This document shows positions 1-64,000 of a stretch of DNA of 64,000 bases, in pieces. The stretch spans positions 124,001 to 188,000 of the forward strand of contig JAMPKV010000009.1 of the NCBI GenBank assembly GCA_039962225.1, written 5' to 3'. The stretch is from Microcoleus sp. AS-A8 (GTDB taxonomy: Bacteria; Cyanobacteriota; Cyanobacteriia; Cyanobacteriales; Coleofasciculaceae). Each line of letters opens with the position of its first letter. Position 1 is the stretch's first letter. The position numbers and the translations under genes were made by a program. The notes under the pieces are model-generated. The model saw only the letters and a program-made list of their open reading frames with translations, ran no database searches and was not told where the DNA came from.

Positions 1-116
1 AGTAGATCCAGATTATCTGGCTCATCGTCTACTACTAGCATTTTGGGTTTTTTGGGTCGCTCTAAGCTCATTAACTGACGTTTAATTTGATCAAAATTAG
101 GAATAACATCGTCCAT
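1..116 (-). CDS. Response regulator receiver domain protein (5' part, cut by window edge)
   Basis: Reading the minus strand from an ATG at 116, the product has a short basic leader and then the receiver-domain start KMLVVDDEPDNLDLL. This is the beta1 strand followed by the Asp-Asp acidic pair that binds Mg2+ in CheY-like domains. The phospho-acceptor Asp and any output domain lie beyond the left edge. The same frame is open upstream to a TAG at 174-176, but no good alternative start is present there. Family membership is clear from the motif. The role (two-component signalling or phosphorelay) follows from the family, and the output function is unknown. Confidence 0.72.
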   Translation of the reverse strand, partial: MDDVIPNFDQIKRQLMSLERPKKPKMLVVDDEPDNLDL

Positions 117-350
117 AACAATACGATAAGCCCCTTGTGGCGAATCTAAACTAGCAACCTGTCGACCTGAGGTCTAAGGTGATGTTGGTATTGGCGTGAA
201 CTAAAAAACTTTGTGCAAAGAAAAAATATTTGGCTTAACCTAACTCTTCGCTTGCTTTGTCCGCTTTCCCTGTCAATATTATTAATATCCATTTCAAAAT
301 AAATTAATGTCATCTTTCCAGTTAAACCTATTGTTAATTTGGCCTAAATC

Positions 351-1445
351 ATGACTGAAATACCAGCGGGCACTCCCGAAAGCCACCCTCAACCTGATGC
401 CGAAAGCCTAAATTTTGAAGACTTAATCCTATTGCTGCGTCGCAAACAAAGTAACTGGGTAGAGTGGGGCAAGGCTTGTCAGCAGCTACAAAAAGCAGGC
501 TACAGTTCCCAGAAGATATTTGAAGAAACTGGGTTTGAGCCAATTCAACAAAATCAAGTGATTGTGGCGTCTCAGGTCTACACCACTTTAATCAACGCTG
601 GGGTTTCCGATGCCGTGCGATCGCGCTTTGAGCGGACGGGCAGCGATTCGTTGTACGAATTGCGTATTTTAACACAAAATGAACGCGGAGCGGCAGCGGA
701 ATTTATTGTTTCCAGAAATCTTGACTCTGAAGGAGCGCGTGAAGTTGCCAAAGCAGTCAAAGAATTCGCCCGCCGAAGCACTCTACCAGAAGGTTTTTCC
801 AATCATCCCGGTGATGCAGTGGCCTATGAATATTGGAAAGTCGCTCGACAGCAAAAGGAGTTACAAGAGCGATCGCGTTTAATTGCACGCGGTCTAATGT
901 TCGCTCATAGCCAGGAGGCGCGGCAACAAATTGAAAAGTTGCTGACTGAACTCACGGGTGGCGAAAGGCGTCCCGCTCCTCGATTACCGTTCTACCGTAT
1001 CGAAGCCGACGAACAGCAACCTCGCCTATTACCCGTCGCCGGTCAGTTTCCCCTGAACTCAGAGGACTTGAAAAAAGTTTCCCGCCTTCAAAGTTCAGGT
1101 TCATTCCAACTGGCCAAGGTTTCTGAGGCACAAACCCTCGTTGCGATACCGGGTTGGCAAGTGATATTGAAGGCACAAGACCCTGTTGGGATTTTGTGTA
1201 AAACGAGTCAACTGCCTAATCAACAGGCTGGTAAATCCGAAGAGGTTATGGTAATTGTTGACCGTGAACAGACGGAATGGGACGGCGAGAGTTATTTTGT
1301 TGTTGACCAATCAGGAGAGCTCGCCATTGAGTGGTTTCAGGACGATCCAGGGGTTAACCTATTAGGACGCATTATCCTCGTGCTCCGTCCGAAGAAAATG
1401 TTGGATGAAAATCTCAGTCGAGATGTCTGGCAAATTGATGAGTAA
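351..1445 (+). CDS. raf1: RuBisCO accumulation factor 1 (Raf1)
   Basis: The 364-residue protein matches the Raf1 family over its full length. An N-terminal helical domain (about residues 20-195) contains the segment NWVEWGKACQQLQKAGYSS. A linker of about 30 residues follows, then a C-terminal beta domain (about 215-360) with the segment RLPFYRIEADEQQPRLLP. Raf1 is a dimeric chaperone that captures folded RbcL dimers in the cytoplasm and promotes assembly of the RbcL8 core of form I RuBisCO. The gene stands alone; rbcL and rbcS are not in this window, as is usual for cyanobacterial raf1. The ATG at 351 gives the normal length, although no strong Shine-Dalgarno sequence precedes it. It converges with the Ap4A phosphorylase gene downstream. 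Confidence 0.93.
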   Translation: MTEIPAGTPESHPQPDAESLNFEDLILLLRRKQSNWVEWGKACQQLQKAGYSSQKIFEETGFEPIQQNQVIVASQVYTTLINAGVSDAVRSRFERTGSDSLYELRILTQNERGAAAEFIVSRNLDSEGAREVAKAVKEFARRSTLPEGFSNHPGDAVAYEYWKVARQQKELQERSRLIARGLMFAHSQEARQQIEKLLTELTGGERRPAPRLPFYRIEADEQQPRLLPVAGQFPLNSEDLKKVSRLQSSGSFQLAKVSEAQTLVAIPGWQVILKAQDPVGILCKTSQLPNQQAGKSEEVMVIVDREQTEWDGESYFVVDQSGELAIEWFQDDPGVNLLGRIILVLRPKKMLDENLSRDVWQIDE

Positions 1446-1490
1446 GCCCTGAGGCATTGAATTCGGCACAATTTAAGTTCTAAAACTTTT

Positions 1491-1517
1491 GTGGGATGGG
1501 CCGAAAAGCCCGTCCTT
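1491..1517. repeat. Dispersed short hairpin repeat (GTGGGATGGGC type)
   Basis: The sequence GTGGGATGGGCCGAAAAGCC followed by CGTCCTTC can fold through GGGC/GCCC. Related copies lie at 14632-14654, 23032-23056 and, inverted, at 49181-49207. This copy sits between the convergent ends of raf1 and the Ap4A phosphorylase gene and may also act as a bidirectional terminator structure. Confidence 0.55.
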
Positions 1518-2459
1518 CTAAGCTGGGAATGCATTGGGTAGAGCAACATTCTTCAGCACAGTCATGGGGCCTTGTTCTATGAGAATCTGGATCTGCTCCT
1601 GGGAACGTACCGCGAGGGTACCCGCAAATCCTAACGAGTTTACAGGAATTGACTCAAACGATTCTAAGGAGCGTGGTACGAGTAACATCCACTCGCGTGT
1701 TGCCAGAAGATTATAAGCACCAGCTTGCTGATGAGAACTCTCACTGCTCAAACCCAAGACTTGAAGCATTGTGTGATAGTGTTCCAACGTTAAAGCAGCG
1801 GCTGCTTGTGGAGAGTGCAACCCACAAGAGTCTAGCTGTGTGATCCCATGGGCGAAAGGGAAGCCTGGTATAGTTCCAATCGACTCTTCAAAGCGGGTGG
1901 ATGCGAGTAGAGGTGCGATCGGTAGATTGAGTCCGTTGGGTACAAGTGGCAGCGGAACCAATTGCAAGTGCTTGTGGCGCTGGCTAGCACCCGCTAATTT
2001 GCCTGCATTGTAAAACACCAAGCCGTCAATTTCGGCAAGACAGGCCCACATGGCTACAAAATCTTGCAGAGTTAGTAACTTTTCCTGCTCTTCAAACTCT
2101 CGCGTGACGATCAGCAGGTGATGGTCGAGCACGTTAAATTTGTTCAATAGACACAGATGGGTGTCGGAAATGTCTGTAACAAATAAATCCTCCTCGTAAG
2201 GAAGAAACGGGTTAAACTCCTTCCCGGCGGTTGTTTTGTGTTGCTCCTGCTTTGTTTTCGCTTCTGCTTTGCGGGCGAGGTTAGGCAAAACCCGAACCAG
2301 GAAATTAACGCCGTCTTGCTCGATCCATTGGCATTCCGTCGCGATGGGCTGGAGTGCACCGCAACTGAGAGCATGTTCAGTTGTTTCGGTCAGTTTAGCC
2401 CACAAAGTACCTGATTCTAACCGGAGTGTTGCTGGTACATTTTTTTCTGTTTGGGACAT
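1518..2459 (-). CDS. ATP adenylyltransferase (Ap4A phosphorylase, HIT-like)
   Basis: The 313-residue protein is the size of the Ap4A phosphorylase family. The HIT-like active site HKHLQLVP is at residues 162-169 (HxHxQ), with the conserved lead-in GLVFYNAGKLAGASQ just before it. The N-terminal part contains NPFLPYEEDLFV, typical of this family. The enzyme phosphorolyses diadenosine tetraphosphate to ATP and ADP and can also make ADP-sulfate derivatives. It would act in the cytoplasm to control the alarmone Ap4A. The ATG at 2459 gives the expected N terminus. It is the last gene before a convergent junction with raf1 and is not obviously in an operon with thiO-thiG, 131 bases upstream. Confidence 0.9.
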   Translation of the reverse strand: MSQTEKNVPATLRLESGTLWAKLTETTEHALSCGALQPIATECQWIEQDGVNFLVRVLPNLARKAEAKTKQEQHKTTAGKEFNPFLPYEEDLFVTDISDTHLCLLNKFNVLDHHLLIVTREFEEQEKLLTLQDFVAMWACLAEIDGLVFYNAGKLAGASQRHKHLQLVPLPLVPNGLNLPIAPLLASTRFEESIGTIPGFPFAHGITQLDSCGLHSPQAAAALTLEHYHTMLQVLGLSSESSHQQAGAYNLLATREWMLLVPRSLESFESIPVNSLGFAGTLAVRSQEQIQILIEQGPMTVLKNVALPNAFPA

Positions 2460-2589
2460 GGTGAAATCTCTTTAGCTGCGTCTAACTCTCCTGTGATATC
2501 CCAAGTTTCAGTCAAACGTGAAGGTTTATCGCAATTCCTTAAAATGCTTGCCCTCAATGAATATTGTTGTGGGGGATTGCCTGGACTAA

Positions 2590-4578
2590 CTAATTCACCG
2601 TGCCAGTTAGCGGCGAACTAGCGCTGGCATAACTTTTCATCGGCATTCGACCCGACAGATAGGCAAGACGCCCTGCTTCTGCTGCCATACCCATAGCTCT
2701 TCCCATGGCGACGGGGTTTTGTGCCAGCGCGATCGCACTGTTAATTAATAAGGCATCTGCCCCCAACTCCATCGAATAAGCGGCCTCACTGGGCGTGCCA
2801 ATGCCAGCATCCACCACCACCGGCACCTTGGCTTCTTCAATGATGATTTGGATATTAGCGGCATTCTTAATCCCCTGTCCCGAACCAATGGGTGACCCCA
2901 AGGGCATCACCGTCACACAACCCACCTCTTCCAATCGTTTCGCTAACAAGGGGTCGGCATTAATATAAGGCAATACGGCAAAACCTTCTTTTACCAATTG
3001 CTCTGCGGCTTCTAGGGTGCCAATGGGGTCAGGGAGTAAATACTTGGCATCTGGAATCACCTCTAACTTGACAAAATTATTATCTTCCTGACCCAATAGT
3101 TTTGCCATTTCCCGACCTAAGCGCGCCACCCGCACGGCTTCTTCCGCCGTTTTACACCCGGCTGTGTTCGGTAGCATCCAAATTTTCGTCCAATCCAGCG
3201 CCTCTGCCAGTCCTTCATGTCCGGGGGCTTGGGTTTGCACGCGACGCACGGCAACGGTGACAATCTGGCTACCACTTGCCGCAATGCTCTGTTGCATGAG
3301 TTCCAGGCTGCTATACTTGCCCGTACCTGTCATCAGGCGAGAATTAAATGTTCGACCCGCAATGATCAGCTTGTCCGTGGAGGGTTCCGGCAAAGATGGG
3401 GTTTGAGGGGCAAGGACTGAGGAGGTTGAATTAAGCGACGAGTTGCTGGAGAAAACCATCGGGCTTGTCTGAGCAGGAGCAGATTGAGTATAGAGTCGGT
3501 CGTAGCGAAAATGCTCTAGGAGTGGGTCAGATTTTTGCTGACTAATCAAGTCGGCAATTAACACCGCGGTTCCTGGTGCTAAAAGAATGCCATTGCGGTA
3601 GTGACCGGTCGCCAGGGTGAGATTTTTACAGGCACTGGTGCCGAGAATCGGTAGTTCATCGGGTGTTGCGGGACGAAACCCCCACCAGCACTCTTGTATC
3701 GGCCAGTCCTGTAATTCGGGATACAACCGCATTGCTTGCGTGAGTAGGGTATGAATCCCTGCTGGCGTGTTGTGAGGCATCCAGCCAACATCTTCACTCG
3801 TCGCCCCAATCAGAATCCGTCCATTTCGACGTGGTATTAGGTAGACTTCAGACCCGAATAGCACCCGCTTTAGGGAGTAAGGCTTACGATTTTCTGGTGC
3901 TTGCACGGACAACATCTGCCCTTTTTTCGGACGTATGGGCAACGGCAATAGGTCACTTGACCAGGCACCTGCTGCCAAAACGTAATGGTCGGCTTGAAAT
4001 TCACCGACAGAGGTTCTCACCTCGCGGATAGTGCAATTTTGCTGCTCAATGGCGTAGACTTCAACCCCTTCACGCAGATTAACGCCCAATTCCTGAGCGG
4101 CCAGACGCAAGGCTTGAGCCAGTTCCCGGTTATCGACCTGTCCATCTTCCGGGTACCACCACCCCCCCACGACATCCGAACCCAAACTGGGTTGATACAA
4201 ATGAATCGCTTCTTGGTCTAACCAACAGGCTGATTTTGCCTCAGCGCTTGTTACATTTTGTCTGGATGCGATTGCCTGTTCATAGACCGGTGCTAAAATT
4301 CCCGTCGGCCAGTAGCCTGTCGCCACACCCGTTAGCTGTTCTAGCTTACGAATCCATTCTGGATACAGCGATCGCGACCAACGGCATAAATCTAACATGG
4401 GACTTTGGGGAATCCTTTCTGCCAAAGGAGCCAACATCCCTGCGGCGGCTAGGGTAGACCCTTGTTGGAAATCGCGGGTAACAACGGTTACTGTTGCGCC
4501 CCGTAATTTGAGTTCAACGGCGATCGCTAAACCGATCACGCCGCCGCCAATGATGAGAATGTCACTTGCTGCGTTCAT
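2590..4578 (-). CDS. thiO/thiG: Bifunctional glycine oxidase ThiO / thiazole synthase ThiG
   Basis: A 662-residue fusion. Residues 1-365 are an FAD-dependent oxidase: dinucleotide-binding motif [12 protein letters not shown] at residues 8-19 and the C-terminal FAD motif [15 protein letters not shown] Ser/Pro/Thr-rich linker of about 35 residues follows. Residues 402-662 are ThiG, with the Schiff-base lysine in FVKLEVI (K504) and the phosphate-binding [10 protein letters not shown] and [12 protein letters not shown] segments. ThiO oxidises glycine to the imine, which ThiG combines with deoxyxylulose phosphate and ThiS thiocarboxylate to form the thiamin thiazole. The fusion lets the labile imine pass between sites and is a known cyanobacterial arrangement. 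No TPP riboswitch core is visible in the upstream 100 bases. thiS is not adjacent. Confidence 0.95.
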
Positions 4579-4674
4579 GGGAAAAAATTTAGACGCGCCT
4601 CGGACACGCCTACGCCGTTGTTGGTTACGGCCTTAAACCGAGAAACAAACAACTAAAAACTCAGGTTGTCCACT

Positions 4675-4983
4675 TTACCATAACGCAGGCACACCTTGGT
4701 TAGCCCCTGACTGCCCCGCCCCCGTGTTGGTGGCTTCGGGATTTAATATACCATCGGGGGATTGTGCATTACTCGGATTGTTTTGGGCTTGCCGCAGTGG
4801 CTGGTTGGCGCGCTGTACCTGTGTACGAGTTCCGGGTTGGTTTTGTGTTGTGTCTGAAGTATCCCCCGTTTGGTTGGCACTTTGATTCCGACCCAGGAAG
4901 GGAACTCGATTACACCCAGTTACTAAACCCACAAGCACCGTAGCTACAACAACTCTACTGATTAATCCCATAAATTGATGCAT
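4675..4983 (-). CDS. Small predicted lipoprotein, paralogue of the next gene
   Basis: The 102-residue product has an N-terminal hydrophobic stretch ending in a lipobox (LVTGC, Cys24), so it is probably lipidated and anchored to a membrane. After the cysteine comes RVPFLGRNQSANQ, then about 60 residues rich in Gln, Asn, Thr and Pro with no predicted fold, and a C terminus GVPALW. The downstream-facing neighbour at 5440-5745 shares the PF-x-GR-x-QSANQ motif and the PALW end but has no lipobox. The two are therefore diverged tandem paralogues. No known family was recognised. The conserved ends with a disordered middle suggest a tether or surface adaptor, which is speculation. Confidence 0.65.
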   Translation of the reverse strand: MHQFMGLISRVVVATVLVGLVTGCNRVPFLGRNQSANQTGDTSDTTQNQPGTRTQVQRANQPLRQAQNNPSNAQSPDGILNPEATNTGAGQSGANQGVPALW

Positions 4984-5439
4984 AAACCTGGGTCAAATAA
5001 AAAGAACTAAATGTGCCAATCACAAAAAGTTATCAAAACGAATATAAATATTGATTTTGTTTTGTTATTTTTTTAGGAATGGCTGCGACTTCAGACTTCA
5101 GATTACCAGCCTTGGGGCTAAATTCCTAGCAGATGCCAGTGTGGGGTCAGCAAGACCTTTGGCAGCCGTTCTGAATGAGTAAGACTTCGCTAAAAGCCGC
5201 AGGCGCAGCCAACACATCCTCCTGCCGGGTTACAAAAATAACACACCCGTTGGGAGTGGGGTCGGAGATGATCGCCTAAAGATGACCGGAGAGGACCGGA
5301 GCTCATACGAGGATGAGGATGAAGATGGGGGAGAACGTTTTTCGGAATACTCCTAAAAACAGGTGGGTTACTTCTGCCGAACGGGTCTAGGAACCATCAC
5401 AGCTAGAAACGAATACAGGAGAATTGGATAGATTCCACC
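4984..5439. other. Intergenic region with a short dispersed repeat
   Basis: About 456 bases between the two small paralogous genes. No convincing ORF or RNA gene is seen. Bases 5281-5330 hold a copy of the GACCGGAG...GAGGATGAGGA repeat also found at 28951-29000 and inside the two larger MITE-like elements. Confidence 0.5.
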
Positions 5440-5745
5440 TTACCAAAGTGCTGGGACTGGCTGAGCGGTTTCCACTGGGGCAGAGTCCGTCGCTGCTGGA
5501 TTGGTCGTTGTTTTTGGTGCTTGTGCGGTTGTAGCCGGAACGCTAGCTGGCGCTGTTGCTGTTCTATTAGATCGAGGAGCGCCTAATCTTTGATTGGTGG
5601 CTGTAGCGTTTGTCGGTTGTTGAGGGCTTCGTAATTGGTTTGCACTTTGACTCCGCCCTTGAAAGGGAAAACGCCAACCAATCGCTGCTCCTGCCAGAGC
5701 GGCGATCGCAACTACCATGATAATTAACCCGATAAATCTGTTCAT
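5440..5745 (-). CDS. Small membrane-anchored protein, paralogue of the 4675-4983 gene
   Basis: The 101-residue product has one N-terminal transmembrane or signal-anchor segment (about residues 4-24), then RFPFQGRSQSANQ, a long Ala/Thr/Pro/Asn-rich low-complexity region, and a C-terminal PVPALW. It shares the juxtamembrane motif and the last four residues with the lipoprotein downstream, but the lipobox Cys is absent (AAIGW instead of VTGC). Duplication followed by a change of anchor type is the simplest explanation. A well-spaced NtcA-type promoter lies just upstream (5778-5819), suggesting induction by nitrogen limitation. The function is not recognised. Confidence 0.65.
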   Translation of the reverse strand: MNRFIGLIIMVVAIAALAGAAIGWRFPFQGRSQSANQLRSPQQPTNATATNQRLGAPRSNRTATAPASVPATTAQAPKTTTNPAATDSAPVETAQPVPALW

Positions 5746-6106
5746 ACCTGAGTTAAGGAAAGAATCGTGCGTCTGTCAATCTACAAGAATAATCTAAAGC
5801 CGTAGGTAATCGGTAATACTCCTTTACCGGGGCTTGGGTCATGGAAGTGAATCAAGGTTTTACTGATTAGACATTGATGAGCAAAGCTCACGAGCATGGT
5901 ACTGAAAATCTTGCTTCCCTGGCTTGGAAACCCCTGACTAAGTAGTATCTAGTTTCAGATTAGGCTTTACCTTCACCCTATCTATATATTCTCTATATTT
6001 TCTCTGAATCTCCGGTCAATGTCGCTACAACTTGCGAAAGAAATATTTTTGCTCCTCTCCTGTCGATGGGTTTGGTTTGCCCAACCTATCTAGGAGCAGC
6101 TTCGAC
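5746..6106. other. Intergenic region containing a predicted NtcA promoter
   Basis: About 361 bases between two genes that are both on the minus strand. It contains the NtcA-like promoter described separately at 5778-5819. The remainder shows no supported ORF or RNA gene. Confidence 0.5.
5778..5819 (-). promoter_or_regulatory. Predicted NtcA-activated (class II) promoter
   Basis: On the minus strand the palindrome GTATTACCGATTAC (5819-5806) fits GTA-N8-TAC exactly. It is followed after exactly 22 bases by TAGATT (5783-5778), which fits the TA-N3-T -10 box. This matches the established cyanobacterial NtcA class II layout of GTA-N8-TAC, N22-24, TA-N3-T. The predicted start would be near 5771, about 26 bases before the ATG at 5745. 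Spacing and palindrome are seen directly; binding by NtcA is inferred. Confidence 0.6.
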
Positions 6107-6559
6107 TCAGGGTAAGTATTTCTGTACCACTTGCCAACCCGTCCAGGAAACCCAGGTAAATCCTACCAACAGTGCAATATTTGTCCCAACATGAATGGCA
6201 CGCGCCCAATCTCGTTCTGGACGGATTAGGGCAGAACTGCCGGCTGAGAGAAAAACTAGAAATACAACAGACAACCCAGCGATTAAGTGTCCTGAGTGCC
6301 CTAAGCTGCCGAAATGACCCAAGGTTCCCACAATGCCAATTAAGAGCAGCAGTAAGACTAAACTCACCATGAGCCAACCCACGATGTAGTGTAAAGGTCG
6401 TAACCAACGGGGTTGTAGATGATGAGATTGACGTTTCCTGAAGAGGAAAAACCCGGTCATACTGAGCAGAAAATAAGCCAAGAGGGAGAAGCCCATTGAC
6501 CAAGCGGCTATCTTCCAGAGCCAGATAAAGGAAGGCAGATTCACAAAATAACCCCCCAT
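6107..6559 (-). CDS. DUF4079-like four-helix membrane protein
   Basis: The 150-residue product has four hydrophobic segments (about residues 10-38, 54-82, 86-108 and 120-145). Conserved-looking histidines include LHYIVGW, GHFGSLGHSGHL and RAIHVGTNIALL. This organisation, and the end TWVSWTGWQVVQKYL, fit the DUF4079 family of cyanobacterial and plastid membrane proteins. The paired histidines in the helices would suit haem or metal binding, but that is inference. The start at 6559 leaves a short N terminus before the first helix. The adjacent DUF1830 gene is on the same strand 93 bases upstream. Confidence 0.7.
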   Translation of the reverse strand: MGGYFVNLPSFIWLWKIAAWSMGFSLLAYFLLSMTGFFLFRKRQSHHLQPRWLRPLHYIVGWLMVSLVLLLLLIGIVGTLGHFGSLGHSGHLIAGLSVVFLVFLSAGSSALIRPERDWARAIHVGTNIALLVGFTWVSWTGWQVVQKYLP

Positions 6560-6652
6560 TTGGGTGGGTAGAGTTTTCTCCTCCCATCATAAAAGTAAGG
6601 GATTGCCCAATGAGGACAACCCCTGTCTCAATTTCACTCCAGGAAGGCTCAA

Positions 6653-7057
6653 CTAGCCCAGAGTCGCAAAAGTTAAAGTTTCTTTTGATAATCGGATATT
6701 ATGATTGACGAGTTCTACTTTGACTGTTTCCACCGGTTGCTTAGTTGTAGTCGCTTCCGCTAAAGCCTTAGGTAATGGAGGCTCTAAGGGATTTTCGTTG
6801 TCGTCTACACGCAAACGATCGCAGGGAATCGTATCTGAAAGAATGGCACTGGCCATCATGCCGGAGTGAATTTCCAGTTGAGCTTTGGCTAGGGCTTCAA
6901 ACACCAGGCGCTGTCCTGGAAACACCACACGCTCAAAATACCAGTTGGGAATGTTTGTTATGCGGGCGATCTGTATATGGCTAGTGGCATTCACATAGCA
7001 GCAGAGAATTTGTTGATTTTGGTTATCAGGTGGGAGAGGATCAAGGATTTGAGCCAT
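6653..7057 (-). CDS. DUF1830 domain protein
   Basis: The 134-residue product carries the DUF1830 domain at about residues 16-85, with CCYVNATSHIQIARI, the following NIPNWYFERVVFPGQRLVFEA region and a C-terminal IPCDRLRV. The last 45 residues are poorly conserved and charged. The family is essentially restricted to cyanobacteria and has no assigned reaction. The small size and the lack of a signal peptide or membrane helices suggest a soluble cytoplasmic protein. The gene is on the same strand as the DUF4079 gene and could be co-transcribed with it. Confidence 0.85.
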   Translation of the reverse strand: MAQILDPLPPDNQNQQILCCYVNATSHIQIARITNIPNWYFERVVFPGQRLVFEALAKAQLEIHSGMMASAILSDTIPCDRLRVDDNENPLEPPLPKALAEATTTKQPVETVKVELVNHNIRLSKETLTFATLG

Positions 7058-7584
7058 AACTGCCAGTGCGATTAACGAATTTAGCTTTTTATTACATCCC
7101 TCAAGTTAGCACCTGCGATCCCCACTGGCTGTAAACCCCACTACCAATCACGTCCTATCAACCCTCGCTATTTAGGACTCGGCGGGTAAATTTCCTGATT
7201 TTTTCGGCTTTTGCGCCTTTTTTAGCAATTTTTTAGAGATTTAAGCACCAATGGAGGCATCAGCCCACTGTATCTCACCCTGGGGTCTGATTCGTCTTAC
7301 CTGTTACTCTTTTTGGCTTCCTCAAAAAAAAATACCACACAGTTGAGAGAAGTCGGTAATCTTGTTAAAGTTAAGTTATATGAATAATCTTTTCAGAATT
7401 GTGAGTGGCTCTCCCTTGTCAAACAGCGAGAGTCGGTAAGAAGCAAGCAGACTCTTAAAGTGGGGTAATAGCTCAAATCCCGTTCATCAAGCCAATACAA
7501 CGCCATCTGCTCTCAGGATTGCTCTAATGTTTATGTTGGAGTCAGTGACTTATAAAAAAGAACATCTGTAACACGAAGTTAACA
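7058..7584. other. Intergenic region between divergent genes
   Basis: About 527 bases between the DUF1830 gene and the radical SAM gene, which are transcribed away from each other. It should hold both promoters. It has several T-runs and A-runs (near 7200-7330) but no supported ORF, tRNA or recognisable riboswitch. Confidence 0.5.
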
Positions 7585-9165
7585 ATGCAACAGAAAATCC
7601 TCTATGTTCGGCTTCCCTGTAACCCCATCTTTCCGATTGGTGTCGTTTACTTAGCCGATCACGTTCATAAGTTGTTTCCAGAAGTTGAGCAGCGCATCTT
7701 TGACTTGGGAACGGTGCCTCCCCTGGATTTTGCCAATGCCCTCGATACCTGCGTTGACGAGTTTCAACCCACGCTGTTGGTGTTCTCCTGGCGTGATATT
7801 CAAATTTATGCGCCCGTAGGGGGACGAGGAGGCAATCCCCTACAAAATGCCTTCGAGTTCTACTATGCTCGTAACCCCTTCATCAAGCTCAGGGGAGCTT
7901 TGGGGGGTTTGCGTCTAGCTGCGTCTTACTACACGGAGCTCTGGCGCAACCTCGGCTTAATTCAGCAAGGGGTCAAACGATCCCAAAAATACCACCCAGA
8001 AGCGCGTGCCATTGTCGGTGGGGGGGCAGTGAGTGTGTTTTATGAACAACTGGAAAATAAACTCCCCACCAGAACTATTGTTTCCGTAGGTGAAGGGGAA
8101 GCGCTCCTGGAAAAAATTCTACGAGGCGAAAGTGTTGAGGGTGAGCGCTGTTATGTGGTTGGGGAGACTAAACCGCGCGATCGCTTAATCCATGAACAAC
8201 CCGCCCCCCTAGAAAAAACCGCTTGTAATTACGACTACATCGAACAAATCTGGCCGAGTTTTGATTATTACCTACAAGAAAACGACTTCTATATAGGTGT
8301 ACAAACCAAGCGAGGTTGTCCGCACAACTGCTGCTATTGCGTCTATACCGTAGTGGAAGGCAAACAGGTACGGATTAACCCAGCTTCGGAAGTGGTGGCT
8401 GAAATGCGCCAGCTTTATGATCGCGGCGTCCGTAACTTCTGGTTTACCGATGCTCAATTCATCCCGGCGCGCAGGTTTATGGATGATGCCATTGAACTGT
8501 TGCAGAAAATTGTTGATTCAGGCATGAGGGATATACATTGGGCGGCTTATATTCGGGCAGACAATTTAACGCCCCAATTGTGCGACCTCATGGTGAAAAC
8601 CGGCATGAATTACTTTGAAATAGGCATCACCAGCGGTTCTCAAGAACTGGTGCGGAAGATGCGGATGGGTTACAACCTACGTACCGTCTTGCAAAACTGC
8701 CGAGATTTGAAAGCGGCTGGCTTTAATGACCTGGTTTCGGTCAATTACTCGTTTAATGTCATCGATGAACGACCGGAAACTATTCGTCAGACTATTGCCT
8801 ATCATCGGGAGTTAGAGCGGATTTTTGGAGCGGATAAAGTCGAACCGGCTATCTTCTTTATTGGGTTACAACCCCACACTCACCTGGAAGAGTATGCGTT
8901 TGAAAATAACATGCTCAATCGCGATTATGACCCGATGAGCTTAATGCCTTGGACAGCCAAGAAACTGCTGTGGAATCCAGAACCTTTGGGGTCGTTTTTC
9001 GGGGAAGTTTGTCTTCAAGCATGGCGGCAAAATCCGAATGACTTTGGGCGGGAAGTCCTGAAGATTCTTGAAGGACAATTGGGTTGTGCACCGTTAGAGG
9101 AAGCACTAACCGCTCCCCTTGAGCCGAAACAGAAACAGGATAAACAACTGGTTACTGTTGTATAG
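7585..9165 (+). CDS. B12-binding-domain radical SAM protein
   Basis: The 526-residue product has an N-terminal Rossmann-like cobalamin-binding-type domain (about residues 1-190, with the signature-like AIVGGGAVSVF and VSVGEGEALLEKIL). A radical SAM core follows, with the [4Fe-4S]-binding CPHNCCYC motif (Cys245, Cys249, Cys252) and later FEIGITSGSQELVRKM. The cobalamin-binding DxHxxG motif is not present in canonical form, so bound B12 is not certain. The class covers methyltransferases and anaerobic cyclases such as BchE, and the substrate here cannot be named. The gene starts at ATG 7585 and is followed after 135 bases by the DICT/HD gene on the same strand. Confidence 0.85.
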   Translation: MQQKILYVRLPCNPIFPIGVVYLADHVHKLFPEVEQRIFDLGTVPPLDFANALDTCVDEFQPTLLVFSWRDIQIYAPVGGRGGNPLQNAFEFYYARNPFIKLRGALGGLRLAASYYTELWRNLGLIQQGVKRSQKYHPEARAIVGGGAVSVFYEQLENKLPTRTIVSVGEGEALLEKILRGESVEGERCYVVGETKPRDRLIHEQPAPLEKTACNYDYIEQIWPSFDYYLQENDFYIGVQTKRGCPHNCCYCVYTVVEGKQVRINPASEVVAEMRQLYDRGVRNFWFTDAQFIPARRFMDDAIELLQKIVDSGMRDIHWAAYIRADNLTPQLCDLMVKTGMNYFEIGITSGSQELVRKMRMGYNLRTVLQNCRDLKAAGFNDLVSVNYSFNVIDERPETIRQTIAYHRELERIFGADKVEPAIFFIGLQPHTHLEEYAFENNMLNRDYDPMSLMPWTAKKLLWNPEPLGSFFGEVCLQAWRQNPNDFGREVLKILEGQLGCAPLEEALTAPLEPKQKQDKQLVTVV

Positions 9166-9300
9166 GAAACTGGGCAATTTGAAAGCGTTGCCCGTACAAT
9201 GACTGGAAAAGTAGCGCTCTCTTTTTTTCGGTTGCCTATAGAGATTCTTTTTTAAGAGCGTCCTTTACATGTTTGTGGTTGGAGATCAAAAAACCTAACA

Positions 9301-10701
9301 ATGCTGGAAGGTTCGATTTTACGAAAGTTAGAAGCAGCCCATCGAGGAAGTAAAAGACCTCTAAACTTTGGGGTTTATTACAAAAACACACTCGTTGCTC
9401 TGTGCCATGCTCTGGAAGACTTCATTCTGGAGTCTGGCGGTACACCTCTGATGATTACAGCTTTCCAGCGAGGTAAGTGGTATTTGCAAGAGGCAGAGCG
9501 TTATGGAGATTTAGCCGAGAAAGCTTCTCAGGTGGTGATTATGGCAGCATCTGATGCTGGCTTTGCTGAACACCCGACAAGCCAACGGTCGAATGTGGAA
9601 CTGGTGAATCTGACACCGGATGATCCAGTGGCTCAAGAGTGGCACCTGATTATTTTGTCGGAGACTTACTCCGCGATGGTACTCTGTCAAGAGTTATCGT
9701 CCACAGATTATGGGCCAACGGGTTTACCCGAAAATGATCTAGAACGCAAGTTCTATGGATTTTGGACGTTTGAGGCCGAACTGGTACAGGAGACAATAGA
9801 CTTAGCGATCGCGCATATCGGTCGTTATGCTCCAGACTTGCAGCAAGCCTTGAAAAGCCAAAAACAAAAGATTACCGCCGCCTATGGCACCAAGCCACGA
9901 GACGACATTGGCATAGTGGTGGCTCGTGTGGTGGATTATCTTCAACATAGTCAAGAAGATGTCTCTCACCTTGGGGAAAACGAACTGTTTGCCTCGCCGA
10001 TTCATGAACAGGCGTTAGATGACAACCTGCTATCTAGCGAGATGCAGGCATTTTTGCGGATGGCGCAGCTCATCGACCAAGCAAATGCGGCGAATCCCTT
10101 GGCGGCGGCTGAGGTGGCTGCAATGGCAGAGGCCATGGGACAAATGCTGGATATTCCGTCGTGGCAGCTCAAGCGTCTACGTCTGGCGGCGTTATTGCAT
10201 GGGTTGGGTTCGTCGTTGGTGACAGCCGTTCATTCCCAGGACGAAGCCCCCAGTTGCCCTCTAACGTCGGCTGTGCAGGCATTACGAGTGATGCCCCGCA
10301 TGAGAGCGATCGCCCAAATTATCACTCACCAAACCGAGTGGTGGGATGGTACGGGTCTGCCCGCTGGCTTAGCTTATGATGCCATTCCTTTAGAATCGAG
10401 AATTTTAGGACTGGTGGCTCACTTTCAGTGGCACGTCAGACAGCTACGGATGTCACAAGAAGGAGAGGAGACAACCTCCAATCTCGAAGAAACCTTATCC
10501 AAAGCGTTAGCCCAATGTCAGCGCCAAGCAGGCGAAGCGTTTGACCCCAAACTCGTTGAAGCTCTATCTTTACTGGTTATGGGGATGCAACAGGGCATGA
10601 GCTTGCAGGTGAATCAACCTAAAATTGCAGCAGGGATGTGGTTGCTCGATTCCCATCCGAATGAAGAGTTAAAGGTTAGCAAGTTGAAGCTTGAAGATTA
10701 G
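9301..10701 (+). CDS. DICT sensor / degenerate HD-GYP protein
   Basis: The 466-residue product starts with a DICT-type sensory domain (about residues 1-190; segments LNFGVYYKNTLVALCHALED and FYGFWTFEAELVQETIDLA). A linker follows, then an HD-GYP-like domain (about 250-440). In the second domain the fold is recognisable from LRLAALLHGLGSS, HQTEWWDGTGLPAGL and IPLESRILGLVAHF. However, the metal-binding HD pair reads HG, and the late ALAD-type aspartate is replaced. The protein is therefore probably not an active cyclic-di-nucleotide phosphodiesterase and may act as a sensor or binding scaffold. DICT domains are known from cyanobacterial light and two-component signalling proteins. Confidence 0.8.
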   Translation: MLEGSILRKLEAAHRGSKRPLNFGVYYKNTLVALCHALEDFILESGGTPLMITAFQRGKWYLQEAERYGDLAEKASQVVIMAASDAGFAEHPTSQRSNVELVNLTPDDPVAQEWHLIILSETYSAMVLCQELSSTDYGPTGLPENDLERKFYGFWTFEAELVQETIDLAIAHIGRYAPDLQQALKSQKQKITAAYGTKPRDDIGIVVARVVDYLQHSQEDVSHLGENELFASPIHEQALDDNLLSSEMQAFLRMAQLIDQANAANPLAAAEVAAMAEAMGQMLDIPSWQLKRLRLAALLHGLGSSLVTAVHSQDEAPSCPLTSAVQALRVMPRMRAIAQIITHQTEWWDGTGLPAGLAYDAIPLESRILGLVAHFQWHVRQLRMSQEGEETTSNLEETLSKALAQCQRQAGEAFDPKLVEALSLLVMGMQQGMSLQVNQPKIAAGMWLLDSHPNEELKVSKLKLED

Positions 10702-10770
10702 ATCGTTCAACTTTCAACCTTTTCAGGTTCAACGTTTATGTTAGGTCAACCTAATTTTTTGAGTTAAGTG

Positions 10771-11487
10771 ATGGAGATAGAAGCAATTCGCTCTGGGAAA
10801 CTCAAGCAACTGCCAGGAGCCGATTTAGAAGAGGAAGACCTTTCTGCCAGTCAACTAGAGCGTATTAACCTGGCTGGGGCGACACTGGCGGGTACCAATT
10901 TTTCTGGCTCCAATCTCAATGGTGCCCGTTTAGATGGTGCTAACTTGGTTGGAGCCAAACTCGCCGCCGCCGATTTACGAGCCAACTTCCTCGGTGCCAA
11001 CTTGATGCAAGCCGATTTAAGCAGTGCAGATTTGCGCGGGAGCAACCTCCGAGGTGCAAACTTGATGGGCGCAAAGCTTCAGAAGGCGACTTTGGTCGGT
11101 GCGTTTTTGAGTGGTGCCAACCTGATGGGAGTGAACTTACAGGGGGTTGATTTACGCGGTGCCGACCTGCGAGGTGCTAATCTCAACAGTGCGAATCTCA
11201 AAGGGGCTGATCTGTCTCAAGCGGATTTGCAAGGAGCTAGCTTGAGTAATGCCAATTTGGAGGAGGCAGACTTACGCGGTGCCAACCTGGCTGGTGCGAA
11301 CTTGACGGAGGCTAATCTCCTGTGCGCGGAGTTAGAGGGAGCTAATTTAGAGGGGGTTAATCTAGCCGCAGCTTGTTTAATTGGCACATCTCATGCGAAA
11401 TTAACCCCACCATTGGAACAGGTGAAAATTCCCTTGAGGTTTACTGAAATAGAGCATACTTCGGTGCAAGATCTCACACAAGAATAG
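10771..11487 (+). CDS. Pentapeptide-repeat protein
   Basis: About 238 residues, nearly all A(D/N)LXX pentapeptides from about residue 20 to 205, such as GANLVGAKLAAADLRANFLGANL. This predicts a right-handed quadrilateral beta helix about 35 repeats long. The N-terminal 20 residues and C-terminal 35 residues lie outside the solenoid. There is no signal peptide. An overlapping GTG at 10768 immediately precedes the chosen ATG at 10771 and would add one residue. Such proteins are abundant in cyanobacteria with mostly unknown roles; DNA-gyrase protection applies only to a subset. It lies 69 bases behind the DICT/HD gene and may share its transcript. Confidence 0.9.
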   Translation: MEIEAIRSGKLKQLPGADLEEEDLSASQLERINLAGATLAGTNFSGSNLNGARLDGANLVGAKLAAADLRANFLGANLMQADLSSADLRGSNLRGANLMGAKLQKATLVGAFLSGANLMGVNLQGVDLRGADLRGANLNSANLKGADLSQADLQGASLSNANLEEADLRGANLAGANLTEANLLCAELEGANLEGVNLAAACLIGTSHAKLTPPLEQVKIPLRFTEIEHTSVQDLTQE

Positions 11488-11851
11488 ACCCTCTTGAAAG
11501 TTTACTTTCATCCTTCGTTGTGAGCGATCGCATCGAGCAGGGGGTCTGTTGTAAAAATAAAAAGAACCCTTGCCCATCCCTCCCTATAACGGGGAGGGAG
11601 CAAAATTAATTTGACCATTTCGGAGAATTGATAGCACAGCGACACGTAGTCCAGCCTAAATGTAACAATTAGGTTAGTTCGTGTTGATCGGGCAATCATG
11701 TCAGAAGAAGAGAAGACAGTAAACTCCTCTAGTGCTTCACCTACATCTTGTGATTCATCTGACCAATGAGCAGTTTTTGGAGCTGTGTCAAATTAATCGA
11801 GACTTATGCATCGAACGGACTGCTACAAGAGAATTAATGCTCATAGTTGCC
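11488..11851. other. Intergenic region with a hairpin
   Basis: About 364 bases between convergent genes. It contains the perfect 8-bp stem TCCCTCCC/GGGAGGGA at 11577-11599 with a 7-base loop, a plausible termination or repeat structure. A 19-codon reading frame starts at ATG 11699, but nothing supports it as a gene. Confidence 0.5.
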
Positions 11852-12718
11852 CTAGCGAAGCTTACGGAAAACAACTGATTGCTTCCTCATCCACAAGGCA
11901 AGAACACTCAAAAATAACAAACCCATTACTCCAGCGATCGGGTTATTATCAACACCCGTAATCCAAGGAGAAACGTTGTTAGAATACTGCACTAATTGCC
12001 CTACATTGAGGATGTAATAGCCCCAAACCAAGCCTGCGTGCAAACCTATTGATAAGCCCAAACGACCTCCAGATGACCGTTTTGCCCAAACTAGCGTTAA
12101 CCCCAGCAGCACTAAGGCAGGAAATGTTGGTAATGTGCGAATTACTTCTAAGAGGGGTTTGAGAAAGTGCAATACCGCAAAGATAATCGCATCAGCCCAA
12201 AGAGAGGCTTTTAGGGTATAGTCTCGTTGCAACTCATCCAATACCCAACCCCGAAAGACTAACTCCTCCGCAAAACCAATGCCAAGGGCACTGACAAATC
12301 CCTCTAAAATTACTTTGGGTAATACACTTTGAGGCGTTTGGAATTTAATCCAACCGAGTAACCCTTCTACAACAAATAGGGAAAAGGTAAACAATAGACC
12401 AATACCCAATCCTTTGAGTAGGTCTAATCCATTTTGCCGCGATCGCACCAACCCATAACGTTTTAGCAGATGCTCTCGCTCATAGACATTCTTCCCCCAC
12501 CATCTCAGCAACAACAAAAATGCCCCGAACAATAGCCCCATGGTCAGAATGGTCACTAAGTTCGGGTCTTGAGCCAATAATAAATAAATGGGTGCTGCTA
12601 CTGGTAGCCAGAGCAGCGATAAAATCACAAGAAATATCCCCAGACGCGCTGGTGCTGGGTATTGAGCCAATTTAGTAAGCTTAGGTTTCAAACGGCTTGG
12701 GATGTGAGCGGTTGGCAA
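11852..12718 (-). CDS. CPBP-family intramembrane metalloprotease
   Basis: The 288-residue product has about eight hydrophobic segments. It carries the CPBP/CAAX-protease motifs: motif 1 EELVFRGW (Glu151, Glu152, Arg156), motif 2 with a His in FAVLHF (His184), and motif 3 SIGLHAGLVWG. These Glu and His residues form the active site in Rce1-type proteases. Bacterial members process membrane peptides or confer bacteriocin self-immunity, and in cyanobacteria many are uncharacterised. The gene is on the same strand as clpS, which ends 84 bases upstream of its start, so a shared proteolysis-related transcript is possible but unproven. Confidence 0.9.
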   Translation of the reverse strand: MPTAHIPSRLKPKLTKLAQYPAPARLGIFLVILSLLWLPVAAPIYLLLAQDPNLVTILTMGLLFGAFLLLLRWWGKNVYEREHLLKRYGLVRSRQNGLDLLKGLGIGLLFTFSLFVVEGLLGWIKFQTPQSVLPKVILEGFVSALGIGFAEELVFRGWVLDELQRDYTLKASLWADAIIFAVLHFLKPLLEVIRTLPTFPALVLLGLTLVWAKRSSGGRLGLSIGLHAGLVWGYYILNVGQLVQYSNNVSPWITGVDNNPIAGVMGLLFLSVLALWMRKQSVVFRKLR

Positions 12719-12802
12719 AGAACCGGAAATAGTATTTTAAACCAGGCTTTTAAACTTGAGGCCATGCTTACCCTCGACACCCTCAAGACAAATCTTAACC
12801 CC

Positions 12803-13084
12803 TTACTCATCCGGTTCAATGGTGCTGCTTAAACCGTGGTTCTTCAGCGTTTCGCAGTAGAACTCCGCATGTTCTTGAGCACAAGTAATCACCAAGCCGA
12901 TCCCCGTCATATGAGCTTCCATCATAATGTTGACGGCTTGAGGCTGAGTTAGACTCGCTACTGTCGTCATTAAGGTTTGCACCACATGCTCCATCGAATT
13001 GAAGTCATCGTTATGGAGCAAAACGCGATAGCGAGGCGCGTGTTTACGAACTGTTGAACGCTTCTCAATTGTTTCGACAGACAC
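12803..13084 (-). CDS. clpS: ClpS, adaptor of the Clp protease
   Basis: The 93-residue product has the ClpS fold signatures YRVLLHNDDFNSMEHVV and NIMMEAHMTGIGLVITCAQEHAEFY. The Asn-Asp-Asp and His residues that bind the alpha-amino group of N-degron substrates are present. ClpS delivers N-end-rule substrates to the ClpC/ClpA chaperone. The start is GTG at 13084, which gives the usual short unstructured N-terminal extension. Cyanobacteria often carry two clpS genes. Without comparison the paralogue cannot be assigned. Confidence 0.95.
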   Translation of the reverse strand: MSVETIEKRSTVRKHAPRYRVLLHNDDFNSMEHVVQTLMTTVASLTQPQAVNIMMEAHMTGIGLVITCAQEHAEFYCETLKNHGLSSTIEPDE

Positions 13085-13387
13085 TACTCTACCCTCTTGT
13101 GTTCATAGGTTTGCACTGATTCCCAGTGGAACAGGGAAAGATACTCGCATTGTCTTTATATTACTAAACATTGTGGGATTCAATACAGTTGCAAGAGTAA
13201 ATTGTTGCTACAAAACGGGTGCAAAACTGCACATGGCTTTGAAATATGCTATAGGGTGCAAGACCCTAAAGTAGTCAACACAAGGCAACGGCAAACTCTA
13301 ATTTGCAACCGACAACTTTCAACGTTCAACCTGCAACCTGCCAACCCCAGCTAAAATAAGAAAAGTTAACGTTAATTAACATTTCTC
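13085..13387. other. Intergenic region between divergent genes, with TTCAACCTGCAACC repeats
   Basis: About 303 bases. Bases 13284-13350 contain direct copies of CAACCTGC-like heptads resembling the repeat found inside the glycosyltransferase gene at 27311-27432. No ORF or RNA gene is supported. Confidence 0.5.
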
Positions 13388-14320
13388 GTGACGACACAGG
13401 CAATCCGAGAGACCGCAGCCAGCCCAGCACCCGGTACTTACTGGCAATGGCGGGGACAATCTATTTACTATGTACAAGCGGGGCAGAAACGATCAGGACG
13501 CCCCCCTTTACTGCTGATTCACGGCTTTGGCGCATCCACAGACCACTGGCGCAAGAATATTGCTGAACTTTGTCACGACTTTGAAGTTTGGGCAATTGAC
13601 TTGTTGGGATTTGGACGTTCAAGCAAACCCGATTGGCAGTATGGAGGTGACGTGTGGCGAGACCAGTTGCATGACTTTATCACTGAGGTGATTGGCCAAC
13701 CCGCCGTATTGGCGGGAAACTCTTTAGGTGGCTATTCAGCGCTGTGTGTTGCAGCCCAGCGTCCTAATGCTGCTGCTGGTGTAGTGCTGCTCAACAGTGC
13801 TGGCCCTTTCACCGATACCAAGGTGCCGGATCAAAAGAGTCCCTTACAACAATTCATCGGCGACCTCGCCCGGTCAGTTTTGCTGCAACCTTGGGCAAGT
13901 TTTCTGTTGTTTCAGTACGTGCGGCAACGCTCAATGATTCGCAAAACGCTCTCCCAAGTGTATCTGGATCAGAGTGCGGTCACAGACCAATTGGTGGAAG
14001 AGATTTACCGCCCCTCCTGTGATGAGGGTGCCCATAAGGTGTTTGCCTCGGTGTTCAAGTCTCCCCAAGGTGAAAAAATTGATGTTCTGTTAAACCAGCT
14101 AACCTGTCCACTCCTCCTGTTATGGGGAGAAGCTGACCCTTGGATGAATGCCAAACAGCGGGGCGCTTTGTTCCGTCAATACTATCCTCAACTCACAGAA
14201 CACTATCTCCAAGCTGGGCACTGTCCCCATGATGAGGTGCCAGAACAGGTGAATGCGATTCTACGAAATTGGATATTGGCGATCGACTCAGTTGACGCAT
14301 CAAGTGTGAGCGAGTTTTGA
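13388..14320 (+). CDS. Alpha/beta-fold hydrolase
   Basis: The 310-residue product has the oxyanion motif HGFGAS, the nucleophile elbow AGNSLGGYSA, the acid residue in LLWGEADPW and the catalytic His in AGHCPHDEVPEQVN. This gives a complete Ser-Asp-His triad in the right order. The leader TYWQWRGQSIYYVQAG is typical of cyanobacterial homologues that resemble the plastid pheophytinase/hydrolase group, but the substrate cannot be deduced. The start is GTG at 13388; no in-frame ATG close by would preserve the first beta strand. There is no signal peptide, so it is probably cytoplasmic. Confidence 0.88.
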   Translation: MTTQAIRETAASPAPGTYWQWRGQSIYYVQAGQKRSGRPPLLLIHGFGASTDHWRKNIAELCHDFEVWAIDLLGFGRSSKPDWQYGGDVWRDQLHDFITEVIGQPAVLAGNSLGGYSALCVAAQRPNAAAGVVLLNSAGPFTDTKVPDQKSPLQQFIGDLARSVLLQPWASFLLFQYVRQRSMIRKTLSQVYLDQSAVTDQLVEEIYRPSCDEGAHKVFASVFKSPQGEKIDVLLNQLTCPLLLLWGEADPWMNAKQRGALFRQYYPQLTEHYLQAGHCPHDEVPEQVNAILRNWILAIDSVDASSVSEF

Positions 14321-14335
14321 GACGAGATGAGATGA

Positions 14336-14367
14336 GATACCCGACTTCTTTAAAGAAGTCGGGTATC
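14336..14367 (+). terminator. Perfect 32-bp palindrome behind the hydrolase gene
   Basis: GATACCCGACTTCTTT is followed directly by its exact reverse complement. It starts 16 bases after the hydrolase stop codon. This ACCCGACTTCTTTAAAGAAGT-type palindrome is a common cyanobacterial intergenic element. It lacks a following T-run, so termination is plausible rather than certain. Confidence 0.55.
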
Positions 14368-14541
14368 TGAACCACTGCAAGCGTAATACTCTGAGCGTAG
14401 TAAAACAATTAATCTAAAAAAAATTCCATTTTTTCTTGTTTTTGCGACACTTCTAACTACAAAAAATACTTTTTTTCAAAAGGACTCGCGGTATTACATG
14501 TCTTACTGATATTGTCAATAAATTCCCCATTCTCTGGACAT

Positions 14542-14591
14542 TTTCCCCGCCTTCGGAAGCCTTAGGTTTAAACTTAAAGGCAGCGGGGAAA
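14542..14591 (+). terminator. Long hairpin followed by T-rich tract
   Basis: TTTCCCCGC (14542-14550) pairs with GCGGGGAAA (14583-14591). The inner segments GCCTT and AAGGC extend the stem, and TTCTTTTT follows on the plus strand. It lies in the convergent junction between the hydrolase and CHAT genes and is oriented to stop plus-strand transcription. Confidence 0.6.
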
Positions 14592-14631
14592 TTCTTTTTA
14601 AGATGCCCATTCCCTATTAGAGAATCGTCTC

Positions 14632-14654
14632 GTGGGATGGGCATCCTGCCCGTC
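14632..14654. repeat. Dispersed GTGGGATGGGCATCCTGCCC repeat
   Basis: The self-complementary GGGCATCCTGCCC core, with GATGCCCATTCCC at 14602-14614 as a longer inverted partner. Related copies lie at 1491-1517, 23032-23056 and 49181-49207. Confidence 0.6.
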
Positions 14655-14686
14655 TGAGTCATGCAAGTTAAATGCACAAAAGCTGA

Positions 14687-17600
14687 CTACCAAGGATTGC
14701 CAATCATTGTAAAAGCCGCCCAGTAGTAAGGATGGGTCAATTTTTTGTCCCCCAACCGAACTAAAGCAGGTGGTAGCGGCACCGTCCCTTGCGGACTAAT
14801 CAACTTACCCGATTCCACACGAATCTCTCCCTTGAGCATGGCTAACTGGGCTTGTCGTAATGCCTCTGCCTTAATCGGGGTACTTCTGAGCTGCCTGTAA
14901 AACTCGCTCATGAGTCCCAAGGTAGCTTCATCACTGACAATCCACAGACTCGCTACAGCTGATTTAACACCCGCCTGTACTGCCAGACCCGCAAAGCCTA
15001 GCTCGGCTTGTTCATTGCCCACTGCTGTCCGACAAGCACTCAGAACCAATAGCTCTACCGGTGGATTACTCCAGTTAAGTTGGGAGATCTGATTCAGCCG
15101 TAGCTTACTATTAGCGAGTTGGATGTAGGAATTATCTGGCGATCCCGCATGGAAGTCGGCATGAGTGGCGAGGTGGATAATACCAAAGGCTCCCTGCTGG
15201 CGTTGGGCTTTCAGATTTTCTAGCGTGAAGGCATTGTTGAGGAACGCTTTTCCTTTCCACAGCTTTTCTGTAATCACAGAAAGCTCCAGGGGTACGGCGG
15301 GTAGAGGCGTTTGGTCGGGAAAATTCTCGGCTCCCATTGCCAAGACTTGGACATTTTTGAGATTTTGGTAGCGAGTATCCGTGAGATTGAAACTAGGCAT
15401 TAAACCCACACTGTATCGCTCTACCAAAAAGCCGCGACCATCATGAAGAGCGGCAATCGGTACAGAGCGTAAACCACTGTCCATCAGAAAGACGATGTTG
15501 TTTATTTTTTGGGTCTTTAGCTCGGCCTCTAACGGTGCTACAAGCCACTCATACAACTGCCGAGACGAACTGAGGTAGTCATCAGAACTTTTGATGTTGG
15601 TTACATTATTGCGAAACTCTTGAGCGATGTTGAGGACGCGATCGCGCGTGGCTCCCTCCACCCGTTTACGAATGGTTTTCCCCTGTGCGGTAACGAGTAT
15701 CAGTTCCAGTTGGTCTGTGGGTTGCGGTGCTTGAGTTTCCCCCGATGAATGGGACTCCAGCGTAGCAGGCACAAAAACTGTATAGATGAGGGCGGGTTTT
15801 TTACCCGTTACCTGATCGATGCGATCGAGGGTATCACGCACCTGGGTTAAGTTGAGACTCGCTGGATTAAACGAGCGATCGAAATATCGCTCAACCTGTT
15901 GCGTCAACGACTTGTCCACTTCCGCTACTCCCGTGTCAATGGCGGCTGGGGGAAGGCTGGATGAAATCGATAGGGGTGCGCTGGTGAAATTGTCCTGTTG
16001 GGGTGGAGTTGTTACCTGTAACTGGGGTGTAATCGTATTTTTTCCGGAAGTAATGATTTGGATGCCACTTGGGGGACTACCCAGGCTGTAGGAACCGGAA
16101 AACACTCCGGAGGCAATCAGGTTGTTGGTGCCTGTGGAAATGGCTCCAGCCGTACCATTCAACCCGTTATAATTCGACCCTACTGTAAAAGGAATACCCA
16201 AGGAGCCGCCTCCATGCCGGATGCTGATGGAGCCTCCCTGAATTCCACCGCCCGTAGAAATACTGGCATTGCTGCTATTGGTACCCCAAGCCTGGAACAA
16301 ACGTGGGGTCGTAATTTCCACATTACCGCCTACACCATTACCGAGGCTTCGGGTATCAATCGAGTTAACCGTGATGTCCTTTTGAGCATTCAATGTAACT
16401 CGGCCCCCATCTCCGGCAGAGGAACTGGTGTTAATCCGTCCAGTAGTAATGCTGTCATTTTGCGACTTTAAGGTGAGTGCGCCCCCATTGGTGAGGAAAT
16501 TACCCCCTGTGATCTTAGTGGCGGCTTCTAGGGCCAGCGAACTGCCAGAACTTTGGAGGGTATCGTTGAAGTCTTGGAAGGCAATTGAACTGCCCGTAGA
16601 GCGAAGGGTGAGGCTTCCCGTTTTCTGGCCTAAGTTCACCCCATTGTTTTGGGTGACACCCGGTGTATTGCCGAAGATATCCGCGATCGCAATTGGCCCA
16701 GTGGCTTGTAAGACAATATTATTATTTGGCGCTAAATCGGCAATTTGTCCCCAAGATATGGTATTATCACCAGCGTTATTATCGGATAGCAAGATTTGCG
16801 GATTATTCGCCAAGGTGCGGTTTTGAGCCTTGGTGACAGCCTCCGCATCCGTCAGCGTTAAGTTAGCCGAGTTGAGGAACAACGTGCCTCGTTCCCGATT
16901 AGCGGCTAAGGTGTCCACGCTGCCCGTAAAGGTCAGATTCTGGGTTCCTGACACCTCCACGAAGCCACCATTGCCGCTACTAGCTCCACCACGAGCATTC
17001 ACTTCACCCAGAAAACGGGTTGTATTACCCGCCCAAACCCGAACTTGACCCCCATTCCCTGTTGCGCCAGCATTGGCGTTAATTTTCACATCCGGTCCGA
17101 GAAATGTTCTTAACTGTTGGGATACCGTGTCCTGTCCTTGAACATCTGCACCAATCAATACCCTACCGCCCCCCGCACTCCCAGAGGCGTCTACCTGCGC
17201 CTTTTCCACTAAACCCACCAGATTGCCCCGTAACTGCACAGAACCGCCGATTTCTGAAGGCTTCGTCGTGGCAGCGTCAGCAGTACCGGAGAGTATAACC
17301 GTACCTGGTGACTGGGGCACCACAAGACCTGAATCAGTGAGTACCACCTGACCGACATCATTCACCGTCAATCCTTTGGTTGCAGAACCCGCATTACCAG
17401 TAAGTAATTGGGGTGGGGACAGAGGTGTGGGGAGTGGGGAGTTGGAGGTGGCAGGAAGGGTGCAATTCGTCGAACTGCTGCACGGTTGAATCTCTAAATT
17501 GAGCAAGTGACCGGATAGAGAAATGCGTATCAAGTTTTGCCCAGGTACAGCCGCAATGCTTAGGTTCCCTCCGGGTGCCTTCAGCTCACCGGTACTGACC

Positions 17601-18310
17601 ACTGTGCCGCCCAGTAAGCTGAGATTTTTCCCTTCGGTGACAGCCAGTTGACCCGAATTAGCGATCGCTCCAGGTGTTCCGGAGGTTCCAAAGGCAAAGG
17701 TACTGGGCGTCCCAATTAAGGAAGAATAGTCATTTGTACCAACAGCGTTGAACCCGTTGTTGTTGCCAAAGCCAATTCTTGTGGCTGTCGTAGCGGTAAA
17801 GTCACCCGGAACGTTTAACTGAGCCTTGTCCCCAAAAACGATCCCCGCTGGGTTGATCAAAAATAAGTTAGGGTTGCCGCTACTCGTAACCTGAATCAGA
17901 CCATTAATGATCGAAGGGTTCCCTCCCGTCACCCGACCCAGGATATTCAAAACGGAGGGATTGGCAATAAAATTAGCGGTCTCACCTGCCTCAAGGCCAA
18001 ACTGAGTGAAGCTGTGGAATAGATTCTTTCCATCCTGACTCAGCTGACCGTTGGTGATGTCATAAACGGCTGCATTGCCCGAAGTGTTGGGGTTGCTCGG
18101 CGGACTCACACTTGTGTTGGTACTGCCATCAGAGGTGATAGGTTGAGCTGCGACAGACGTTAGCGATGTGAGCCAACTCGATGACTGTCCCACGAAAGAA
18201 GGCAGGAAAAGGGTGGCAAGTGTGGATAAGCAAGCTAGCCAGAATTTGCTAGTGCCGGGATAGTGTTCCAGTTTCCTTGCAAAGCTCAGCAGGGAAATTA
18301 GTTTTGGCAT
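14687..18310 (-). CDS. TpsA-like (filamentous haemagglutinin N-domain) protein with C-terminal CHAT protease domain
   Basis: The 1207-residue product starts with a long charged-then-hydrophobic signal region (about residues 1-54). The two-partner-secretion domain follows (about 70-280; NLFHSFTQFGLEAGETANFI, NPNLFLINPAGIVFG). A Gly/Asn/Thr-rich beta-helix-like stretch runs to about 740, then a Pro/Thr linker. The C-terminal CHAT domain (about 830-1207) is a caspase-like peptidase with catalytic His1050 in HLATHADF and Cys1093 in LSACRTAVG. TPS domains are normally exported through an outer-membrane TpsB pore, so this is a putative secreted or surface protease. No TpsB gene is in the window. 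The combination recurs in cyanobacteria, but its substrate is unknown. Confidence 0.88.
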   Translation of the reverse strand: MPKLISLLSFARKLEHYPGTSKFWLACLSTLATLFLPSFVGQSSSWLTSLTSVAAQPITSDGSTNTSVSPPSNPNTSGNAAVYDITNGQLSQDGKNLFHSFTQFGLEAGETANFIANPSVLNILGRVTGGNPSIINGLIQVTSSGNPNLFLINPAGIVFGDKAQLNVPGDFTATTATRIGFGNNNGFNAVGTNDYSSLIGTPSTFAFGTSGTPGAIANSGQLAVTEGKNLSLLGGTVVSTGELKAPGGNLSIAAVPGQNLIRISLSGHLLNLEIQPCSSSTNCTLPATSNSPLPTPLSPPQLLTGNAGSATKGLTVNDVGQVVLTDSGLVVPQSPGTVILSGTADAATTKPSEIGGSVQLRGNLVGLVEKAQVDASGSAGGGRVLIGADVQGQDTVSQQLRTFLGPDVKINANAGATGNGGQVRVWAGNTTRFLGEVNARGGASSGNGGFVEVSGTQNLTFTGSVDTLAANRERGTLFLNSANLTLTDAEAVTKAQNRTLANNPQILLSDNNAGDNTISWGQIADLAPNNNIVLQATGPIAIADIFGNTPGVTQNNGVNLGQKTGSLTLRSTGSSIAFQDFNDTLQSSGSSLALEAATKITGGNFLTNGGALTLKSQNDSITTGRINTSSSAGDGGRVTLNAQKDITVNSIDTRSLGNGVGGNVEITTPRLFQAWGTNSSNASISTGGGIQGGSISIRHGGGSLGIPFTVGSNYNGLNGTAGAISTGTNNLIASGVFSGSYSLGSPPSGIQIITSGKNTITPQLQVTTPPQQDNFTSAPLSISSSLPPAAIDTGVAEVDKSLTQQVERYFDRSFNPASLNLTQVRDTLDRIDQVTGKKPALIYTVFVPATLESHSSGETQAPQPTDQLELILVTAQGKTIRKRVEGATRDRVLNIAQEFRNNVTNIKSSDDYLSSSRQLYEWLVAPLEAELKTQKINNIVFLMDSGLRSVPIAALHDGRGFLVERYSVGLMPSFNLTDTRYQNLKNVQVLAMGAENFPDQTPLPAVPLELSVITEKLWKGKAFLNNAFTLENLKAQRQQGAFGIIHLATHADFHAGSPDNSYIQLANSKLRLNQISQLNWSNPPVELLVLSACRTAVGNEQAELGFAGLAVQAGVKSAVASLWIVSDEATLGLMSEFYRQLRSTPIKAEALRQAQLAMLKGEIRVESGKLISPQGTVPLPPALVRLGDKKLTHPYYWAAFTMIGNPW

Positions 18311-18835
18311 GGAATCTTTAAAAAAGGCTAACTCTTGTCTCTGGTGAACAGGGTTCTAAAAAATAGGGTGAGAGGGAGACTGGAGTTTGAGTGAGGGGGT
18401 GAGCGCAACTCATCCGAGGAGGTAAGAACTCCCCGTAAGGGTGGCTGTTGGCGTAGTAGACGTTCGCTGCGTAGCGTCGTCAAATCCTTGGGTGAAGGTT
18501 GCCGATCATCTTGGGTGTAAGTTCTGGGAAGTTGCCCCCTCTACTCCTTGCCCTATCGAGGGTTGACGCTTGATGCACCCGGAGAGATTCAACTGAGATA
18601 GATGTTTCCCTTTACAAAAACTGATGAAATGATTAAGAAATTCTATGTTCCAGCTCTATGACTTCAGTATTAAAACTAAAGAAAGGGTTAAGAGCTTGTA
18701 TTACAAGGGTTGAGCGCGTTCGTGGGTTACTCTCTCCAACCTAGCCCAATGCCTCGGTACGTGAGGAGCTGGATTGCTGAGTTCTTCACAGTTTGTTACA
18801 AAGATATAGAGAACTCTCGTGGATGCAAGAGCGGT
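18311..18835. other. Intergenic region between divergent genes
   Basis: About 525 bases upstream of both the CHAT gene and the DUF2993 gene. It contains a GTAGACGTTCGCTGCGTAGC short repeat near 18454-18476 of the kind scattered through cyanobacterial genomes. A TTG-initiated extension of the DUF2993 frame covers 18710-18835 but is not supported (see that gene). No RNA gene is recognised. Confidence 0.45.
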
Positions 18836-19630
18836 ATGTTTGGTGGCTTTACCGGTTCAAAAACTCCTACTGGCACGGACTGGGGAGAGCAAATGCTCAA
18901 TACCGTCGCCAGCAAGACGATTCGCCACCTTTTTACTGAGAGCGAGTCAGTGGAGGTCTCGGTGCGCTGTTACCCTTCAAGCAAATTGTTGCAGGGTAGC
19001 ATCGACAGCCTCAAGATGAATGGTCGTGGTTTGGTGATTCGTCAGCAGTTCCGGACGGAGGAATTGTCCTTTGAAACGGATGCCATCTCCCTGGACTTTA
19101 GCTCGGTTCTCAAGGGTCAGATGAACATCAAGCAGCCCACCCAGGCGATCGCACAGGTTGTCCTCACGGAAGAGGATATCAATAATTCTTTTAAGGCAGA
19201 ACTGGTCAGGAAGCGGTTAGAGAATATTACCAGTCCAGCCTTGAGTGAGTTGTCGGGGGGTGAGCCAATTTCCTTTACTGAGGTGCAAGTTACCTTGCAA
19301 CCCAACAACCAACTACGTTTGTTTGCCAAAGCCAATCTTCCTGTGCAGGGTTTAGTGCCGATTAGTATGACATCTACTCTGGCGGTTGAGCGGCGGCGGC
19401 GTGTCCTGTTTCAAAACTCTCAGTTTGAACCAGAGGACATACCAGAGTCTTTGCGGGAAACATCACAAAAGTTAGCAACCGCGTTGGATGAGATCTTGAA
19501 TAATATGGTGGATCTGGATCGGTTCAACCTTGATGGCGTCACGCTGCGAATTAATCGTCTGGAAACTCATGGCAAAAAGCTGATTTTCAGTGGTTACGCC
19601 CAAATTGAGCGCGTTCCAAATACTCCATAA
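18836..19630 (+). CDS. DUF2993 family protein
   Basis: About 264 residues from the ATG at 18836 (MFGGFTGSK...DWGEQML), the usual start of cyanobacterial DUF2993 proteins. The frame is open upstream to a TTG at 18710, but the extra 42 residues do not resemble the family. The central part LSFETDAISLDFSSVLKGQ and the LETHGKKLIFSG region near the end fit the DUF2993 (LmeA-like) fold, a lipid-binding tubular-type domain. No signal peptide is present in this form. It is 18 bases upstream of the MotA/TolQ/ExbB gene on the same strand, so the two are probably co-transcribed and may act on the envelope. Confidence 0.82.
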   Translation: MFGGFTGSKTPTGTDWGEQMLNTVASKTIRHLFTESESVEVSVRCYPSSKLLQGSIDSLKMNGRGLVIRQQFRTEELSFETDAISLDFSSVLKGQMNIKQPTQAIAQVVLTEEDINNSFKAELVRKRLENITSPALSELSGGEPISFTEVQVTLQPNNQLRLFAKANLPVQGLVPISMTSTLAVERRRRVLFQNSQFEPEDIPESLRETSQKLATALDEILNNMVDLDRFNLDGVTLRINRLETHGKKLIFSGYAQIERVPNTP

Positions 19631-19648
19631 CCATAAAGCACATAAATA

Positions 19649-20308
19649 ATGTCAATCAGTGGTTTCTTTGCGGCGGGTGGGGTGGTTATGTGGCCCCTGT
19701 TGGTGTTCTCTATCCTGGCGATCGCACTGATTTTGGAGCGCCTCATCTTTTGGCAACGAGTCACCAAGCGTCAGAAGCCCATAATTAAAGCCGCCCTCAG
19801 GCTTTACCTACAAGACCCTCAAGCTGCCTACAACATCCTAGAAAAAAATAGCGACCTGCCGCTCGCGCGGATTTTTCTGGCTGCACTAGAAATGGAAAAC
19901 CCCACCCCAGAGGAATTTCGGCTAGCACTCGAAAGTGCCGCTCAAGCGGAGATGCCTATCCTCAAGCGTTTCAATACGGGGTTTGAAACAATTATCGCGG
20001 TTTCTCCACTACTCGGTCTTTTGGGTACCATTCTTGGCTTGATTACCTCTTTTGCCGCGCTTAGAGTGGGCGATATTGGCACTACCAGCACTCCGGGTGT
20101 TACAGGCGGAATCAGTGAGGCTTTAATCTCAACAGTAGGGGGGTTGTGCGTAGCCATCTTTACCCTGCTTTTTGCCAACTCCTTTCGGGGGCTATATCGT
20201 CGTCAACTCGCCTTAATTCAGGAGTATGGTGGTAAGCTAGAGCTGCTTTATCGTCGTTACTATGCCTATGGGAGACTGCCCTATGTAGCAGCTCATGAAC
20301 CCGAATGA
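19649..20308 (+). CDS. MotA/TolQ/ExbB proton-channel family protein
   Basis: The 219-residue product has three hydrophobic segments: about 5-30 (GGVVMWPLLVFSILAIALIL), 118-140 (VSPLLGLLGTILGLITSF) and 156-178 (ISEALISTVGGLCVAIFTLLF). The family signature with the conserved Gly and Thr of the proton path lies in the last two. Members normally work with an ExbD/TolR/MotB partner in the inner membrane to couple proton flow to envelope processes. No such partner is adjacent. Instead the gene's last four bases (ATGA) overlap the start of a GNAT gene, implying translational coupling. The DUF2993 gene lies 18 bases upstream. Confidence 0.88.
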   Translation: MSISGFFAAGGVVMWPLLVFSILAIALILERLIFWQRVTKRQKPIIKAALRLYLQDPQAAYNILEKNSDLPLARIFLAALEMENPTPEEFRLALESAAQAEMPILKRFNTGFETIIAVSPLLGLLGTILGLITSFAALRVGDIGTTSTPGVTGGISEALISTVGGLCVAIFTLLFANSFRGLYRRQLALIQEYGGKLELLYRRYYAYGRLPYVAAHEPE

Positions 20309-21150
20309 AACTCAAGCATCTGACTGAGGCCAATCAAGATTACGAACAAACCCGAAGCTTCTTACTAAAGCACGAAGCGTATCACAGCTTGATGTTTGGT
20401 CTGCTCGATACGATCCTTTACTCTCCCCATCGCTTCAAATATCAACCTTATGTCGCCATGGTGGAACACAATGATACTGTTTTAGCGGTTGCCCTGCAAA
20501 CACCGCCTCGCAAGCTCTTGCTATCGCGAGTTGAAGACGTTCAGGCGATCGCTATCATCGCCCAAGACTTATATTCCAGGCAAGCACAAATACCGGGCGT
20601 TATGGCTACGGCATCAGCCGCTAAAACTTTTGCCCAACATTGGCAAGAATTGACGGGACAACCTTACCACGAAGGAACGCGAGAGCGCTTCTATCAACTC
20701 GAAACCGTGCAACCTCTTCCCTTTGTCAGCGGACAGTTGCGGCAGGCTACATTCGGCGATCGCGAATTACTGATTAATTGGTGTCGTGCTTTTATGGAAG
20801 AAGTCTCAGAGGAAATCGTCGATTGGGAGGCGGAGGAAGTTGTGGAGCGCTATTTGGCAGAGGGGAGTCTACATTTTTGGCACGATGACACCCCCTTATC
20901 TTTGGCTAACTTCTATAGTTCAACACCCAATGGAGTGAGGATTAATTTGGTTTACACTCCGCCAGAGCATCGGAGAAAGGGTTATGCAACCGCTTGTGTT
21001 TCGGCGTTGAGTCAAGCCTTACTAGATCGGGGATATAAATACTGTTTTTTATCTACAGATTTAGCTAATCCTGCCCCGAATCACCTTTATCAGGCGATCG
21101 GATATCAGCCTTTGGATGATTATATGCAGCTCTACGGGTTCGATGGCTGA
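20305..21150 (+). CDS. GNAT-family N-acetyltransferase
   Basis: The 281-residue product has a C-terminal GNAT core (about residues 150-280). The acetyl-CoA-binding loop is PPEHRRKGYATACVSALSQ, followed by NHLYQAIGYQPLDDY, the motif that closes the fold. The N-terminal 140 residues resemble the extra domain of two-domain GNAT proteins. The acceptor substrate is unknown. It starts at ATG 20305, overlapping the stop of the ExbB-like gene by ATGA, so it is expressed from the same transcript. The sequence gives no reason for functional coupling to an ion channel beyond this gene order. Confidence 0.88.
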   Translation: MKLKHLTEANQDYEQTRSFLLKHEAYHSLMFGLLDTILYSPHRFKYQPYVAMVEHNDTVLAVALQTPPRKLLLSRVEDVQAIAIIAQDLYSRQAQIPGVMATASAAKTFAQHWQELTGQPYHEGTRERFYQLETVQPLPFVSGQLRQATFGDRELLINWCRAFMEEVSEEIVDWEAEEVVERYLAEGSLHFWHDDTPLSLANFYSSTPNGVRINLVYTPPEHRRKGYATACVSALSQALLDRGYKYCFLSTDLANPAPNHLYQAIGYQPLDDYMQLYGFDG

Positions 21151-21420
21151 TACAGGAGCATATAGGTGCAGTTGCTCTAGTGTCACTCATGATGTAAGTT
21201 CTTGCCAGTTTCGTGTTAAAACGTGTGGAAAGTCAGCATATGCTCTGATGTGTCTAATCTCTAGGCAATTCCTCTTGTGATTGAGCGCTCCTGTTACCCG
21301 CAAAATCATCGGGAAAAGTATACGCCTGAAGGTTATTCCTAAACAAACAAGCATCTGCTGTCGAAATACTTGAATTCTTAAAAAATTAATTGCTTAATTC
21401 GGTGTGAGGATTGAAATTTA

Positions 21421-23022
21421 ATGCGAGTTTTACTAATTTATCCCCTGTTTCCTAAAAGCTTTTGGTCTTTTGAAAAAACCTTAGCCTTGCTGGGCCGTAA
21501 GGCGATGCTTCCTCCCTTGGGTTTGGTGACGGTCGCCGCTATTTTGCCCCAAACTTGGGAATTTAAGCTGGTTGATCGCAATGTTAGCCAGATAACGGAT
21601 GCCGAGTGGGATTGGGCAGATTTAGTGATTCTCTCTGCCATGATTGTGCAAAAAGAAGATTTCTTAGCGCAAATTCAGGAAGCCAAACGACGAGGGAAAG
21701 CGGTTGCTGTTGGTGGTCCTTACCCAACAGCCTTACCCCACGAAGCCGAAGCATCGGGTGCTGACTATTTGATTTTGGATGAAGGGGAAATCACGTTACC
21801 CCTATTTGTGGAGGCTATTGAACGAGGCGAGTCCTGCGGTGTCTTCCGATCTGGGGGAGAGAAACCGGATGTTACTAACACTCCGATTCCTCGCTTCGAT
21901 TTACTCGAATTTGAGGCTTATTCGGAAATGTCTGTTCAGTTTTCGCGAGGCTGTCCGTTTCAGTGCGAATTCTGTGACATTATTGTCCTCTATGGTCGTA
22001 AACCTCGGACTAAAACCCCAGCCCAACTTTTGGCAGAATTAGAACGCCTGTATGAGTTAGGTTGGCGACGCAGTATTTTTATGGTGGATGATAACTTCAT
22101 TGGCAATAAACGCAATGTCAAGTTATTTCTGAAAGAATTAAAACCCTGGATGGTAGAACACGGCTATCCGTTCTCGTTTGCCACCGAGGCATCAGTGGAT
22201 TTGGCGAAAGACCAAGAACTGATGGATTTGATGGTTCAGTGTAATTTTGGGGCGGTGTTTTTAGGGATTGAGACACCGGATGAAGAGAGTTTAGCCCTCA
22301 CACAAAAGTACCAAAATACGAGAGACTCTTTAAGTGAGTGCGTACATGCGATTACTCGCTCAGGATTGCGAGTGATGGCTGGGTTTATTATTGGCTTTGA
22401 TGGAGAGAAATCGGGTGCAGGCGATCGCATTGTCCAATTTGTGGAAAAAACGGCAATTCCCACTGCCTTATTCAGTATGTTGCAAGCCCTACCCGACACC
22501 GCTCTCTGGCATCGCTTGAAGAAAGAAGGACGGTTGCGAATCGAATCCGCGAATATCAATCAAACGACATTGATGAACTTTGTGCCAACCCGTCCGTTGG
22601 AAGAAATTGCTAGTGAATATATCGATGCCTTTTGGAGATTATACGAGCCAGCGCGTTTTCTCGATCGCACCTACCGCCACTATCGAATTTTAGGAGAAGC
22701 TACCTATCCGAAGAAGGAAAAATCGGCTAAGAAAAAGCTGAATTGGGTCGTGATTCGAGCACTACTAACTATCTGCTGGCGGCAGGGAGTTGTTCGCAAT
22801 ACTCGTTGGCAATTCTGGCGCAATTTCATGAATATGTATCGCTACAATCGGGGTGGTTTGAGCAGTTATTTATCCACTTGTGCTCAAATTGAACATTTCC
22901 TGGAGTATCGCCAGATTGTTAAGGAACAAATTGAAGCGCAATTAGCAGAATTTATAGCTCAGGAAGCCCAATTCAAGGAATCTTCAGAGGATACCAAAAT
23001 GCCTGTGCGTCTCAGTGCGTAG
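21421..23022 (+). CDS. B12-binding radical SAM protein with DUF4070 C-terminal region
   Basis: The 533-residue product has a cobalamin-binding-type N domain (about 1-140; LPPLGLVTVAAILP, VGGPYPTALPHEAE, LDEGEITLPLFVEA). A radical SAM core follows with CPFQCEFC (Cys178, Cys182, Cys185), VDDNFIGNKRNVKLFL and FLGIETPDEESLALTQK. A C-terminal helical DUF4070-like region covers about 370-510. This is the architecture of cobalamin-dependent radical SAM methylases, which include the hopanoid methylases, but the N terminus differs from what I recall of HpnP and the substrate is not assigned. No operon partner is close. Confidence 0.88.
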   Translation: MRVLLIYPLFPKSFWSFEKTLALLGRKAMLPPLGLVTVAAILPQTWEFKLVDRNVSQITDAEWDWADLVILSAMIVQKEDFLAQIQEAKRRGKAVAVGGPYPTALPHEAEASGADYLILDEGEITLPLFVEAIERGESCGVFRSGGEKPDVTNTPIPRFDLLEFEAYSEMSVQFSRGCPFQCEFCDIIVLYGRKPRTKTPAQLLAELERLYELGWRRSIFMVDDNFIGNKRNVKLFLKELKPWMVEHGYPFSFATEASVDLAKDQELMDLMVQCNFGAVFLGIETPDEESLALTQKYQNTRDSLSECVHAITRSGLRVMAGFIIGFDGEKSGAGDRIVQFVEKTAIPTALFSMLQALPDTALWHRLKKEGRLRIESANINQTTLMNFVPTRPLEEIASEYIDAFWRLYEPARFLDRTYRHYRILGEATYPKKEKSAKKKLNWVVIRALLTICWRQGVVRNTRWQFWRNFMNMYRYNRGGLSSYLSTCAQIEHFLEYRQIVKEQIEAQLAEFIAQEAQFKESSEDTKMPVRLSA

Positions 23023-23031
23023 GCTATTTAT

Positions 23032-23056
23032 CGTGGGGTGGGCATCCTGCCTGCCC
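23032..23056. repeat. Dispersed GTGGGGTGGGCATCCTGCC repeat
   Basis: Lies 10 bases after the radical SAM stop codon. The GGGCATCCTGCC core matches the copy at 14632-14654 and can fold. It may double as a weak terminator between convergent genes. Confidence 0.55.
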
Positions 23057-23165
23057 TATTGAGCTAGCGCTCCTAAAAGAATTCATAAGAGACTCTCTTT
23101 TTCCCTCCGCGTCTGTCTGTCCTCTGTGGTTAAGAAAAAACTGTTTCACTATTCATTTAAACTCG

Positions 23166-24464
23166 CTACATCCCCACTAACTGCTTAAAAATCTGATTCT
23201 CCCGGATAGCATCAAAGCAAGAATTAGTTTTGGCTTCTTCCCTAAATCGTTCAGGGTTGAAGTCGATTGCTTTTTGCAAAGTTTCAATGGCTATAGATAC
23301 ATTACCTAACAGCGTATAACAGCAAGCCTTATTATACCAAGCATCGGCATAGTTAGGCTGGATTTGAATGGCTTGATCATAGGATGCGATCGCGTCTTCA
23401 TACCGCTTCCACTTCTCAAGCGTCTTTCCTCTGTAAAACCAAGCTTCATCTAAGTTTTCATCGATTTCAATAGCCTTATCGTAGGAAGCAATGGCTTGGT
23501 CGTATCGTTGTAATTCTCCGAGTATCCAGCCTCTGATAAACCAAGCGTGAGCCTCTTCGGGCTGGATTTGAATTACCTTTTCATAGGCAACCACGGCTTC
23601 TTCATATCGTTGTAATTGATAGAGTAAGGCAGCTTTTGCATACCAAGCTTCACAGTAGTCGGGTTTGATTTTAATGGCTTGGTTATAGGCCGCGATCGCC
23701 TCCTCATAGCGTTGGGATTTTCGGAACTTCTCACCTCGGTTATACCACCCAGGCTCCTTACGTCTAAATAGCCATAAACAACCAACCAGCCCTAAGATTA
23801 AAATATTCGATTGTTGCCTAAAAAGGTCATATCCCTGACTTGCCATCTGGGGCGGTACACCCAGAAAATTACTAATAGTATAAGTCCAATTCCAAAACAA
23901 TTGATTTAAGGGTTGAACATACCAGAGTAAGGCAAAAATAACCCATATTCCATACTGGCTAAATTTGTTGAGCTGAATCTGAGTTTTTCGGGGTAACCAC
24001 GGCTCAATAATGCCATAACCATCTAGGGAGGGAATGGGCAGTAAATTGAGCAAGATACTCGCAATTTCTAAGAGGATTAGAAATGCCAAACTAGGCCAAA
24101 TCCAGTGTTGAAGAGATGGTGTAGGCCAACCCAACCCAAAAGGAATTGCCAGTAATATTGTGACAACGATGCTGGCCAAGGGGCCTGCGGCTGAAACGGC
24201 ACTTTCCCACCAGTGGCTGCGTAAACGACCCCGATTAATATAAACAGCTCCTCCCGGCAGCGCAATTCCACCCATCAAGAGAAAAAGAATCGGCAGGAGG
24301 AGGCTATAAACGGGGTGGGTATATTTGAGTGGGTTTAACGTCAAATATCCTTTATCTTTTACTGACGTATCTCCACCCAAATAAGCCACTAGCGCGTGTC
24401 CGAACTCATGTATGCAAACCGATAAAATCCAACCGAGACAAACGAACACGGCGACAAGCCACAC
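23166..24464 (-). CDS. Site-2-protease-type (M50) metalloprotease fused to TPR repeats
   Basis: The 432-residue product begins with a membrane M50 domain (about 1-225). The zinc motif HEFGH (His19, Glu20, His23) lies in the first helix, and the second motif LLPIPSLDGYG (Asp148) lies in a later helix. After the last hydrophobic segment come about five TPRs (about 240-410; for example GEKFRKSQRYEEAIAAYNQA). M50 proteases cleave within membranes to release regulators, and the TPRs probably recruit substrates or partners. The start is GTG at 24464, chosen because AGGAGG lies 8 bases upstream. The protease face is intact. Confidence 0.9.
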   Translation of the reverse strand: MWLVAVFVCLGWILSVCIHEFGHALVAYLGGDTSVKDKGYLTLNPLKYTHPVYSLLLPILFLLMGGIALPGGAVYINRGRLRSHWWESAVSAAGPLASIVVTILLAIPFGLGWPTPSLQHWIWPSLAFLILLEIASILLNLLPIPSLDGYGIIEPWLPRKTQIQLNKFSQYGIWVIFALLWYVQPLNQLFWNWTYTISNFLGVPPQMASQGYDLFRQQSNILILGLVGCLWLFRRKEPGWYNRGEKFRKSQRYEEAIAAYNQAIKIKPDYCEAWYAKAALLYQLQRYEEAVVAYEKVIQIQPEEAHAWFIRGWILGELQRYDQAIASYDKAIEIDENLDEAWFYRGKTLEKWKRYEDAIASYDQAIQIQPNYADAWYNKACCYTLLGNVSIAIETLQKAIDFNPERFREEAKTNSCFDAIRENQIFKQLVGM

Positions 24465-24637
24465 AGCTTCTTCCTCCTAGGATGAAAAACTAATTGATAC
24501 CAAGATAGCGGTCTTGCATTGTAATTCACCCAACCTGATAAGTCTGAAGAAATATTACTTTAGCTAGACAAATGCTACACAAGGAAGTAATACTCTTAAA
24601 AAGTAAGTGGGTAGCCTAATTTTCTTCAAGGATTGAC

Positions 24638-24762
24638 CTATTCCATAAAGTCTTAACTTGGAGGAGAACGGAGGAACCAATTTTTGGGGCAAATCTCACT
24701 CAACGTGAGACAGACACCTTCCAGTCTGAGCCCGTCAGCTAACTCCGTAGGCAATGGAAGGA
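24638..24762 (+). promoter_or_regulatory. c-di-AMP riboswitch (ydaO/yuaA class)
   Basis: The plus strand carries the conserved parts of the ydaO/yuaA aptamer in the right order: GGAGGAACCAA (24670-24680), TTGGGGC (24684-24690) with AAATC next, a variable hairpin (CTCACTCAACGTGAG), and the hallmark CCCGTCAGCTAACTCCGTAG (24731-24750). The ends can pair as the closing stem TTCCAT/ATGGAA (24641-24646 with 24754-24759). This class binds cyclic di-AMP and usually turns off genes for cell-wall hydrolases or potassium and osmolyte transport. Unusually, no full-length gene follows on the same strand. Only a 44-codon frame starts 58 bases downstream. Confidence 0.82.
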
Positions 24763-24820
24763 GCACCATTGACATCAGCTTAAGGTAAGCCGTTGTCCTT
24801 GGGGTCTCCTAGCGAATAGT

Positions 24821-24955
24821 ATGACCGCCCAGTCAGTGTCAGCTTTTCGTTTCTTGACCCACCTCGAAAACCGCCACAAGTACATAGAGGAATGGATGAT
24901 GACTTACAAACAATGGCTTCAGGTTGCCCAAGTGGATCGGAAATATTCTGGATGA
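24821..24955 (+). CDS. Short reading frame directly behind the riboswitch, possibly a gene remnant
   Basis: A 44-codon frame starting with ATG and composed like a real protein (Trp, Tyr and charged residues; segment RFLTHLENRHKYIEEWMM). It sits where a riboswitch-controlled gene would be expected. It stops early, and the following sequence is closed in all frames by frequent stops up to about 25140. There is no good Shine-Dalgarno sequence. It may be the decayed start of the former target gene. No family was recognised. Confidence 0.22.
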   Translation: MTAQSVSAFRFLTHLENRHKYIEEWMMTYKQWLQVAQVDRKYSG

Positions 24956-25287
24956 CTTCAAGCCTTGAAAACGCGATCGCTAGGGGAGAGCCATTGAGCC
25001 AAAGAAGAATGAGCAATTCCCATGAATGTCGCGAATAAGCTTTTTGGAGAAGGGTTTGACACGATCGCCAAGGGTTCAGGAAATTCCCAAGGAATTGTCT
25101 AGGCATAAGTCCGCCGTCCTGTCTCCTGAATAACACCTAAATTCAGCTATTAAGTTGGACAAATTTCAATTAGCCTGTGCCTAAGAACCCAGTACTCTGA
25201 GCAAAAGAAGCAAAATTTCAACTGTGTCTAAGCTTCCTAAGTTCATCCCCACTGTCATCAACAAATTATCGAGTTACAGCAACGAGT
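24956..25287. other. Intergenic region behind the riboswitch
   Basis: About 332 bases. Short frames such as the one at ATG 25022 (24 codons) exist, but none is supported. A minus-strand frame covering 24780-25136 also exists; its composition (Cys- and Gly-rich, no family) and its overlap with the riboswitch side make it unlikely to be a gene. Confidence 0.4.
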
Positions 25288-25575
25288 ATGATCTTAATTG
25301 ATTGTCTGCTGCTTACACTAACGAGTGGCATTATCTGCATCATATTTCCTCGGCTGATATCAAAGATTATGGGAACGAAAATGAATAGCACTGCACCATT
25401 ACGAACTGAATTCACTTCGCAACATGAATTTAAAAATTTATCCAATTTCCCTAAGATTAATACGATAAAATATGCTCTTCATCAGTCTTCTTTTGAAATT
25501 GAAGGAATTCCTAATATATTGAGCCATAATCACAACTTGAGAAGAAAATACCAAAATAGAAGTAAATTTGTTTAG
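25288..25575 (+). CDS. Small hypothetical protein with N-terminal membrane segment
   Basis: The 95-residue frame has a hydrophobic N terminus (about residues 2-27, LLLTLTSGIICIIFPRLIS) and then a basic, Asn- and Lys-rich tail. Base composition is clearly more A+T-rich than in neighbouring genes. There is no strong Shine-Dalgarno sequence and no recognised family. It could be a small membrane protein of accessory origin or a chance frame in A+T-rich DNA. Confidence 0.3.
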   Translation: MILIDCLLLTLTSGIICIIFPRLISKIMGTKMNSTAPLRTEFTSQHEFKNLSNFPKINTIKYALHQSSFEIEGIPNILSHNHNLRRKYQNRSKFV

Positions 25576-25633
25576 CGTATCAACTTAACGCTGATGAGAG
25601 CCTTTGTTGAACAACTCAAGAGGAAGAGGAAAA

Positions 25634-25876
25634 ATGAAAATCAAAAATCGTAGCTTTTTTAATTACGTAGACTTTTTTACGGCTGACAATTTCCGCTTAA
25701 TAGGAGAATATGCAGGTAAAAAGCTTTTTTTGATTGGTAGAGCTAAAGGATACGGCGATCCAATTGTTGGCATCTGTCAAACTGACGAGCCAAGTCAGGA
25801 AGAATTATCTGCCTATGACCTTTACGATCTAATGAAGTTTAGCCATAATCCTGTCAAACTGACTGAAGCTATTTAG
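25634..25876 (+). CDS. Small hypothetical protein
   Basis: An 80-residue product starting at ATG 25634, which follows the strong purine-rich site GAGGAAGAGG. An in-frame upstream start at 25604 would add ten residues but lacks such a site. The sequence (YVDFFTADNFRLIGEYAGKK ... GYGDPIVGICQTDEPSQEEL) looks like a compact soluble domain without signal peptide or membrane helix. No family was recognised. It lies in the A+T-rich accessory stretch and is followed after 84 bases by a GGGCACGACA/TGTCGTGCCC hairpin. Confidence 0.5.
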   Translation: MKIKNRSFFNYVDFFTADNFRLIGEYAGKKLFLIGRAKGYGDPIVGICQTDEPSQEELSAYDLYDLMKFSHNPVKLTEAI

Positions 25877-25960
25877 GGCAAGGGTCTAACTTTCTTCGTC
25901 TTTTTAGTACAAAAATGTTTTAAGGGCAAGAAAAGAGTAAAAATCTCAACACAGTTTTAG

Positions 25961-25981
25961 GGGCACGACACTGTCGTGCCC
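25961..25981. terminator. Strong GC-rich hairpin (GGGCACGACA/TGTCGTGCCC)
   Basis: A perfect 10-bp inverted repeat separated by one base, so the practical stem is 8-9 bp with a small loop. It lies behind the 25634-25876 gene. Such GGGCACGACA-type hairpins are common dispersed cyanobacterial elements. There is no T-run of note after it. Confidence 0.5.
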
Positions 25982-26128
25982 TTACTCTATTAAAGTTCTG
26001 AGTGGTAGGGAATCTCTGCACAGGAAGGGTGTAAGATGACGCCGGGATAATTTAATTACTTTTCTGGGAGTCCTTAATGGCAAAGTCGAGCGTCTGGTGT
26101 AGAGTGGTTTCGCGAACAGGCTCCGATC

Positions 26129-27904
26129 ATGGATAACAGCAAAAACCTCTCTCTACATTACTGGGCGTTGGCTGGAGTCATGGCTCTAGGAGTAGCCCTG
26201 CGATTTTGCAATCTTGATCTTAAACCTCTATGGCTCGATGAGGTGCTGACAGCTTTACTGAGCTTAGGGCATCGTTACAAAGATGTACCTTTAGAGGTGG
26301 TGTTCCCTGCTTCAACGTTGCAGGAGTTGTTTACGCTTCAACCCCATCGCAGTTGTTCCGCGATTGCCCAAGCCGTTGCCACCGAATCCACCCATCCTCC
26401 CCTGTTTTTTTGCTTAATGCATCAATGGTTAAATGGGATGGAACCTGTCGCCCATACGCTCTCGTGGAAACTCAGGGCGCTTCCTGCTCTCTTGGGGGTG
26501 GGTGCGATCGCAGCTACTTATGCTTTCAATCGTATCGTTTTTTCCCCAAGCGCCGGTCTCATCGGAGCCGCTTTCATGGCGGTTTCTCCCTTTGCTGTCT
26601 ACCTCTCCCAAGAAGCACGTCACTACACACTACCGATGCTGTTGATTATCCTAGCGCTACTGGGATTAATGCACATTCAGCACGCCCTTTACAATCGGCA
26701 GCAGTTGCCAAAACCCTTCGTTTGGTTGTTGTGGGGCATCATTAACAGTATCGGTTGCTATGTCCACTACTTTTTTATTCTGGCGTTCATTGCCCAGCTT
26801 TTGACGCTAACCGGACTGATGTACTGGCGTCGTCGGCTTTTACCCAAGGGCAGTTGGCTGGCGGTTACGCTGGTAGTCGTCGGTGTGGCAGTGAGTTATT
26901 TGCCTTGGCTATCCGTGATGTTAGGGAGTTTTGGGCGTGCTGAAACAGGCTGGCTTCCCAAACCTCAACATATTGCCCCCTTGTATCAAACCGTTTTAGC
27001 TTGGCTGAGCATGGCGATCGCACTGCCAGTCGAAAGTCAACCGTTGTGGATTCAAATCCCAGCCGCGTTATTGACCATTGTGTTTGGGGGTTGGGTGGGT
27101 TGGCAAGGCTTGCAGGGACTAAAATCACTGTGGCAGCAGCCGGAAACGCACCTGGCAATCTTAACCCTCTCCAGTTTCATCCTGTGTGTGCTGCTGCAAT
27201 TTGCAGGGATTATTTACCTATTAGGCAAGGATATTACGGTTGCCCCTCGCTATCACTTTGTCTACTACCCAGCCGTATGTGCTTTGCTAGGAGCTAGCTT
27301 TAGCTCCAGAAGGTTGAATGTTGAAAGGTTGAGGCTTGTTCTCCGAAGGGGTTCCCAAAGGGTAGGTTCAAATCCGTCTTCTCACCTGCAACCTGCTAAT
27401 ATTCAATCTGCCACCTCAATACAACCGGCAACCGTTTTTTTGTCTCTTTCCTTATTGAGTTGTATTTTTGTCGTTTCTAACTTAGCGTTTCTCAAATCTT
27501 TTCATCCTCAGCAGGTAGCGCGGAATATGTCCCTGGATCGGGATGTTCCAATCATGATGGTAGTGGGATACCACAACTTTCAAGATGTTGCTTTGGGATT
27601 AAGTTTTGCGTTAGCTATCGACCAATTGCATCGAGATAGTTTGCAGGAAATGGCTAAGGCTTCTTTTGCTTTTTTGCACCCAGAGCCATCTTATGAATCC
27701 GTTTGGCAAAAACTGTCTAAGCTGCCCGTGTTATCAGTCCCTCGCTTGAATCTTTGGGTCGTTGCGCCTGGGTTGAGGCGTCGAGAATATCCTCCACAGC
27801 TTGCAATTGGGAACCCAACTCGCTGCACAATTGACCTTTCTCAACATTACCGGATAGGGATTCCTTATCAGCTTTATCGTTGTGTTTCAACACCTGATTT
27901 GTAG
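26129..27904 (+). CDS. Membrane glycosyltransferase of the GT39/PMT-like (ArnT-related) class
   Basis: The 591-residue product has about ten hydrophobic segments. The first loop carries the acidic signature LKPLWLDEVLT (residues about 31-41), followed by the THPPLFFCLMHQW segment typical of polyprenyl-phosphate-sugar-dependent transferases. The reaction would move a sugar from a lipid carrier to an acceptor on the outer side of the inner membrane; the acceptor is unknown. Residues about 390-435 are an odd basic/Gln-rich stretch encoded by a repeat-like DNA segment (27311-27432) that keeps the frame open. Start at ATG 26129. Confidence 0.82.
   Translation: MDNSKNLSLHYWALAGVMALGVALRFCNLDLKPLWLDEVLTALLSLGHRYKDVPLEVVFPASTLQELFTLQPHRSCSAIAQAVATESTHPPLFFCLMHQWLNGMEPVAHTLSWKLRALPALLGVGAIAATYAFNRIVFSPSAGLIGAAFMAVSPFAVYLSQEARHYTLPMLLIILALLGLMHIQHALYNRQQLPKPFVWLLWGIINSIGCYVHYFFILAFIAQLLTLTGLMYWRRRLLPKGSWLAVTLVVVGVAVSYLPWLSVMLGSFGRAETGWLPKPQHIAPLYQTVLAWLSMAIALPVESQPLWIQIPAALLTIVFGGWVGWQGLQGLKSLWQQPETHLAILTLSSFILCVLLQFAGIIYLLGKDITVAPRYHFVYYPAVCALLGASFSSRRLNVERLRLVLRRGSQRVGSNPSSHLQPANIQSATSIQPATVFLSLSLLSCIFVVSNLAFLKSFHPQQVARNMSLDRDVPIMMVVGYHNFQDVALGLSFALAIDQLHRDSLQEMAKASFAFLHPEPSYESVWQKLSKLPVLSVPRLNLWVVAPGLRRREYPPQLAIGNPTRCTIDLSQHYRIGIPYQLYRCVSTPDL
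27311..27432 (+). repeat. Repeat-type sequence lying in frame inside the glycosyltransferase gene
   Basis: AGGTTGAATGTTGAAAGG near the left end is the imperfect reverse complement of CAACCTGCTAATATTCAATC near the right end. Between them lie TCTCCGAAGGGG-type and TTCAAATCC-type sequence. Similar CAACCTGCAACCTG heptads occur in intergenic DNA at 13284-13350. The segment is a multiple of three in effect and reads through as SRRLNVERL...NIQSATSIQPAT. Confidence 0.5.
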
Positions 27905-28531
27905 CGATCGCTTACAGCGTCTCTGCTGTTGCTCAATTCCTAGTGCAGACATCTTGTCGGCTTTCAATATAAGGGAATAAGATCAGCTCTAAATTTATAT
28001 TTTTGTAAAATTCCGAGAATATGGCTCCATTTGCTGCTACTTTTTGGGGAGCAAAAAGCTCTCATTGTTTTATAATTTAGTAGCTTTGTTAAAGAGAATT
28101 AGCAGAGTGTTTGGAGCCAAGTAAAATTTTGGTGTAGTAGGATACATATTGCAGATGTATCCAATTGGTTCACAAAATATTCACAAATTGGCCTTATCTT
28201 CAAAATTAAAACAGTATCAAGTCAACTCCCCTATCAATGATCCCAACTGACTCGACGAATGTCGTTCCTAGTTGGGGCTTGAGAAGAAAAATCCTCAAGA
28301 GTAATCCTTGTATATCCCCCTTAGGAAATAATTTCTAAAAAGGAACCAAGTTCTGAATTAGCATTTGGTATCTACTCCCTCACCTTACTACGTTGCTCGA
28401 AGCATCAGCCTCGTAAGGCGCAAGCAGAGGTGGGGATAGGAATTATTACCGAGGGGTTTGAAAACGATTCTGTTGGTAATTGTTGTAAAACCCATTCTAG
28501 GAAGATGACGGCAGTAGCCGGAGGAACAGCC
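27905..28531. other. Intergenic region with several hairpins
   Basis: About 627 bases. It contains GGATACAT/ATGTATCC (28140-28162) and two successive hairpins at 28242-28299 (separate entry). The frame of the downstream hypothetical gene extends upstream to a GTG at 28430, but a better start exists at 28532. No tRNA or known riboswitch is recognised. Confidence 0.45.
28242..28299. other. Two adjacent hairpins, candidate structured RNA
   Basis: CCCAACT (28242-28248) pairs with AGTTGGG (28270-28276), enclosing a second small stem CGAC/GTCG (28253-28264). Directly after it CTTGAG (28278-28283) pairs with CTCAAG (28294-28299). The arrangement is seen directly; an RNA function is inference. A terminator or a small RNA end are alternatives. 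Confidence 0.35.
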
Positions 28532-28837
28532 ATGCTTTGTCATACACAGGAATGCAAGTCTTATGCTGATTTGGCATTTAAGGCTTTAAGAAACAAAAGA
28601 CAGCCCTTGGTGAAATCTTTAAAGAATTTTCTCAGTACCTTTCCCAAAACTGACCTAATCGGTGATATCCTAACAACGGCCTTACATCAGCTAGCTGAAT
28701 CTGACCCAGCCGCTTGTCGTTGGACGATCTGGATTTTGCAGAATTCTTCTGATTTGCAACCCTACTTTCCCCTAATAGAGGAATCTCTAGATTTAACAGT
28801 TAAAGAATTGGAAGATAAAGGAATGATTCTCACTTAA
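28532..28837 (+). CDS. Hypothetical protein
   Basis: A 101-residue product from ATG 28532, preferred because CCGGAGGA lies 6 bases upstream. Starts at GTG 28430 or ATG 28505 are possible in the same frame. The sequence is soluble and helical in appearance (CKSYADLAFKALRNKRQPLVK ... ALHQLAESDPAACRWTIWIL), without signal peptide. No family was recognised. It stands alone between two large intergenic regions. Confidence 0.55.
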   Translation: MLCHTQECKSYADLAFKALRNKRQPLVKSLKNFLSTFPKTDLIGDILTTALHQLAESDPAACRWTIWILQNSSDLQPYFPLIEESLDLTVKELEDKGMILT

Positions 28838-28950
28838 AATTTTTGAGTGGGGTGTCTGTAGTCTGTCCATACAGCTCCACTCAAAAGTTACGATACCGTT
28901 GTTTAATATCGATTTCCTATTACTACAAATATTTTTTCTCCCCCCTTGTT

Positions 28951-29000
28951 AACCGGAGCGACCGGAGCCGAAGGTGAGGATGAGGAGGGGTGGGGGGATC
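28951..29000. repeat. ACCGGAGCGACCGGAG...GAGGATGAGGAG repeat
   Basis: A free-standing copy of the sequence also present in the MITE-like elements at 35461-35510 and 43809-43860 and at 5281-5330. It lies between convergent genes. Confidence 0.55.
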
Positions 29001-29052
29001 TGAAAATGTCGCAAGTAAAAGGGAAATGGGTATTATATGTCAAATAACTTAT

Positions 29053-30129
29053 TTAATGTCCATCACTAGACCAATGAGGCCGATCGCTCGCTAACTTAAT
29101 CACGCCATAGGTAGCACCGACACGCCAAAGTTCCGAATTTTCATAACTAGAGGGGGGAGAACCAATACTCACCATTCGTCCCTTCGCATTCTTAATATTG
29201 AGCGTACCTTGCCAAGTTACAAGCCAGTCAATCGCAAGTCCCTGTGTGTGACGAGACTGTAGAGCCGGTGGAAAAGCAATATCATAGGCATCCACCATCT
29301 GCTGAGCCGCCTGAAGCGATATGGCGTTGGTGTAATGCACCCAACTAATATCTACACCAGTCCGAGAGGGGACATTCTGGGGAGCAATTTCCTTTCTAAT
29401 AATTTTGGAGGCATAGTGCATCAAGTATGCCCGTTCGGGTGGTCGAAGCGTATTAGCAATTTCAATGCTTGCCCCGGCTGCCCGCAAGGCTTTCTCAAAA
29501 GCTTGTACCTTTTGGCGAAACGGTGAAGCCAAATCATCGATGGAGGTGCTCGCCAAAAAATACTTAACCCAGTGGGCACCACTGAGACGTTGGCGTTGCC
29601 GTCTGGCATATTCGGTGAGTGTATCTAAGGCTGGCTCGAAGTCAGCACCTAGTTTGAGTTTGGTCGAGGCAGAGAGCTTTTGCGCTAGTGTTGGTCGAAA
29701 GCTGACATCTAGCTTTTTGTAAGCTTCCGCTAATCCTCTAGCACTGTTGAGTCCAAAGTCACCATCACTCCCTAAGGGCGGGGTGAGTTGGGCGATGGCA
29801 TTCAAACTCTGCTGTAAGTCTTTGACTTGCGCCTCCCCAAAGTTGAGACACTCCAGCAGCATGGCAGCCGTGAGGTTTGGCACATAAAAAATGAACCCCT
29901 GCGTAAGAGCTTTCGTATAGGTGCCAGCGCCCACAACCCCATCCGCCAGCAACCCATTTTTTTCCTGATAGGCACGAGAGGCAACATCTGTGCTGTTGCC
30001 AAAATTAGCATCAATCGCCCCAATCGGAAATCCAGCCTCCCGTAAAAATCTCTGCCAAGCCGCTACAGCAACTCCTGTAGAGCCTTTTTTAATTACAGAT
30101 AACTTCAGAGGACGAGGATTAAAAGCCAT
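29053..30129 (-). CDS. Peptidoglycan-binding domain protein with M15-type peptidase-like domain
   Basis: The 358-residue product has an N-terminal PG_binding_1 domain (about 9-75; KKGSTGVAVAAWQRFLREAG, DANFGNSTDVASRAYQ). A second, degenerate copy lies around residues 88-140. The C-terminal domain (about 200-358) carries the zinc-ligand pattern of D-Ala-D-Ala carboxypeptidases and endolysins of family M15: SRHTQGLAIDW (His and Asp ligands) and DRPHWSSD (third His). There is no signal peptide, so secretion would need another route, such as a phage holin or lysis. It may derive from a phage endolysin. Start ATG 30129. Confidence 0.78.
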   Translation of the reverse strand: MAFNPRPLKLSVIKKGSTGVAVAAWQRFLREAGFPIGAIDANFGNSTDVASRAYQEKNGLLADGVVGAGTYTKALTQGFIFYVPNLTAAMLLECLNFGEAQVKDLQQSLNAIAQLTPPLGSDGDFGLNSARGLAEAYKKLDVSFRPTLAQKLSASTKLKLGADFEPALDTLTEYARRQRQRLSGAHWVKYFLASTSIDDLASPFRQKVQAFEKALRAAGASIEIANTLRPPERAYLMHYASKIIRKEIAPQNVPSRTGVDISWVHYTNAISLQAAQQMVDAYDIAFPPALQSRHTQGLAIDWLVTWQGTLNIKNAKGRMVSIGSPPSSYENSELWRVGATYGVIKLASDRPHWSSDGH

Positions 30130-30647
30130 AGATCAAACCCATTAGATTGAATGCCGCCAAGGACTACAGCCAAAACAGGGTAGCAAGCTGTTTGCCGACC
30201 TCAAGCGCAGGTGGTCAGCCGATGCTGATCGTAATCTATCATTCGTTTTGAGTCACCCTTCCTTGAGCTGATGACTGGATAGCTTTTAGTTATAGCTATC
30301 GCCATAAAGTTTAGGACTTTCTTTAACAGCTCTTGTGACCACTTACCAGTAATAAACATAAAAATAAAAGCCTTCTCGTATGAGCTCCGGTGCCTTCTGC
30401 CTTCTGCCTTCTGTCCTCACTAAAGCTCCGGTTTGCCTTCTGCTATAAAACTGAGTTGCAAACATTCAGACGCTATGGCAATTTTGGCAGCGATTTAGTT
30501 CCTTTTCCCATGAAGTTTTACAGCGTGTCTTTTGACAGGAGCGATCGCACTCCTTAAAATCTGGAAGGAAATTAAGTACATTTCCCTAGACAAGCCATTG
30601 AAACTGTCGTAACTGTTTAGGCGCTCTCTGGGTGAATACCAAGGAAT
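30130..30647. other. Intergenic region with heptamer tandem repeat
   Basis: About 518 bases between divergent genes. TGCCTTC is repeated three times at 30391-30411; a reverse-strand relative lies at 50853-50882. No ORF or RNA gene is supported. A good AAGGA site precedes the downstream ATG. Confidence 0.5.
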
Positions 30648-31874
30648 ATGCTACTAGACCTAGACTTTTTTCTGCTCATGACCCTGGGATTCCTAGGGAG
30701 TTTTGGTCACTGTGTGGGGATGTGTGGCCCCATCACCGTGGCTTTTTCCCTGTCTCAGCAGCGAGAGAACCAGAAAGGATTACTCCTAGGGTTTCACATT
30801 TTGCTGAATTTGGGACGGGTCGTGAGCTATACCTTGGTAGGTGCTGGGATTGGGGGGTTAGGTTCTCTATTGCTGGCTAGCGGACAATTAGCAGGAATTG
30901 GGAGTAGCTTACGTCAGTGGATGGCAATTATCACTGGCTTGATGCTGATTTGGTTTGGCTTGGTACAAATTAAACCCGACTTTCTCCCGCGCCTACCTTT
31001 GTTGCACCCACTCACTCAGGGCAAATGGCATCAGCGGCTGAGTGCAGCCATGAGTGAACTATCTGCCCAACCCCACTGGTGGACACCGGCTCTTTTGGGC
31101 GGTGTTTGGGGTTTGATGCCCTGTGGTTTTTTGTATACCGCTCAAATTAGAGCAGCACAGACCGGTGATCTCTGGCTGGGTGCCGCGACAATGGTGGCTT
31201 TTGGATTGGGAACGATGCCCATGATGATGGGAGTGGGGGTGTCGGCGTCTAAACTCAGTGCGGATAAACGCAGTCAACTCTTTCGCTTGGGAGGCTGGGT
31301 GACACTCACCATTGGGATCTTAACGCTGCTGCGAACGGATGCCATGGTCGATTATACAGGGCACGCCTCGCTCATCCTGCTGATGTTAGCGCTGATTGCC
31401 CGTCCGATTCATCGCTTCTGGGCGCAACCATTGCGTTATCGTCGTGCGATTGGGGTAGGGGCTTATGTGTTGGCTTTAGCCCATACCGGTCACATGTTGG
31501 AGCATACGTTGCAGTGGAATTTTGAGGCAATTTCCTTCATGCTGCCGATGCATCAGATGGGGATTTGGGCGGGAATTGTGGCACTGGTATTGATAACACC
31601 CGCCGCGCTGACGAGTTTTGACCGCCTTCAGAAGGCTTTGGGAACACGCTGGCGACACATTCACTTGTTATCGATTCCCGCTTTAGTGCTCGCGGCTATT
31701 CATACGGTACTCATTGGTTCCCATTACCTCGGTGACTTTGAGGGAACATGGGAGAATAAAGTGATGGTTGCGATCGCATCTTTTTTGGTCATCGCTGTTT
31801 TGCTGATACGCTTACCTCAATTCTGGTCACTGGTATCTCTACAGAAGTTCTATCTCCCACCTAACCTCAAGTAA
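30648..31874 (+). CDS. UreH/DsbD-like (TauE/SafE-type) membrane protein fused to a ferric-reductase-like membrane domain
   Basis: The 408-residue product has an N-terminal six-helix domain (about 1-225). Its first helix contains GSFGHCVGMCGPI (Cys22, Cys26), as in the UreH/DsbD_2 family of thiol or metal-handling membrane proteins; LLGGVWGLMPCGFLY gives another conserved Cys. From about residue 235 a second domain has four to five helices with regularly placed histidines (LALAHTGHMLEH, MLPMHQMGIW, RHIHLLSIPALVLAAIHT). This resembles the haem-binding membrane part of ferric reductase/MsrQ proteins. The fusion suggests electron or metal transfer across the inner membrane. ATG 30648 follows AAGGA. 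Confidence 0.82.
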   Translation: MLLDLDFFLLMTLGFLGSFGHCVGMCGPITVAFSLSQQRENQKGLLLGFHILLNLGRVVSYTLVGAGIGGLGSLLLASGQLAGIGSSLRQWMAIITGLMLIWFGLVQIKPDFLPRLPLLHPLTQGKWHQRLSAAMSELSAQPHWWTPALLGGVWGLMPCGFLYTAQIRAAQTGDLWLGAATMVAFGLGTMPMMMGVGVSASKLSADKRSQLFRLGGWVTLTIGILTLLRTDAMVDYTGHASLILLMLALIARPIHRFWAQPLRYRRAIGVGAYVLALAHTGHMLEHTLQWNFEAISFMLPMHQMGIWAGIVALVLITPAALTSFDRLQKALGTRWRHIHLLSIPALVLAAIHTVLIGSHYLGDFEGTWENKVMVAIASFLVIAVLLIRLPQFWSLVSLQKFYLPPNLK

Positions 31875-31984
31875 GCCACTGAGCAAAATTTGGGTTACTG
31901 TCACTGCCACCCGACTTTAATCAGAATGGCAATGACTTAACCCGCTTCATGTTGGCACAACAGAGGGCGCTAACTTAGCTGGTT

Positions 31985-34609
31985 TCAACCCACAACAAAA
32001 TTCACCAACTTCCCAGGCACAACAATCACCTTCTTAATTTCCTTGCCCTCAAGGTAACGCTGGGCAACCTCCGACTCACGCGCATATTGTTCCAACGCTT
32101 GTTTATCCGCTTGCGATGGCACTTGAACTGTTCCGCGAGTTTTGCCCATAATTTGAATCACCAATGTAATCTCATCAGCAACCAAAGCATCTGGGTCATA
32201 GTTAGGCCAAGTATCCGTATGAACTGACTCATTATGACCCGTCTGACGCCACAACTCCTCAGCAATATGAGGGGCAAAGGGTGCCAACATCAGTATTAAG
32301 GTTTCAATTCCTTCAACATATACAGGTGAATCTTTGCAATTAGCATCCGTCAACGCATTACTCAGTTTCATCAACTCTGAAACCGCTGTGTTGAATTGGT
32401 ACTCATCCCCTAAATCTTCAGTGACAGCTTTAATGGCTGTGTGAATAGCCCGTCTCAAGTCCTTTTCAGCTTTCGTCAAGCCACCCTCTGTAGGAGTGTT
32501 AGGCTTTGCGCCCTTCACGGCTACAAAATCCGTCACCAAACGCCAGACGCGATTGAGGAAGCGGAATTGCCCTTCCACATCCGCTTCATCCCATTCCAAA
32601 TCTTTTTCCGGTGGTGCCTTAAACAGGATGAACATCCGCGCTGTATCTGCGCCGTACTTGTTAATCACAGCCTCCGGTGCGACGCCATTATACTTAGACT
32701 TGGACATGGTTTTGTAGGAAACTTCCAGCTTTTCCCCGGTTTCGGGGTCTTTCGGGTCGTTGGGGTCTACCTGTGCCGAAGGAATCCACTTGCCGGTGGT
32801 GGGGTTCATGTAGGTTAACCCCTGCACCATGCCTTGAGTTAGCAGGCGTTGGAATGGTTCATCGAAGTTGAGCAAGCCGCGATCGCGCAATACTTTGGTA
32901 AAGAACCGCGAGTACAATAAGTGCAAAATCGCGTGTTCAATTCCCCCTACATATTGATCAACTGGCATCCAGTCATTCGTTTTGTTGCGGTCAAATACTT
33001 GATTGTCATTCTTGGCATCCGTAAAGCGCAAGAAATACCACGAGGAATCGATAAACGTATCCATCGTGTCCGTCTCCCGCTTCGCGGCTGTGCCACAAGT
33101 CGGACAAGGCACATCTGCCCATCCTTCAACTTGTGCTAAGGACGAAACACGCCCCCCCTTGAATTCCACATCTTCGGGCAACTTCACAGGCAATTCGGCT
33201 TCCGGCACCGGCACTATCCCACATTTCGGGCAGTGTATCACTGGAATCGGGGCACCCCAATACCGTTGCCGGGAGATTAACCAATCCCGCAAACGATACT
33301 GGATTCGGGCTTTCCCCCATCCTTGTTGTTCGGCATACTCAATTACTGCCTGCTTTCCTGCCGTGGAAGCCATGCCATCGAAAGAACCGGAATTAACCAT
33401 CACTCCAGGTTCCGTGTAAGCTGCTTGTGGCACAGGTGTCTCGCCAGTGTTCTCCCCCGGCGGCACAATCACTACTTTGATGGGCAACTTCTGTTCTGTA
33501 GCAAATTGAAAATCTCTGGTATCGTGAGCAGGAACACCCATCACCGCACCCGTGCCATACTCATACAGCACGTAGTCGGCAATCCAAATGGGAATTTCTT
33601 CCCCAGTAAACGGATTGATGGCTTTGCCCCCTGTTGGAATCCCGCGTTTCGGCTTATCCTCCGCTGTGCGTTCCAGTTCACTTTCTTCAGAAACTTCTTG
33701 GATAAAGGCGTCAACTGCCGCTTTCCGGTCTTGGGTTGTCACTTTCGGCGTCAAGGGATGTTCTGGCGCTAACACAACATAAGTTACGCCATAAACCGTA
33801 TCCGGGCGCGTCGTAAACACGCCGATTTTTTCATCCAATCCGATGATGGGAAATTCTAAATAGGCACCAACCGATTTACCAATCCAGTTGGCCTGCATCA
33901 GTTTCACCCGTTCCGGCCAACCCGTCAACTTGTCGAGGTCGTTGAGCAATTCCTCGGCATAGTCGGTAATTTTAAAGAACCATTGCCGCAACAATTTGCG
34001 TTCGACTTTGGCACCGGAACGCCAAGAACGTCCTTCACTATCAACTTGCTCGTTGGCAAGTACAGTCTGATCGATAGGGTCCCAGTTTACCGCGGCTTCT
34101 TTCTGATAAGCCAATCCCGCCTGGAGAAATTGCAAGAAAATCCACTGCGTCCACTTGTAATAATCCGGGAAACAAGTCGCGAGTTCGCAATTCCAATCGT
34201 AGGATAGTCCTAATCGCTTTAACTCAGACTGCATCTGAGCGATGTTTTGATACGTCCACTTGGCAGGATGAACCCCCCGTTGGATTGCCGCATTCTCCGC
34301 CGGTAAACCAAAGGCATCCCAACCCATCGGGTGCAGTACCCGATAGCCTTGCATCCGGTGAGTTCTGGCAATCACATCCGTAATCGTATAATTACGAACA
34401 TGACCCATGTGCAGGTTACCCGATGGATAGGGAAACATCGACAGGGCGTAGAATTTCGGCTTATCGCTCTCTGTCGGGGTCTGGTCAATACCTTGTTCAG
34501 ACCAAATCTTTTGCCAATGTGCCTCTATCTCGGCGGGGTTGTAACGGGACTCCACAACACTTGCTCCTACGGGACTCGCTATCTGCCTTTGCTTGTTGTA
34601 TTTTGACAC
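31985..34609 (-). CDS. leuS: Leucyl-tRNA synthetase
   Basis: The 874-residue product is a full-length bacterial-type class I LeuRS. It has the HIGH-type motif NLHMGH (His67-His70), the editing-domain region with ATEQKLP and [13 protein letters not shown], zinc-binding cysteines (CPKCG, CPTCG) and the KMSKS motif as [10 protein letters not shown] (about 635-638). The C-terminal domain ends in [12 protein letters not shown]. It charges tRNA-Leu in the cytoplasm. The gene is essential and appears intact, with ATG at 34609. Confidence 0.98.
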
Positions 34610-34692
34610 ATCCCTGATTCACAATAGTGGGTTAGTCGCCGTGCTACCCTACTACTGTTGTGATTTTTTCTTCACCTTTTGATTTTTAGACT

Positions 34693-35298
34693 TTATTTCC
34701 CTAAGATATCTGCTAAGGAGCTATCTAACCAATCTTCATACCAAGTCAAGAAATCAATTTGGTTGTCTTCATAATAGAAGGGGCACCAACCTTCTCCAGC
34801 TGTCCAAATCTTCCCTTTCTGTTCTCCGCTTACCACCAAAACATACATCCATCCACATCCTTGATGACAGATAGGCAAGGAACCACACAAGGGATAATCT
34901 TCATCTATAAAATAAAAAGGTAGGTCTCGATTTCTTTTATGAATACAGTCTAAGGCGTCCGATTCCTTCAGAGGAAAAGGCTCCGATAAGAAATTTAACC
35001 CAAAATTTTTGATTTCTATTTTTATTTCTGCTAGGGATTTTTCTAAAGAAAGAATTCCATAACAAGGTCCTGCGCCGCCATAACGCCCTGAACCACCATT
35101 CCCTATATGTAAGAGAAAACTACGATAGTCTTCAGGTAGAGTTATTTTGTACTGCTGTTCAAAATTTGCCACTTGTTTTTTAGTCAGACAGGCATTGAGT
35201 TGGTATCTATGGGCTTGAGCACCAAATAGTACACAATCTTTGTCTTTCTGTTTAAGCAGGTTTATTTTTTCTTTGAGAAGTTCTATTTTGTTATTCAT
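34693..35298 (-). CDS. SMI1/KNR4 (SUKH)-family protein
   Basis: About 201 residues from ATG 35298. The SUKH core is seen in ITLPEDYRSFLLHIGNGGSG and the later GWMYVLVVSGEQKGKIW with DFLTWYEDWLDSSL at the end. Family members act as cytosolic protein-binding modules and, in bacteria, often as immunity proteins to toxins. No toxin gene is adjacent. The frame continues upstream to 35367, but that extension is translated MITE sequence and is rejected. The ATG is only 13 bases from the MITE end at 35311, so promoter and leader come from the inserted element or beyond it. Confidence 0.85.
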   Translation of the reverse strand: MNNKIELLKEKINLLKQKDKDCVLFGAQAHRYQLNACLTKKQVANFEQQYKITLPEDYRSFLLHIGNGGSGRYGGAGPCYGILSLEKSLAEIKIEIKNFGLNFLSEPFPLKESDALDCIHKRNRDLPFYFIDEDYPLCGSLPICHQGCGWMYVLVVSGEQKGKIWTAGEGWCPFYYEDNQIDFLTWYEDWLDSSLADILGK

Positions 35299-35310
35299 GG
35301 TCTGCGAATA

Positions 35311-35546
35311 TAGCGGTTCTCGGTTGGATGCGGTACACTCTGACCTCTCGGAAAAACGTCTCTCCACCTCTCCCTAACCCTCTCCTGTATAGGAGAGGGA
35401 AGCGGTTCGATTTTTTTAGCCCAGAGAGGCTTTGATTCTTATCTCTCTTCCCTTGTAGGGAACCGGAGCGACCGGAGTTCTTATGTGAGGATGAGGAGTT
35501 GGGGGTTAGGTTATTGTGGTGTACTTTACGCAACTGAGAAATGCTA
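35311..35546. mobile_element. MITE-like element, copy 1 (236 bp)
   Basis: Left end TAGCGGTTCTCGGTTGGATG and right end reading (reverse strand) TAGCATTTCTCAGTTGCG form imperfect terminal inverted repeats of about 28 bp ending in GTAC-like sequence. TA dinucleotides flank both sides (35309-35310, 35547-35548). TA duplication and this layout fit IS630/Tc1-type non-autonomous elements. An internal hairpin from 35371 to about 35402 is absent from copy 2. It lies between the divergent SMI1 and GGCT genes. Confidence 0.7.
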
Positions 35547-35576
35547 TAGTTAGCTTGCTACAAATATACTACATTT

Positions 35577-36005
35577 GTGTCTAATGAGCAAACCTTGAAT
35601 AACTTAAAAATCTTTGTCTACGGTACTCTTAAGCCAGGGGAGTGCAATTATCAACGGTACTGCACCCTTAAGGTTGTAGAGGCGAAAAGAGCGATCGCCT
35701 ATGGTCAACTGTATCACCTATCGCTGGGCTATCCAGGGATGATACTTGGAGACGGTCAAGTTCAGGGTTTTTTGCTAACCTTTGCTGATTCCGCCATCTT
35801 CGAGAGTCTGGATGAGCTAGAAGATTACAAGCCGAACCGCAGGCCGGAAGACAACGAATATAATCGAGAGCAAATAGCAGTCTATGACCAGGCAGGGCAA
35901 TCACTGGGCTTGGCTTGGGTCTACTTCATGACACTAGAAAAGGTACAGGATTTCCAAGGTGTTCTCATTCCCTCCGGGTGTTGGAGTAGCAACGCTCATA
36001 TCTGA
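35577..36005 (+). CDS. Gamma-glutamylcyclotransferase (GGCT/AIG2-like) family protein
   Basis: The 142-residue product has the hallmark substrate loop FVYGTLKPGECNYQRYC near residue 13 and the conserved acidic ELEDY (about 81-85) holding the catalytic Glu of this fold. The family cyclises gamma-glutamyl amines or peptides; many bacterial members have unknown substrates. The start is GTG at 35577, only 30 bases behind the MITE right end, so its promoter may also be affected by the insertion. Confidence 0.88.
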   Translation: MSNEQTLNNLKIFVYGTLKPGECNYQRYCTLKVVEAKRAIAYGQLYHLSLGYPGMILGDGQVQGFLLTFADSAIFESLDELEDYKPNRRPEDNEYNREQIAVYDQAGQSLGLAWVYFMTLEKVQDFQGVLIPSGCWSSNAHI

Positions 36006-36104
36006 AAATGGGGAATGGAAAATGGGGAATTGCGTGTTCTGTAATTGATATTTCATAGTTTATCCTTCACACTTTATCTGACCCATTTCCGATTCCCAAA
36101 ATTC

Positions 36105-37019
36105 TTAGTCAACAGAGATGGGGAATACCCAGTCTTGGTACTTAGAGTCTCGATTCTCTGTAATAGCCGTTAGCTTATCTCTGAGTCTTCCCGTAATCGG
36201 TCGGTTCTGGGATAATTCATAATTTTCCACTCGTTTCACTGGGGTGATTCGGGCGGCTGTCCCACTCAAGAAAACTTCCTCCGCTATCAATAACTCTGAT
36301 TTATCAACGGGTCTTTCTTGGATTGGAATCCCTAAGTCTCTGGCCAGGGTTAGGATACTATCTCTGGTAATCCCCTCCAAAATATCTTGATCGAATCCAG
36401 GGCTAATTAATTGTCCATTTCTCACGATAAAGATATTCATCCCAGAGGCTTCACAGACTTTACCTTGAGCGTTGATCAGAATAGCTTCATCAAAACCTGA
36501 TTCCACTGCTTCCGTTTTTGCTAATGAAGAAGTAATGTAAGCGCCACTAATCTTGGCTCTTAAAGGTAAGCTACGGTCTTCTTGACGATACCAAGAACTA
36601 ATACGACAGCTAACGCCATCTGGAGATAAATAATCTCCCAACTCTAGCCCATAAACAAAGAAATCTTTTTCGATGTTATGTAGTCTAGGTGCAATTCCTA
36701 AATCGGATGTGTAGACAAAAGGCCGAATATAAAAAGAAGTAGTCGGGTTATTTTTCTTAACAAAATCAACGATAACCTTCTGAATTTTATCAGGGGGTAA
36801 ATTGTAATTAAGAACTTTAGCGCTATTGCTTAATCTTTGGCAATGGCGGTCTAAGCGAAACAACAGAATTTGCTTTTCATTTTGAGGGTCAGTGATTCCC
36901 CTTAATCCCCCAAAGGCTCCAGTTCCATAGTGTAGTGCATGGGTGGCAATGGAAATTTTAGCTTCGGCGAAAGGGACAAAATTGTTTTGAAAGTAAGCGA
37001 TGGGCAAAAAATTATGCAT
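36105..37019 (-). CDS. ilvE: Branched-chain amino acid aminotransferase (class IV)
   Basis: The 304-residue product has the class IV aminotransferase fold: THALHYGTGAFGGLRG near the N terminus, the PLP Schiff-base Lys in LRAKISGAYIT (about Lys156), CEASGMNIFIV and EVFLSGTAARITPV. It transfers amino groups between glutamate and branched-chain 2-oxo acids, the last step of Leu, Ile and Val synthesis. The two-residue spacing around Lys fits the IlvE rather than the D-amino-acid transaminase subgroup, though substrate specificity was not tested. Confidence 0.93.
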   Translation of the reverse strand: MHNFLPIAYFQNNFVPFAEAKISIATHALHYGTGAFGGLRGITDPQNEKQILLFRLDRHCQRLSNSAKVLNYNLPPDKIQKVIVDFVKKNNPTTSFYIRPFVYTSDLGIAPRLHNIEKDFFVYGLELGDYLSPDGVSCRISSWYRQEDRSLPLRAKISGAYITSSLAKTEAVESGFDEAILINAQGKVCEASGMNIFIVRNGQLISPGFDQDILEGITRDSILTLARDLGIPIQERPVDKSELLIAEEVFLSGTAARITPVKRVENYELSQNRPITGRLRDKLTAITENRDSKYQDWVFPISVD

Positions 37020-37235
37020 TGTCAGCGTGAAGGATGAGTATTACCATCAAGTGAAGATTAGTCTAATTTAATTCAAACTCCACCTTGAGGACTATTGCTC
37101 AGCTTAGCTGATGTTGGTAATAAACTCCATGAGCCGCGACTTCAGCGAGCAGAAGAATGTAAATTCATCTTCTCCCCTAAAGTTCCTCTCCACAGGGAAA
37201 GGGTGAAAAACTTGTGTTCTGACCGTCATAGCGCC

Positions 37236-39416
37236 CTAACGCCCTAGCTTTTCCCGTGCCAGCTGGCGCAGGTGAAGGATGTCTGGGTTATTAGGTTGAA
37301 TTTTCAGGGCTTTGTCCATAGAAACGATCGCGTCATCGAATCGTCGGAGTTCCCAGAGGGCGGCACCCCGGTTCCCCCAGGCATCGGCCAAACCTGGCTT
37401 GAGTGCTGTTGCTTTATCAAAGGCGGCAACGGCCTCAGTGAAGCGACCCACTGCCAAGAGTGACACGCCCAGGTTATTCCAGGCTTCCGCAAAATTGGGT
37501 TTGAGAGCCGTCGCCTGCTGGTAGAGTATTAGCGACTCACTGAAGCGCTCCTTCTGGTCGAGGGCGCTACCTTTGCTCCACAGGGCTTCTGGGTACTTAT
37601 CGTTGATGGCGAGAGCTTTATTGCAAGCTACGATCGCATCATCCGGTTGTTGCACGGAATTCAGGCTGTAGCAACGTCCCCAGTGAGCTTCTGCCAGTTT
37701 AGGATTGACCGCGATCGCTTGGTCATATAGTTCGATCGCTTTCTGGAACTGTCCAGCTTCCCGTGCGCGATCGGCTTGCTTCACGAATTCTCCCACCTGG
37801 GGGGCTGCCGGAGAAGGAGCCGATTTAACCACCGCTGGCACTGAGGCCGGTGCAGATTTTGTAACGGGAGGTGCGGCACTGGGAGTCGGAGACGCTTGGG
37901 TGGCAACGGGTGAACCAGTAGGAGAAGGGGATGCAGACGTTGGGCTAGGTGTGGGCGTTGCATTGGGACTTGCCGTGGGTGAACTCGCCTCTGTTGGTGA
38001 TGCAGGCGTTTCATCAGGTGTCGTGCTGGGACTCGCTGTTGGTGTACTGACCTCTGTGGGCGACACAGACGGCTCAGCAGGACTTGGATTAGAACTAGCC
38101 GCAGGTACCTCACGGCGGTCAACTGTTTGATTGGCAAATTGCGGGGATAAGAAGGTTTTCGTCATCAAAAACGTCGCCCCCACAGCCCCTAAGACAGCCA
38201 GAATCGACAAAGGAATGATCAGTCGTCTCTGGCCTGCTTGGGGTGCAACGACAGTGGGCACTGAACTGACAGATGAGTGCTGAGGGCGCTGGAATTGACC
38301 CACAGGAACCGTGGGGTCTGTTTGGCTGTTTGGTGTTTGGGAGTGAGAGGAGGAGGCGGAGGGTACCCACATATTCGTCGCCGATTGATCCATTCCAGAC
38401 CCCGTATATTCAGTCGTTTGGGGCTGTGCGATTGGGTTTGTGGGTGCTTGCCCTAAACCAGAACCGGTTGATTCGTTGGTGCTGGCTGAGGATTGCCGTG
38501 GTTGCGTCGGCAGTTCTCCCAAGCCTTCAGATGAGAGCGGGGAAATCGCGCCAAACTGCGTTCTTGATGTTGATAAGTTTCGCAGTGCCAAAAGTGCTTC
38601 TGCTGCTGTGGGGTAACGAACACGGAAGTCATAGCGCACCATGTGGTCAAGAAACTCCGCGAGTTCAGAGCTCACATGAGGGGCGCGATCGCGCCAGCTA
38701 ATTTCCCCCGTCTGAGCGTCTTCAGCCAAGTTCCTGGGATGAATCCCCGTCAACATCTGAATCGCAATGATGCCAGCCGAGTAAATATCGCTGCTAAAGC
38801 GGGGGTTTCCGCCCAATTGTTCTTTGGGGGTGTAACCTTGAGTGCCAATCGAAATCGTCCTTGTCTGCCCCGTCTGGGGATTAATAATTTGTGCGCTGAC
38901 TTGCTTGACCGCCCCAAAGTCAATCAGGACAATTTTGCCATCTCGTCGGCGACGCATCAAATTAGAAGGCTTGAGGTCGCGGTGAATTACGTTTTGCTCG
39001 TGGACAAACGTCAAAATATGCAGAAGGTCTTGCAAAAAGGCAATCACCTGAGTCTCCGACCAACGCTGTCCCCCCTTAATCTCCTGAGTCAGGGGTTCCC
39101 CATCAATTAATTCCTGGGCGAGATAAAACTCCTGATTTTCTTCAAAGTGTGCCAATAAGCGGGGAATCTGGTCATGGTTGCCCAACTGGTAGAGGACTCT
39201 GGCTTCTACATCAAACAGACGTGTTGCCGTTTGAAAACTTTCGGCATCACTAACTTGGGGCTTAAGCTGTTTAACAACACATCGGGGATGATCAGGTAGG
39301 TGCAGGTCTTGCGCCAGAAAGGTTTGACCGAACCCACCCGCCCCTAGTTCGCCAATAATTTTGTAGCGTCCGCCTAGGGGCTGATCTGGGTTTGTTCGTT
39401 TAAATAGAGTTCTCAT
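37236..39416 (-). CDS. Ser/Thr protein kinase with C-terminal TPR repeats (paralogue A)
   Basis: The 726-residue product has an N-terminal Hanks-type kinase (about 17-280) with glycine loop GELGAGGFGQTF, Lys49 in CVVKQLKP, catalytic HRDLKPSN (145-152) and DFG (166-168). The kinase is therefore predicted active. A Ser/Pro/Thr linker with one membrane segment (about residues 400-420, IIPLSILAVLGAVGATFLM) follows, then another Pro/Ser/Thr stretch and about five TPRs to the end. The layout puts kinase and TPR domains on opposite sides of the membrane. It is paralogous to 41541-43586. The TPRs may bind partners that control the kinase. Confidence 0.92.
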   Translation of the reverse strand: MRTLFKRTNPDQPLGGRYKIIGELGAGGFGQTFLAQDLHLPDHPRCVVKQLKPQVSDAESFQTATRLFDVEARVLYQLGNHDQIPRLLAHFEENQEFYLAQELIDGEPLTQEIKGGQRWSETQVIAFLQDLLHILTFVHEQNVIHRDLKPSNLMRRRRDGKIVLIDFGAVKQVSAQIINPQTGQTRTISIGTQGYTPKEQLGGNPRFSSDIYSAGIIAIQMLTGIHPRNLAEDAQTGEISWRDRAPHVSSELAEFLDHMVRYDFRVRYPTAAEALLALRNLSTSRTQFGAISPLSSEGLGELPTQPRQSSASTNESTGSGLGQAPTNPIAQPQTTEYTGSGMDQSATNMWVPSASSSHSQTPNSQTDPTVPVGQFQRPQHSSVSSVPTVVAPQAGQRRLIIPLSILAVLGAVGATFLMTKTFLSPQFANQTVDRREVPAASSNPSPAEPSVSPTEVSTPTASPSTTPDETPASPTEASSPTASPNATPTPSPTSASPSPTGSPVATQASPTPSAAPPVTKSAPASVPAVVKSAPSPAAPQVGEFVKQADRAREAGQFQKAIELYDQAIAVNPKLAEAHWGRCYSLNSVQQPDDAIVACNKALAINDKYPEALWSKGSALDQKERFSESLILYQQATALKPNFAEAWNNLGVSLLAVGRFTEAVAAFDKATALKPGLADAWGNRGAALWELRRFDDAIVSMDKALKIQPNNPDILHLRQLAREKLGR

Positions 39417-39686
39417 ACTTTAATTCCTCTACTCTAAGCCAGCCAAAACTAAGTGAGTAAAGCACTTTCGATGCTCACAAAACTTACAACCACTGACAGA
39501 GTTTCAGGGATCAGTTATCTCACTTAATATACACACCCGCTCAGCTTTGAGACGTTGAAATCGATCAAATAGATGCCCACCTGTGTTTTCAGTTTAGGCT
39601 ACGGGCGTTGAAAAATTGAAGCGATCGCCCTTTGGAGGGGGATAACTTCTTAAAATCTGAGGAACTCAAACTTCACGCGAATTTTC

Positions 39687-40532
39687 TTAAGGCTTCACCG
39701 TGACGGGTGTACCCATTTTTACCTGTTCGTACAAGGCAACGACATCTCGATTACGCATCCGGATGCAGCCGTGGGAAACTGCCTGTCCCACCAACTTTTC
39801 GGCAGGAGTGCCATGAAAGCCAATGGAGTTACGTCCATCCGTCCAAAAACCGATCCACCTGACTCCCAAGGGATTATTGGGGCCTTCCAAGATAACTTTA
39901 CCTGTCCAAGGCTCCTCCCAAATGGGATGGGGCTGCATATCCATCACTTTATAGTTACCTGTGGGGGTTTCCCATCCCGCTTTGCCAATGCCGATCGGGT
40001 AACTGACTTTCAATTTTTTGTTCTTATAGACATAGACTCGGCGATCGCCTAGTTTAATCACCAAGTGAGTATCCTTACTCAGACTTTTTGGATCGATCGC
40101 CTGAGATGGAGGGTTCACCGAGGACTTTTTAGAAGCGGGCGGTTTTTGTTTACCAGAAGGCTTTAGAGGCTGAGGTGGGTTGGTTGCCCCCGTCTTTTTG
40201 GCAAGATTGGCTGTCTTTGCTGGCGGCTGAGGTGGGTTGGTTGCCCCCGTCTTTTTGGCAAGATTGGCTGTCTTTGCTGGCGGCTGAGGTGGGTTGGTTG
40301 CCCCCGTCTTTTTGGCAACGATGGCTGTCTTTGCTGGCGGCTGAGGTGGGTTGGTTGCCCCCGTCTTTTTGGCAACGATGGCTGTCTTTGCTGGCTGCTG
40401 ACGCTGGCTGGTTGGCGTCGTGTCTTTCAGAGCGATGGGTGTCGTTGTTTGGGGCTGACGAATGAGGATCAACATCATTCCACTCAAGCCGAGCAACATG
40501 AAACCTGCAACTTGGAATTTACCTCTCAGCAT
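39687..40532 (-). CDS. L,D-transpeptidase (YkuD family) with tandem repeats
   Basis: The 281-residue product has an N-terminal anchor (about 8-25). A Lys/Ala/Pro-rich region (47-122) of four near-identical 19-residue units such as PAKTAIVAKKTGATNPPQP follows. The YkuD catalytic domain (about 155-281) has GFHGTPAEKLVGQ and the nucleophile motif VSHGCIRMRN. The enzyme forms 3-3 crosslinks in peptidoglycan or attaches proteins to it, on the periplasmic side. The Lys-rich repeats probably span or bind the wall. It sits between two kinase genes on the same strand, about 1 kb from kinase B. Confidence 0.9.
   Translation of the reverse strand: MLRGKFQVAGFMLLGLSGMMLILIRQPQTTTPIALKDTTPTSQRQQPAKTAIVAKKTGATNPPQPPAKTAIVAKKTGATNPPQPPAKTANLAKKTGATNPPQPPAKTANLAKKTGATNPPQPLKPSGKQKPPASKKSSVNPPSQAIDPKSLSKDTHLVIKLGDRRVYVYKNKKLKVSYPIGIGKAGWETPTGNYKVMDMQPHPIWEEPWTGKVILEGPNNPLGVRWIGFWTDGRNSIGFHGTPAEKLVGQAVSHGCIRMRNRDVVALYEQVKMGTPVTVKP
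40167..40394. repeat. 57-bp tandem repeat, four copies, inside the L,D-transpeptidase gene
   Basis: Period exactly 57 bp (19 codons). Copies differ mainly at one place (GGCAAGATTGG against GGCAACGATGG), which changes AIVAKK to ANLAKK. The near identity suggests recent expansion by slippage or unequal exchange. Confidence 0.9.
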
Positions 40533-40759
40533 CGCTCATTATTTTTGGCGAAAGAATATTTAGAAGAATCAGGGTTCTCTAGCTACCCTATAACCAGTCT
40601 TCCAGAAATCTATTATTTTTTTCCGGATGTTTTTTCTATTAATTGTATTAATAATATATAGGTTTTCTCAGGATACTTTTTTACAGAAAAAACCTTGCCA
40701 ACCTTGAAGGCTGTTGTTAGGTTGGTGTCTGATTATCGACGATTTAAAGTGAGGAGAAC

Positions 40760-41107
40760 GTGCGGATTCATACAAAGACAGTATTCACAGGTCTAATGCT
40801 ACCACTGTTAATTTCAGCAGTGTCAGCATATCCAGCGAGCGCTATCAATTTAGATGATTCAAAGTCACCTACATTCTTGCTAAGTCAAGCAACTCAGGCA
40901 GGGGAACTTGCCGGATCTATCAATAGCATTAGCGGTGAAACAGTAGAGTTTGCCCAGTCGAATGGTCAAACCAGAAACATCACCATTAGTCGGCGAGTCA
41001 TCAATCGGCTGGGTTTGAGATCAGGCTCTCGAATTGCCGTAAGACTCAATTCGCGGGGTGTGGCAACGACCGTGAGGGTAATCAGACCGATAAGAGCGCT
41101 TGGGTAA
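40760..41107 (+). CDS. Small secreted hypothetical protein
   Basis: A 115-residue product with a typical signal peptide (about 1-28, MLPLLISAVSAYPASA). A beta-rich mature part of about 85 residues follows (ELAGSINSISGETVEFAQSN ... GLRSGSRIAVRLNSRGVATT), reminiscent of small OB-like domains. The start is GTG at 40760 behind GAGGAG, a clear Shine-Dalgarno site. No named family was recognised. It is on the opposite strand to the L,D-transpeptidase, and the two share a 227-base divergent promoter region. Confidence 0.7.
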   Translation: MRIHTKTVFTGLMLPLLISAVSAYPASAINLDDSKSPTFLLSQATQAGELAGSINSISGETVEFAQSNGQTRNITISRRVINRLGLRSGSRIAVRLNSRGVATTVRVIRPIRALG

Positions 41108-41540
41108 CACAAAAAAATGCGACGGGGAAGTTCATTTCTGAAAGAAATTGGAGCAACCGTCGCTCCGTCATTATTTATTAGTGATGGGTCATTCCTGAAC
41201 TGCTCTATTTTTCTTTACTAAAATAAAAATATTAATAAATAATTGAAGTCCTTTCTGATTGATTTAAGCGGTCAGTAGAGAAAGGATTTTTTGGGCATAC
41301 TCAGAAAGTTATAGCCATTGTCATATCATATTCGGTTAATTGCCCCTAAGAAAATCCTGTTCGTAGTAGGCGGTTGATTCGCCCTCACAAGAAGACTAAA
41401 GTTATCACAACAAAATCTTCACAGATTAGGGTTTTATTGCTGGACACTATATCACTGCCATAAACAGTACAGTTGCATATGATATGATCGCACTCATAAA
41501 AACAACCGTTTTGGCATAAACACAAAAATTAAATCTCTAT
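41108..41540. other. Intergenic region with two hairpins
   Basis: About 433 bases between convergent genes. It includes GCGACGG/CCGTCGC at 41119-41163 with an inner ATTTC/GAAAT stem, and the T-run terminator at 41249-41292. No ORF is supported. Confidence 0.5.
41249..41292 (+). terminator. Rho-independent terminator
   Basis: TCCTTTCT (41249-41256) pairs with AGAAAGGA (41279-41286) and is followed by six T residues. It is oriented for the plus strand behind the small secreted protein gene, though 140 bases downstream. Confidence 0.55.
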
Positions 41541-43586
41541 TTATTGTTTGCCTTTTTCTTTCTTATTTTTGCCTTTTTCCTGGTCTTGGTCATCGCTATA
41601 GCGACCGAGTTTTCGCCGTAACTGCTGCAACAAATTATTAGCGTTTACGTGATTGGGGTCGAGTTCCAGAGCCTTTTCTAGTGAGGCGAATGCTTCATCG
41701 TAGCGCTTGAGAGCCTGAAGGGCATTGCCCCGATTAGCCCAGGGATCGGCCCAATCAGGCTTGAGTTGAGTTGCTTTGTCCAAAGCCGCAAACGCCTCAT
41801 CGAAGCGATTCAATTTCAACAGAGCGACTCCCTGATTATTCCAGGCGTCTGCAAAGTCGGGCTTAATTTGCAGCGCTTTCTCGTAGAGTTTGAGTTCTTC
41901 CTGGTAGTTCTGTTCTTGGTGAAGGGCGTTACCTTTGCTCCACAGTGCTTCTGCGTAGTTGGAGTTAATGGCAAGCGCTCGATCGCAAGCGGCGATCGCC
42001 TCTTGTGGCTTGAGCATCTGATTCAGGCTGTAGCAGAGTCCCCAATGAGCTTTTGCCTCATTGGCATTGAGTGCGATCGCTTTTTCGTAAGTCGCGATCG
42101 CTTCCTGATAATTTTCAGCTTCCCGCAGGCGATCGGCTTGACTCAGGAGTTCTGTTGCTTGTTTGGGATCGGTACTTTTATTTCCACTAACAGCGGCAAC
42201 ACTATTCCCTTGGGAGGCGGTTTGAGGAGTTGGAGGGAATAAGAAACCCTTAACAACCCAAAAACTGGCACCCAGTGCGACAACGCCACCCATAATCGGC
42301 AAAAGCTTAATGGAAGATTTCTGCCGGCTTCCTTGTAACGTTACCGTTGGCTTTGATCCGACGACAGGCGGGGAGATCCACTCGGGGCCAGTGGCGACGG
42401 TAGGCTCTGAGTGTTGAGAGCCTGATGTGGGCGTAGTGGGCTGGGGGAACGGTTCGGTGCCAGCAGCAACCGTGGGTTCTGAGTGTTGAGAGCCTGATGT
42501 GGGCGTAGTGGGCTGGGGGAACGGTTCGGTGCCAGCGGCAATGGTAGGAGTGGAGTGCTCAGAGGTTGGCGCGGCATTGGGTGCCGTTGGCGGGGTAGGA
42601 CTCGGCGCGACGCCCATGATCGGCACTGTCGCCCCAGTGGCTGTGGGAGGAGCTTGCAGTTCCAATCCAGGGACTGCGCCCGATGCTTCTGGCAACGGTT
42701 GGGGGAGAGGCACAGATTCCAACAAGTGGGCGGGTAAACTCCGCAATGCCTGTAAAGCATCTATCGCTGACACGTAACGAGCGCGAAATTCATAGCGCAC
42801 CATCTTGTCAAGGATAGCAACGAATTCAGGACTGACCTGTTGGATGCGGTCATGCCATACCACTTCACCCGTATTCCCATCTTCGGGCAGGAGCCTAGGG
42901 TGAACTCCGGTTAACGCCTGGATGCCAATCATGCCAACGGCGTAGATGTCGCTACTAAACCGGGGATTTCCCAGCAACTGTTCCTTTGGCATGTAACCGT
43001 GGGTGCCAATGGAAATCGTCATATTGGTTCGTCCCGTTTTGGAATTGATCATCTGGGTGCTGACTTGCTTAACGGCACCAAAGTCAATTAGGACGATTCT
43101 GCCATCTCGTCGGCGGCGGATGAGATTGGATGGCTTGATGTCACGGTGGATCACCTGCTGTTGATGGACAAACGATAGGACGTTTAAGATATCTTGCAGC
43201 AGGGCGGTCACTTTAGCCTCCGGCCAAGGCTGACCCGATGCCAGTTCCTCGGTGAGTGGATCTCCCTCAATTAATTGCTGGGCTAGATAGAACTCTTGAT
43301 TATCTTCAAAGTGAGCCAGTAGGCGGGGGATTTGGTCGTGATTGCCTAGATTATAGAGAACTTGAGCTTCCGTATCGAACAGTCGTCTTGCCGTTTGCAG
43401 ACTCTCAACATCACTCACTTGAGGCTTGAGCTGCTTGACCACGCATTGGGGTTGACCCGGCATGTGCAAGTCGTGTGCGACAAAGGTTTGACCAAACCCA
43501 CCGGCGGCCAATTGACTAATGACTTTGTAGCGTCCGCCCAGGGGTCGATCTGGATCGGTCGGCTGAAACATACGTAAAAGGTTCAT
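41541..43586 (-). CDS. Ser/Thr protein kinase with C-terminal TPR repeats (paralogue B)
   Basis: The 681-residue product has the same design as paralogue A. Its kinase (about 19-285) has SQLAAGGFGQTF, Lys51, HRDIKPSN (147-154) and DFG (168-170), so it is probably active. A linker rich in Pro/Thr with a 24-residue unit repeated twice precedes one membrane segment (about 430-450) and about five TPRs. The tail is highly charged (DQDQEKGKNKKEKGKQ). It is most likely a membrane-spanning kinase with an external TPR region. The start at 43586 lies within a few bases of an inverted-repeat segment, and no Shine-Dalgarno sequence is visible. Confidence 0.92.
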   Translation of the reverse strand: MNLLRMFQPTDPDRPLGGRYKVISQLAAGGFGQTFVAHDLHMPGQPQCVVKQLKPQVSDVESLQTARRLFDTEAQVLYNLGNHDQIPRLLAHFEDNQEFYLAQQLIEGDPLTEELASGQPWPEAKVTALLQDILNVLSFVHQQQVIHRDIKPSNLIRRRRDGRIVLIDFGAVKQVSTQMINSKTGRTNMTISIGTHGYMPKEQLLGNPRFSSDIYAVGMIGIQALTGVHPRLLPEDGNTGEVVWHDRIQQVSPEFVAILDKMVRYEFRARYVSAIDALQALRSLPAHLLESVPLPQPLPEASGAVPGLELQAPPTATGATVPIMGVAPSPTPPTAPNAAPTSEHSTPTIAAGTEPFPQPTTPTSGSQHSEPTVAAGTEPFPQPTTPTSGSQHSEPTVATGPEWISPPVVGSKPTVTLQGSRQKSSIKLLPIMGGVVALGASFWVVKGFLFPPTPQTASQGNSVAAVSGNKSTDPKQATELLSQADRLREAENYQEAIATYEKAIALNANEAKAHWGLCYSLNQMLKPQEAIAACDRALAINSNYAEALWSKGNALHQEQNYQEELKLYEKALQIKPDFADAWNNQGVALLKLNRFDEAFAALDKATQLKPDWADPWANRGNALQALKRYDEAFASLEKALELDPNHVNANNLLQQLRRKLGRYSDDQDQEKGKNKKEKGKQ
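42403..42546. repeat. 72-bp direct repeat (two copies) in the kinase B linker
   Basis: Period 72 bp, encoding AGTEPFPQPTTPTSGSQHSE and four more residues twice. It keeps the frame and lengthens the Pro/Thr linker between kinase and membrane segment. Confidence 0.85.
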
Positions 43587-43589
43587 TCA

Positions 43590-43685
43590 GGTGCATCCCA
43601 AATTTGCAAGGATATAGCTCAAGCACGCCTGTAAAGTTTATTTCACCAATACCCCAGGAACTAGATTGGTTAATTAGGATGCACC
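43590..43685. repeat. Segment bounded by GGTGCATCC/GGATGCACC inverted repeats
   Basis: GGTGCATCC at 43590-43598 and its exact complement at 43677-43685 frame 96 bases of non-coding DNA directly upstream of kinase B. Similarity of the ends beyond 9 bp is weak. It could be a small non-autonomous element next to the MITE-like copy 2. Confidence 0.4.
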
Positions 43686-43707
43686 CATTGCCCTGGGCGG
43701 TCTTTTA

Positions 43708-43894
43708 TAGCCCTTCTCGATTGGATGAGGTACACTCTGACCTCTCAGGAAAACCTCTCTCCTACTCTATGAGTGAGGCTTTGATTCTTAATCCCCTTCC
43801 CTTATAGGGAACCCGAGATGACCGGAATTCATACGAGGATGAGGAGTGGGGGGTTAAGTTATTGTGATGTACTTCATGCAACTGAGATCTGCTA
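43708..43894. mobile_element. MITE-like element, copy 2 (187 bp)
   Basis: The left end TAGCCCTTCTCGATTGGATG and the right end (reverse strand) TAGCAGATCTCAGTTGCATG are imperfect inverted repeats matching copy 1. The interior (TACACTCTGACCTCTC, GAGGCTTTGATTCTTA, GAGGATGAGGAG) aligns with copy 1 except for the hairpin insertion there. The flanks are TA on the left and TT on the right, a decayed target duplication. Confidence 0.68.
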
Positions 43895-44441
43895 TTTCTT
43901 AGAGCAATTGTTATTTTACTGACTTAACGGTTTAACGATGTAATTTGAGGTTGGTGTTCAAGCGTGGTACGCCTCTGCTGACCAATGGACATGGTTAATG
44001 GGGCACCCAGGGATTGTAGTAGGCAGATGACAGACCGGCTGTATTTTACTCTGGCAGGCATCTACAACCAAGCTACTCAATAGAGGCGTAGCCATCCGGA
44101 CTTCTTTACCAGTATACGGTTGGATTTAGATAAAACTCCAGATGTCTTGCGGTTTCAACCACTGTTCTAGCCTTGGTTTCAGCTAAATTTTGAGGAGACG
44201 GTGGCGAGAGGTTCCGGCAAAACATGTTGACTCCTGCAAACAGAGATAAGCAGGGCAAACTCTACAGGAACCTCTAGCTTTTTTTCCGACTAAATAAATA
44301 TCATGTCCCGTCAAAAAACAACACGATGCGGGAGTTTGTAGTGAGTCATGGGAGTCTGCGGGGAATGGTGCGATGAAGCGCTCACGACAAACATGCTTCG
44401 ATTAAGGGTAATCAACTGGACATCTGATACGTTGCAAGGGT
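43895..44441. other. Intergenic region with a candidate small RNA
   Basis: About 547 bases without a supported ORF. It holds the structured RNA candidate at 44207-44285 described separately. The rest is unremarkable. Confidence 0.5.
44207..44285 (+). ncRNA. Candidate small RNA with intrinsic terminator
   Basis: AGAGGTTCC (44207-44215) pairs with GGAACCTCT (44267-44275), followed by AGC and seven T residues. Inside lies CCTGC/GCAGG (44233-44253) with the loop AAACAGAGATAA. A closed multi-hairpin fold ending in a T-run is what a stand-alone sRNA looks like. The loop AAACAGAGA and the nearby CAAAACA recall the Yfr2 family of cyanobacterial sRNAs, a resemblance from memory only. No promoter is obvious. 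Confidence 0.45.
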
Positions 44442-44627
44442 TTATCCTTCGATTCCTGATTGAGAGTCAAAGACCACGACAAAGGAAGCGTTGGGTATTT
44501 GTTGGCGTAAAAAGTGGACGTGTCCGTCTGCATCAGAGCGATGACGGAACCGACCCACAATGGTTCGTTGCATATCGGGAAGGAGGCGGACAATCGTCCA
44601 AGCTTGGAGACGTTCTTTGTAGCTCAT
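44442..44627 (-). CDS. Small conserved-looking protein (61 aa)
   Basis: From ATG 44627 the product reads MSYKERLQAWTIVRLLPDMQ and continues RRSDADGHVHFLRQQIPN-type sequence to the stop at 44442. Short basic proteins with this opening and a residue pattern of arginines and a RRSDA-like motif recur in cyanobacteria, as far as I recall. An in-frame ATG at 44645 would add six residues. Function unknown. It is divergent from the XRE regulator gene. Confidence 0.5.
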   Translation of the reverse strand: MSYKERLQAWTIVRLLPDMQRTIVGRFRHRSDADGHVHFLRQQIPNASFVVVFDSQSGIEG

Positions 44628-44790
44628 AGAATCCCTGGAATCCATTATGATGAAGACACTGAAAAACGAGGCAGACCTTTACCGGAAACGCAGGTGAGTA
44701 TCGAGGGGTGTCTGCCCACTGTTGTGTTCGTGAAAAGATTACTACAATCGATTGAATGAAGCGATTGTTTTGAATCGCGTATATGATGAT

Positions 44791-45039
44791 ATGTCAGCGA
44801 GAAAATCAAGTCAACAGCCAGAGGAAAATGACTCTCCGTTGAAAAGACTGCGCGAACAGGCAAATCTGACTCAGGAGCAGTTGTCAGTTCGTTTAGGAGT
44901 ATCCACGTCTACGCTGAGGCGTTGGGAAAACGGAGATGTTGAACCGGCAATGACTCGCGAACAGTGGACAGTATTTTGTGAGTTACTGGGCGTTCCGTTT
45001 GAGCAATTACCGCAAAAGTTGAATTTGCGATCGCAATAA
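44791..45039 (+). CDS. XRE-family helix-turn-helix regulator
   Basis: 82 residues from ATG 44791. The helix-turn-helix occupies most of it: PLKRLREQANLTQEQLSVRL followed by GVSTSTLRRWENGDVEPAM. A TTG start at 44752 would add 13 residues and is less likely. Such single-domain XRE proteins bind DNA as dimers; the target is unknown. No toxin gene with which it might form an antitoxin pair is evident in the adjacent 150 bases. Confidence 0.78.
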   Translation: MSARKSSQQPEENDSPLKRLREQANLTQEQLSVRLGVSTSTLRRWENGDVEPAMTREQWTVFCELLGVPFEQLPQKLNLRSQ

Positions 45040-45201
45040 TCTCTGATAGTGAGAGGTGACCAGAATGCGATTGATTTTAATAATCTTAACTATTATTTAT
45101 CCCTAAAATTGATTGACTGGTGCGTTTTGTAGCTAACCGAAAAGACGCAAATTTCAATGACTTTGCCAGAATTGGGTTATCCCATCGAATAGTAATTCCA
45201 A

Positions 45202-46137
45202 ATGCAGCTAATTGAACGTTATCGTGGCAGTCTCTTGGGCTTGGCAGTGGGAGATGCACTAGGAGCACCCATAGAGTTTAGACAACCCGGTTCATTTACA
45301 CCCATTGACGATATGGTTGGAGGCGGTTCATTTGATGTGATGCCGGGACAATGGACGGATGATACTTCAATGGCGCTGTGCTTGGCTGATAGCCTAATGG
45401 AGCAACAAGGGTTTAATCCCGTCAATCAATTGCAGAAGTACGTTCGCTGGTTGCGGGAAGGCTACCTCAGCAGCATCGATCGCTGTTTCGACATCGGCAA
45501 CACGACGCTAGACGCGCTAACGCGGTTTGAAAAAACCCAGGAACCTTATTGCGGTCCCACAGACCCCCGCAGTGCTGGAAATGGCTCCATCATGCGCTTA
45601 GCTCCAGTACCTTTGTTTTACGCCAAAAGACCTCTAGAAGCGATTGAAAAATCGGGAGAGAGTTCGCGAACAACCCACGGAGTAAGGGCAGCAGTTGATG
45701 CCTGCCGCTATTTTGGGGCGCTTATCGTTGGTGCTGTCAATGGGGTTAGTAAGGAAGAACTGCTTTCAGAACGCTACAGTCCCATCCCCGGATACTGGGA
45801 AGAAAACCCGTTGGTGGAGGAAATCGACGAAATTGCTGCGGGGTCGTTCAAACACCGCCAACCCCCAGAGATTCAAGGTTCAGGCTACGTGGTCAAATCT
45901 CTTGAGGCGGCGTTATGGGCGTTCTATCAGGGTAATTCTTTTCGGGAAGCATGTCTGTTAGCTGTTAACTTGGGCATGGATGCAGATACAACAGGTGCTG
46001 TTTGCGGACAGTTGGCAGGAGCGTTTTATGGGGAGATGGAAATACCAGACTCCTGGCGTTCTCAGCTATTTCGCTCTCATCTGATTGAGTCTATGGCTGA
46101 TAACCTCTTTGCTCTAGCTCAATCTCCATCGTTGTAA
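45202..46137 (+). CDS. ADP-ribosylglycohydrolase family protein
   Basis: The 311-residue product has the DraG/ARH fold signatures: [14 protein letters not shown], the metal-binding WTDDTSM (Asp53, Asp54), [13 protein letters not shown], and the C-terminal [19 protein letters not shown] supplying further Asp ligands. It hydrolyses ADP-ribose linkages using two Mg2+ or Mn2+ ions. The target may be proteins, nucleic acids or small molecules and is not predictable. It is a stand-alone gene. Confidence 0.92.
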
Positions 46138-46231
46138 CAGCACTTCTAGGCAAGCAGTGCTGCAACAGGTTTCTCGGTATCTGCTTGATCTGTTGTTTTT
46201 TCAAAAAACGTGGGGGATAATCAGCGATCGC

Positions 46232-47329
46232 TCATGGCTGCATTTGCCGCAACACTTGCCGAATCACATCCGCAGGCACTTGATCCGTTATCGTTACGGC
46301 ACCAATCTGAGTTGGCAGAATAAACCGCACCTTCCCATCTTTCACCTTCTTATCAGTTTGCAGACTATCCACAATCGCATCAATATCCAGTTCCTTGGGT
46401 AACTGAGTCGGTAATCCCGTTTTCTCAATCAATGCGTCTTGGCGCTGTGCCTCCTCTGACTTCCACATCTGAAGTTGCACTGCAATCTGACCGGCTGCAA
46501 CCATGCCAATTGCCACCGCTTCCCCATGATTCACTAACTTATATCCCGTCAAGCTTTCCACCGCATGACCAATCGTGTGACCATAGTTGAGAATTGCCCT
46601 TAACCCCGCTTCTTTCTCATCTTTGCTAACAACATCTGCTTTCGCTTGACAGGAACGAGTCAGGATCAGAGACAACAACTCCTCATCCACATAACGCAGT
46701 TGATCGAGACGCTTTGTCGCTTCTAGTTTGTCGAATAGCTCAGCATCCCAAATAATGCCATATTTAATTACCTCTGCCATGCCCGCCCGAAATTCACGGG
46801 GTGGTAATGTTTTTAATACCAAGGGGTCGATCAAAACAAATCGCGGCTGATAAAACGCCCCAATTAAATTTTTCCCTTGGGGATGATTCACTCCCGTCTT
46901 GCCACCCACCGAGGAATCTACCATTGCCAACAGCGATGTCGGCACCTGTACCACGTTAATCCCCCGTAACCAGGTAGCGGCTGCAAAACCTGCCATATCG
47001 CCAATTACTCCACCCCCCAAAGCGACGATGGTAGAGGAACGCTCTAAGCGGTTTTCTAATGCAACATCGTAGATTTTCTGCACCGATTTGAGAGTTTTGT
47101 AGCGTTCTCCTGCTGGGAGAGTACAGGTGGATACCTCATATCCCACTAACTTTAGGGCTGCGATCGCACGTTCACTATATTTCTTGAATATCACAGGATT
47201 GGATACGACCAAAACCTTCTTCCCCAGTTTTAAGCGGCTCATCCACACCCCTACATCATCCAATCCACCAGCCACTACGGCAATCTGATAAGACTGCTCC
47301 GGCAAATTCACACCAATCACAGAATCCAT
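46232..47329 (-). CDS. aroB: 3-dehydroquinate synthase
   Basis: 365 residues from ATG 47329, which follows AAGGGG and gives the usual N terminus [18 protein letters not shown]. An upstream in-frame start at 47380 would add 17 residues. The NAD-binding region ([19 protein letters not shown]), [18 protein letters not shown] with catalytic Lys and Asn, and the metal-binding [11 protein letters not shown] are intact. The enzyme converts DAHP to 3-dehydroquinate, the second step of the shikimate pathway. It is divergent from petL. Confidence 0.96.
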
Positions 47330-47421
47330 TGCGCCTTGACCCCTTCCGATCACTTGTGCGCTGTATTTTATCCCACCCAATGATTCAATGGAGATATATG
47401 ATTTTTTGTGGAGAAACGTAA

Positions 47422-47517
47422 ATGTCTGGAGTCGTTGCTTACTTTCTATTGCTCGGTGGTGCCACAGGTGTTGCTCTGGCGCTCTTTTTTGGTTTGAAGG
47501 CTGTCAAATTGATTTAA
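47422..47517 (+). CDS. petL: Cytochrome b6-f complex subunit PetL
   Basis: A 31-residue product: one membrane helix ([20 protein letters not shown]) ending in GLKAVKLI, the characteristic PetL tail. GTGGAG lies 9 bases before the ATG. PetL is one of the small single-helix subunits that stabilise the dimeric cytochrome b6-f complex of the thylakoid membrane. Its size makes it easy to miss. The head-to-head neighbour is aroB, 92 bases away. Confidence 0.85.
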
Positions 47518-47608
47518 CAGGCACTTGGGATTGGGACTGGGGACTAAGACAAATGATCTCAATCACCAGTCCCCAATTCCTAATTCCCTATCTCTCGTCC
47601 AACTTTCA

Positions 47609-48127
47609 TCAGTTCGGGAGCTTGCAGTGTACCCGCTCAGCTTCGCGGGTTACCGTCAGCAATCTTTCAGACAGCAGAGATTGGCGTACTATACCTATTG
47701 TTTTAGGCAAAACTCCTACCAACCGAGCGAGGACTTCATCAGGCAATTCGTCAATGAGTTGGGGGTCAAAGTACTGATAAAGCATAATCAACAGTCTTTT
47801 CGCTCGCTGCAATGGTACCCAAGTCTCCATTGCTTTATGAGTAAAAAGAATCCATTGTTGACGCAGTGCATAGGCTTTCTTGCGTTCAATCCGAGTTTCG
47901 GGATAGACGATAGAAACTTTGCCGATAGGAATGACTCGATTACATTTAAGGTCAAACACACTACCAACAGCAGCACCTGGCCCCGCCAGTTCTGAATGGT
48001 GAGGATTGCAAATAATCAGAGCATTGCCAGGAGTACCCTTGACTCTGAGTAGTTGACCAGTCCGCAACTGACTCAAGATTTTAGTCGGTTGAGTTATTGG
48101 CCTATACACAAGAGATTGTCCTTCCAT
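47609..48127 (-). CDS. Hypothetical protein with C-terminal Crp-type helix-turn-helix
   Basis: 172 residues from ATG 48127; an in-frame TTG at 48145 would add six. The last 50 residues (IDELPDEVLARLVGVLPKTI, then an SLLSERLL segment) resemble the winged-helix DNA-binding module of Crp/Fnr regulators. The N-terminal part lacks the conserved glycines and the Arg-Ser motif of cyclic-nucleotide binding, so any ligand is unknown. A transcription-regulator role is inference from the C terminus only. Confidence 0.6.
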   Translation of the reverse strand: MEGQSLVYRPITQPTKILSQLRTGQLLRVKGTPGNALIICNPHHSELAGPGAAVGSVFDLKCNRVIPIGKVSIVYPETRIERKKAYALRQQWILFTHKAMETWVPLQRAKRLLIMLYQYFDPQLIDELPDEVLARLVGVLPKTIGIVRQSLLSERLLTVTREAERVHCKLPN

Positions 48128-48680
48128 AAAAAAGCGCAGAACCAATCAGATAATTTCTATTGTTGTTTATCTATCTGCAATGGATATTGCAGAGCCTTTG
48201 CAACTTTTGAATGATGTTATTTAGGTTGCCTATAAGGTATGATTTCCAGGATTTATGACGCGATGAATCACAGGTCTAAACTTGAGACCATCGGTACCTA
48301 AATGAGTTACAAAGTTTTTGCTATCCCTAGACTGCCACTAATTAGCAATAGAAAAACTGAGTATCATTCCCAATAACTTCACCGATTTTTATGAGTGTAT
48401 TACTTGAGCTAGCTTTCAAGGTTACACAAGCCCAGCTCATGATTCCGGAGATTTTTAAGTTTTAGTTTAAAAAATCGATAAAGAAACCTGTAAAAAATTG
48501 ATGAAGAGACTGTGAAACAAGCTCAAAGCAAGAAAGGTGCAAAAGCCTCTCGCGATACGGCTAAAGCACCTAAATTAGGTTTAAAATCAAATATTTTTAC
48601 CGAGTCACTCATTGAAGCTAAGGGATGAGTGACTCTACAACATAGGACGCGATCGCTTCCTAACTCCTCAAAATTTTTAC
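48128..48680. other. Intergenic region with a terminator-like hairpin
   Basis: About 553 bases. GAGTCACTCAT (48602-48612) pairs with ATGAGTGACTC (48625-48635). On the minus strand it lies just behind the 48681-49034 gene and could end its transcript. A plus-strand 38-codon basic frame (GTG 48512) overlaps it and is not accepted as a gene. Confidence 0.5.
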
Positions 48681-49034
48681 TCAGGCTACTGTTATCATCT
48701 TTGCCTTTACAAGCAGTTGGCCATTGGCATCAACACTCATGTCTTTTCCTGGCACATATCCCTTACGAATCAACTGCTGATACACGGCGACTGAAGTAAT
48801 TTTTTGGATTGCTTGCAACACAGCCGCCGGAAGGAGATTTTCTATCGACCAGAGAATCGCCTCTTCATCAAACCAGAGCAACCGCTCGAAACTGACAAGC
48901 ACTAGCCCGGCTACTTCTTCAAGCGTCATCTGATTGCTCAGATGGGCGATCAGATCTGTCCCAATCAGTGTGTTACGGGTCATCATCGCCCTCGCCATCT
49001 TACCGATTTCTTGATCTAACTTTAAGGGGTTCAT
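48681..49034 (-). CDS. Hypothetical protein
   Basis: 117 residues from ATG 49034 (MNPLKLDQEIGKMARAMM). The longer frame to 49106 adds a basic stretch that looks non-coding. The protein is mostly helical in appearance with no membrane segment or signal (LEEVAGLVLVSFERLLWFDE, VYQQLIRKGYVPGKDM). No family was recognised. It stands alone, with a likely terminator hairpin behind it. Confidence 0.5.
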   Translation of the reverse strand: MNPLKLDQEIGKMARAMMTRNTLIGTDLIAHLSNQMTLEEVAGLVLVSFERLLWFDEEAILWSIENLLPAAVLQAIQKITSVAVYQQLIRKGYVPGKDMSVDANGQLLVKAKMITVA

Positions 49035-49180
49035 ACTTGGCTGGTGTGTTTTCTGCCTAAGGTGTGCCTGTCTACGGTCTCTGCACAAGACTCGTCGTTT
49101 TGCCAAGTATACCTAAAGATAGATGAAAGTATATCTTAGGAAGGATGAACTTTTGGTTTAAAGGCACCAATCGAGTGTTT

Positions 49181-49207
49181 CATGGGGCAGGCAGGATGCC
49201 TACCCCG
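49181..49207. repeat. Dispersed GGCAGGATGCC-type repeat (inverted relative of the 14632 copy)
   Basis: CATGGGGCAGGCAGGATGCC followed by TACCCCG contains the complement of the GGGCATCCTGCC core found at 14632-14654 and 23032-23056. Confidence 0.5.
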
Positions 49208-49297
49208 CCGGAAAAATTATTGATGCTGGGTTGGGCGTCCCGCCTATCGCAGCCTAGGGTGCAAGCTCTCAGTTGAAGGTGTTATTTAGGTAAGCAC

Positions 49298-50215
49298 TCA
49301 AGTCAAGCAACTTTCAATCGTTGCCACCACTGACTGAGCAAGGGCGGTAAGATGATAACCCCCTTCTAAACCAAAAAGAATGCGACGAGTCAGTTGCAGA
49401 CAGGAGTGAGTAAACAGTCCAAAATCTTGTGGATTGAGAGCAATTCCTGCCAAGGGATCATCCGCAGTGGCATCATAACCGGCACTGATAATCAGTAAAT
49501 CTGGCTGAAAATCTCGGAAAAACGGCAGGATTTTCTGCTCAAACATGGGTTGGTAATTCGCGACTTTGCTGCCCGGTGGCATGGGCAGATTGAGGACATT
49601 CTTATATAACCCTCGCTCACTTGCTTGACCTGTACCGGGATAACAGGGATGCTGATGCAGCGAACAGTAGGCAATTTGGGCATCGCTCTCCACGATATCT
49701 TGTGTACCGTTACCGTGATGAACATCCCAATCCAGAATGCCAACGCGATGGATACCCGGTTGTTTTAAGGCATAGTAAGCGGCGATCGCAGCATTAGAAA
49801 ATAAGCAAAATCCCATTCCCCTCTCTCGCTCCGCATGGTGTCCGGGTGGACGTGCTAGGACAAAGGCTGGATTTTCTGTAGCGAGAACCCGATCCACCCC
49901 ATCTAACCAAGCGCTGACGGCTAGCAGGGCGACATCGTAACTACGAGGGGAAATGGCTGTATCTGCATCCAGCATTCCACCGCCACTAGTGGCAATTTCC
50001 CGAACCAGTTCAATGTAGACTGGGGTATGAATTTGTTGCAAGAGCGGCATCACTGGACGTGTTTCCACGGGTGTCGGTAGCTGCCACTCAAGTTTGTCAG
50101 CCCAAGGCGCGGCTTTGAGCGCGTTCACAATAGCGGTTAGACGTTCTGGTCGTTCTGGATGAAACCGACCATTGTCATGATTGAGAAATTCATCTGAGTA
50201 AATAACTGGCAGCAT
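49298..50215 (-). CDS. Histone deacetylase-like (class II) amidohydrolase
   Basis: The 305-residue product has all zinc-deacetylase motifs: HDNGRFHPERPERL, LARPPGHHAERERGMGFCLF (His-His dyad), ILDWDVHHGNGTQ (Asp and His zinc ligands), ISAGYDATADDPLA (second Asp ligand) and the final GLEGGYHL with the catalytic Tyr. Bacterial members deacetylate polyamines, acetoin-related compounds or proteins; the substrate here is unknown. Complete and probably active. Confidence 0.95.
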   Translation of the reverse strand: MLPVIYSDEFLNHDNGRFHPERPERLTAIVNALKAAPWADKLEWQLPTPVETRPVMPLLQQIHTPVYIELVREIATSGGGMLDADTAISPRSYDVALLAVSAWLDGVDRVLATENPAFVLARPPGHHAERERGMGFCLFSNAAIAAYYALKQPGIHRVGILDWDVHHGNGTQDIVESDAQIAYCSLHQHPCYPGTGQASERGLYKNVLNLPMPPGSKVANYQPMFEQKILPFFRDFQPDLLIISAGYDATADDPLAGIALNPQDFGLFTHSCLQLTRRILFGLEGGYHLTALAQSVVATIESCLT

Positions 50216-50364
50216 AGTTCGAGCTAGGGAGGCACTTAAGGAATCGAGATTTGTATAGGGACTAATTCATGGTCATTGGATGCCTGGACGGAGCGAAGCC
50301 TTTGGGTGATCATTCGTCCTCAAGGAGAGAGTGATTGCAAACTTGTAATTGTTCTAGCTCAACC

Positions 50365-50688
50365 TTACTCTGGTGGTCGAAACTCTGAAGGCGTTAGCTG
50401 AATATTAGGTATTCCAGAGCGGGGCAGACCATCCCTTGCACAATCAGGACTCATCGCTGGCACACGAGACTGAGCGATACGAACCAATCGGTTACGGTAA
50501 GCGCGTAACGGCTTACGATATTGAGGCTCAGACACAACCGCCATTCGATCCACCACACGAATGGCTCTCCACCATTCCTGACGACAGACGGCCTTAACGA
50601 GTTGGGAATTTAACGTTTCTGCTGCCACCGCAGGAGTAGAAATGAGCAGAGCCGATAAAGACACAATGAATAATTTATACCTCAACAT
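50365..50688 (-). CDS. Small secreted hypothetical protein
   Basis: 107 residues from ATG 50688 (an upstream in-frame start adds four). A signal peptide (MLRYKLFIVSLSALLISTPA, cleavage after VAA) is followed by an 85-residue basic mature part with two cysteines (KAVCRQEWWRAIRVVDRM ... SPDCARDGL) that could form a disulfide. No family was recognised. Periplasmic location is predicted. Confidence 0.65.
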   Translation of the reverse strand: MLRYKLFIVSLSALLISTPAVAAETLNSQLVKAVCRQEWWRAIRVVDRMAVVSEPQYRKPLRAYRNRLVRIAQSRVPAMSPDCARDGLPRSGIPNIQLTPSEFRPPE

Positions 50689-51064
50689 ACCAATAACCAA
50701 CCAATCAAAATTGGTAGTTTATCAGTTTCTATCAGGTTTGTTGACTCAAGAGCTTGATCAGTTACCCTGAAGCCTTACGGGGTTTAAGGCCATGGCATTT
50801 TCAGGATTTGACTTTAACCGATACCTTAGTGTCGCCGTGCCTCTAGTGCAAAAAGGCAGAAGGCAGGAGGCAGAAGGCAGAAGCAACATTGCTTGTACAG
50901 TAAGCCTTATTGCCTTTGTCAACTGGATAGTTATTTCCGCCGCGCTGCACTAGTGCAACCAACAAGCCCAAAAGGGTAGGGACACAGCATTGCCATGTCC
51001 CTACCCAGCTCAGTTAGTTACGATACTGATTCAACAAAGATGCTCAAAGGCTCGTATCAATAAC
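50689..51064. other. Intergenic region with heptamer repeat and hairpin
   Basis: About 376 bases. It contains GGCAGAAGGCAGGAGGCAG repeats at 50853-50882, and GGGTAGGGACA/TGTCCCTACCC (50974-51006), a perfect 11-bp stem of a type common between cyanobacterial genes and a possible terminator. No ORF is supported. Confidence 0.5.
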
Positions 51065-51898
51065 CTAGCGATTTTTATCAATCACTGGCTTGCCTTCAAC
51101 ATCAACATCTAATTCTTCGCGACGCAACTGTTCTGTTGCATCTACCGTGTCGCGAACCACTTCTTTTTTGATGCTAACTTCTTCACGGACAAAGGCTTTT
51201 TTCTGAATATCTGCTGTCTCTTCATAGACTTCCATCCGAGCCGCTTCCCCTTCCCGGAAATCAGCTTCACCCGGTGCAACTTCTCTAGCTGTGCTAGGAG
51301 CGTTGCGCTCAATAATCACACGCTCTTTTTCGACGGGTACTGAAACCGTGGCTGTTTCCGATTCAACCCGCTTGCCAATCGCTACTTCACCCGTCTTATG
51401 ACGATCTTTGTGAGTAATCAGGCGTTCTTCATACAGCTTGAGATTTTGGTGAGCTTGCTCATTGGTGTCGTAAAGCTCCCGATCGTGCTCGTAGCTATAG
51501 CTGTCGCGGCTGTGGGTAGGTGTCGTAGCCGCTGTATTGGCTGGCCGATAAACGTTTCTGACTCGTTCTTCGTAATCGTAATCAACGGTCATGTGGTCGT
51601 TATACTCAGGCAAGTGTTCTACTTGCTCTCTAGTCATATGTGTGGCATAAACCCGGTGCCGCTCATAATCAATCCGCGAACGACCAATAGGTAGTAATAC
51701 CTTTTTACCAAAAATCCAGAATCCCGTATCAACCACGAAATACCGAAAACGACCCGAATCGCTATCTAGAATGGCATCATAAACGCCACCAATTTTTTCG
51801 TTACTTTCGGAATAAACATCATAGCCTTTGATGTCATCGCCACCGAAAATGTCTTGTTTATAGTTCGGATAATAATCCGTAATTTTTACAAGTGCCAT
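51065..51898 (-). CDS. PRC-barrel plus DUF2382 domain stress protein
   Basis: The 277-residue product has an N-terminal PRC-barrel (about 15-75; GYDVYSESNEKIGGVYDAIL, FRYFVVDTGFWIFGKKVLLP). A low-complexity Tyr/His/Thr linker is followed by a DUF2382 region (about 150-270; EERLITHKDRHKTGEVAIGK, PVEKERVIIERNAPS, REEVSIKKEVVRDTVDATEQ). Proteins of this build are widespread in cyanobacteria and related to YsnF-type stress proteins. Soluble, acidic-basic patterned and probably cytoplasmic. No operon. Confidence 0.88.
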   Translation of the reverse strand: MALVKITDYYPNYKQDIFGGDDIKGYDVYSESNEKIGGVYDAILDSDSGRFRYFVVDTGFWIFGKKVLLPIGRSRIDYERHRVYATHMTREQVEHLPEYNDHMTVDYDYEERVRNVYRPANTAATTPTHSRDSYSYEHDRELYDTNEQAHQNLKLYEERLITHKDRHKTGEVAIGKRVESETATVSVPVEKERVIIERNAPSTAREVAPGEADFREGEAARMEVYEETADIQKKAFVREEVSIKKEVVRDTVDATEQLRREELDVDVEGKPVIDKNR

Positions 51899-52084
51899 AA
51901 CTTTATTTTTCTATCTGCACTTGCCACGTTAATACAGGAATGAGCTAGATTTTCTCTTGCTTAAGGTAGAGATATGCAAGTTATTTAGCTTCATGCTCGA
52001 ACACTTTCTCTTGCCAGTGCTTTATGGGCTTTTCCTTCACCAAACTTTACTTAAACTTCATATAAACTCAGGAAAATTGAAGTT

Positions 52085-52558
52085 CTATGCAGCATCGGGA
52101 TTAAGGTCAATCATCCTCCGGGTTGTATAACTTCCAATCGGACTCCAAATTAGGTAAGGCAGTAGTAAAAGAGCAGCCTGTCCAGAAATAGGCGAAACAA
52201 CCAGCGTCAGCAGAACTCCTAAAATTACACCAACCCACCCTAGAAGTGTGCCAACTCCGAGGCTCCGCCGTCTCAAGGTAGCAGGAATGTAAGCGACTGT
52301 GATTACTTCGACTAGCAAGTAAAATCCCATGAGTAACCAAGTTCTAAGACTCCCTGGCTCTTTTTCCCACACGAGAACCGCTGACCCGGCTCCACAAGCA
52401 AAAATGACAGTCCAGATGAATGGGATAGCCGGCTCAAAGAATAGCCACTTCGGTCGAGAAAGGTGTTGAGACCAAGAGATATCCTTTGGTCTAATCAAAC
52501 TACTACCTAGAGCAACTATTAATGTTACACCATCAATTATCATCCAAGGTTTTAGCAT
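52085..52558 (-). CDS. TspO/MBR-family membrane protein
   Basis: The 157-residue product has five hydrophobic helices, the TspO layout. Helix 2 carries FFEPAIPFIWTVIFACGAG, and the end LLLPYLIWSPIGSYTTR corresponds to the conserved last helix. The N-terminal WxPP-type motif is altered (LSRPKWLFFEPAIP). TspO proteins bind porphyrins and have been linked to stress responses and tetrapyrrole regulation. Divergence from the typical aromatic motif makes a tryptophan-rich sensory function likely but not certain. Confidence 0.8.
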   Translation of the reverse strand: MLKPWMIIDGVTLIVALGSSLIRPKDISWSQHLSRPKWLFFEPAIPFIWTVIFACGAGSAVLVWEKEPGSLRTWLLMGFYLLVEVITVAYIPATLRRRSLGVGTLLGWVGVILGVLLTLVVSPISGQAALLLLPYLIWSPIGSYTTRRMIDLNPDAA

Positions 52559-52934
52559 TTTTCCCCCAAGACTTGAGCTATATCATTAGTGTTTATAATC
52601 TGAGTCAAATCCGATATATAAATTGTGTCTGGTTAAGGTATCGCTTTAATCAGTCTTTGGTCTGAAAGAAATCTCAAAAACTGAGGCTTTGATTTGAGTG
52701 CTGTATTTTGTGTTCGCCGTTACACGCTAACTGAAAATTAACGGCTTATTTTTCAGTTAATCAGTGCCGATGCCCAACTTTTTGAGAACGCCGTTAGCCC
52801 CTCAATGGCTACTCGCAATTACACGTTCAAGCGGTAGTATCTTCCTTTGTTGAAGCAATTCGGAGCAGTACGGATTGAAGATTCAATCATTATAAAGTTG
52901 TGATAACTTTATTATTGAGTTCAGTGCCGCTAGC
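52559..52934. other. Intergenic region between divergent genes, with hairpin
   Basis: About 376 bases between the TspO and SMP-30 genes, which are divergently transcribed. TAACTGAAAA (52728-52737) pairs with TTTTCAGTTA (52750-52759). No ORF or riboswitch is recognised. Confidence 0.45.
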
Positions 52935-53966
52935 ATGAAAAACCTAATCTTGAGAGTTACTCAATACAGCCTTTTATTTACGGTTTTAACCACTGCGCCC
53001 AGCAACGGTGTTACTCAAGGAAGAAATGATTTAGGGTTTCGATGCTCGAAGTCTCAAACGAACTCCCGCCTAACTTCACCACAATCGAGGAATATGAGCA
53101 ATAAAAATACTCTACAAGCGATTCTTGATGACAACGCCCAAGTCAAAAAAGTGGCGGGAGACTTCCAGTTTACGGAGGGGCCGCTGTGGCATCCCAAAGG
53201 CTTCTTACTCTTTAGTGATATTCCTGCCAACACCCTTTATCAATGGACAGCCAATGAAAAACTAGAGATATTTCGTCGCCCTTCTGGAAATGCCAATGGT
53301 AATACTCTAGATCGAGAGGGACGTTTACTCACGGCTGAGCATGGTAATCGTCGTGTATCCCGTACTGAAAAAGACGGCACTATTGTTACGCTGGCAAGTC
53401 AGTTCGAGGGAAAGCGACTCAACAGTCCCAATGATTTGGTGGTCAAATCAGATGGAAGCATCTACTTCACCGACCCCCCCTATGGCATTAAATCTGAGCA
53501 GGAGGAACTGGGCTTCTATGGTGTGTATCGATTGTCATCGGATGGAAAACTGACTTTGTTAGTGAAAGACTTCGTGCGTCCCAATGGCATTGCTTTTTCA
53601 CCGGATGAGAAAAAACTATATGTGAATGATTCCGAAAAAGGTCACATTCGTGTCTTCGATGTGAAATCGAACGGTACATTGGAAAACGGGCAACTGTTTG
53701 CAGAATTGAAAGACCCCAGTAAAAATGGTGTTCCAGATGGAATGAAGGTAGACCAAGAGGGGAATGTTTACAGTACTGGGCCTGGGGGCATATGGATTTT
53801 CTCACCGTCAGGCAATCTATTAGGCATTCTTGAAGTGCCAGAGGTGGCTGCTAACCTGACCTGGGGCGATGAGGACTACAAAACGCTCTACATTACCGCA
53901 AGTAATAGCCTTTACCGTATCCGCCTCAAAATCCCCGGTGTGCGAACGGGCTTGCATGGGGAGTAA
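52935..53966 (+). CDS. SMP-30/gluconolactonase-family protein
   Basis: The 343-residue product has a possible signal segment (about 1-22) and a short variable stretch, then a six-bladed beta propeller. It carries the SMP-30 metal-site features: FTEGPLWHP with the ligand Glu, NSPNDLVVKSDGSIYFTDPP with Asn and Asp, and PNGIAFSPDEKKLYVNDS. Family members are calcium- or zinc-dependent lactonases. The substrate is unknown; a gluconolactonase-type reaction is the usual assumption. An internal ATG at 53094 is an alternative start without the leader. Confidence 0.88.
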   Translation: MKNLILRVTQYSLLFTVLTTAPSNGVTQGRNDLGFRCSKSQTNSRLTSPQSRNMSNKNTLQAILDDNAQVKKVAGDFQFTEGPLWHPKGFLLFSDIPANTLYQWTANEKLEIFRRPSGNANGNTLDREGRLLTAEHGNRRVSRTEKDGTIVTLASQFEGKRLNSPNDLVVKSDGSIYFTDPPYGIKSEQEELGFYGVYRLSSDGKLTLLVKDFVRPNGIAFSPDEKKLYVNDSEKGHIRVFDVKSNGTLENGQLFAELKDPSKNGVPDGMKVDQEGNVYSTGPGGIWIFSPSGNLLGILEVPEVAANLTWGDEDYKTLYITASNSLYRIRLKIPGVRTGLHGE

Positions 53967-53978
53967 CGTTTGACAATA

Positions 53979-54075
53979 TAGCGGTTCTCGATTGGGTGGA
54001 GTACATCTAACTTCTGCCCTTTGCCCTCTGCTTGAAAACCGTCAGCCTTGTACTTCATCTAAATGCAAACCGCTA
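53979..54075. mobile_element. MITE-like element, copy 3 (97 bp)
   Basis: The left end TAGCGGTTCTCGATTGGGTG and the right end (reverse strand) TAGCGGTTTGCATTTAGATG have the same ends as copies 1 and 2, with TA on both flanks (53977-53978, 54076-54077). The interior differs and is short, so this is an internally deleted or separately derived member. It lies 13 bases behind the SMP-30 stop. Confidence 0.68.
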
Positions 54076-54122
54076 TACCCGACTATCAATTCCCTCGTAC
54101 AGTGTAGGCGTAATCGGCTCAC

Positions 54123-55520
54123 TCAGATTAGGATATTCACGACGGGAATTAGCGCCTCTATATCAATTCTTGCCGTGTACACGATCTGTCTTCCTTGAAT
54201 ACCCTTCAAATCTTCATAATGTTTTTGAATTCCCGATACTCCATTAGCCCTTAATGCGGCTAAGAAAGATTTATCATTATAAACCTCATCAGAGAACGAG
54301 ATTTCGTAGCTTCTTGAGACGTTTTGAATGCGTGCTGCTTTATTGACGACTGAGCCAAAATAATCGAGACGATTATTGAGAGTAACCAGCACGGCAGAGC
54401 CGCAATGAATTCCAAATTTAACCTGAATTTGTTCAAACTCCGGGCGATTAGAGTTGTAATTGCGAAACTCTAACCAAGCATCTGTCGCTGCTTTTATGGC
54501 TTGTTCATTGGTTAAAAAAGAACCCATTACCGCATCGCCAATGGTTTTGACTACAGTTCCCCCATGCCGTTCAATTGCCTGAAATAAAATTTCAAAATGG
54601 TCGCGCACGATATTATAAGCTTTGGCATCTCCTAGGGTTTCATACATCCGAGTAGAACCCGTAATATCGGTAAACATAATAGTAACAGAACGAACTTTCA
54701 TTCGTTCGCGATCTGATAAAAATTGCTCACCAAATATGCGTTTGTAAGCGGAGAAATGAATAATTTGAAGACCGCTAAGACGGGGAGGAAGTTGATCTAA
54801 GCTCAGCTCATCTGGTAAGCCTTCAACATGCATAATCAGGCCGGATAGCGAGTGACCAATATTGGTGAGTTCAATTCTGGTTTTACCAGGACGGACAGTT
54901 AGCTGGGTCTTATCAAAGTGCTTGCCTTCCAATTGCTTGATGCAAATTTCTTGGAGTTCCTCCGTCTCTTCGCCGTCTACCACCAAAATTCCTTTGGCCA
55001 AGGTGAGAGGACAGCAGTAGCGATATCTCCCTTTTTCCAAGATGACGATAGCAGAGTCAGTTTCATTGAGCGGAGTAACCAGTTGAAATTTAGCTTTTAA
55101 TATAGGCGGGGGAGCGCAGATAGGAGAAAGTTTTGGGTCTTCAATTTCTTTATTGAGGGAGAACGTCACTTCAACGCGCTCCAAAAAATCAACCTCAAAG
55201 CTACGTTCACACATCTGGCAAAACGAGAGTGCTGAGGCATTTTTTAAGTCATTAAATTCAGCAGTAATCATATTGCAATGAGGGCAGTGAACGTCCCAGT
55301 GCAAATCAAATACCCCTGCCTTGACGCCATATAAAAATTCAGAGGTAATTTCTTCCACATGGCAAGCGGAATTAGCGGCGATATAATGAGGATTTATTCT
55401 AAGTCTTTGGAGAAGACTTGAATTAAATAACCAGTTTTTTATGGCCTCAATTGCCACTAGACTTGCACTAGTTCTCTTTTTTAAATTTTCGATTTTTTGT
55501 ATTAAAATCTCACTCTTCAT
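54123..55520 (-). CDS. Adenylate/guanylate cyclase with N-terminal zinc-ribbon-like region
   Basis: The 465-residue product has a class III cyclase domain at its C terminus (about 280-450). The metal Asp residues lie in IMFTDITGSTRMYE and KTIGDAVMGSF, the latter with a Lys that favours ATP over GTP, and the catalytic Asn/Arg pair in GSVVNKAARIQ. The N-terminal half contains CPHC ... CQMC spacing of a zinc ribbon (about residues 80-110) and a domain unrelated to common sensors. The protein is predicted to make cAMP in the cytosol. The regulator that senses the signal is not identified. Confidence 0.9.
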   Translation of the reverse strand: MKSEILIQKIENLKKRTSASLVAIEAIKNWLFNSSLLQRLRINPHYIAANSACHVEEITSEFLYGVKAGVFDLHWDVHCPHCNMITAEFNDLKNASALSFCQMCERSFEVDFLERVEVTFSLNKEIEDPKLSPICAPPPILKAKFQLVTPLNETDSAIVILEKGRYRYCCPLTLAKGILVVDGEETEELQEICIKQLEGKHFDKTQLTVRPGKTRIELTNIGHSLSGLIMHVEGLPDELSLDQLPPRLSGLQIIHFSAYKRIFGEQFLSDRERMKVRSVTIMFTDITGSTRMYETLGDAKAYNIVRDHFEILFQAIERHGGTVVKTIGDAVMGSFLTNEQAIKAATDAWLEFRNYNSNRPEFEQIQVKFGIHCGSAVLVTLNNRLDYFGSVVNKAARIQNVSRSYEISFSDEVYNDKSFLAALRANGVSGIQKHYEDLKGIQGRQIVYTARIDIEALIPVVNILI

Positions 55521-55735
55521 TGGAACTTTACTTTATAACTTGGTGCTATCAAATTCCTCCTATCTGTTTTGTAGCCCGTAGCGGACATTGCCGCTCGGAA
55601 AACTTGGAACTTATAGCGCGAGTTAGATGTCCATGAGTTTTATAAACTAATGTAACAATCCGTGAGCCAGTAATAAATCAGCAATTTGGAGCATTCCCCT
55701 AGACTGACTCCGAGTTTTGTTCAACCGCCCGACGC

Positions 55736-56144
55736 TTAATGCCCCAACAATTTATCTCGTAAATGCTTAATCCGATCGCGATATTTTGCCGCCTCCTCAA
55801 ACTCCAACTTTTTCGCCGCTTCCTTCATCTGCGCTTCCAACTGAGTAATTAACTGCGGAATCTCCTCTAAAGACAAATCATCCGACTGCTGATAAACCTC
55901 TTCCAATTGTTGAGCATTCAACCGCCGCGACACTTCCAAAAACGCCAAAATTGAATTACCTGCTTTTTTCACAATCGGCTGAGGTGTAATCCTATGCATC
56001 CGGTTGTAAGCTAACTGAATTCCGCGACGGCGTTCCGTTTCATCAATCGCTTTAATCATGCTATCGGTGAGATTATCCGCATACATAATCGCTTGCCCCC
56101 GCACATGACGCGCCGCACGTCCGAGTGTGTGAAGGCGCGATCGC
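55736..56144 (-). pseudogene. uvrB: Truncated copy of the uvrB 3' end
   Basis: Read on the minus strand, the sequence matches the last about 135 codons of the intact uvrB at 61252-63249, including the stop codon. By hand alignment about 11 residues differ over the 121 compared. Similarity continues upstream through LGRAARH and ends at a HIP1 octamer (56137-56144). The DNA before that is unrelated. The fragment lacks the helicase body and cannot be functional. It runs in the same orientation as the full gene, so the two copies are direct repeats around the GTPase cassette. Confidence 0.9.
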
Positions 56145-56319
56145 TCCCCAGGTTAGATAAGCCGCTTTCCCCGTTGTAGTTGGGATGAGGACAACCGTAA
56201 ATTCACCTAACTTCGTCTCGAAGACAGTTCTTGTTTTAGGTAAATTCCACATTCCCCTGGTGAGTGTTACTGATCTACCGTCAAGTAGGTTTCGCAACAC
56301 GGCTTAAAAACGCGGCTAC

Positions 56320-58500
56320 ATGAATATAAATAGGACTGCGAGAATTGCCAGCATTATTGAGAAGCGTCGTCCCTTGGCACAGAAAATCGAAGGAGTTGAG
56401 GCAAATCTGAAATCTCTTGTTTCAGCACTGCGTAATCTTGAGGATAACCGCAATCAACTGCTGACACGGGTTGATGAGCCAAATGTTAAGGGACAGTTGA
56501 AGGAAATCGATTTTTCGACGATTCAGTTGATTGAGGAAGAGTCCAAGAAGCTTAAAACTCTGAGGAAACGCCTCTCACGTCCTACCCTCAATATTGGTGT
56601 GGTGGGACGAATGGGACAAGGAAAAAGTACTCTGCTAAAAAGCCTGAGTGGGCTGACTGATAATGAGATTCCCGCTTATGAAGGGGGAGCCTGCACAGCC
56701 GTCCGCAGCACGATTGAAAATAAAAATGAGGCGACTAAAGCTGAGGTCACACTCCATTCAGAGCAGTCATTTTTAGAAGAGGTAATTTGGCTCTACTACG
56801 ACAAACTAGGCTTTACTAACAAGCCAACTAGCCTAGATGATTTTGCTAATAAGCCATTTCCTGATCAGCTGCCTAGTGGTGCTACTAATGAAGAAACGTA
56901 TAAGCGCCTATGCGAAGATTATCACTACAACTTAGAAAGGTATCGAGAGTTGCTCACTCCTGGGACAGTAAAGACACTCCAGATTAGGAACGAGGAAATC
57001 CCAGACTATGTGATTCAAAAACGGGACAAAGACCATCGTCTCACTACTTTCAAACATTTAGCAGTACGAGAGGTCAAGATATTTTGTCCTTTCAAAAATT
57101 CTGATTCAGGAAAGATTGCGCTGGTTGATGTACCAGGCTTAGGCGACACCAAGCTAGGCGATGAAGAGTTAATGCTACAAACTCTAGGACAGGAGGTAGA
57201 TGTTGTCCTTTTCATCCGCAGACCCGATCCGCAACGCTATCAATGGCAGGCAGTGGATACACAGCTTTATGATACGGCTGCCAAAGCCTTAAATAACTTG
57301 GCAGGCAGGTCTTTTATGGTTCTCAATCATAGCGTTAGAACTGATAACCTCAAAGCCTGTGAAGCATTACAGAGCAGTATTGACACTATTAAGGTTGTTC
57401 GGTGTGAGGTTGCTGATTGTTCTAATCCTAACGATGCCAACAGAGTTTTTGATTTAGTTCTTGATTATCTAGCTAACAATATTGAGTCTCTGGATAAAGA
57501 CTATGCAAAATCCTGTCAGGAGAGTCTGAGTCACATTGAGGCAAAAGTTAAGACTGAGCTAGACAAGGCACGAAATAGCTTAGGTAAAGAAGTACAACAA
57601 AATAAGGATGCTCAACTTTTTGTCCCTCGATTCAATCAACTTTGGAAAAATCTCAGGAACGGTCTTCAGGAACTACTTCAGGAACTCAGAAAGCAGCGTG
57701 ATGATGTAGATACTAACTTCAAGGCAGAGGTAGACGAGGCTATCCAAAATTGTCGAGAGGATACGGGCATTCCATCAATTGAGAAGATTGAAATTCAGGC
57801 TAGGAGTACAGGCGGCTATCCCAATGCTTACTATCAGTATCTTCCAGAGGTTCGCGCCCACCTATCACATAAATTTTTGTCTCTAGATGAAGGTTTAAAA
57901 CTTTCACTAGAGCAGGTGAAATCTCAGGTAGCAGAGGTACTCATCAATCAAGGGCGCTTGGGGGGATTGACAAAGGCGCGAGGGTCTGAATTGATTAGGG
58001 GAATGGCAAAGCTATTACCTGAGCAACTAATACCAGGAGAACCAAGCAAACTGAAATTTGGATTTCAACTGCTTGCTGAATTTGAGCTTTCTTATCGGGG
58101 ATTTATTCAGCATCGAATTCGGCAGCATTTGGATGGTCTTACTCCTAATGAGCCAGCAACTCTTCAGCTATCTACATCTCCCTCTGCTCAACAAGTTTTT
58201 CTCAATCTTAAGACAGCTCATGCAGAAGCCGTTTATCAGTGTGAGAATGCTCTAGAAAATTTGCTTTCTGAACCTAGTCAAGCCGCCTTTGCAATTGTCG
58301 AAGAATTTCTTGATCGCATACTACGTGCAGAAGATGTCGAGAGTGAGTGGCGCATCTTTCTCGATGATGTGCGCTCAGAGGTGTGGCCCGATGAATTCAA
58401 ACAGCTAAATGAGCGAACTCGGATGCGACGAGAGTGGTTAGACGCAGTAGAGCGTGCAGCACAAATCAATAAATCAAACTCAATGCATTCTTTGAATTAA
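56320..58500 (+). CDS. Dynamin-like large GTPase
   Basis: The 726-residue product has an N-terminal helical stretch (about 1-85) and a GTPase domain. G1 is GRMGQGKST (residues 96-104), the G2 Thr lies in GACTAVRST (about 126), G3 is DVPGLGD (270-276), and a G4-like NHSVRTD is at 336-342 in place of NKxD. A long alpha-helical C-terminal half follows with no membrane helix. This resembles bacterial dynamin-like proteins, which remodel membranes. It is the first gene of a tight three-gene cassette (17 and 9 bases between genes), and the three are probably co-expressed. G+C looks lower than in flanking housekeeping genes. Confidence 0.85.
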   Translation: MNINRTARIASIIEKRRPLAQKIEGVEANLKSLVSALRNLEDNRNQLLTRVDEPNVKGQLKEIDFSTIQLIEEESKKLKTLRKRLSRPTLNIGVVGRMGQGKSTLLKSLSGLTDNEIPAYEGGACTAVRSTIENKNEATKAEVTLHSEQSFLEEVIWLYYDKLGFTNKPTSLDDFANKPFPDQLPSGATNEETYKRLCEDYHYNLERYRELLTPGTVKTLQIRNEEIPDYVIQKRDKDHRLTTFKHLAVREVKIFCPFKNSDSGKIALVDVPGLGDTKLGDEELMLQTLGQEVDVVLFIRRPDPQRYQWQAVDTQLYDTAAKALNNLAGRSFMVLNHSVRTDNLKACEALQSSIDTIKVVRCEVADCSNPNDANRVFDLVLDYLANNIESLDKDYAKSCQESLSHIEAKVKTELDKARNSLGKEVQQNKDAQLFVPRFNQLWKNLRNGLQELLQELRKQRDDVDTNFKAEVDEAIQNCREDTGIPSIEKIEIQARSTGGYPNAYYQYLPEVRAHLSHKFLSLDEGLKLSLEQVKSQVAEVLINQGRLGGLTKARGSELIRGMAKLLPEQLIPGEPSKLKFGFQLLAEFELSYRGFIQHRIRQHLDGLTPNEPATLQLSTSPSAQQVFLNLKTAHAEAVYQCENALENLLSEPSQAAFAIVEEFLDRILRAEDVESEWRIFLDDVRSEVWPDEFKQLNERTRMRREWLDAVERAAQINKSNSMHSLN

Positions 58501-58517
58501 TAAATTAAGGAGAATCA

Positions 58518-59489
58518 ATGTCACAAGAAATTAAAATTGCCATGCTTGGAGCAAGAGGCGTTGGCAAAACTAGTTTTTTAACTGCCATGTATGAGCAATT
58601 TGAGAGTACGATTGGTCAAACCAATTTACAACTTACACCTGACTTGAAAAGTTCGGCAATTTTACAGGAGCGTTTAGGAGAACTAAAAAGTCTTACAGAT
58701 GATTTTGAAGCTACAGGAGGAATTTTAGGTACCTCTGATATTCGCTCATTCATTTTTGATTTGGGAAAGAAGGGGGAGAAGCCATCTTTACGCTTACACT
58801 TTCAAGATTTTCCGGGTGGTTACCTCAATAGTCAAGCAACCTCTGAAAACAGAAACTTTGTCAGAAATTTGCTGACTAAATCTGCCGCAGTTCTCATTGC
58901 CGTCGATGCACCTGCACTTATGGAAGCAGGTGGCAAGTGGCATGACAAAATCAATAGACCGCAGCAAATTGCTCACCTTTTTCAATCAGTGTATCAAGAT
59001 CTGAAGTCACCACGACTGGTTATCTTGGCTCCTGTCAGGTGCGAAAAATACATGCAAGATGCAACTTCTGCCAATGCTTTACTGAAGCGTATTAAGGAGA
59101 AATATGCTAACTTACTAAACCTTTTCAGCTCAGAAGCTCTGCTGCCTTGGGTAGTCAGCATAGTTACGCCGATTCAAACTGTTGGTACGGTGGTCTTTTC
59201 TCATATTGAGGTGGCTAATGGAACGCCTCACTTTTACTTCCGTAAGACGAGTCACGATGCTGAATATAGCCCTTGCGATAGCGAACAGCCTCTGCGATAT
59301 CTGTTACGATTCGCGTTGAAACTCCAGATTGAGTCTAGAAATTGGAGCTGGGGTCTATTCAGTCCTATCCGCATTTGGTTGGGTTGGGATAACCATATCA
59401 AGGAAGCAGCTCGTCAGTCTGCCAATGGATGCAAATCCACTTGGGGGTTCACAGTACTCCAAGGGGAAAAATGGCTAAGTGTTGGATAG
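58518..59489 (+). CDS. Small P-loop GTPase of the DO-GTPase type
   Basis: The 323-residue product starts with a Ras-like P-loop GARGVGKTS (11-19). A Walker B/G3-like DFPG (97-100) is reached through IRSFIFDLGKKGEKPSLRLH. Then comes AAVLIAVDAPALMEAGGKWH and a region RLVILAPVRCEKYM that would be the G4/G5 part. The overall pattern recalls the 'double-GTPase' families described in prokaryotic conflict systems. AAGGAG precedes the ATG by 7 bases. It is probably a partner of the dynamin-like protein. Confidence 0.75.
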   Translation: MSQEIKIAMLGARGVGKTSFLTAMYEQFESTIGQTNLQLTPDLKSSAILQERLGELKSLTDDFEATGGILGTSDIRSFIFDLGKKGEKPSLRLHFQDFPGGYLNSQATSENRNFVRNLLTKSAAVLIAVDAPALMEAGGKWHDKINRPQQIAHLFQSVYQDLKSPRLVILAPVRCEKYMQDATSANALLKRIKEKYANLLNLFSSEALLPWVVSIVTPIQTVGTVVFSHIEVANGTPHFYFRKTSHDAEYSPCDSEQPLRYLLRFALKLQIESRNWSWGLFSPIRIWLGWDNHIKEAARQSANGCKSTWGFTVLQGEKWLSVG

Positions 59490-59498
59490 GAGTTAGCA

Positions 59499-60566
59499 AT
59501 GAAAATTTACGTCCAAAGTTGTGGTGTTGCTCAAGAACATGATTACTGTTGGCTCAATGAAAGCCAAAACATTGTAGAAGAACCTGGCTTCGTCAAACAA
59601 GCCAAAAACTTAATTCAAAGTGAAGCACATTCAGTTGTTATGGCACGGAATAGCGATCAATTACTATTGCTAGTAACTGGTCTTAAAGCAAGTGGGCGAA
59701 AAGATTATCGGGGTCGTCCAATAAGAAACTCACTAGTCTGCATAGGTCAAGCCTGGGTAGATCAACCAACTGATGAACAAACTGATGAACCTACTTTGCG
59801 AGCAATTGCTGCTCGTGCGTTACTAGGTACTTTGGAAAAAGACATAGATGATGCAGTGAAGTCAGGTGGTGAGAAAGGTTTTGAGGTTTCGTTTGAGAAG
59901 CTTAAAACCTTAACTGAAGCTGTAAAAAAAACCGCTAAAATTGAGTGCATAGCTCCGAATGAAGAGACCAATGAAGATAGGCAGAAAAAGAAAATAGGAC
60001 GCACTTCAGACAAGCTTAAACAAGAACTCGCTAGTGACCTTGAAAAATACTGCTTACCAAGGCAAAAAACCGAAAATAAAACAGATAATCAGCAAGTTAT
60101 GCCACTGGTTGTCGTGACGGGAATTCAGGACGAGGAAACGCTCCAAAACAAAAAAGTATGGCGGGGATTGTCAAGTCTAGTTGATTCAAATTCACAATCT
60201 TGGAAAGAGATAAAATCTTATCAAAATCCAGCTCAAAATGGTGGCAACCAAGGAATAGCACCAAGATTGGTAATAGTCATAATTATCATTTCTTTGTCTT
60301 TTAATATTGGGCTATTATCTCAGCAGGTAGGAGCACGGGATAGAATACGAAATTTAGAAAACCAAGTGCAGAATCTACAGGCTCAAAAACTGGCTTTAGA
60401 AAATCATGTACAGCCACTCAAAACTCAAGTACATGATTTAGAAACTAAACTTCAGAAACAACGTAATCAAAGGGCTGATTTAAAAACGGTTGTCAAAAAT
60501 TTACAGACTCAAAATGGCAACCTTGAAAATCAAGTAAAAGCTCTAGAAAATCAGATTAGCCGTTAA
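59499..60566 (+). CDS. Membrane-anchored coiled-coil protein of the GTPase cassette
   Basis: The 355-residue product has an N-terminal globular part of about 200 residues (MKIYVQSCGVAQEHDYCWL ...) and a charged linker. One membrane segment (about 256-275, PRLVIVIIIISLSFNIGLL) follows, then a coiled coil of about 75 residues to the C terminus built of NLENQVQNLQAQ-type heptads. AGGAG sits at the stop of the previous gene, giving tight coupling. No family was recognised with certainty. The N domain could be the partner of a GTPase-associated system. Confidence 0.65.
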   Translation: MKIYVQSCGVAQEHDYCWLNESQNIVEEPGFVKQAKNLIQSEAHSVVMARNSDQLLLLVTGLKASGRKDYRGRPIRNSLVCIGQAWVDQPTDEQTDEPTLRAIAARALLGTLEKDIDDAVKSGGEKGFEVSFEKLKTLTEAVKKTAKIECIAPNEETNEDRQKKKIGRTSDKLKQELASDLEKYCLPRQKTENKTDNQQVMPLVVVTGIQDEETLQNKKVWRGLSSLVDSNSQSWKEIKSYQNPAQNGGNQGIAPRLVIVIIIISLSFNIGLLSQQVGARDRIRNLENQVQNLQAQKLALENHVQPLKTQVHDLETKLQKQRNQRADLKTVVKNLQTQNGNLENQVKALENQISR

Positions 60567-60633
60567 GCTCAATGGATTAATGCTGTGTTAGCGATCGCAT
60601 CTTCCCAATATCCTCATGAGGTGCGATCGCATT

Positions 60634-61203
60634 TCACCACACCTTGCCCAAATCCAACACAAACCCAGGCAAAACACCCTCTCCCGATAACGTTGCCGGA
60701 GACTGCAAAACCTCTACATCCTGCCCCAGACGATAAATTTCCACTTGCTTCGTCGTGGAATCAATCAACCAACCTAAGCGAACCCCATTATCGATGTACT
60801 CCTGCATCTTTTGTTGTAACTTCTTCAACGAATCACTACTAGAACGCAACTCCACTACAAAATCAGGAGATAGAGGAGAAAACTCCTCCTTTTGCTGAGT
60901 TTCACTCAACGCTTCCCACCGCTCATTACTCACCCAACTCGCATCAGGCGACCTAATAGCACTATTAGGTAAAGTAAATCCGGTAGAGGAGTCAAAGCCA
61001 AAACCTAAACCCGTCCGTTCAATCCAAGCACCGAGTTGGGCGATAATTCCAAAGTTTTGCTTACCTGTCCACGGGAAAGTGGGGGGCATAATAATGACTT
61101 CTCCTGTCGCCGTAAGTTCTAGCTGCAAGTCTTGATTCGCTTTGCACAATTCAAGAAAACCTTCTGCGCTCAAACGAGGAATAGTCAAGGTGATGGCATT
61201 CAT
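60634..61203 (-). CDS. Uma2-family (DUF820) endonuclease-like protein
   Basis: The 189-residue product has the Uma2/PD-(D/E)xK fold: IRSPDASWVSNERW (the Pro-Asp before the catalytic strand), SPDFVVELRSSSDSLKKL (Asp-x-Glu pattern with the downstream Ser-Asp) and IDNGVRLGWLIDSTTKQVEI. The family is highly expanded in cyanobacteria, where most members are restriction-like nucleases of unknown role. It lies on the opposite strand to the GTPase cassette and the same strand as uvrB. Confidence 0.85.
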   Translation of the reverse strand: MNAITLTIPRLSAEGFLELCKANQDLQLELTATGEVIIMPPTFPWTGKQNFGIIAQLGAWIERTGLGFGFDSSTGFTLPNSAIRSPDASWVSNERWEALSETQQKEEFSPLSPDFVVELRSSSDSLKKLQQKMQEYIDNGVRLGWLIDSTTKQVEIYRLGQDVEVLQSPATLSGEGVLPGFVLDLGKVW

Positions 61204-61251
61204 CGGCTCTACCCTAATACCTGAGTTTGTGACCTTAATGATAAAAGCAGC

Positions 61252-63249
61252 TTAATGACCCACAAGTTTATCTCTTAAATGCTTAATCCGATCGCGGTAT
61301 TTCGCCGCCTCTTCAAACTCCAAATTCTTGGCTGCATCCTTCATCTGCGCTTCCAACTGAGTAATTAACTGCGGAATCTCCTCTAAAGACAAATCATCCG
61401 CCTGTTCATAAACCTCTTCCAATTGTTGAGCATTCAACCGCCGCGACACAGCTAAAAACGCCAAAATCGAATTACTGGCTCTGGAAACAATCGGCTGCGG
61501 TGTAATCCCATGCATCTTGTTATATGCAAGCTGAATTCCTCGACGCCGTTCCGTTTCATCGATCGCTTTAATCATGCTATCGGTGAGGTTATCCGCATAC
61601 ATAATCGCTTGCCCCCGCACATGACGCGCCGCACGTCCAATCGTTTGAATTAGCGATCGCGCTGCCCTTAAAAACCCTTCCTTATCCGCATCCAAAATCG
61701 CCACCAGAGACACCTCTGGCAAATCCAACCCCTCCCGCAACAAGTTAACCCCAATCAACACATCAAACTCCCCTTCCCGCAACGCTTGCAAGATTTCAAT
61801 CCGCTCAATTGATTGAATTTCTGAGTGCAAATAACGCACCTGAATTCCTCGTTCTTGCAAGTATTCCGTTAAATCCTCCGCCATGCGCTTGGTGAGGGTG
61901 GTTACCAACGTCCGTTCTTTCCGCTTCACCCGTTCCTTAATCTCACCCAAGAGGTCATCAATTTGCCCCTCTGTCGGACGCACAAAGATTTCTGGATCAA
62001 TCACACCCGTCGGGCGAATTACCTGTTCCACAACTCGATTCTCCGACTGTTCAATCTCCCAGTCTCCCGGTGTTGCTGAAACAAAAATACATTGATTGAC
62101 TTTCGTCCAAAATTCCTCTGCCTTCAAGGGACGATTATCAGCCGCACTCGGCAAGCGAAAACCATGCTCAATGAGTACTTTTTTCCTAGCTTGGTCGCCG
62201 TTGTACATCCCCCGAATTTGCGGTACCGTAGCGTGAGATTCATCCACAACTAACAGCCAATCGTTGGGGAAGTAATCAATCAAACACTCCGGGGGTTCCC
62301 CAGCTTGGCGTCCCGCTAAGTGACGAGAATAGTTTTCCACGCCGTTGCAGTAACCAACTTCCCGCAACAGTTCCAAATCGTAACGAGTACGCTGTTCTAA
62401 TCGCTGGGCTTCCAGTAACTTTCCCGCATCCTGCAATTGCACCAAACGCTCCCGAATTTCTGCCTCAATCGCGTCACAGGCGTCCTCTAGCTTGTCATCT
62501 GGGGTAACAAAGTGACGTGCAGGGTAGATATTCAAGGCGTTCAGACTGGTGATAATCTCGCCGGTAACTGGGTCAATGTAGCGAATCGCGTCAATTTCAT
62601 CGCCAAAGAATTCTACACGAATAATTCGGTCTTCGTAGGCTGGGCCAATTTCCACGACATCGCCCTTCACCCGGAAGCGTCCCCGTCCCATCTCTAAATC
62701 ATTGCGCGAATACTGTACTGAGGCTAAGTCTCGCAATAACTGGCGTTGGTCAATTACCTTCCCGACTCCTATGGGAATCGCGGCCTTCAGGTATTCTGAG
62801 GGAATGCCCAAGCCATAGATGCAGCTAATTGAGGCTACCACAATTACATCCCGACGTTCAAACAGCGATCGCGTTGCCGAGTGCCTGAGCATATCAATTT
62901 CATCATTAATCGCTGCACTCTTCTCTATATAAGTGTCGGTGACAGGGATATAAGCTTCGGGCTGGTAGTAGTCGTAGTAAGAAACAAAGTACTCAACGGC
63001 ATTACGGGGAAAAAACTCCCGCAACTCATTACATAACTGTGCCGCCAGGGTTTTGTTGTGGGCGAGAACGAGAGTCGGTTTGCCGATTTTCTCAATCACA
63101 GCCGCTACGGAGAAGGTTTTACCGGTTCCCGTTGCGCCAAGTAGGGTTTGGAAGCGATGATTCCCTTGAAGGTAGGAGGTGAGTTGTGCGATCGCGTGGG
63201 GCTGATCGCCAGTCGGTTGAAAGGGGGCTTGGAGTTGAAAATGCGACAT
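61252..63249 (-). CDS. uvrB: Excinuclease ABC subunit B
   Basis: The 665-residue product is a full UvrB: Walker A GATGTGKT (38-45), the beta-hairpin region [18 protein letters not shown], helicase motifs [13 protein letters not shown] and [12 protein letters not shown], and the C-terminal UvrC-binding domain ([16 protein letters not shown]). UvrB verifies damage and forms the preincision complex in nucleotide excision repair. Full-length and apparently functional. Its 3' end is duplicated at 55736-56144. Confidence 0.98.
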
Positions 63250-63510
63250 AGAAGTGAAGATGGTTGCTGCCTCTATCTCCTATGCTAAGTAACTTCGACT
63301 TCATTGCGTGAATCGTGCCGAAATCCTCCTAAAATCTAAAGCTCAAGAAGATACCCCAAATTCTGGAAAATCGTATTGGCATCTTGAAGTTTTTCCTAAA
63401 CAGCCCTTAAGTCTAAAAACCACACGAACCAAGATTCGTTAGGCTCTAAGCTTTGGCTAACTCTAACAACAACATTACTGTAAGAAAAACCCTCTTTATA
63501 GGCCTCCCTC

Positions 63511-64000
63511 ATGACAGAATTTTCAGACTTTGAAACCCCACCTGGGCAAGCCGAATCAAAAAAATCATTCCCCACCATACTTTGGATTATTGGAGGCTTA
63601 GGTTGTGGCTGTTTTGGTCTCATCATCCTGGGAATTATTGCTGCGATCGCTTTGCCCAGTCTTCTCACCCAAGCCCATAAAGCTAGACAAGCAGAAGCCA
63701 GAAATAACGTTAATTCAATGGTTAGAGGGCAGCAAGCTTTTCATATCGAGAAAGGAACTTTTAGCAAATCGATTGAAGAGTTAGGGGTTGGTATTCGACC
63801 AGAAACGGAGAGTTATCGCTATCAGATTGTGCCTCAGGCGGGTAACAAGAGTGTGATGATTACAGCTCAAGCGAAGCAGGTAATGTTGAAGAGCTACACG
63901 GGCGCTGTTTTTACGACTAAAAAAGGTCAGGATGTGGCTACTGTCTCAGGAGTTTGTGAAACTGATACTCCCTCTACAACTCCTCCAGCCATGCCAAAGT
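63511..64000 (+). CDS. Type IV pilin-like (GspG/H-type) protein (3' end beyond window)
   Basis: From ATG 63511 the frame is open to the right edge (163 codons). A leader of about 40 residues with a Cys/Gly-rich hydrophobic helix (GGLGCGCFGLIILGIIAA) is followed by IALPSLLTQAHKARQAEARN, the classic pilin/pseudopilin alpha-1 pattern. After it come GTFSKSIEELGVGIRPETES and similar. The usual GFTLIE cleavage motif is missing, so processing by prepilin peptidase is uncertain, as in many cyanobacterial pilin-like proteins. Confidence 0.75.
   Translation, partial: MTEFSDFETPPGQAESKKSFPTILWIIGGLGCGCFGLIILGIIAAIALPSLLTQAHKARQAEARNNVNSMVRGQQAFHIEKGTFSKSIEELGVGIRPETESYRYQIVPQAGNKSVMITAQAKQVMLKSYTGAVFTTKKGQDVATVSGVCETDTPSTTPPAMPK

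Follow-up and report, generated by a model that had tools for sequence, protein, structure and literature searches.

To our knowledge, the function of most bacterial dynamins is unknown. In SR-beta/SR-alpha, a GTPase is paired with a protein of roadblock or longin type. The same pairing has been described for MglA/MglB, Rag/FLCN and Rab/TRAPP (PMC10933270). DynA of Bacillus subtilis was reported to delay phage lysis, and this effect was lost in the K56/K625 mutant (PMC8844932). DO-GTPase systems have been put forward as predicted conflict systems, and those with GAP1 are said to be nearly absent from cyanobacteria (PMC7159879). Here we analyzed a 64,000-nucleotide stretch of DNA from the cyanobacterium Microcoleus sp. 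AS-A8 (the window), in which three genes, A, B and C, lie beside uvrB.

This cassette shares with the DO-GTPase/GAP1 systems a GTPase of the DO-GTPase2 family, a third component encoded just downstream, a link to the membrane, variable C-terminal tails and a sporadic distribution. However, it occurs in cyanobacteria, it has a dynamin gene upstream (the word dynamin does not appear in the text of PMC7159879), and B begins almost at the P-loop, leaving no room for N-terminal zinc ribbons. GAP1, for which the preliminary description had proposed a profile search, was not detected among the 19 Pfam matches of C from the window, nor among the matches listed (25 of 74 families) for 25 C proteins, and GAP1-N2 was found in 0 of 57 relatives. 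GASH or FNIII names were likewise absent from the Pfam matches listed at E ≤1 for A, B, C and three neighbours, Pfam's coverage of GASH being uncertain. Judged from sequence, the trio appears to be a relative of the DO-GTPase conflict systems that has a dynamin in addition and in which GAP1 was not detected.

Like NpBDLP, SynDLP, IniA and the Campylobacter pair, A has a predicted GTPase domain and long helical bundles. It differs from these proteins in lacking a TKxD motif at G4 and in sharing its operon with genes for a DO-GTPase and for a membrane protein of longin-like type. Moreover, hydropathy revealed no membrane helix in A of the window, so contact with the membrane may be made through C or through a candidate paddle. 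DynA is a bacterial dynamin as well, but two conserved GTPase lysines lie in one DynA chain whereas A has one GTPase domain, and the parts of the DynA study drawn on here describe no B or C partners (PMC8844932). Besides, A weakly matches the dynamin-like defence proteins LeoBC (7.4e-6) and LeoA (4.7e-4) of PADLOC, although the best stretches span no more than residues 24-123 and 57-113 and the partners differ. The likeness to MglA/MglB, Rag/FLCN, Rab/TRAPP and SR-beta/SR-alpha is one without recognised sequence homology, and C differs in being anchored in the membrane and in having a dynamin gene in its operon.

Results

Table 1. Features of the cassette and its surroundings, in positions of the window.
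Feature	Position	Strand	Basis or remark
Truncated second copy of uvrB 3' end	55734..56144	-	411 bp, 88.8% identical to 61250-61660
Gene A, dynamin-superfamily GTPase (predicted fold), 726 aa	56320..58500	+	Dynamin_N profile, predicted fold, motifs
Left edge of exchanged block, ~codons 30-50 of A	56407..56469	+	dS step vs sister species
Gene B, DO-GTPase2-family GTPase, 323 aa	58518..59489	+	Pfam profile, motifs
Gene C, longin-like N-terminal domain (predicted), membrane helix and coiled coil, 355 aa	59499..60566	+	AF2 pLDDT 84.5
Longin-like domain of C (predicted), residues 1-150	59499..59948	+	DSSP of AF2 model, VIA-align
Membrane helix of C, residues 250-278	60246..60332	+	hydropathy 2.29
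Coiled-coil tail of C, residues 280-354	60336..60560	+	variable among relatives
Right edge of exchanged block	60567..60633	.	identity to sister 47% in 60400-60599, 89% in 60600-60799
Uma2-family gene	60634..61203	-	PF05685 6.1e-45; dS 0.28 vs sister species
Intact uvrB	61252..63249	-	665 aa; dS 0.20 vs sister species

The cassette consists of three open reading frames in one direction, separated by 17 and 9 bases as the preliminary description had stated (Table 1). Its claim of strong Shine-Dalgarno sites holds for B and C, where they are clear by eye, but not for A, where no clear one was seen. The direct repeat of the uvrB 3' end was recovered as described. Its truncated copy contains a 122-aa open reading frame with Pfam UvrB and UVR matches, and about 48 bp of it also lie beside the cassette in the sister species (G001). 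A Uma2-family gene on the opposite strand, omitted earlier, also lies within the interval between the two uvrB sequences. As a Uma2-family gene is found near uvrB without the cassette in another genome (G012), it belongs with the uvrB neighbourhood, outside the exchanged block.

The Dynamin_N profile matched A above the Pfam cutoff (1.2e-8; 35.6 bits vs 27), and the protein carries GRMGQGKS at G1 and DVPG at G3. The AF2 model of A (pLDDT 82.3; pTM 0.55, relative domain placing uncertain) matched BDLP at 4.2e-13 over 797 columns and SynDLP at 5.4e-13 in Foldseek. With VIA-align it was superposed on mitofusin-1 with Z 22.0 and rmsd 4.6 over 334 residues, within the model range 10-726. The model also contains the helical bundles needed for a full dynamin fold, as seen in the mitofusin-1 and BDLP matches. 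The predicted structure thus strongly supports the earlier assignment to the dynamin superfamily, with a fold like those of mitofusin and BDLP.

The small P-loop GTPase B can be placed in the DO-GTPase2 family, which matched it at 2.5e-7 (31.0 bits vs a cutoff of 27) and matched 24 of 25 B proteins at E ≤0.01. B shows GARGVGKT at G1 and DFPG at G3, while CEKY occupies the G4 place in all 25 B proteins. The G4 motif is indeed atypical, as [NT]KxD was found at this place in 0 of 22 A and 0 of 25 B sequences; three A proteins have a string of this type elsewhere. A conserved glutamate in the Walker B motif is a trait of the DO-GTPase family (PMC7159879). B of the window reads DFPGG; in 10 of 25 B proteins D[YF]PG is followed by E, a candidate for this glutamate.

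C had been described as a single-pass membrane protein with a long coiled coil. One membrane helix was found in C of the window and in 24 of 25 C proteins, but the coiled coil is not conserved and forms a variable tail; the Pfam matches of C were all below the cutoff and of coiled-coil type. According to DSSP, the modelled N-domain starts with the order E-E-H-E-E-E-H-H, which is the longin topology. Its best match was chain 6ces_N of GATOR1-RAG (Z 4.7, rmsd 4.5, 127 residues); further matches were chain 8dhb_J of the FLCN complex (Z 4.6, rmsd 4.7, 125 residues), the Lst4 longin (Z 4.4, rmsd 4.8, 119 residues), the TRAPP core (Z 4.3, rmsd 3.7, 105 residues) and Sec22b (Z 4.2, rmsd 4.6, 112 residues). 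All longin-type Z scores are below 5 with PAS-type matches interspersed, and neither a Foldseek match at ≤0.001 nor a profile match was found. The longin match of C is weak by score, and its N-domain is predicted, with moderate support, to resemble longin domains.

Co-occurrence of the three genes elsewhere was confirmed. According to tblastn they stand in the order A-B-C at 23 of the 27 loci found with B (24 counting L016, whose C was recovered by blastp) and at 16 of 16 further loci. Of 57 relatives 25 have B, and C was found in 22 of the 292 cyanobacterial genomes. The trio is therefore a real conserved unit, yet patchy in cyanobacteria. It was also found on a conjugative plasmid of Aulosira (L128) and in Nonomuraea (L127). 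A Streptomyces plasmid (L130) matched A at 1.2e-73 and B at 6.3e-20 but C at only 0.084 (HMM); for C, hhalign gave E 1.3e-4 and a probability of 54%. Relatives of A occur on 10 plasmid-collection records, one being a chromosome-sized Nonomuraea record. Since several plasmids carry A without B and C, the trio is not the sole way in which A works, and on two plasmids (L137, L138) A adjoins other DO-GTPase-like genes, so the link between dynamin and DO-GTPase recurs in other architectures. Relatives of B were absent from phage records and none was confirmed in viral contigs.

In the sister species the cassette occupies the same site beside uvrB. Between the two species dS was 1.28-1.78 in A, B and C, compared with 0.10-0.34 in 13 flanking orthologues. 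Along A it was 0.16 in codons 1-30, 0.29 in codons 31-50 and 1.50 thereafter. In the tree, A of the sister groups with two other loci (L002 and L003; support 100/100), and a clade of window and sister was rejected for A in the AU test (p-AU 0.0048). Taken together, the jump in dS, the tree and the AU test show that the cassette was swapped as one block between the sister species. This replacement, plasmid carriage and the membrane helix of C support the mobile and membrane-linked part of the preliminary reading, and the replacement goes beyond what its author could have known. Dnd genes, which belong to a recognised type of defence, lie about 16 kb from the cassette in both genomes and are conserved between them (70-94% amino-acid identity). 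The exchange is therefore particular to the cassette and not general for defence genes there.

Regarding the possibility that the genes are vertically inherited core genes beside uvrB, the cassette was absent at 7 of 7 same-family uvrB loci examined and is thus no constant neighbour of this gene. In some further lineages, however, uvrB also stands close to the cassette. The choice of site may therefore owe less to chance than first assumed, and the position could be an old, inherited one. As for a place near known defence genes, in a coarse comparison of 153 neighbours within 3 kb with 76 control proteins, PADLOC genes were not visibly enriched. A, B and C themselves showed weak partial but no full-length matches to PADLOC protein models (PADLOC-DB of 2023).

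Discussion

We see an even chance that A-B-C is a mobile accessory module which senses or answers membrane attack in a GTPase-gated manner, with biological conflict as its most likely purpose. The trio would then be a mobile and diversifying module for remodelling membranes, with phages or mobile elements as the probable opponents. Anchored by its one membrane helix, C would present a longin-like platform towards the cytosol. We infer that B docks on this platform and is switched there, and C would serve it as GAP, GEF or scaffold. Once activated, the B/C pair would recruit A, which would oligomerise on the membrane driven by GTP and seal, tether, fuse or break it. As an outcome, phage lysis might be delayed as by DynA, or the infected cell might be killed or isolated. 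In a more specific form, which we offer tentatively, DO-GTPase, anchored longin platform and mitofusin/BDLP-type dynamin would form a three-gene traffic-like switch, using GTPase-gated fusion or tethering as immunity, that spread in cyanobacteria and actinobacteria with whole alleles being swapped.

It is doubtful that the cassette instead serves accessory membrane maintenance, repairing or remodelling the plasma or thylakoid membrane under light, desiccation or antibiotic stress with no special role against phages. Many hosts are, judged from their names, what we take to be filamentous or mat-forming cyanobacteria, and the listed neighbours are by eye mostly ordinary genes. Membrane repair was proposed for a cyanobacterial dynamin by the authors of the SynDLP study (PMC10104851). 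However, patchiness (25 of 57 close relatives), plasmid carriage, block replacement in the sister and the variable tail of C are unusual for maintenance genes.

We consider it unlikely that the N-domain of C is a PAS-like ligand sensor instead of a longin platform, with a small molecule driving the switch, as its order of strands and helices is that of longins. Among the 40 N-domain matches listed, the longin/roadblock-type is by title the larger group (24, several repeating one complex), while 16 are of PAS/LOV/GAF type, such as EL346 (Z 4.6) and RsLOV (Z 3.6). Longins have themselves been placed in the PAS/GAF superfamily (PMC4917890).

A function for the mobile element itself, such as entry exclusion or inter-plasmid competition or maintenance, captured later by chromosomes, seems quite unlikely. 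It would agree with the plasmid records of A, with the TrsK-like transfer gene one gene away from A on Aulosira and Nostoc plasmids, and with the toxin-antitoxin genes and transposases near A on a Pseudanabaena plasmid. Nevertheless, cassettes lie on ten contigs of at least 1.9 Mb, each a chromosome or a piece of one, and none of the three genes is a relaxase, replication gene or integrase. Kin or contact discrimination, with selection for difference as such driving the exchange of alleles, is very improbable: block exchange at a fixed site, strong divergence and the filamentous haemagglutinin-like genes adjoining A on two Calothrix plasmids would suit it, but no secreted or toxin-like part was recognised in the trio, A of the window has no membrane helix and B a borderline hydrophobic stretch only, and the cassette is missing from many genomes.

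The dynamin of this cassette comes with a conserved set of genetic partners, a GTPase switch and a membrane-anchored protein, which makes its recruitment and trigger testable. If the cassette is defensive, a dynamin-based effector would join the DO-GTPase conflict systems, and these would have a form in cyanobacteria, where they were reported to be nearly absent (PMC7159879). Should the traffic-like switch be true, it would represent a prokaryotic, one-operon use of three kinds of protein that eukaryotes combine for membrane identity and fusion. If the longin-like fold of C is confirmed, the operon would provide a simple model of GTPase, longin and dynamin acting together, which would bear on the origin of eukaryotic membrane traffic.

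Conservation and distribution of the trio

The cassette consists of gene A, encoding a dynamin-like protein, gene B of the DO-GTPase2 family and gene C, encoding a membrane protein. All three lie on one strand, flanked by a truncated duplicate of the 3' end of uvrB and by a Uma2-family gene close to uvrB, with intergenic gaps of 17 bases (A-B) and 9 bases (B-C). The preliminary description had assigned strong Shine-Dalgarno sites to all three genes; by eye, we found clear ones before B and C only. B and C each gave a single match in the 7.7-Mb genome of the window (G000:C9:124001-188000).

The three genes are conserved as a unit. At 23 of 27 loci found via B in a one-genome-per-species collection, A, B and C are ordered on one strand. 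Two of the remaining four (L005 and L011) start within about 260 bases of B, C of L016 was detected by blastp, and L023 has no C. A similar script returned A, B and C at 16 of 16 further loci, most of which were selected by their C match, so that this is a test of A and B and not of C. These loci came from 20 regions chosen from B and C matches, L083, L086, L087 and L088 not being among those run.

Among 57 relatives 25 have B, and C was found in 22 of 292 genomes sampled evenly across the phylum, possibly an undercount with at most eight candidates scored per genome. In a plasmid collection (72,556 records) B relatives were found on 4 records and A relatives on 10, both counts including an 11.85-Mb Nonomuraea record which is a chromosome by size and carries A, B and C. 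All three genes, with a small fourth gene behind them, are present on a conjugative plasmid of Aulosira and on a Nostoc plasmid. A Streptomyces plasmid carries A (1.2e-73), B (6.3e-20) and a fourth gene, and its C was matched at 0.084 by HMM and at 1.3e-4 by hhalign (probability 54%). The small gene after C in plasmid-borne versions is unclassified. The phage records searched contained no B relative, and among viral contigs the pattern matched in ten stretches, in none of which a B relative was confirmed. The A proteins of a Chloroflexaceae MAG (L020) and a Hyphomicrobiales MAG (L022), on short contigs of 14.2 and 6.6 kb, group with cyanobacterial alleles in the tree; misbinning or recent transfer is possible, and neither was counted as a further phylum.

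Coordinates of the cassette, its surroundings and the loci compared (positions of the window unless a locus is named)
Feature	Position	Strand	Content
Gene A	56320-58500	+	dynamin-like
Gene B	58518-59489	+	DO-GTPase2 family
Gene C	59499-60566	+	membrane protein
Truncated uvrB 3' copy	55734-56144	-	
Uma2-family gene	60634-61203	-	
Intact uvrB	61252-63249	-	
Stretch missing at this place in the sister species	52075-56097		343-aa gene, gene with DUF5939 and guanylate-cyclase domain, most of truncated uvrB
Dnd cluster, window's genome (G000)	L131 13999-19899 (G000:C9 ~201.0-206.9 kb), outside the window		DndB 4.7e-143, DndC 1.6e-196; further a DndD/PbeC-like gene and an HNH gene
Dnd cluster, sister species	L140 14430-19474		
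Small gene after C, Aulosira plasmid	L128 11301-11759		unclassified
Small gene after C, Streptomyces plasmid	L130 11074-11493		unclassified
Stanieria plasmid pSTA7437.02	L137 6001-13907		A-type dynamin, then DO-GTPase-like gene, two unclassified proteins (992, 473 aa)
Nostoc sp. ATCC 53789 plasmid pNsp_h	L138 3140-5695, 6007-8652		A-type dynamin in divergent orientation to a pair of related DO-GTPase-like genes
Calothrix plasmids	L135 5929-8304, L136 5899-8307		A-type dynamins beside filamentous haemagglutinin-like genes

Features of the three proteins

Protein A (726 aa) is above the Pfam cutoff for Dynamin_N. Its G1 and G3 motifs are intact, and LN-x-T or a shorter form replaces TKxD at the G4 place. 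The AlphaFold2 model of A (21 sequences; pLDDT 82.3, pTM 0.55) matches the bacterial dynamins BDLP (4.2e-13) and SynDLP (5.4e-13) and aligns with mitofusin-1 over 334 residues (Z 22.0, rmsd 4.6). At L004, L020, L021, L025 and L026 A is in several pieces, owing to decay or sequencing error. Protein B (323 aa) is above the Pfam cutoff for DO-GTPase2, a model which matches 24 of 25 B proteins, and CEKY stands at the NKxD place in all 25. With the hydropathy threshold used for the C helix, 13 of the 25 B proteins have a borderline hydrophobic stretch, as does one of the 22 A proteins; that of the window's B (hydropathy 1.63, residues 208-226) adjoins the G5 place, and we take the stretch in B for a core strand. 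Searches of solved structures by sequence only, with the window's A and B and with profiles of all three proteins, gave no strong relative; no match was better than 0.003, and most fell on the P-loop.

In protein C (355 aa), a conserved part of some 230 residues is followed by a membrane helix (24 of 25 C proteins) and a variable end, which measures at most 10 residues in many proteins, 148 in L003 and 77, including a coiled coil, in the window. One C protein has a WD40 match. In the model of C (pLDDT 84.5) the N-domain starts E-E-H-E-E-E-H-H, and 40 of the best 50 VIA-align rows fall on this domain. Sorted by their titles, 24 of these 40 are of longin or roadblock type, several being one complex repeated, and 16 are PAS/LOV/GAF or other. 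As the VIA-align examples all have Z below 5 and Foldseek with the C model gave no match reaching 0.001, we grade a longin fold of the modelled N-domain as likely only.

Structural alignments of the predicted N-domain of C
Structure	Z	rmsd	Residues
GATOR1-RAG chain	4.7	4.5	127
FLCN-complex chain	4.6	4.7	125
EL346 histidine kinase	4.6	4.9	130
Lst4 longin	4.4	4.8	119
TRAPP core	4.3	3.7	105
Sec22b	4.2	4.6	112
SEDL	4.1	3.9	102
MglC	3.3	3.4	83

Exchange of the block between sister species

The sister species G001 carries the A-B-C cassette at the same place. Compared in 200-base bins, the two genomes are 89-98% identical on both flanks and 46-80% inside. dS is 0.16 for codons 1-30 of A, 1.50 past codon 50, 1.36 for B and 1.76 for C, against 0.10-0.34 for 13 flanking orthologues. 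The excess divergence extends to synonymous sites and so goes beyond fast protein evolution; the two species hold different alleles. In a tree of 40 A proteins, A of G001 groups with those of L002 and L003 at 100/100 with the window's A outside, and an AU test (14 rows) rejected a clade of the window's A and that of G001 (p 0.0048). The left edge of the exchanged block falls within about codons 30-50 of A, and its right edge lies between C and the Uma2 gene.

For the dS control, nine of the 15 ORFs of L131, a stretch of the window's genome, were matched in G001 and six had no match there; L131 8300-10213 was dropped since its best match was out of gene order (a paralogue with saturated dS). 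The window gene at 63511 occurs in both flanking ORF sets and was counted once, so that L131 added seven orthologues to the six compared nearer the cassette, and the truncated uvrB (dS 0.33 to the full gene of G001) was excluded from the 13 orthologues. The G001 stretches gave no match to window genes left of 49.3 kb or to those at 52085-55520. One stretch of the window (52075-56097) is missing from G001 at the corresponding place.

The uvrB site and its repeat

The cassette is absent from seven of seven uvrB loci of the same family (L113-L119, 16-18 kb each); in the compared genome G012, uvrB, one small ORF and the Uma2 gene are present without it. Of 37 cassette genomes compared, G196 gave no uvrB match, and six of the other 36, from three of 27 genera (g1, g21, g52), have uvrB at most about 6 kb from the cassette; at L021 the distance is about 6.5 kb. 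In many other genomes the two are on separate contigs. At L085, L090, L096, L091 and L021 and in the window (uvrB at 61252-63249), gene and cassette are about 0.7-6.5 kb apart. By after-the-fact arithmetic this closeness is more than expected by chance, given one uvrB per 3-9 Mb genome. Repeated insertion into this region could account for it, as could an ancient position from which the cassette was later lost in some lineages and in which alleles were swapped.

A single crossover, or an insertion at the 3' end of the gene, could have left the 411-bp uvrB repeat as a scar. We did not call the repeat the att site of an integrative element, as the interval is without an integrase and the repeat is far longer than att sites usually are. 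The repeat is 88.8% identical to the intact uvrB of the window, and the intact genes of the window and G001 share 96.1% identity; identity to uvrB of G012 is 84.4% for the repeat and 83.9% for the intact window gene. From this comparison and a remnant of the repeat in G001, the repeat is probably older than the split of the two species.

Genomic neighbourhood and other partners of A

A location in a defence island was not supported, since known defence families were not visibly enriched among cassette neighbours versus control in PADLOC scans (E 1e-10), a coarse comparison of the best 25 of 54, 129 and 34 families. After removal of eight loci judged near-duplicates, the scans covered 78 and 75 neighbours, i.e. 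153 of 159 ORFs of at least 140 aa within 3 kb (the six omitted were the L082 uvrB and Uma2 genes and four L127 ORFs). The first set gave single-member matches including MTase_II, MTase_III, DpdF and PsyrT, and the second kinase-type PD-T4-6, mad6/mad3 and MkoA matches in two members. The control gave MTase_II, an orphan MTase, DpdF, mad2/mad3, a TIR effector and the Uma2-type PDC-S03. It consisted of 76 of 105 ORFs listed from uvrB loci and G001 stretches, a listing from which ORFs longer than 1300 aa or containing unread bases had already been removed; six uvrB genes, the Uma2 gene of L113, L118 12864, L121 1550, three L122 ORFs and all of L123 and L124 were omitted.

In the window's genome, the cassette and a Dnd phosphorothioation cluster are about 16 kb apart. 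We dropped the cluster as a sign of local gain or loss because G001 has it too. Identities between the two are 91% for DndB, 89% for DndC, 94% for the DndD-like gene and 70% for the HNH gene, so the cluster was not exchanged along with the cassette.

GAP1-N2 was found in none of 57 relatives, none of 190 genomes from the class to which G327 belongs and not in the one plasmid record searched (Streptomyces); each time, the family was found in 1 of 14 control genomes. On the Stanieria plasmid, the DO-GTPase-like protein matches DO-GTPase1 at 1.6e-5, below the cutoff, and the 992-aa protein occupies the position of GAP1 in DO-GTPase systems. By eye, the start of the protein at L137 9412-12390 may resemble GAP1-N. 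Neither this protein nor that at L138 662-3100, both encoded close to other DO-GTPase-like genes, matched C or received a name from Pfam and NCBIfam. On pNsp_h, one of the two related GTPase genes is above both the DO-GTPase1 and DO-GTPase2 cutoffs, and the locus is possibly another dynamin/DO-GTPase system. A third small gene there looks GTPase-like by eye. On a Pseudanabaena plasmid and both Calothrix plasmids, A has no B or C closer than about 6 kb, and A is shortened on an Anabaena plasmid. These varied partners of A indicate that the pairing of dynamin and DO-GTPase recurs, the trio being its commonest form among the loci examined.

Possible function of the trio

We propose that C would serve as membrane anchor for a GTPase-binding platform, B as switch and A as force-producing effector on the membrane. 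One study describes the binding of small GTPases to roadblock/longin dimers as a mode conserved from prokaryotes to eukaryotes (PMC10933270). For DynA of B. subtilis, a delay of phage lysis is described in another report, the effect being lost in a K56/K625 mutant (PMC8844932). DO-GTPase systems are, according to a further study, predicted conflict systems with variable effectors that are nearly absent from cyanobacteria (PMC7159879). We regard the trio as related to these systems, from which it differs by the added dynamin and by having no detected GAP1. A search of the open-access literature, with subscription papers and preprints outside its range, found no publication on the A-B-C trio; its parts come from known families and the combination is new to us. 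We infer a defence role of the trio, although the neighbouring genes showed no visible enrichment in known defence families; like conflict systems, the trio is patchy in distribution, occurs on plasmids, was exchanged as a block and has variable C tails.
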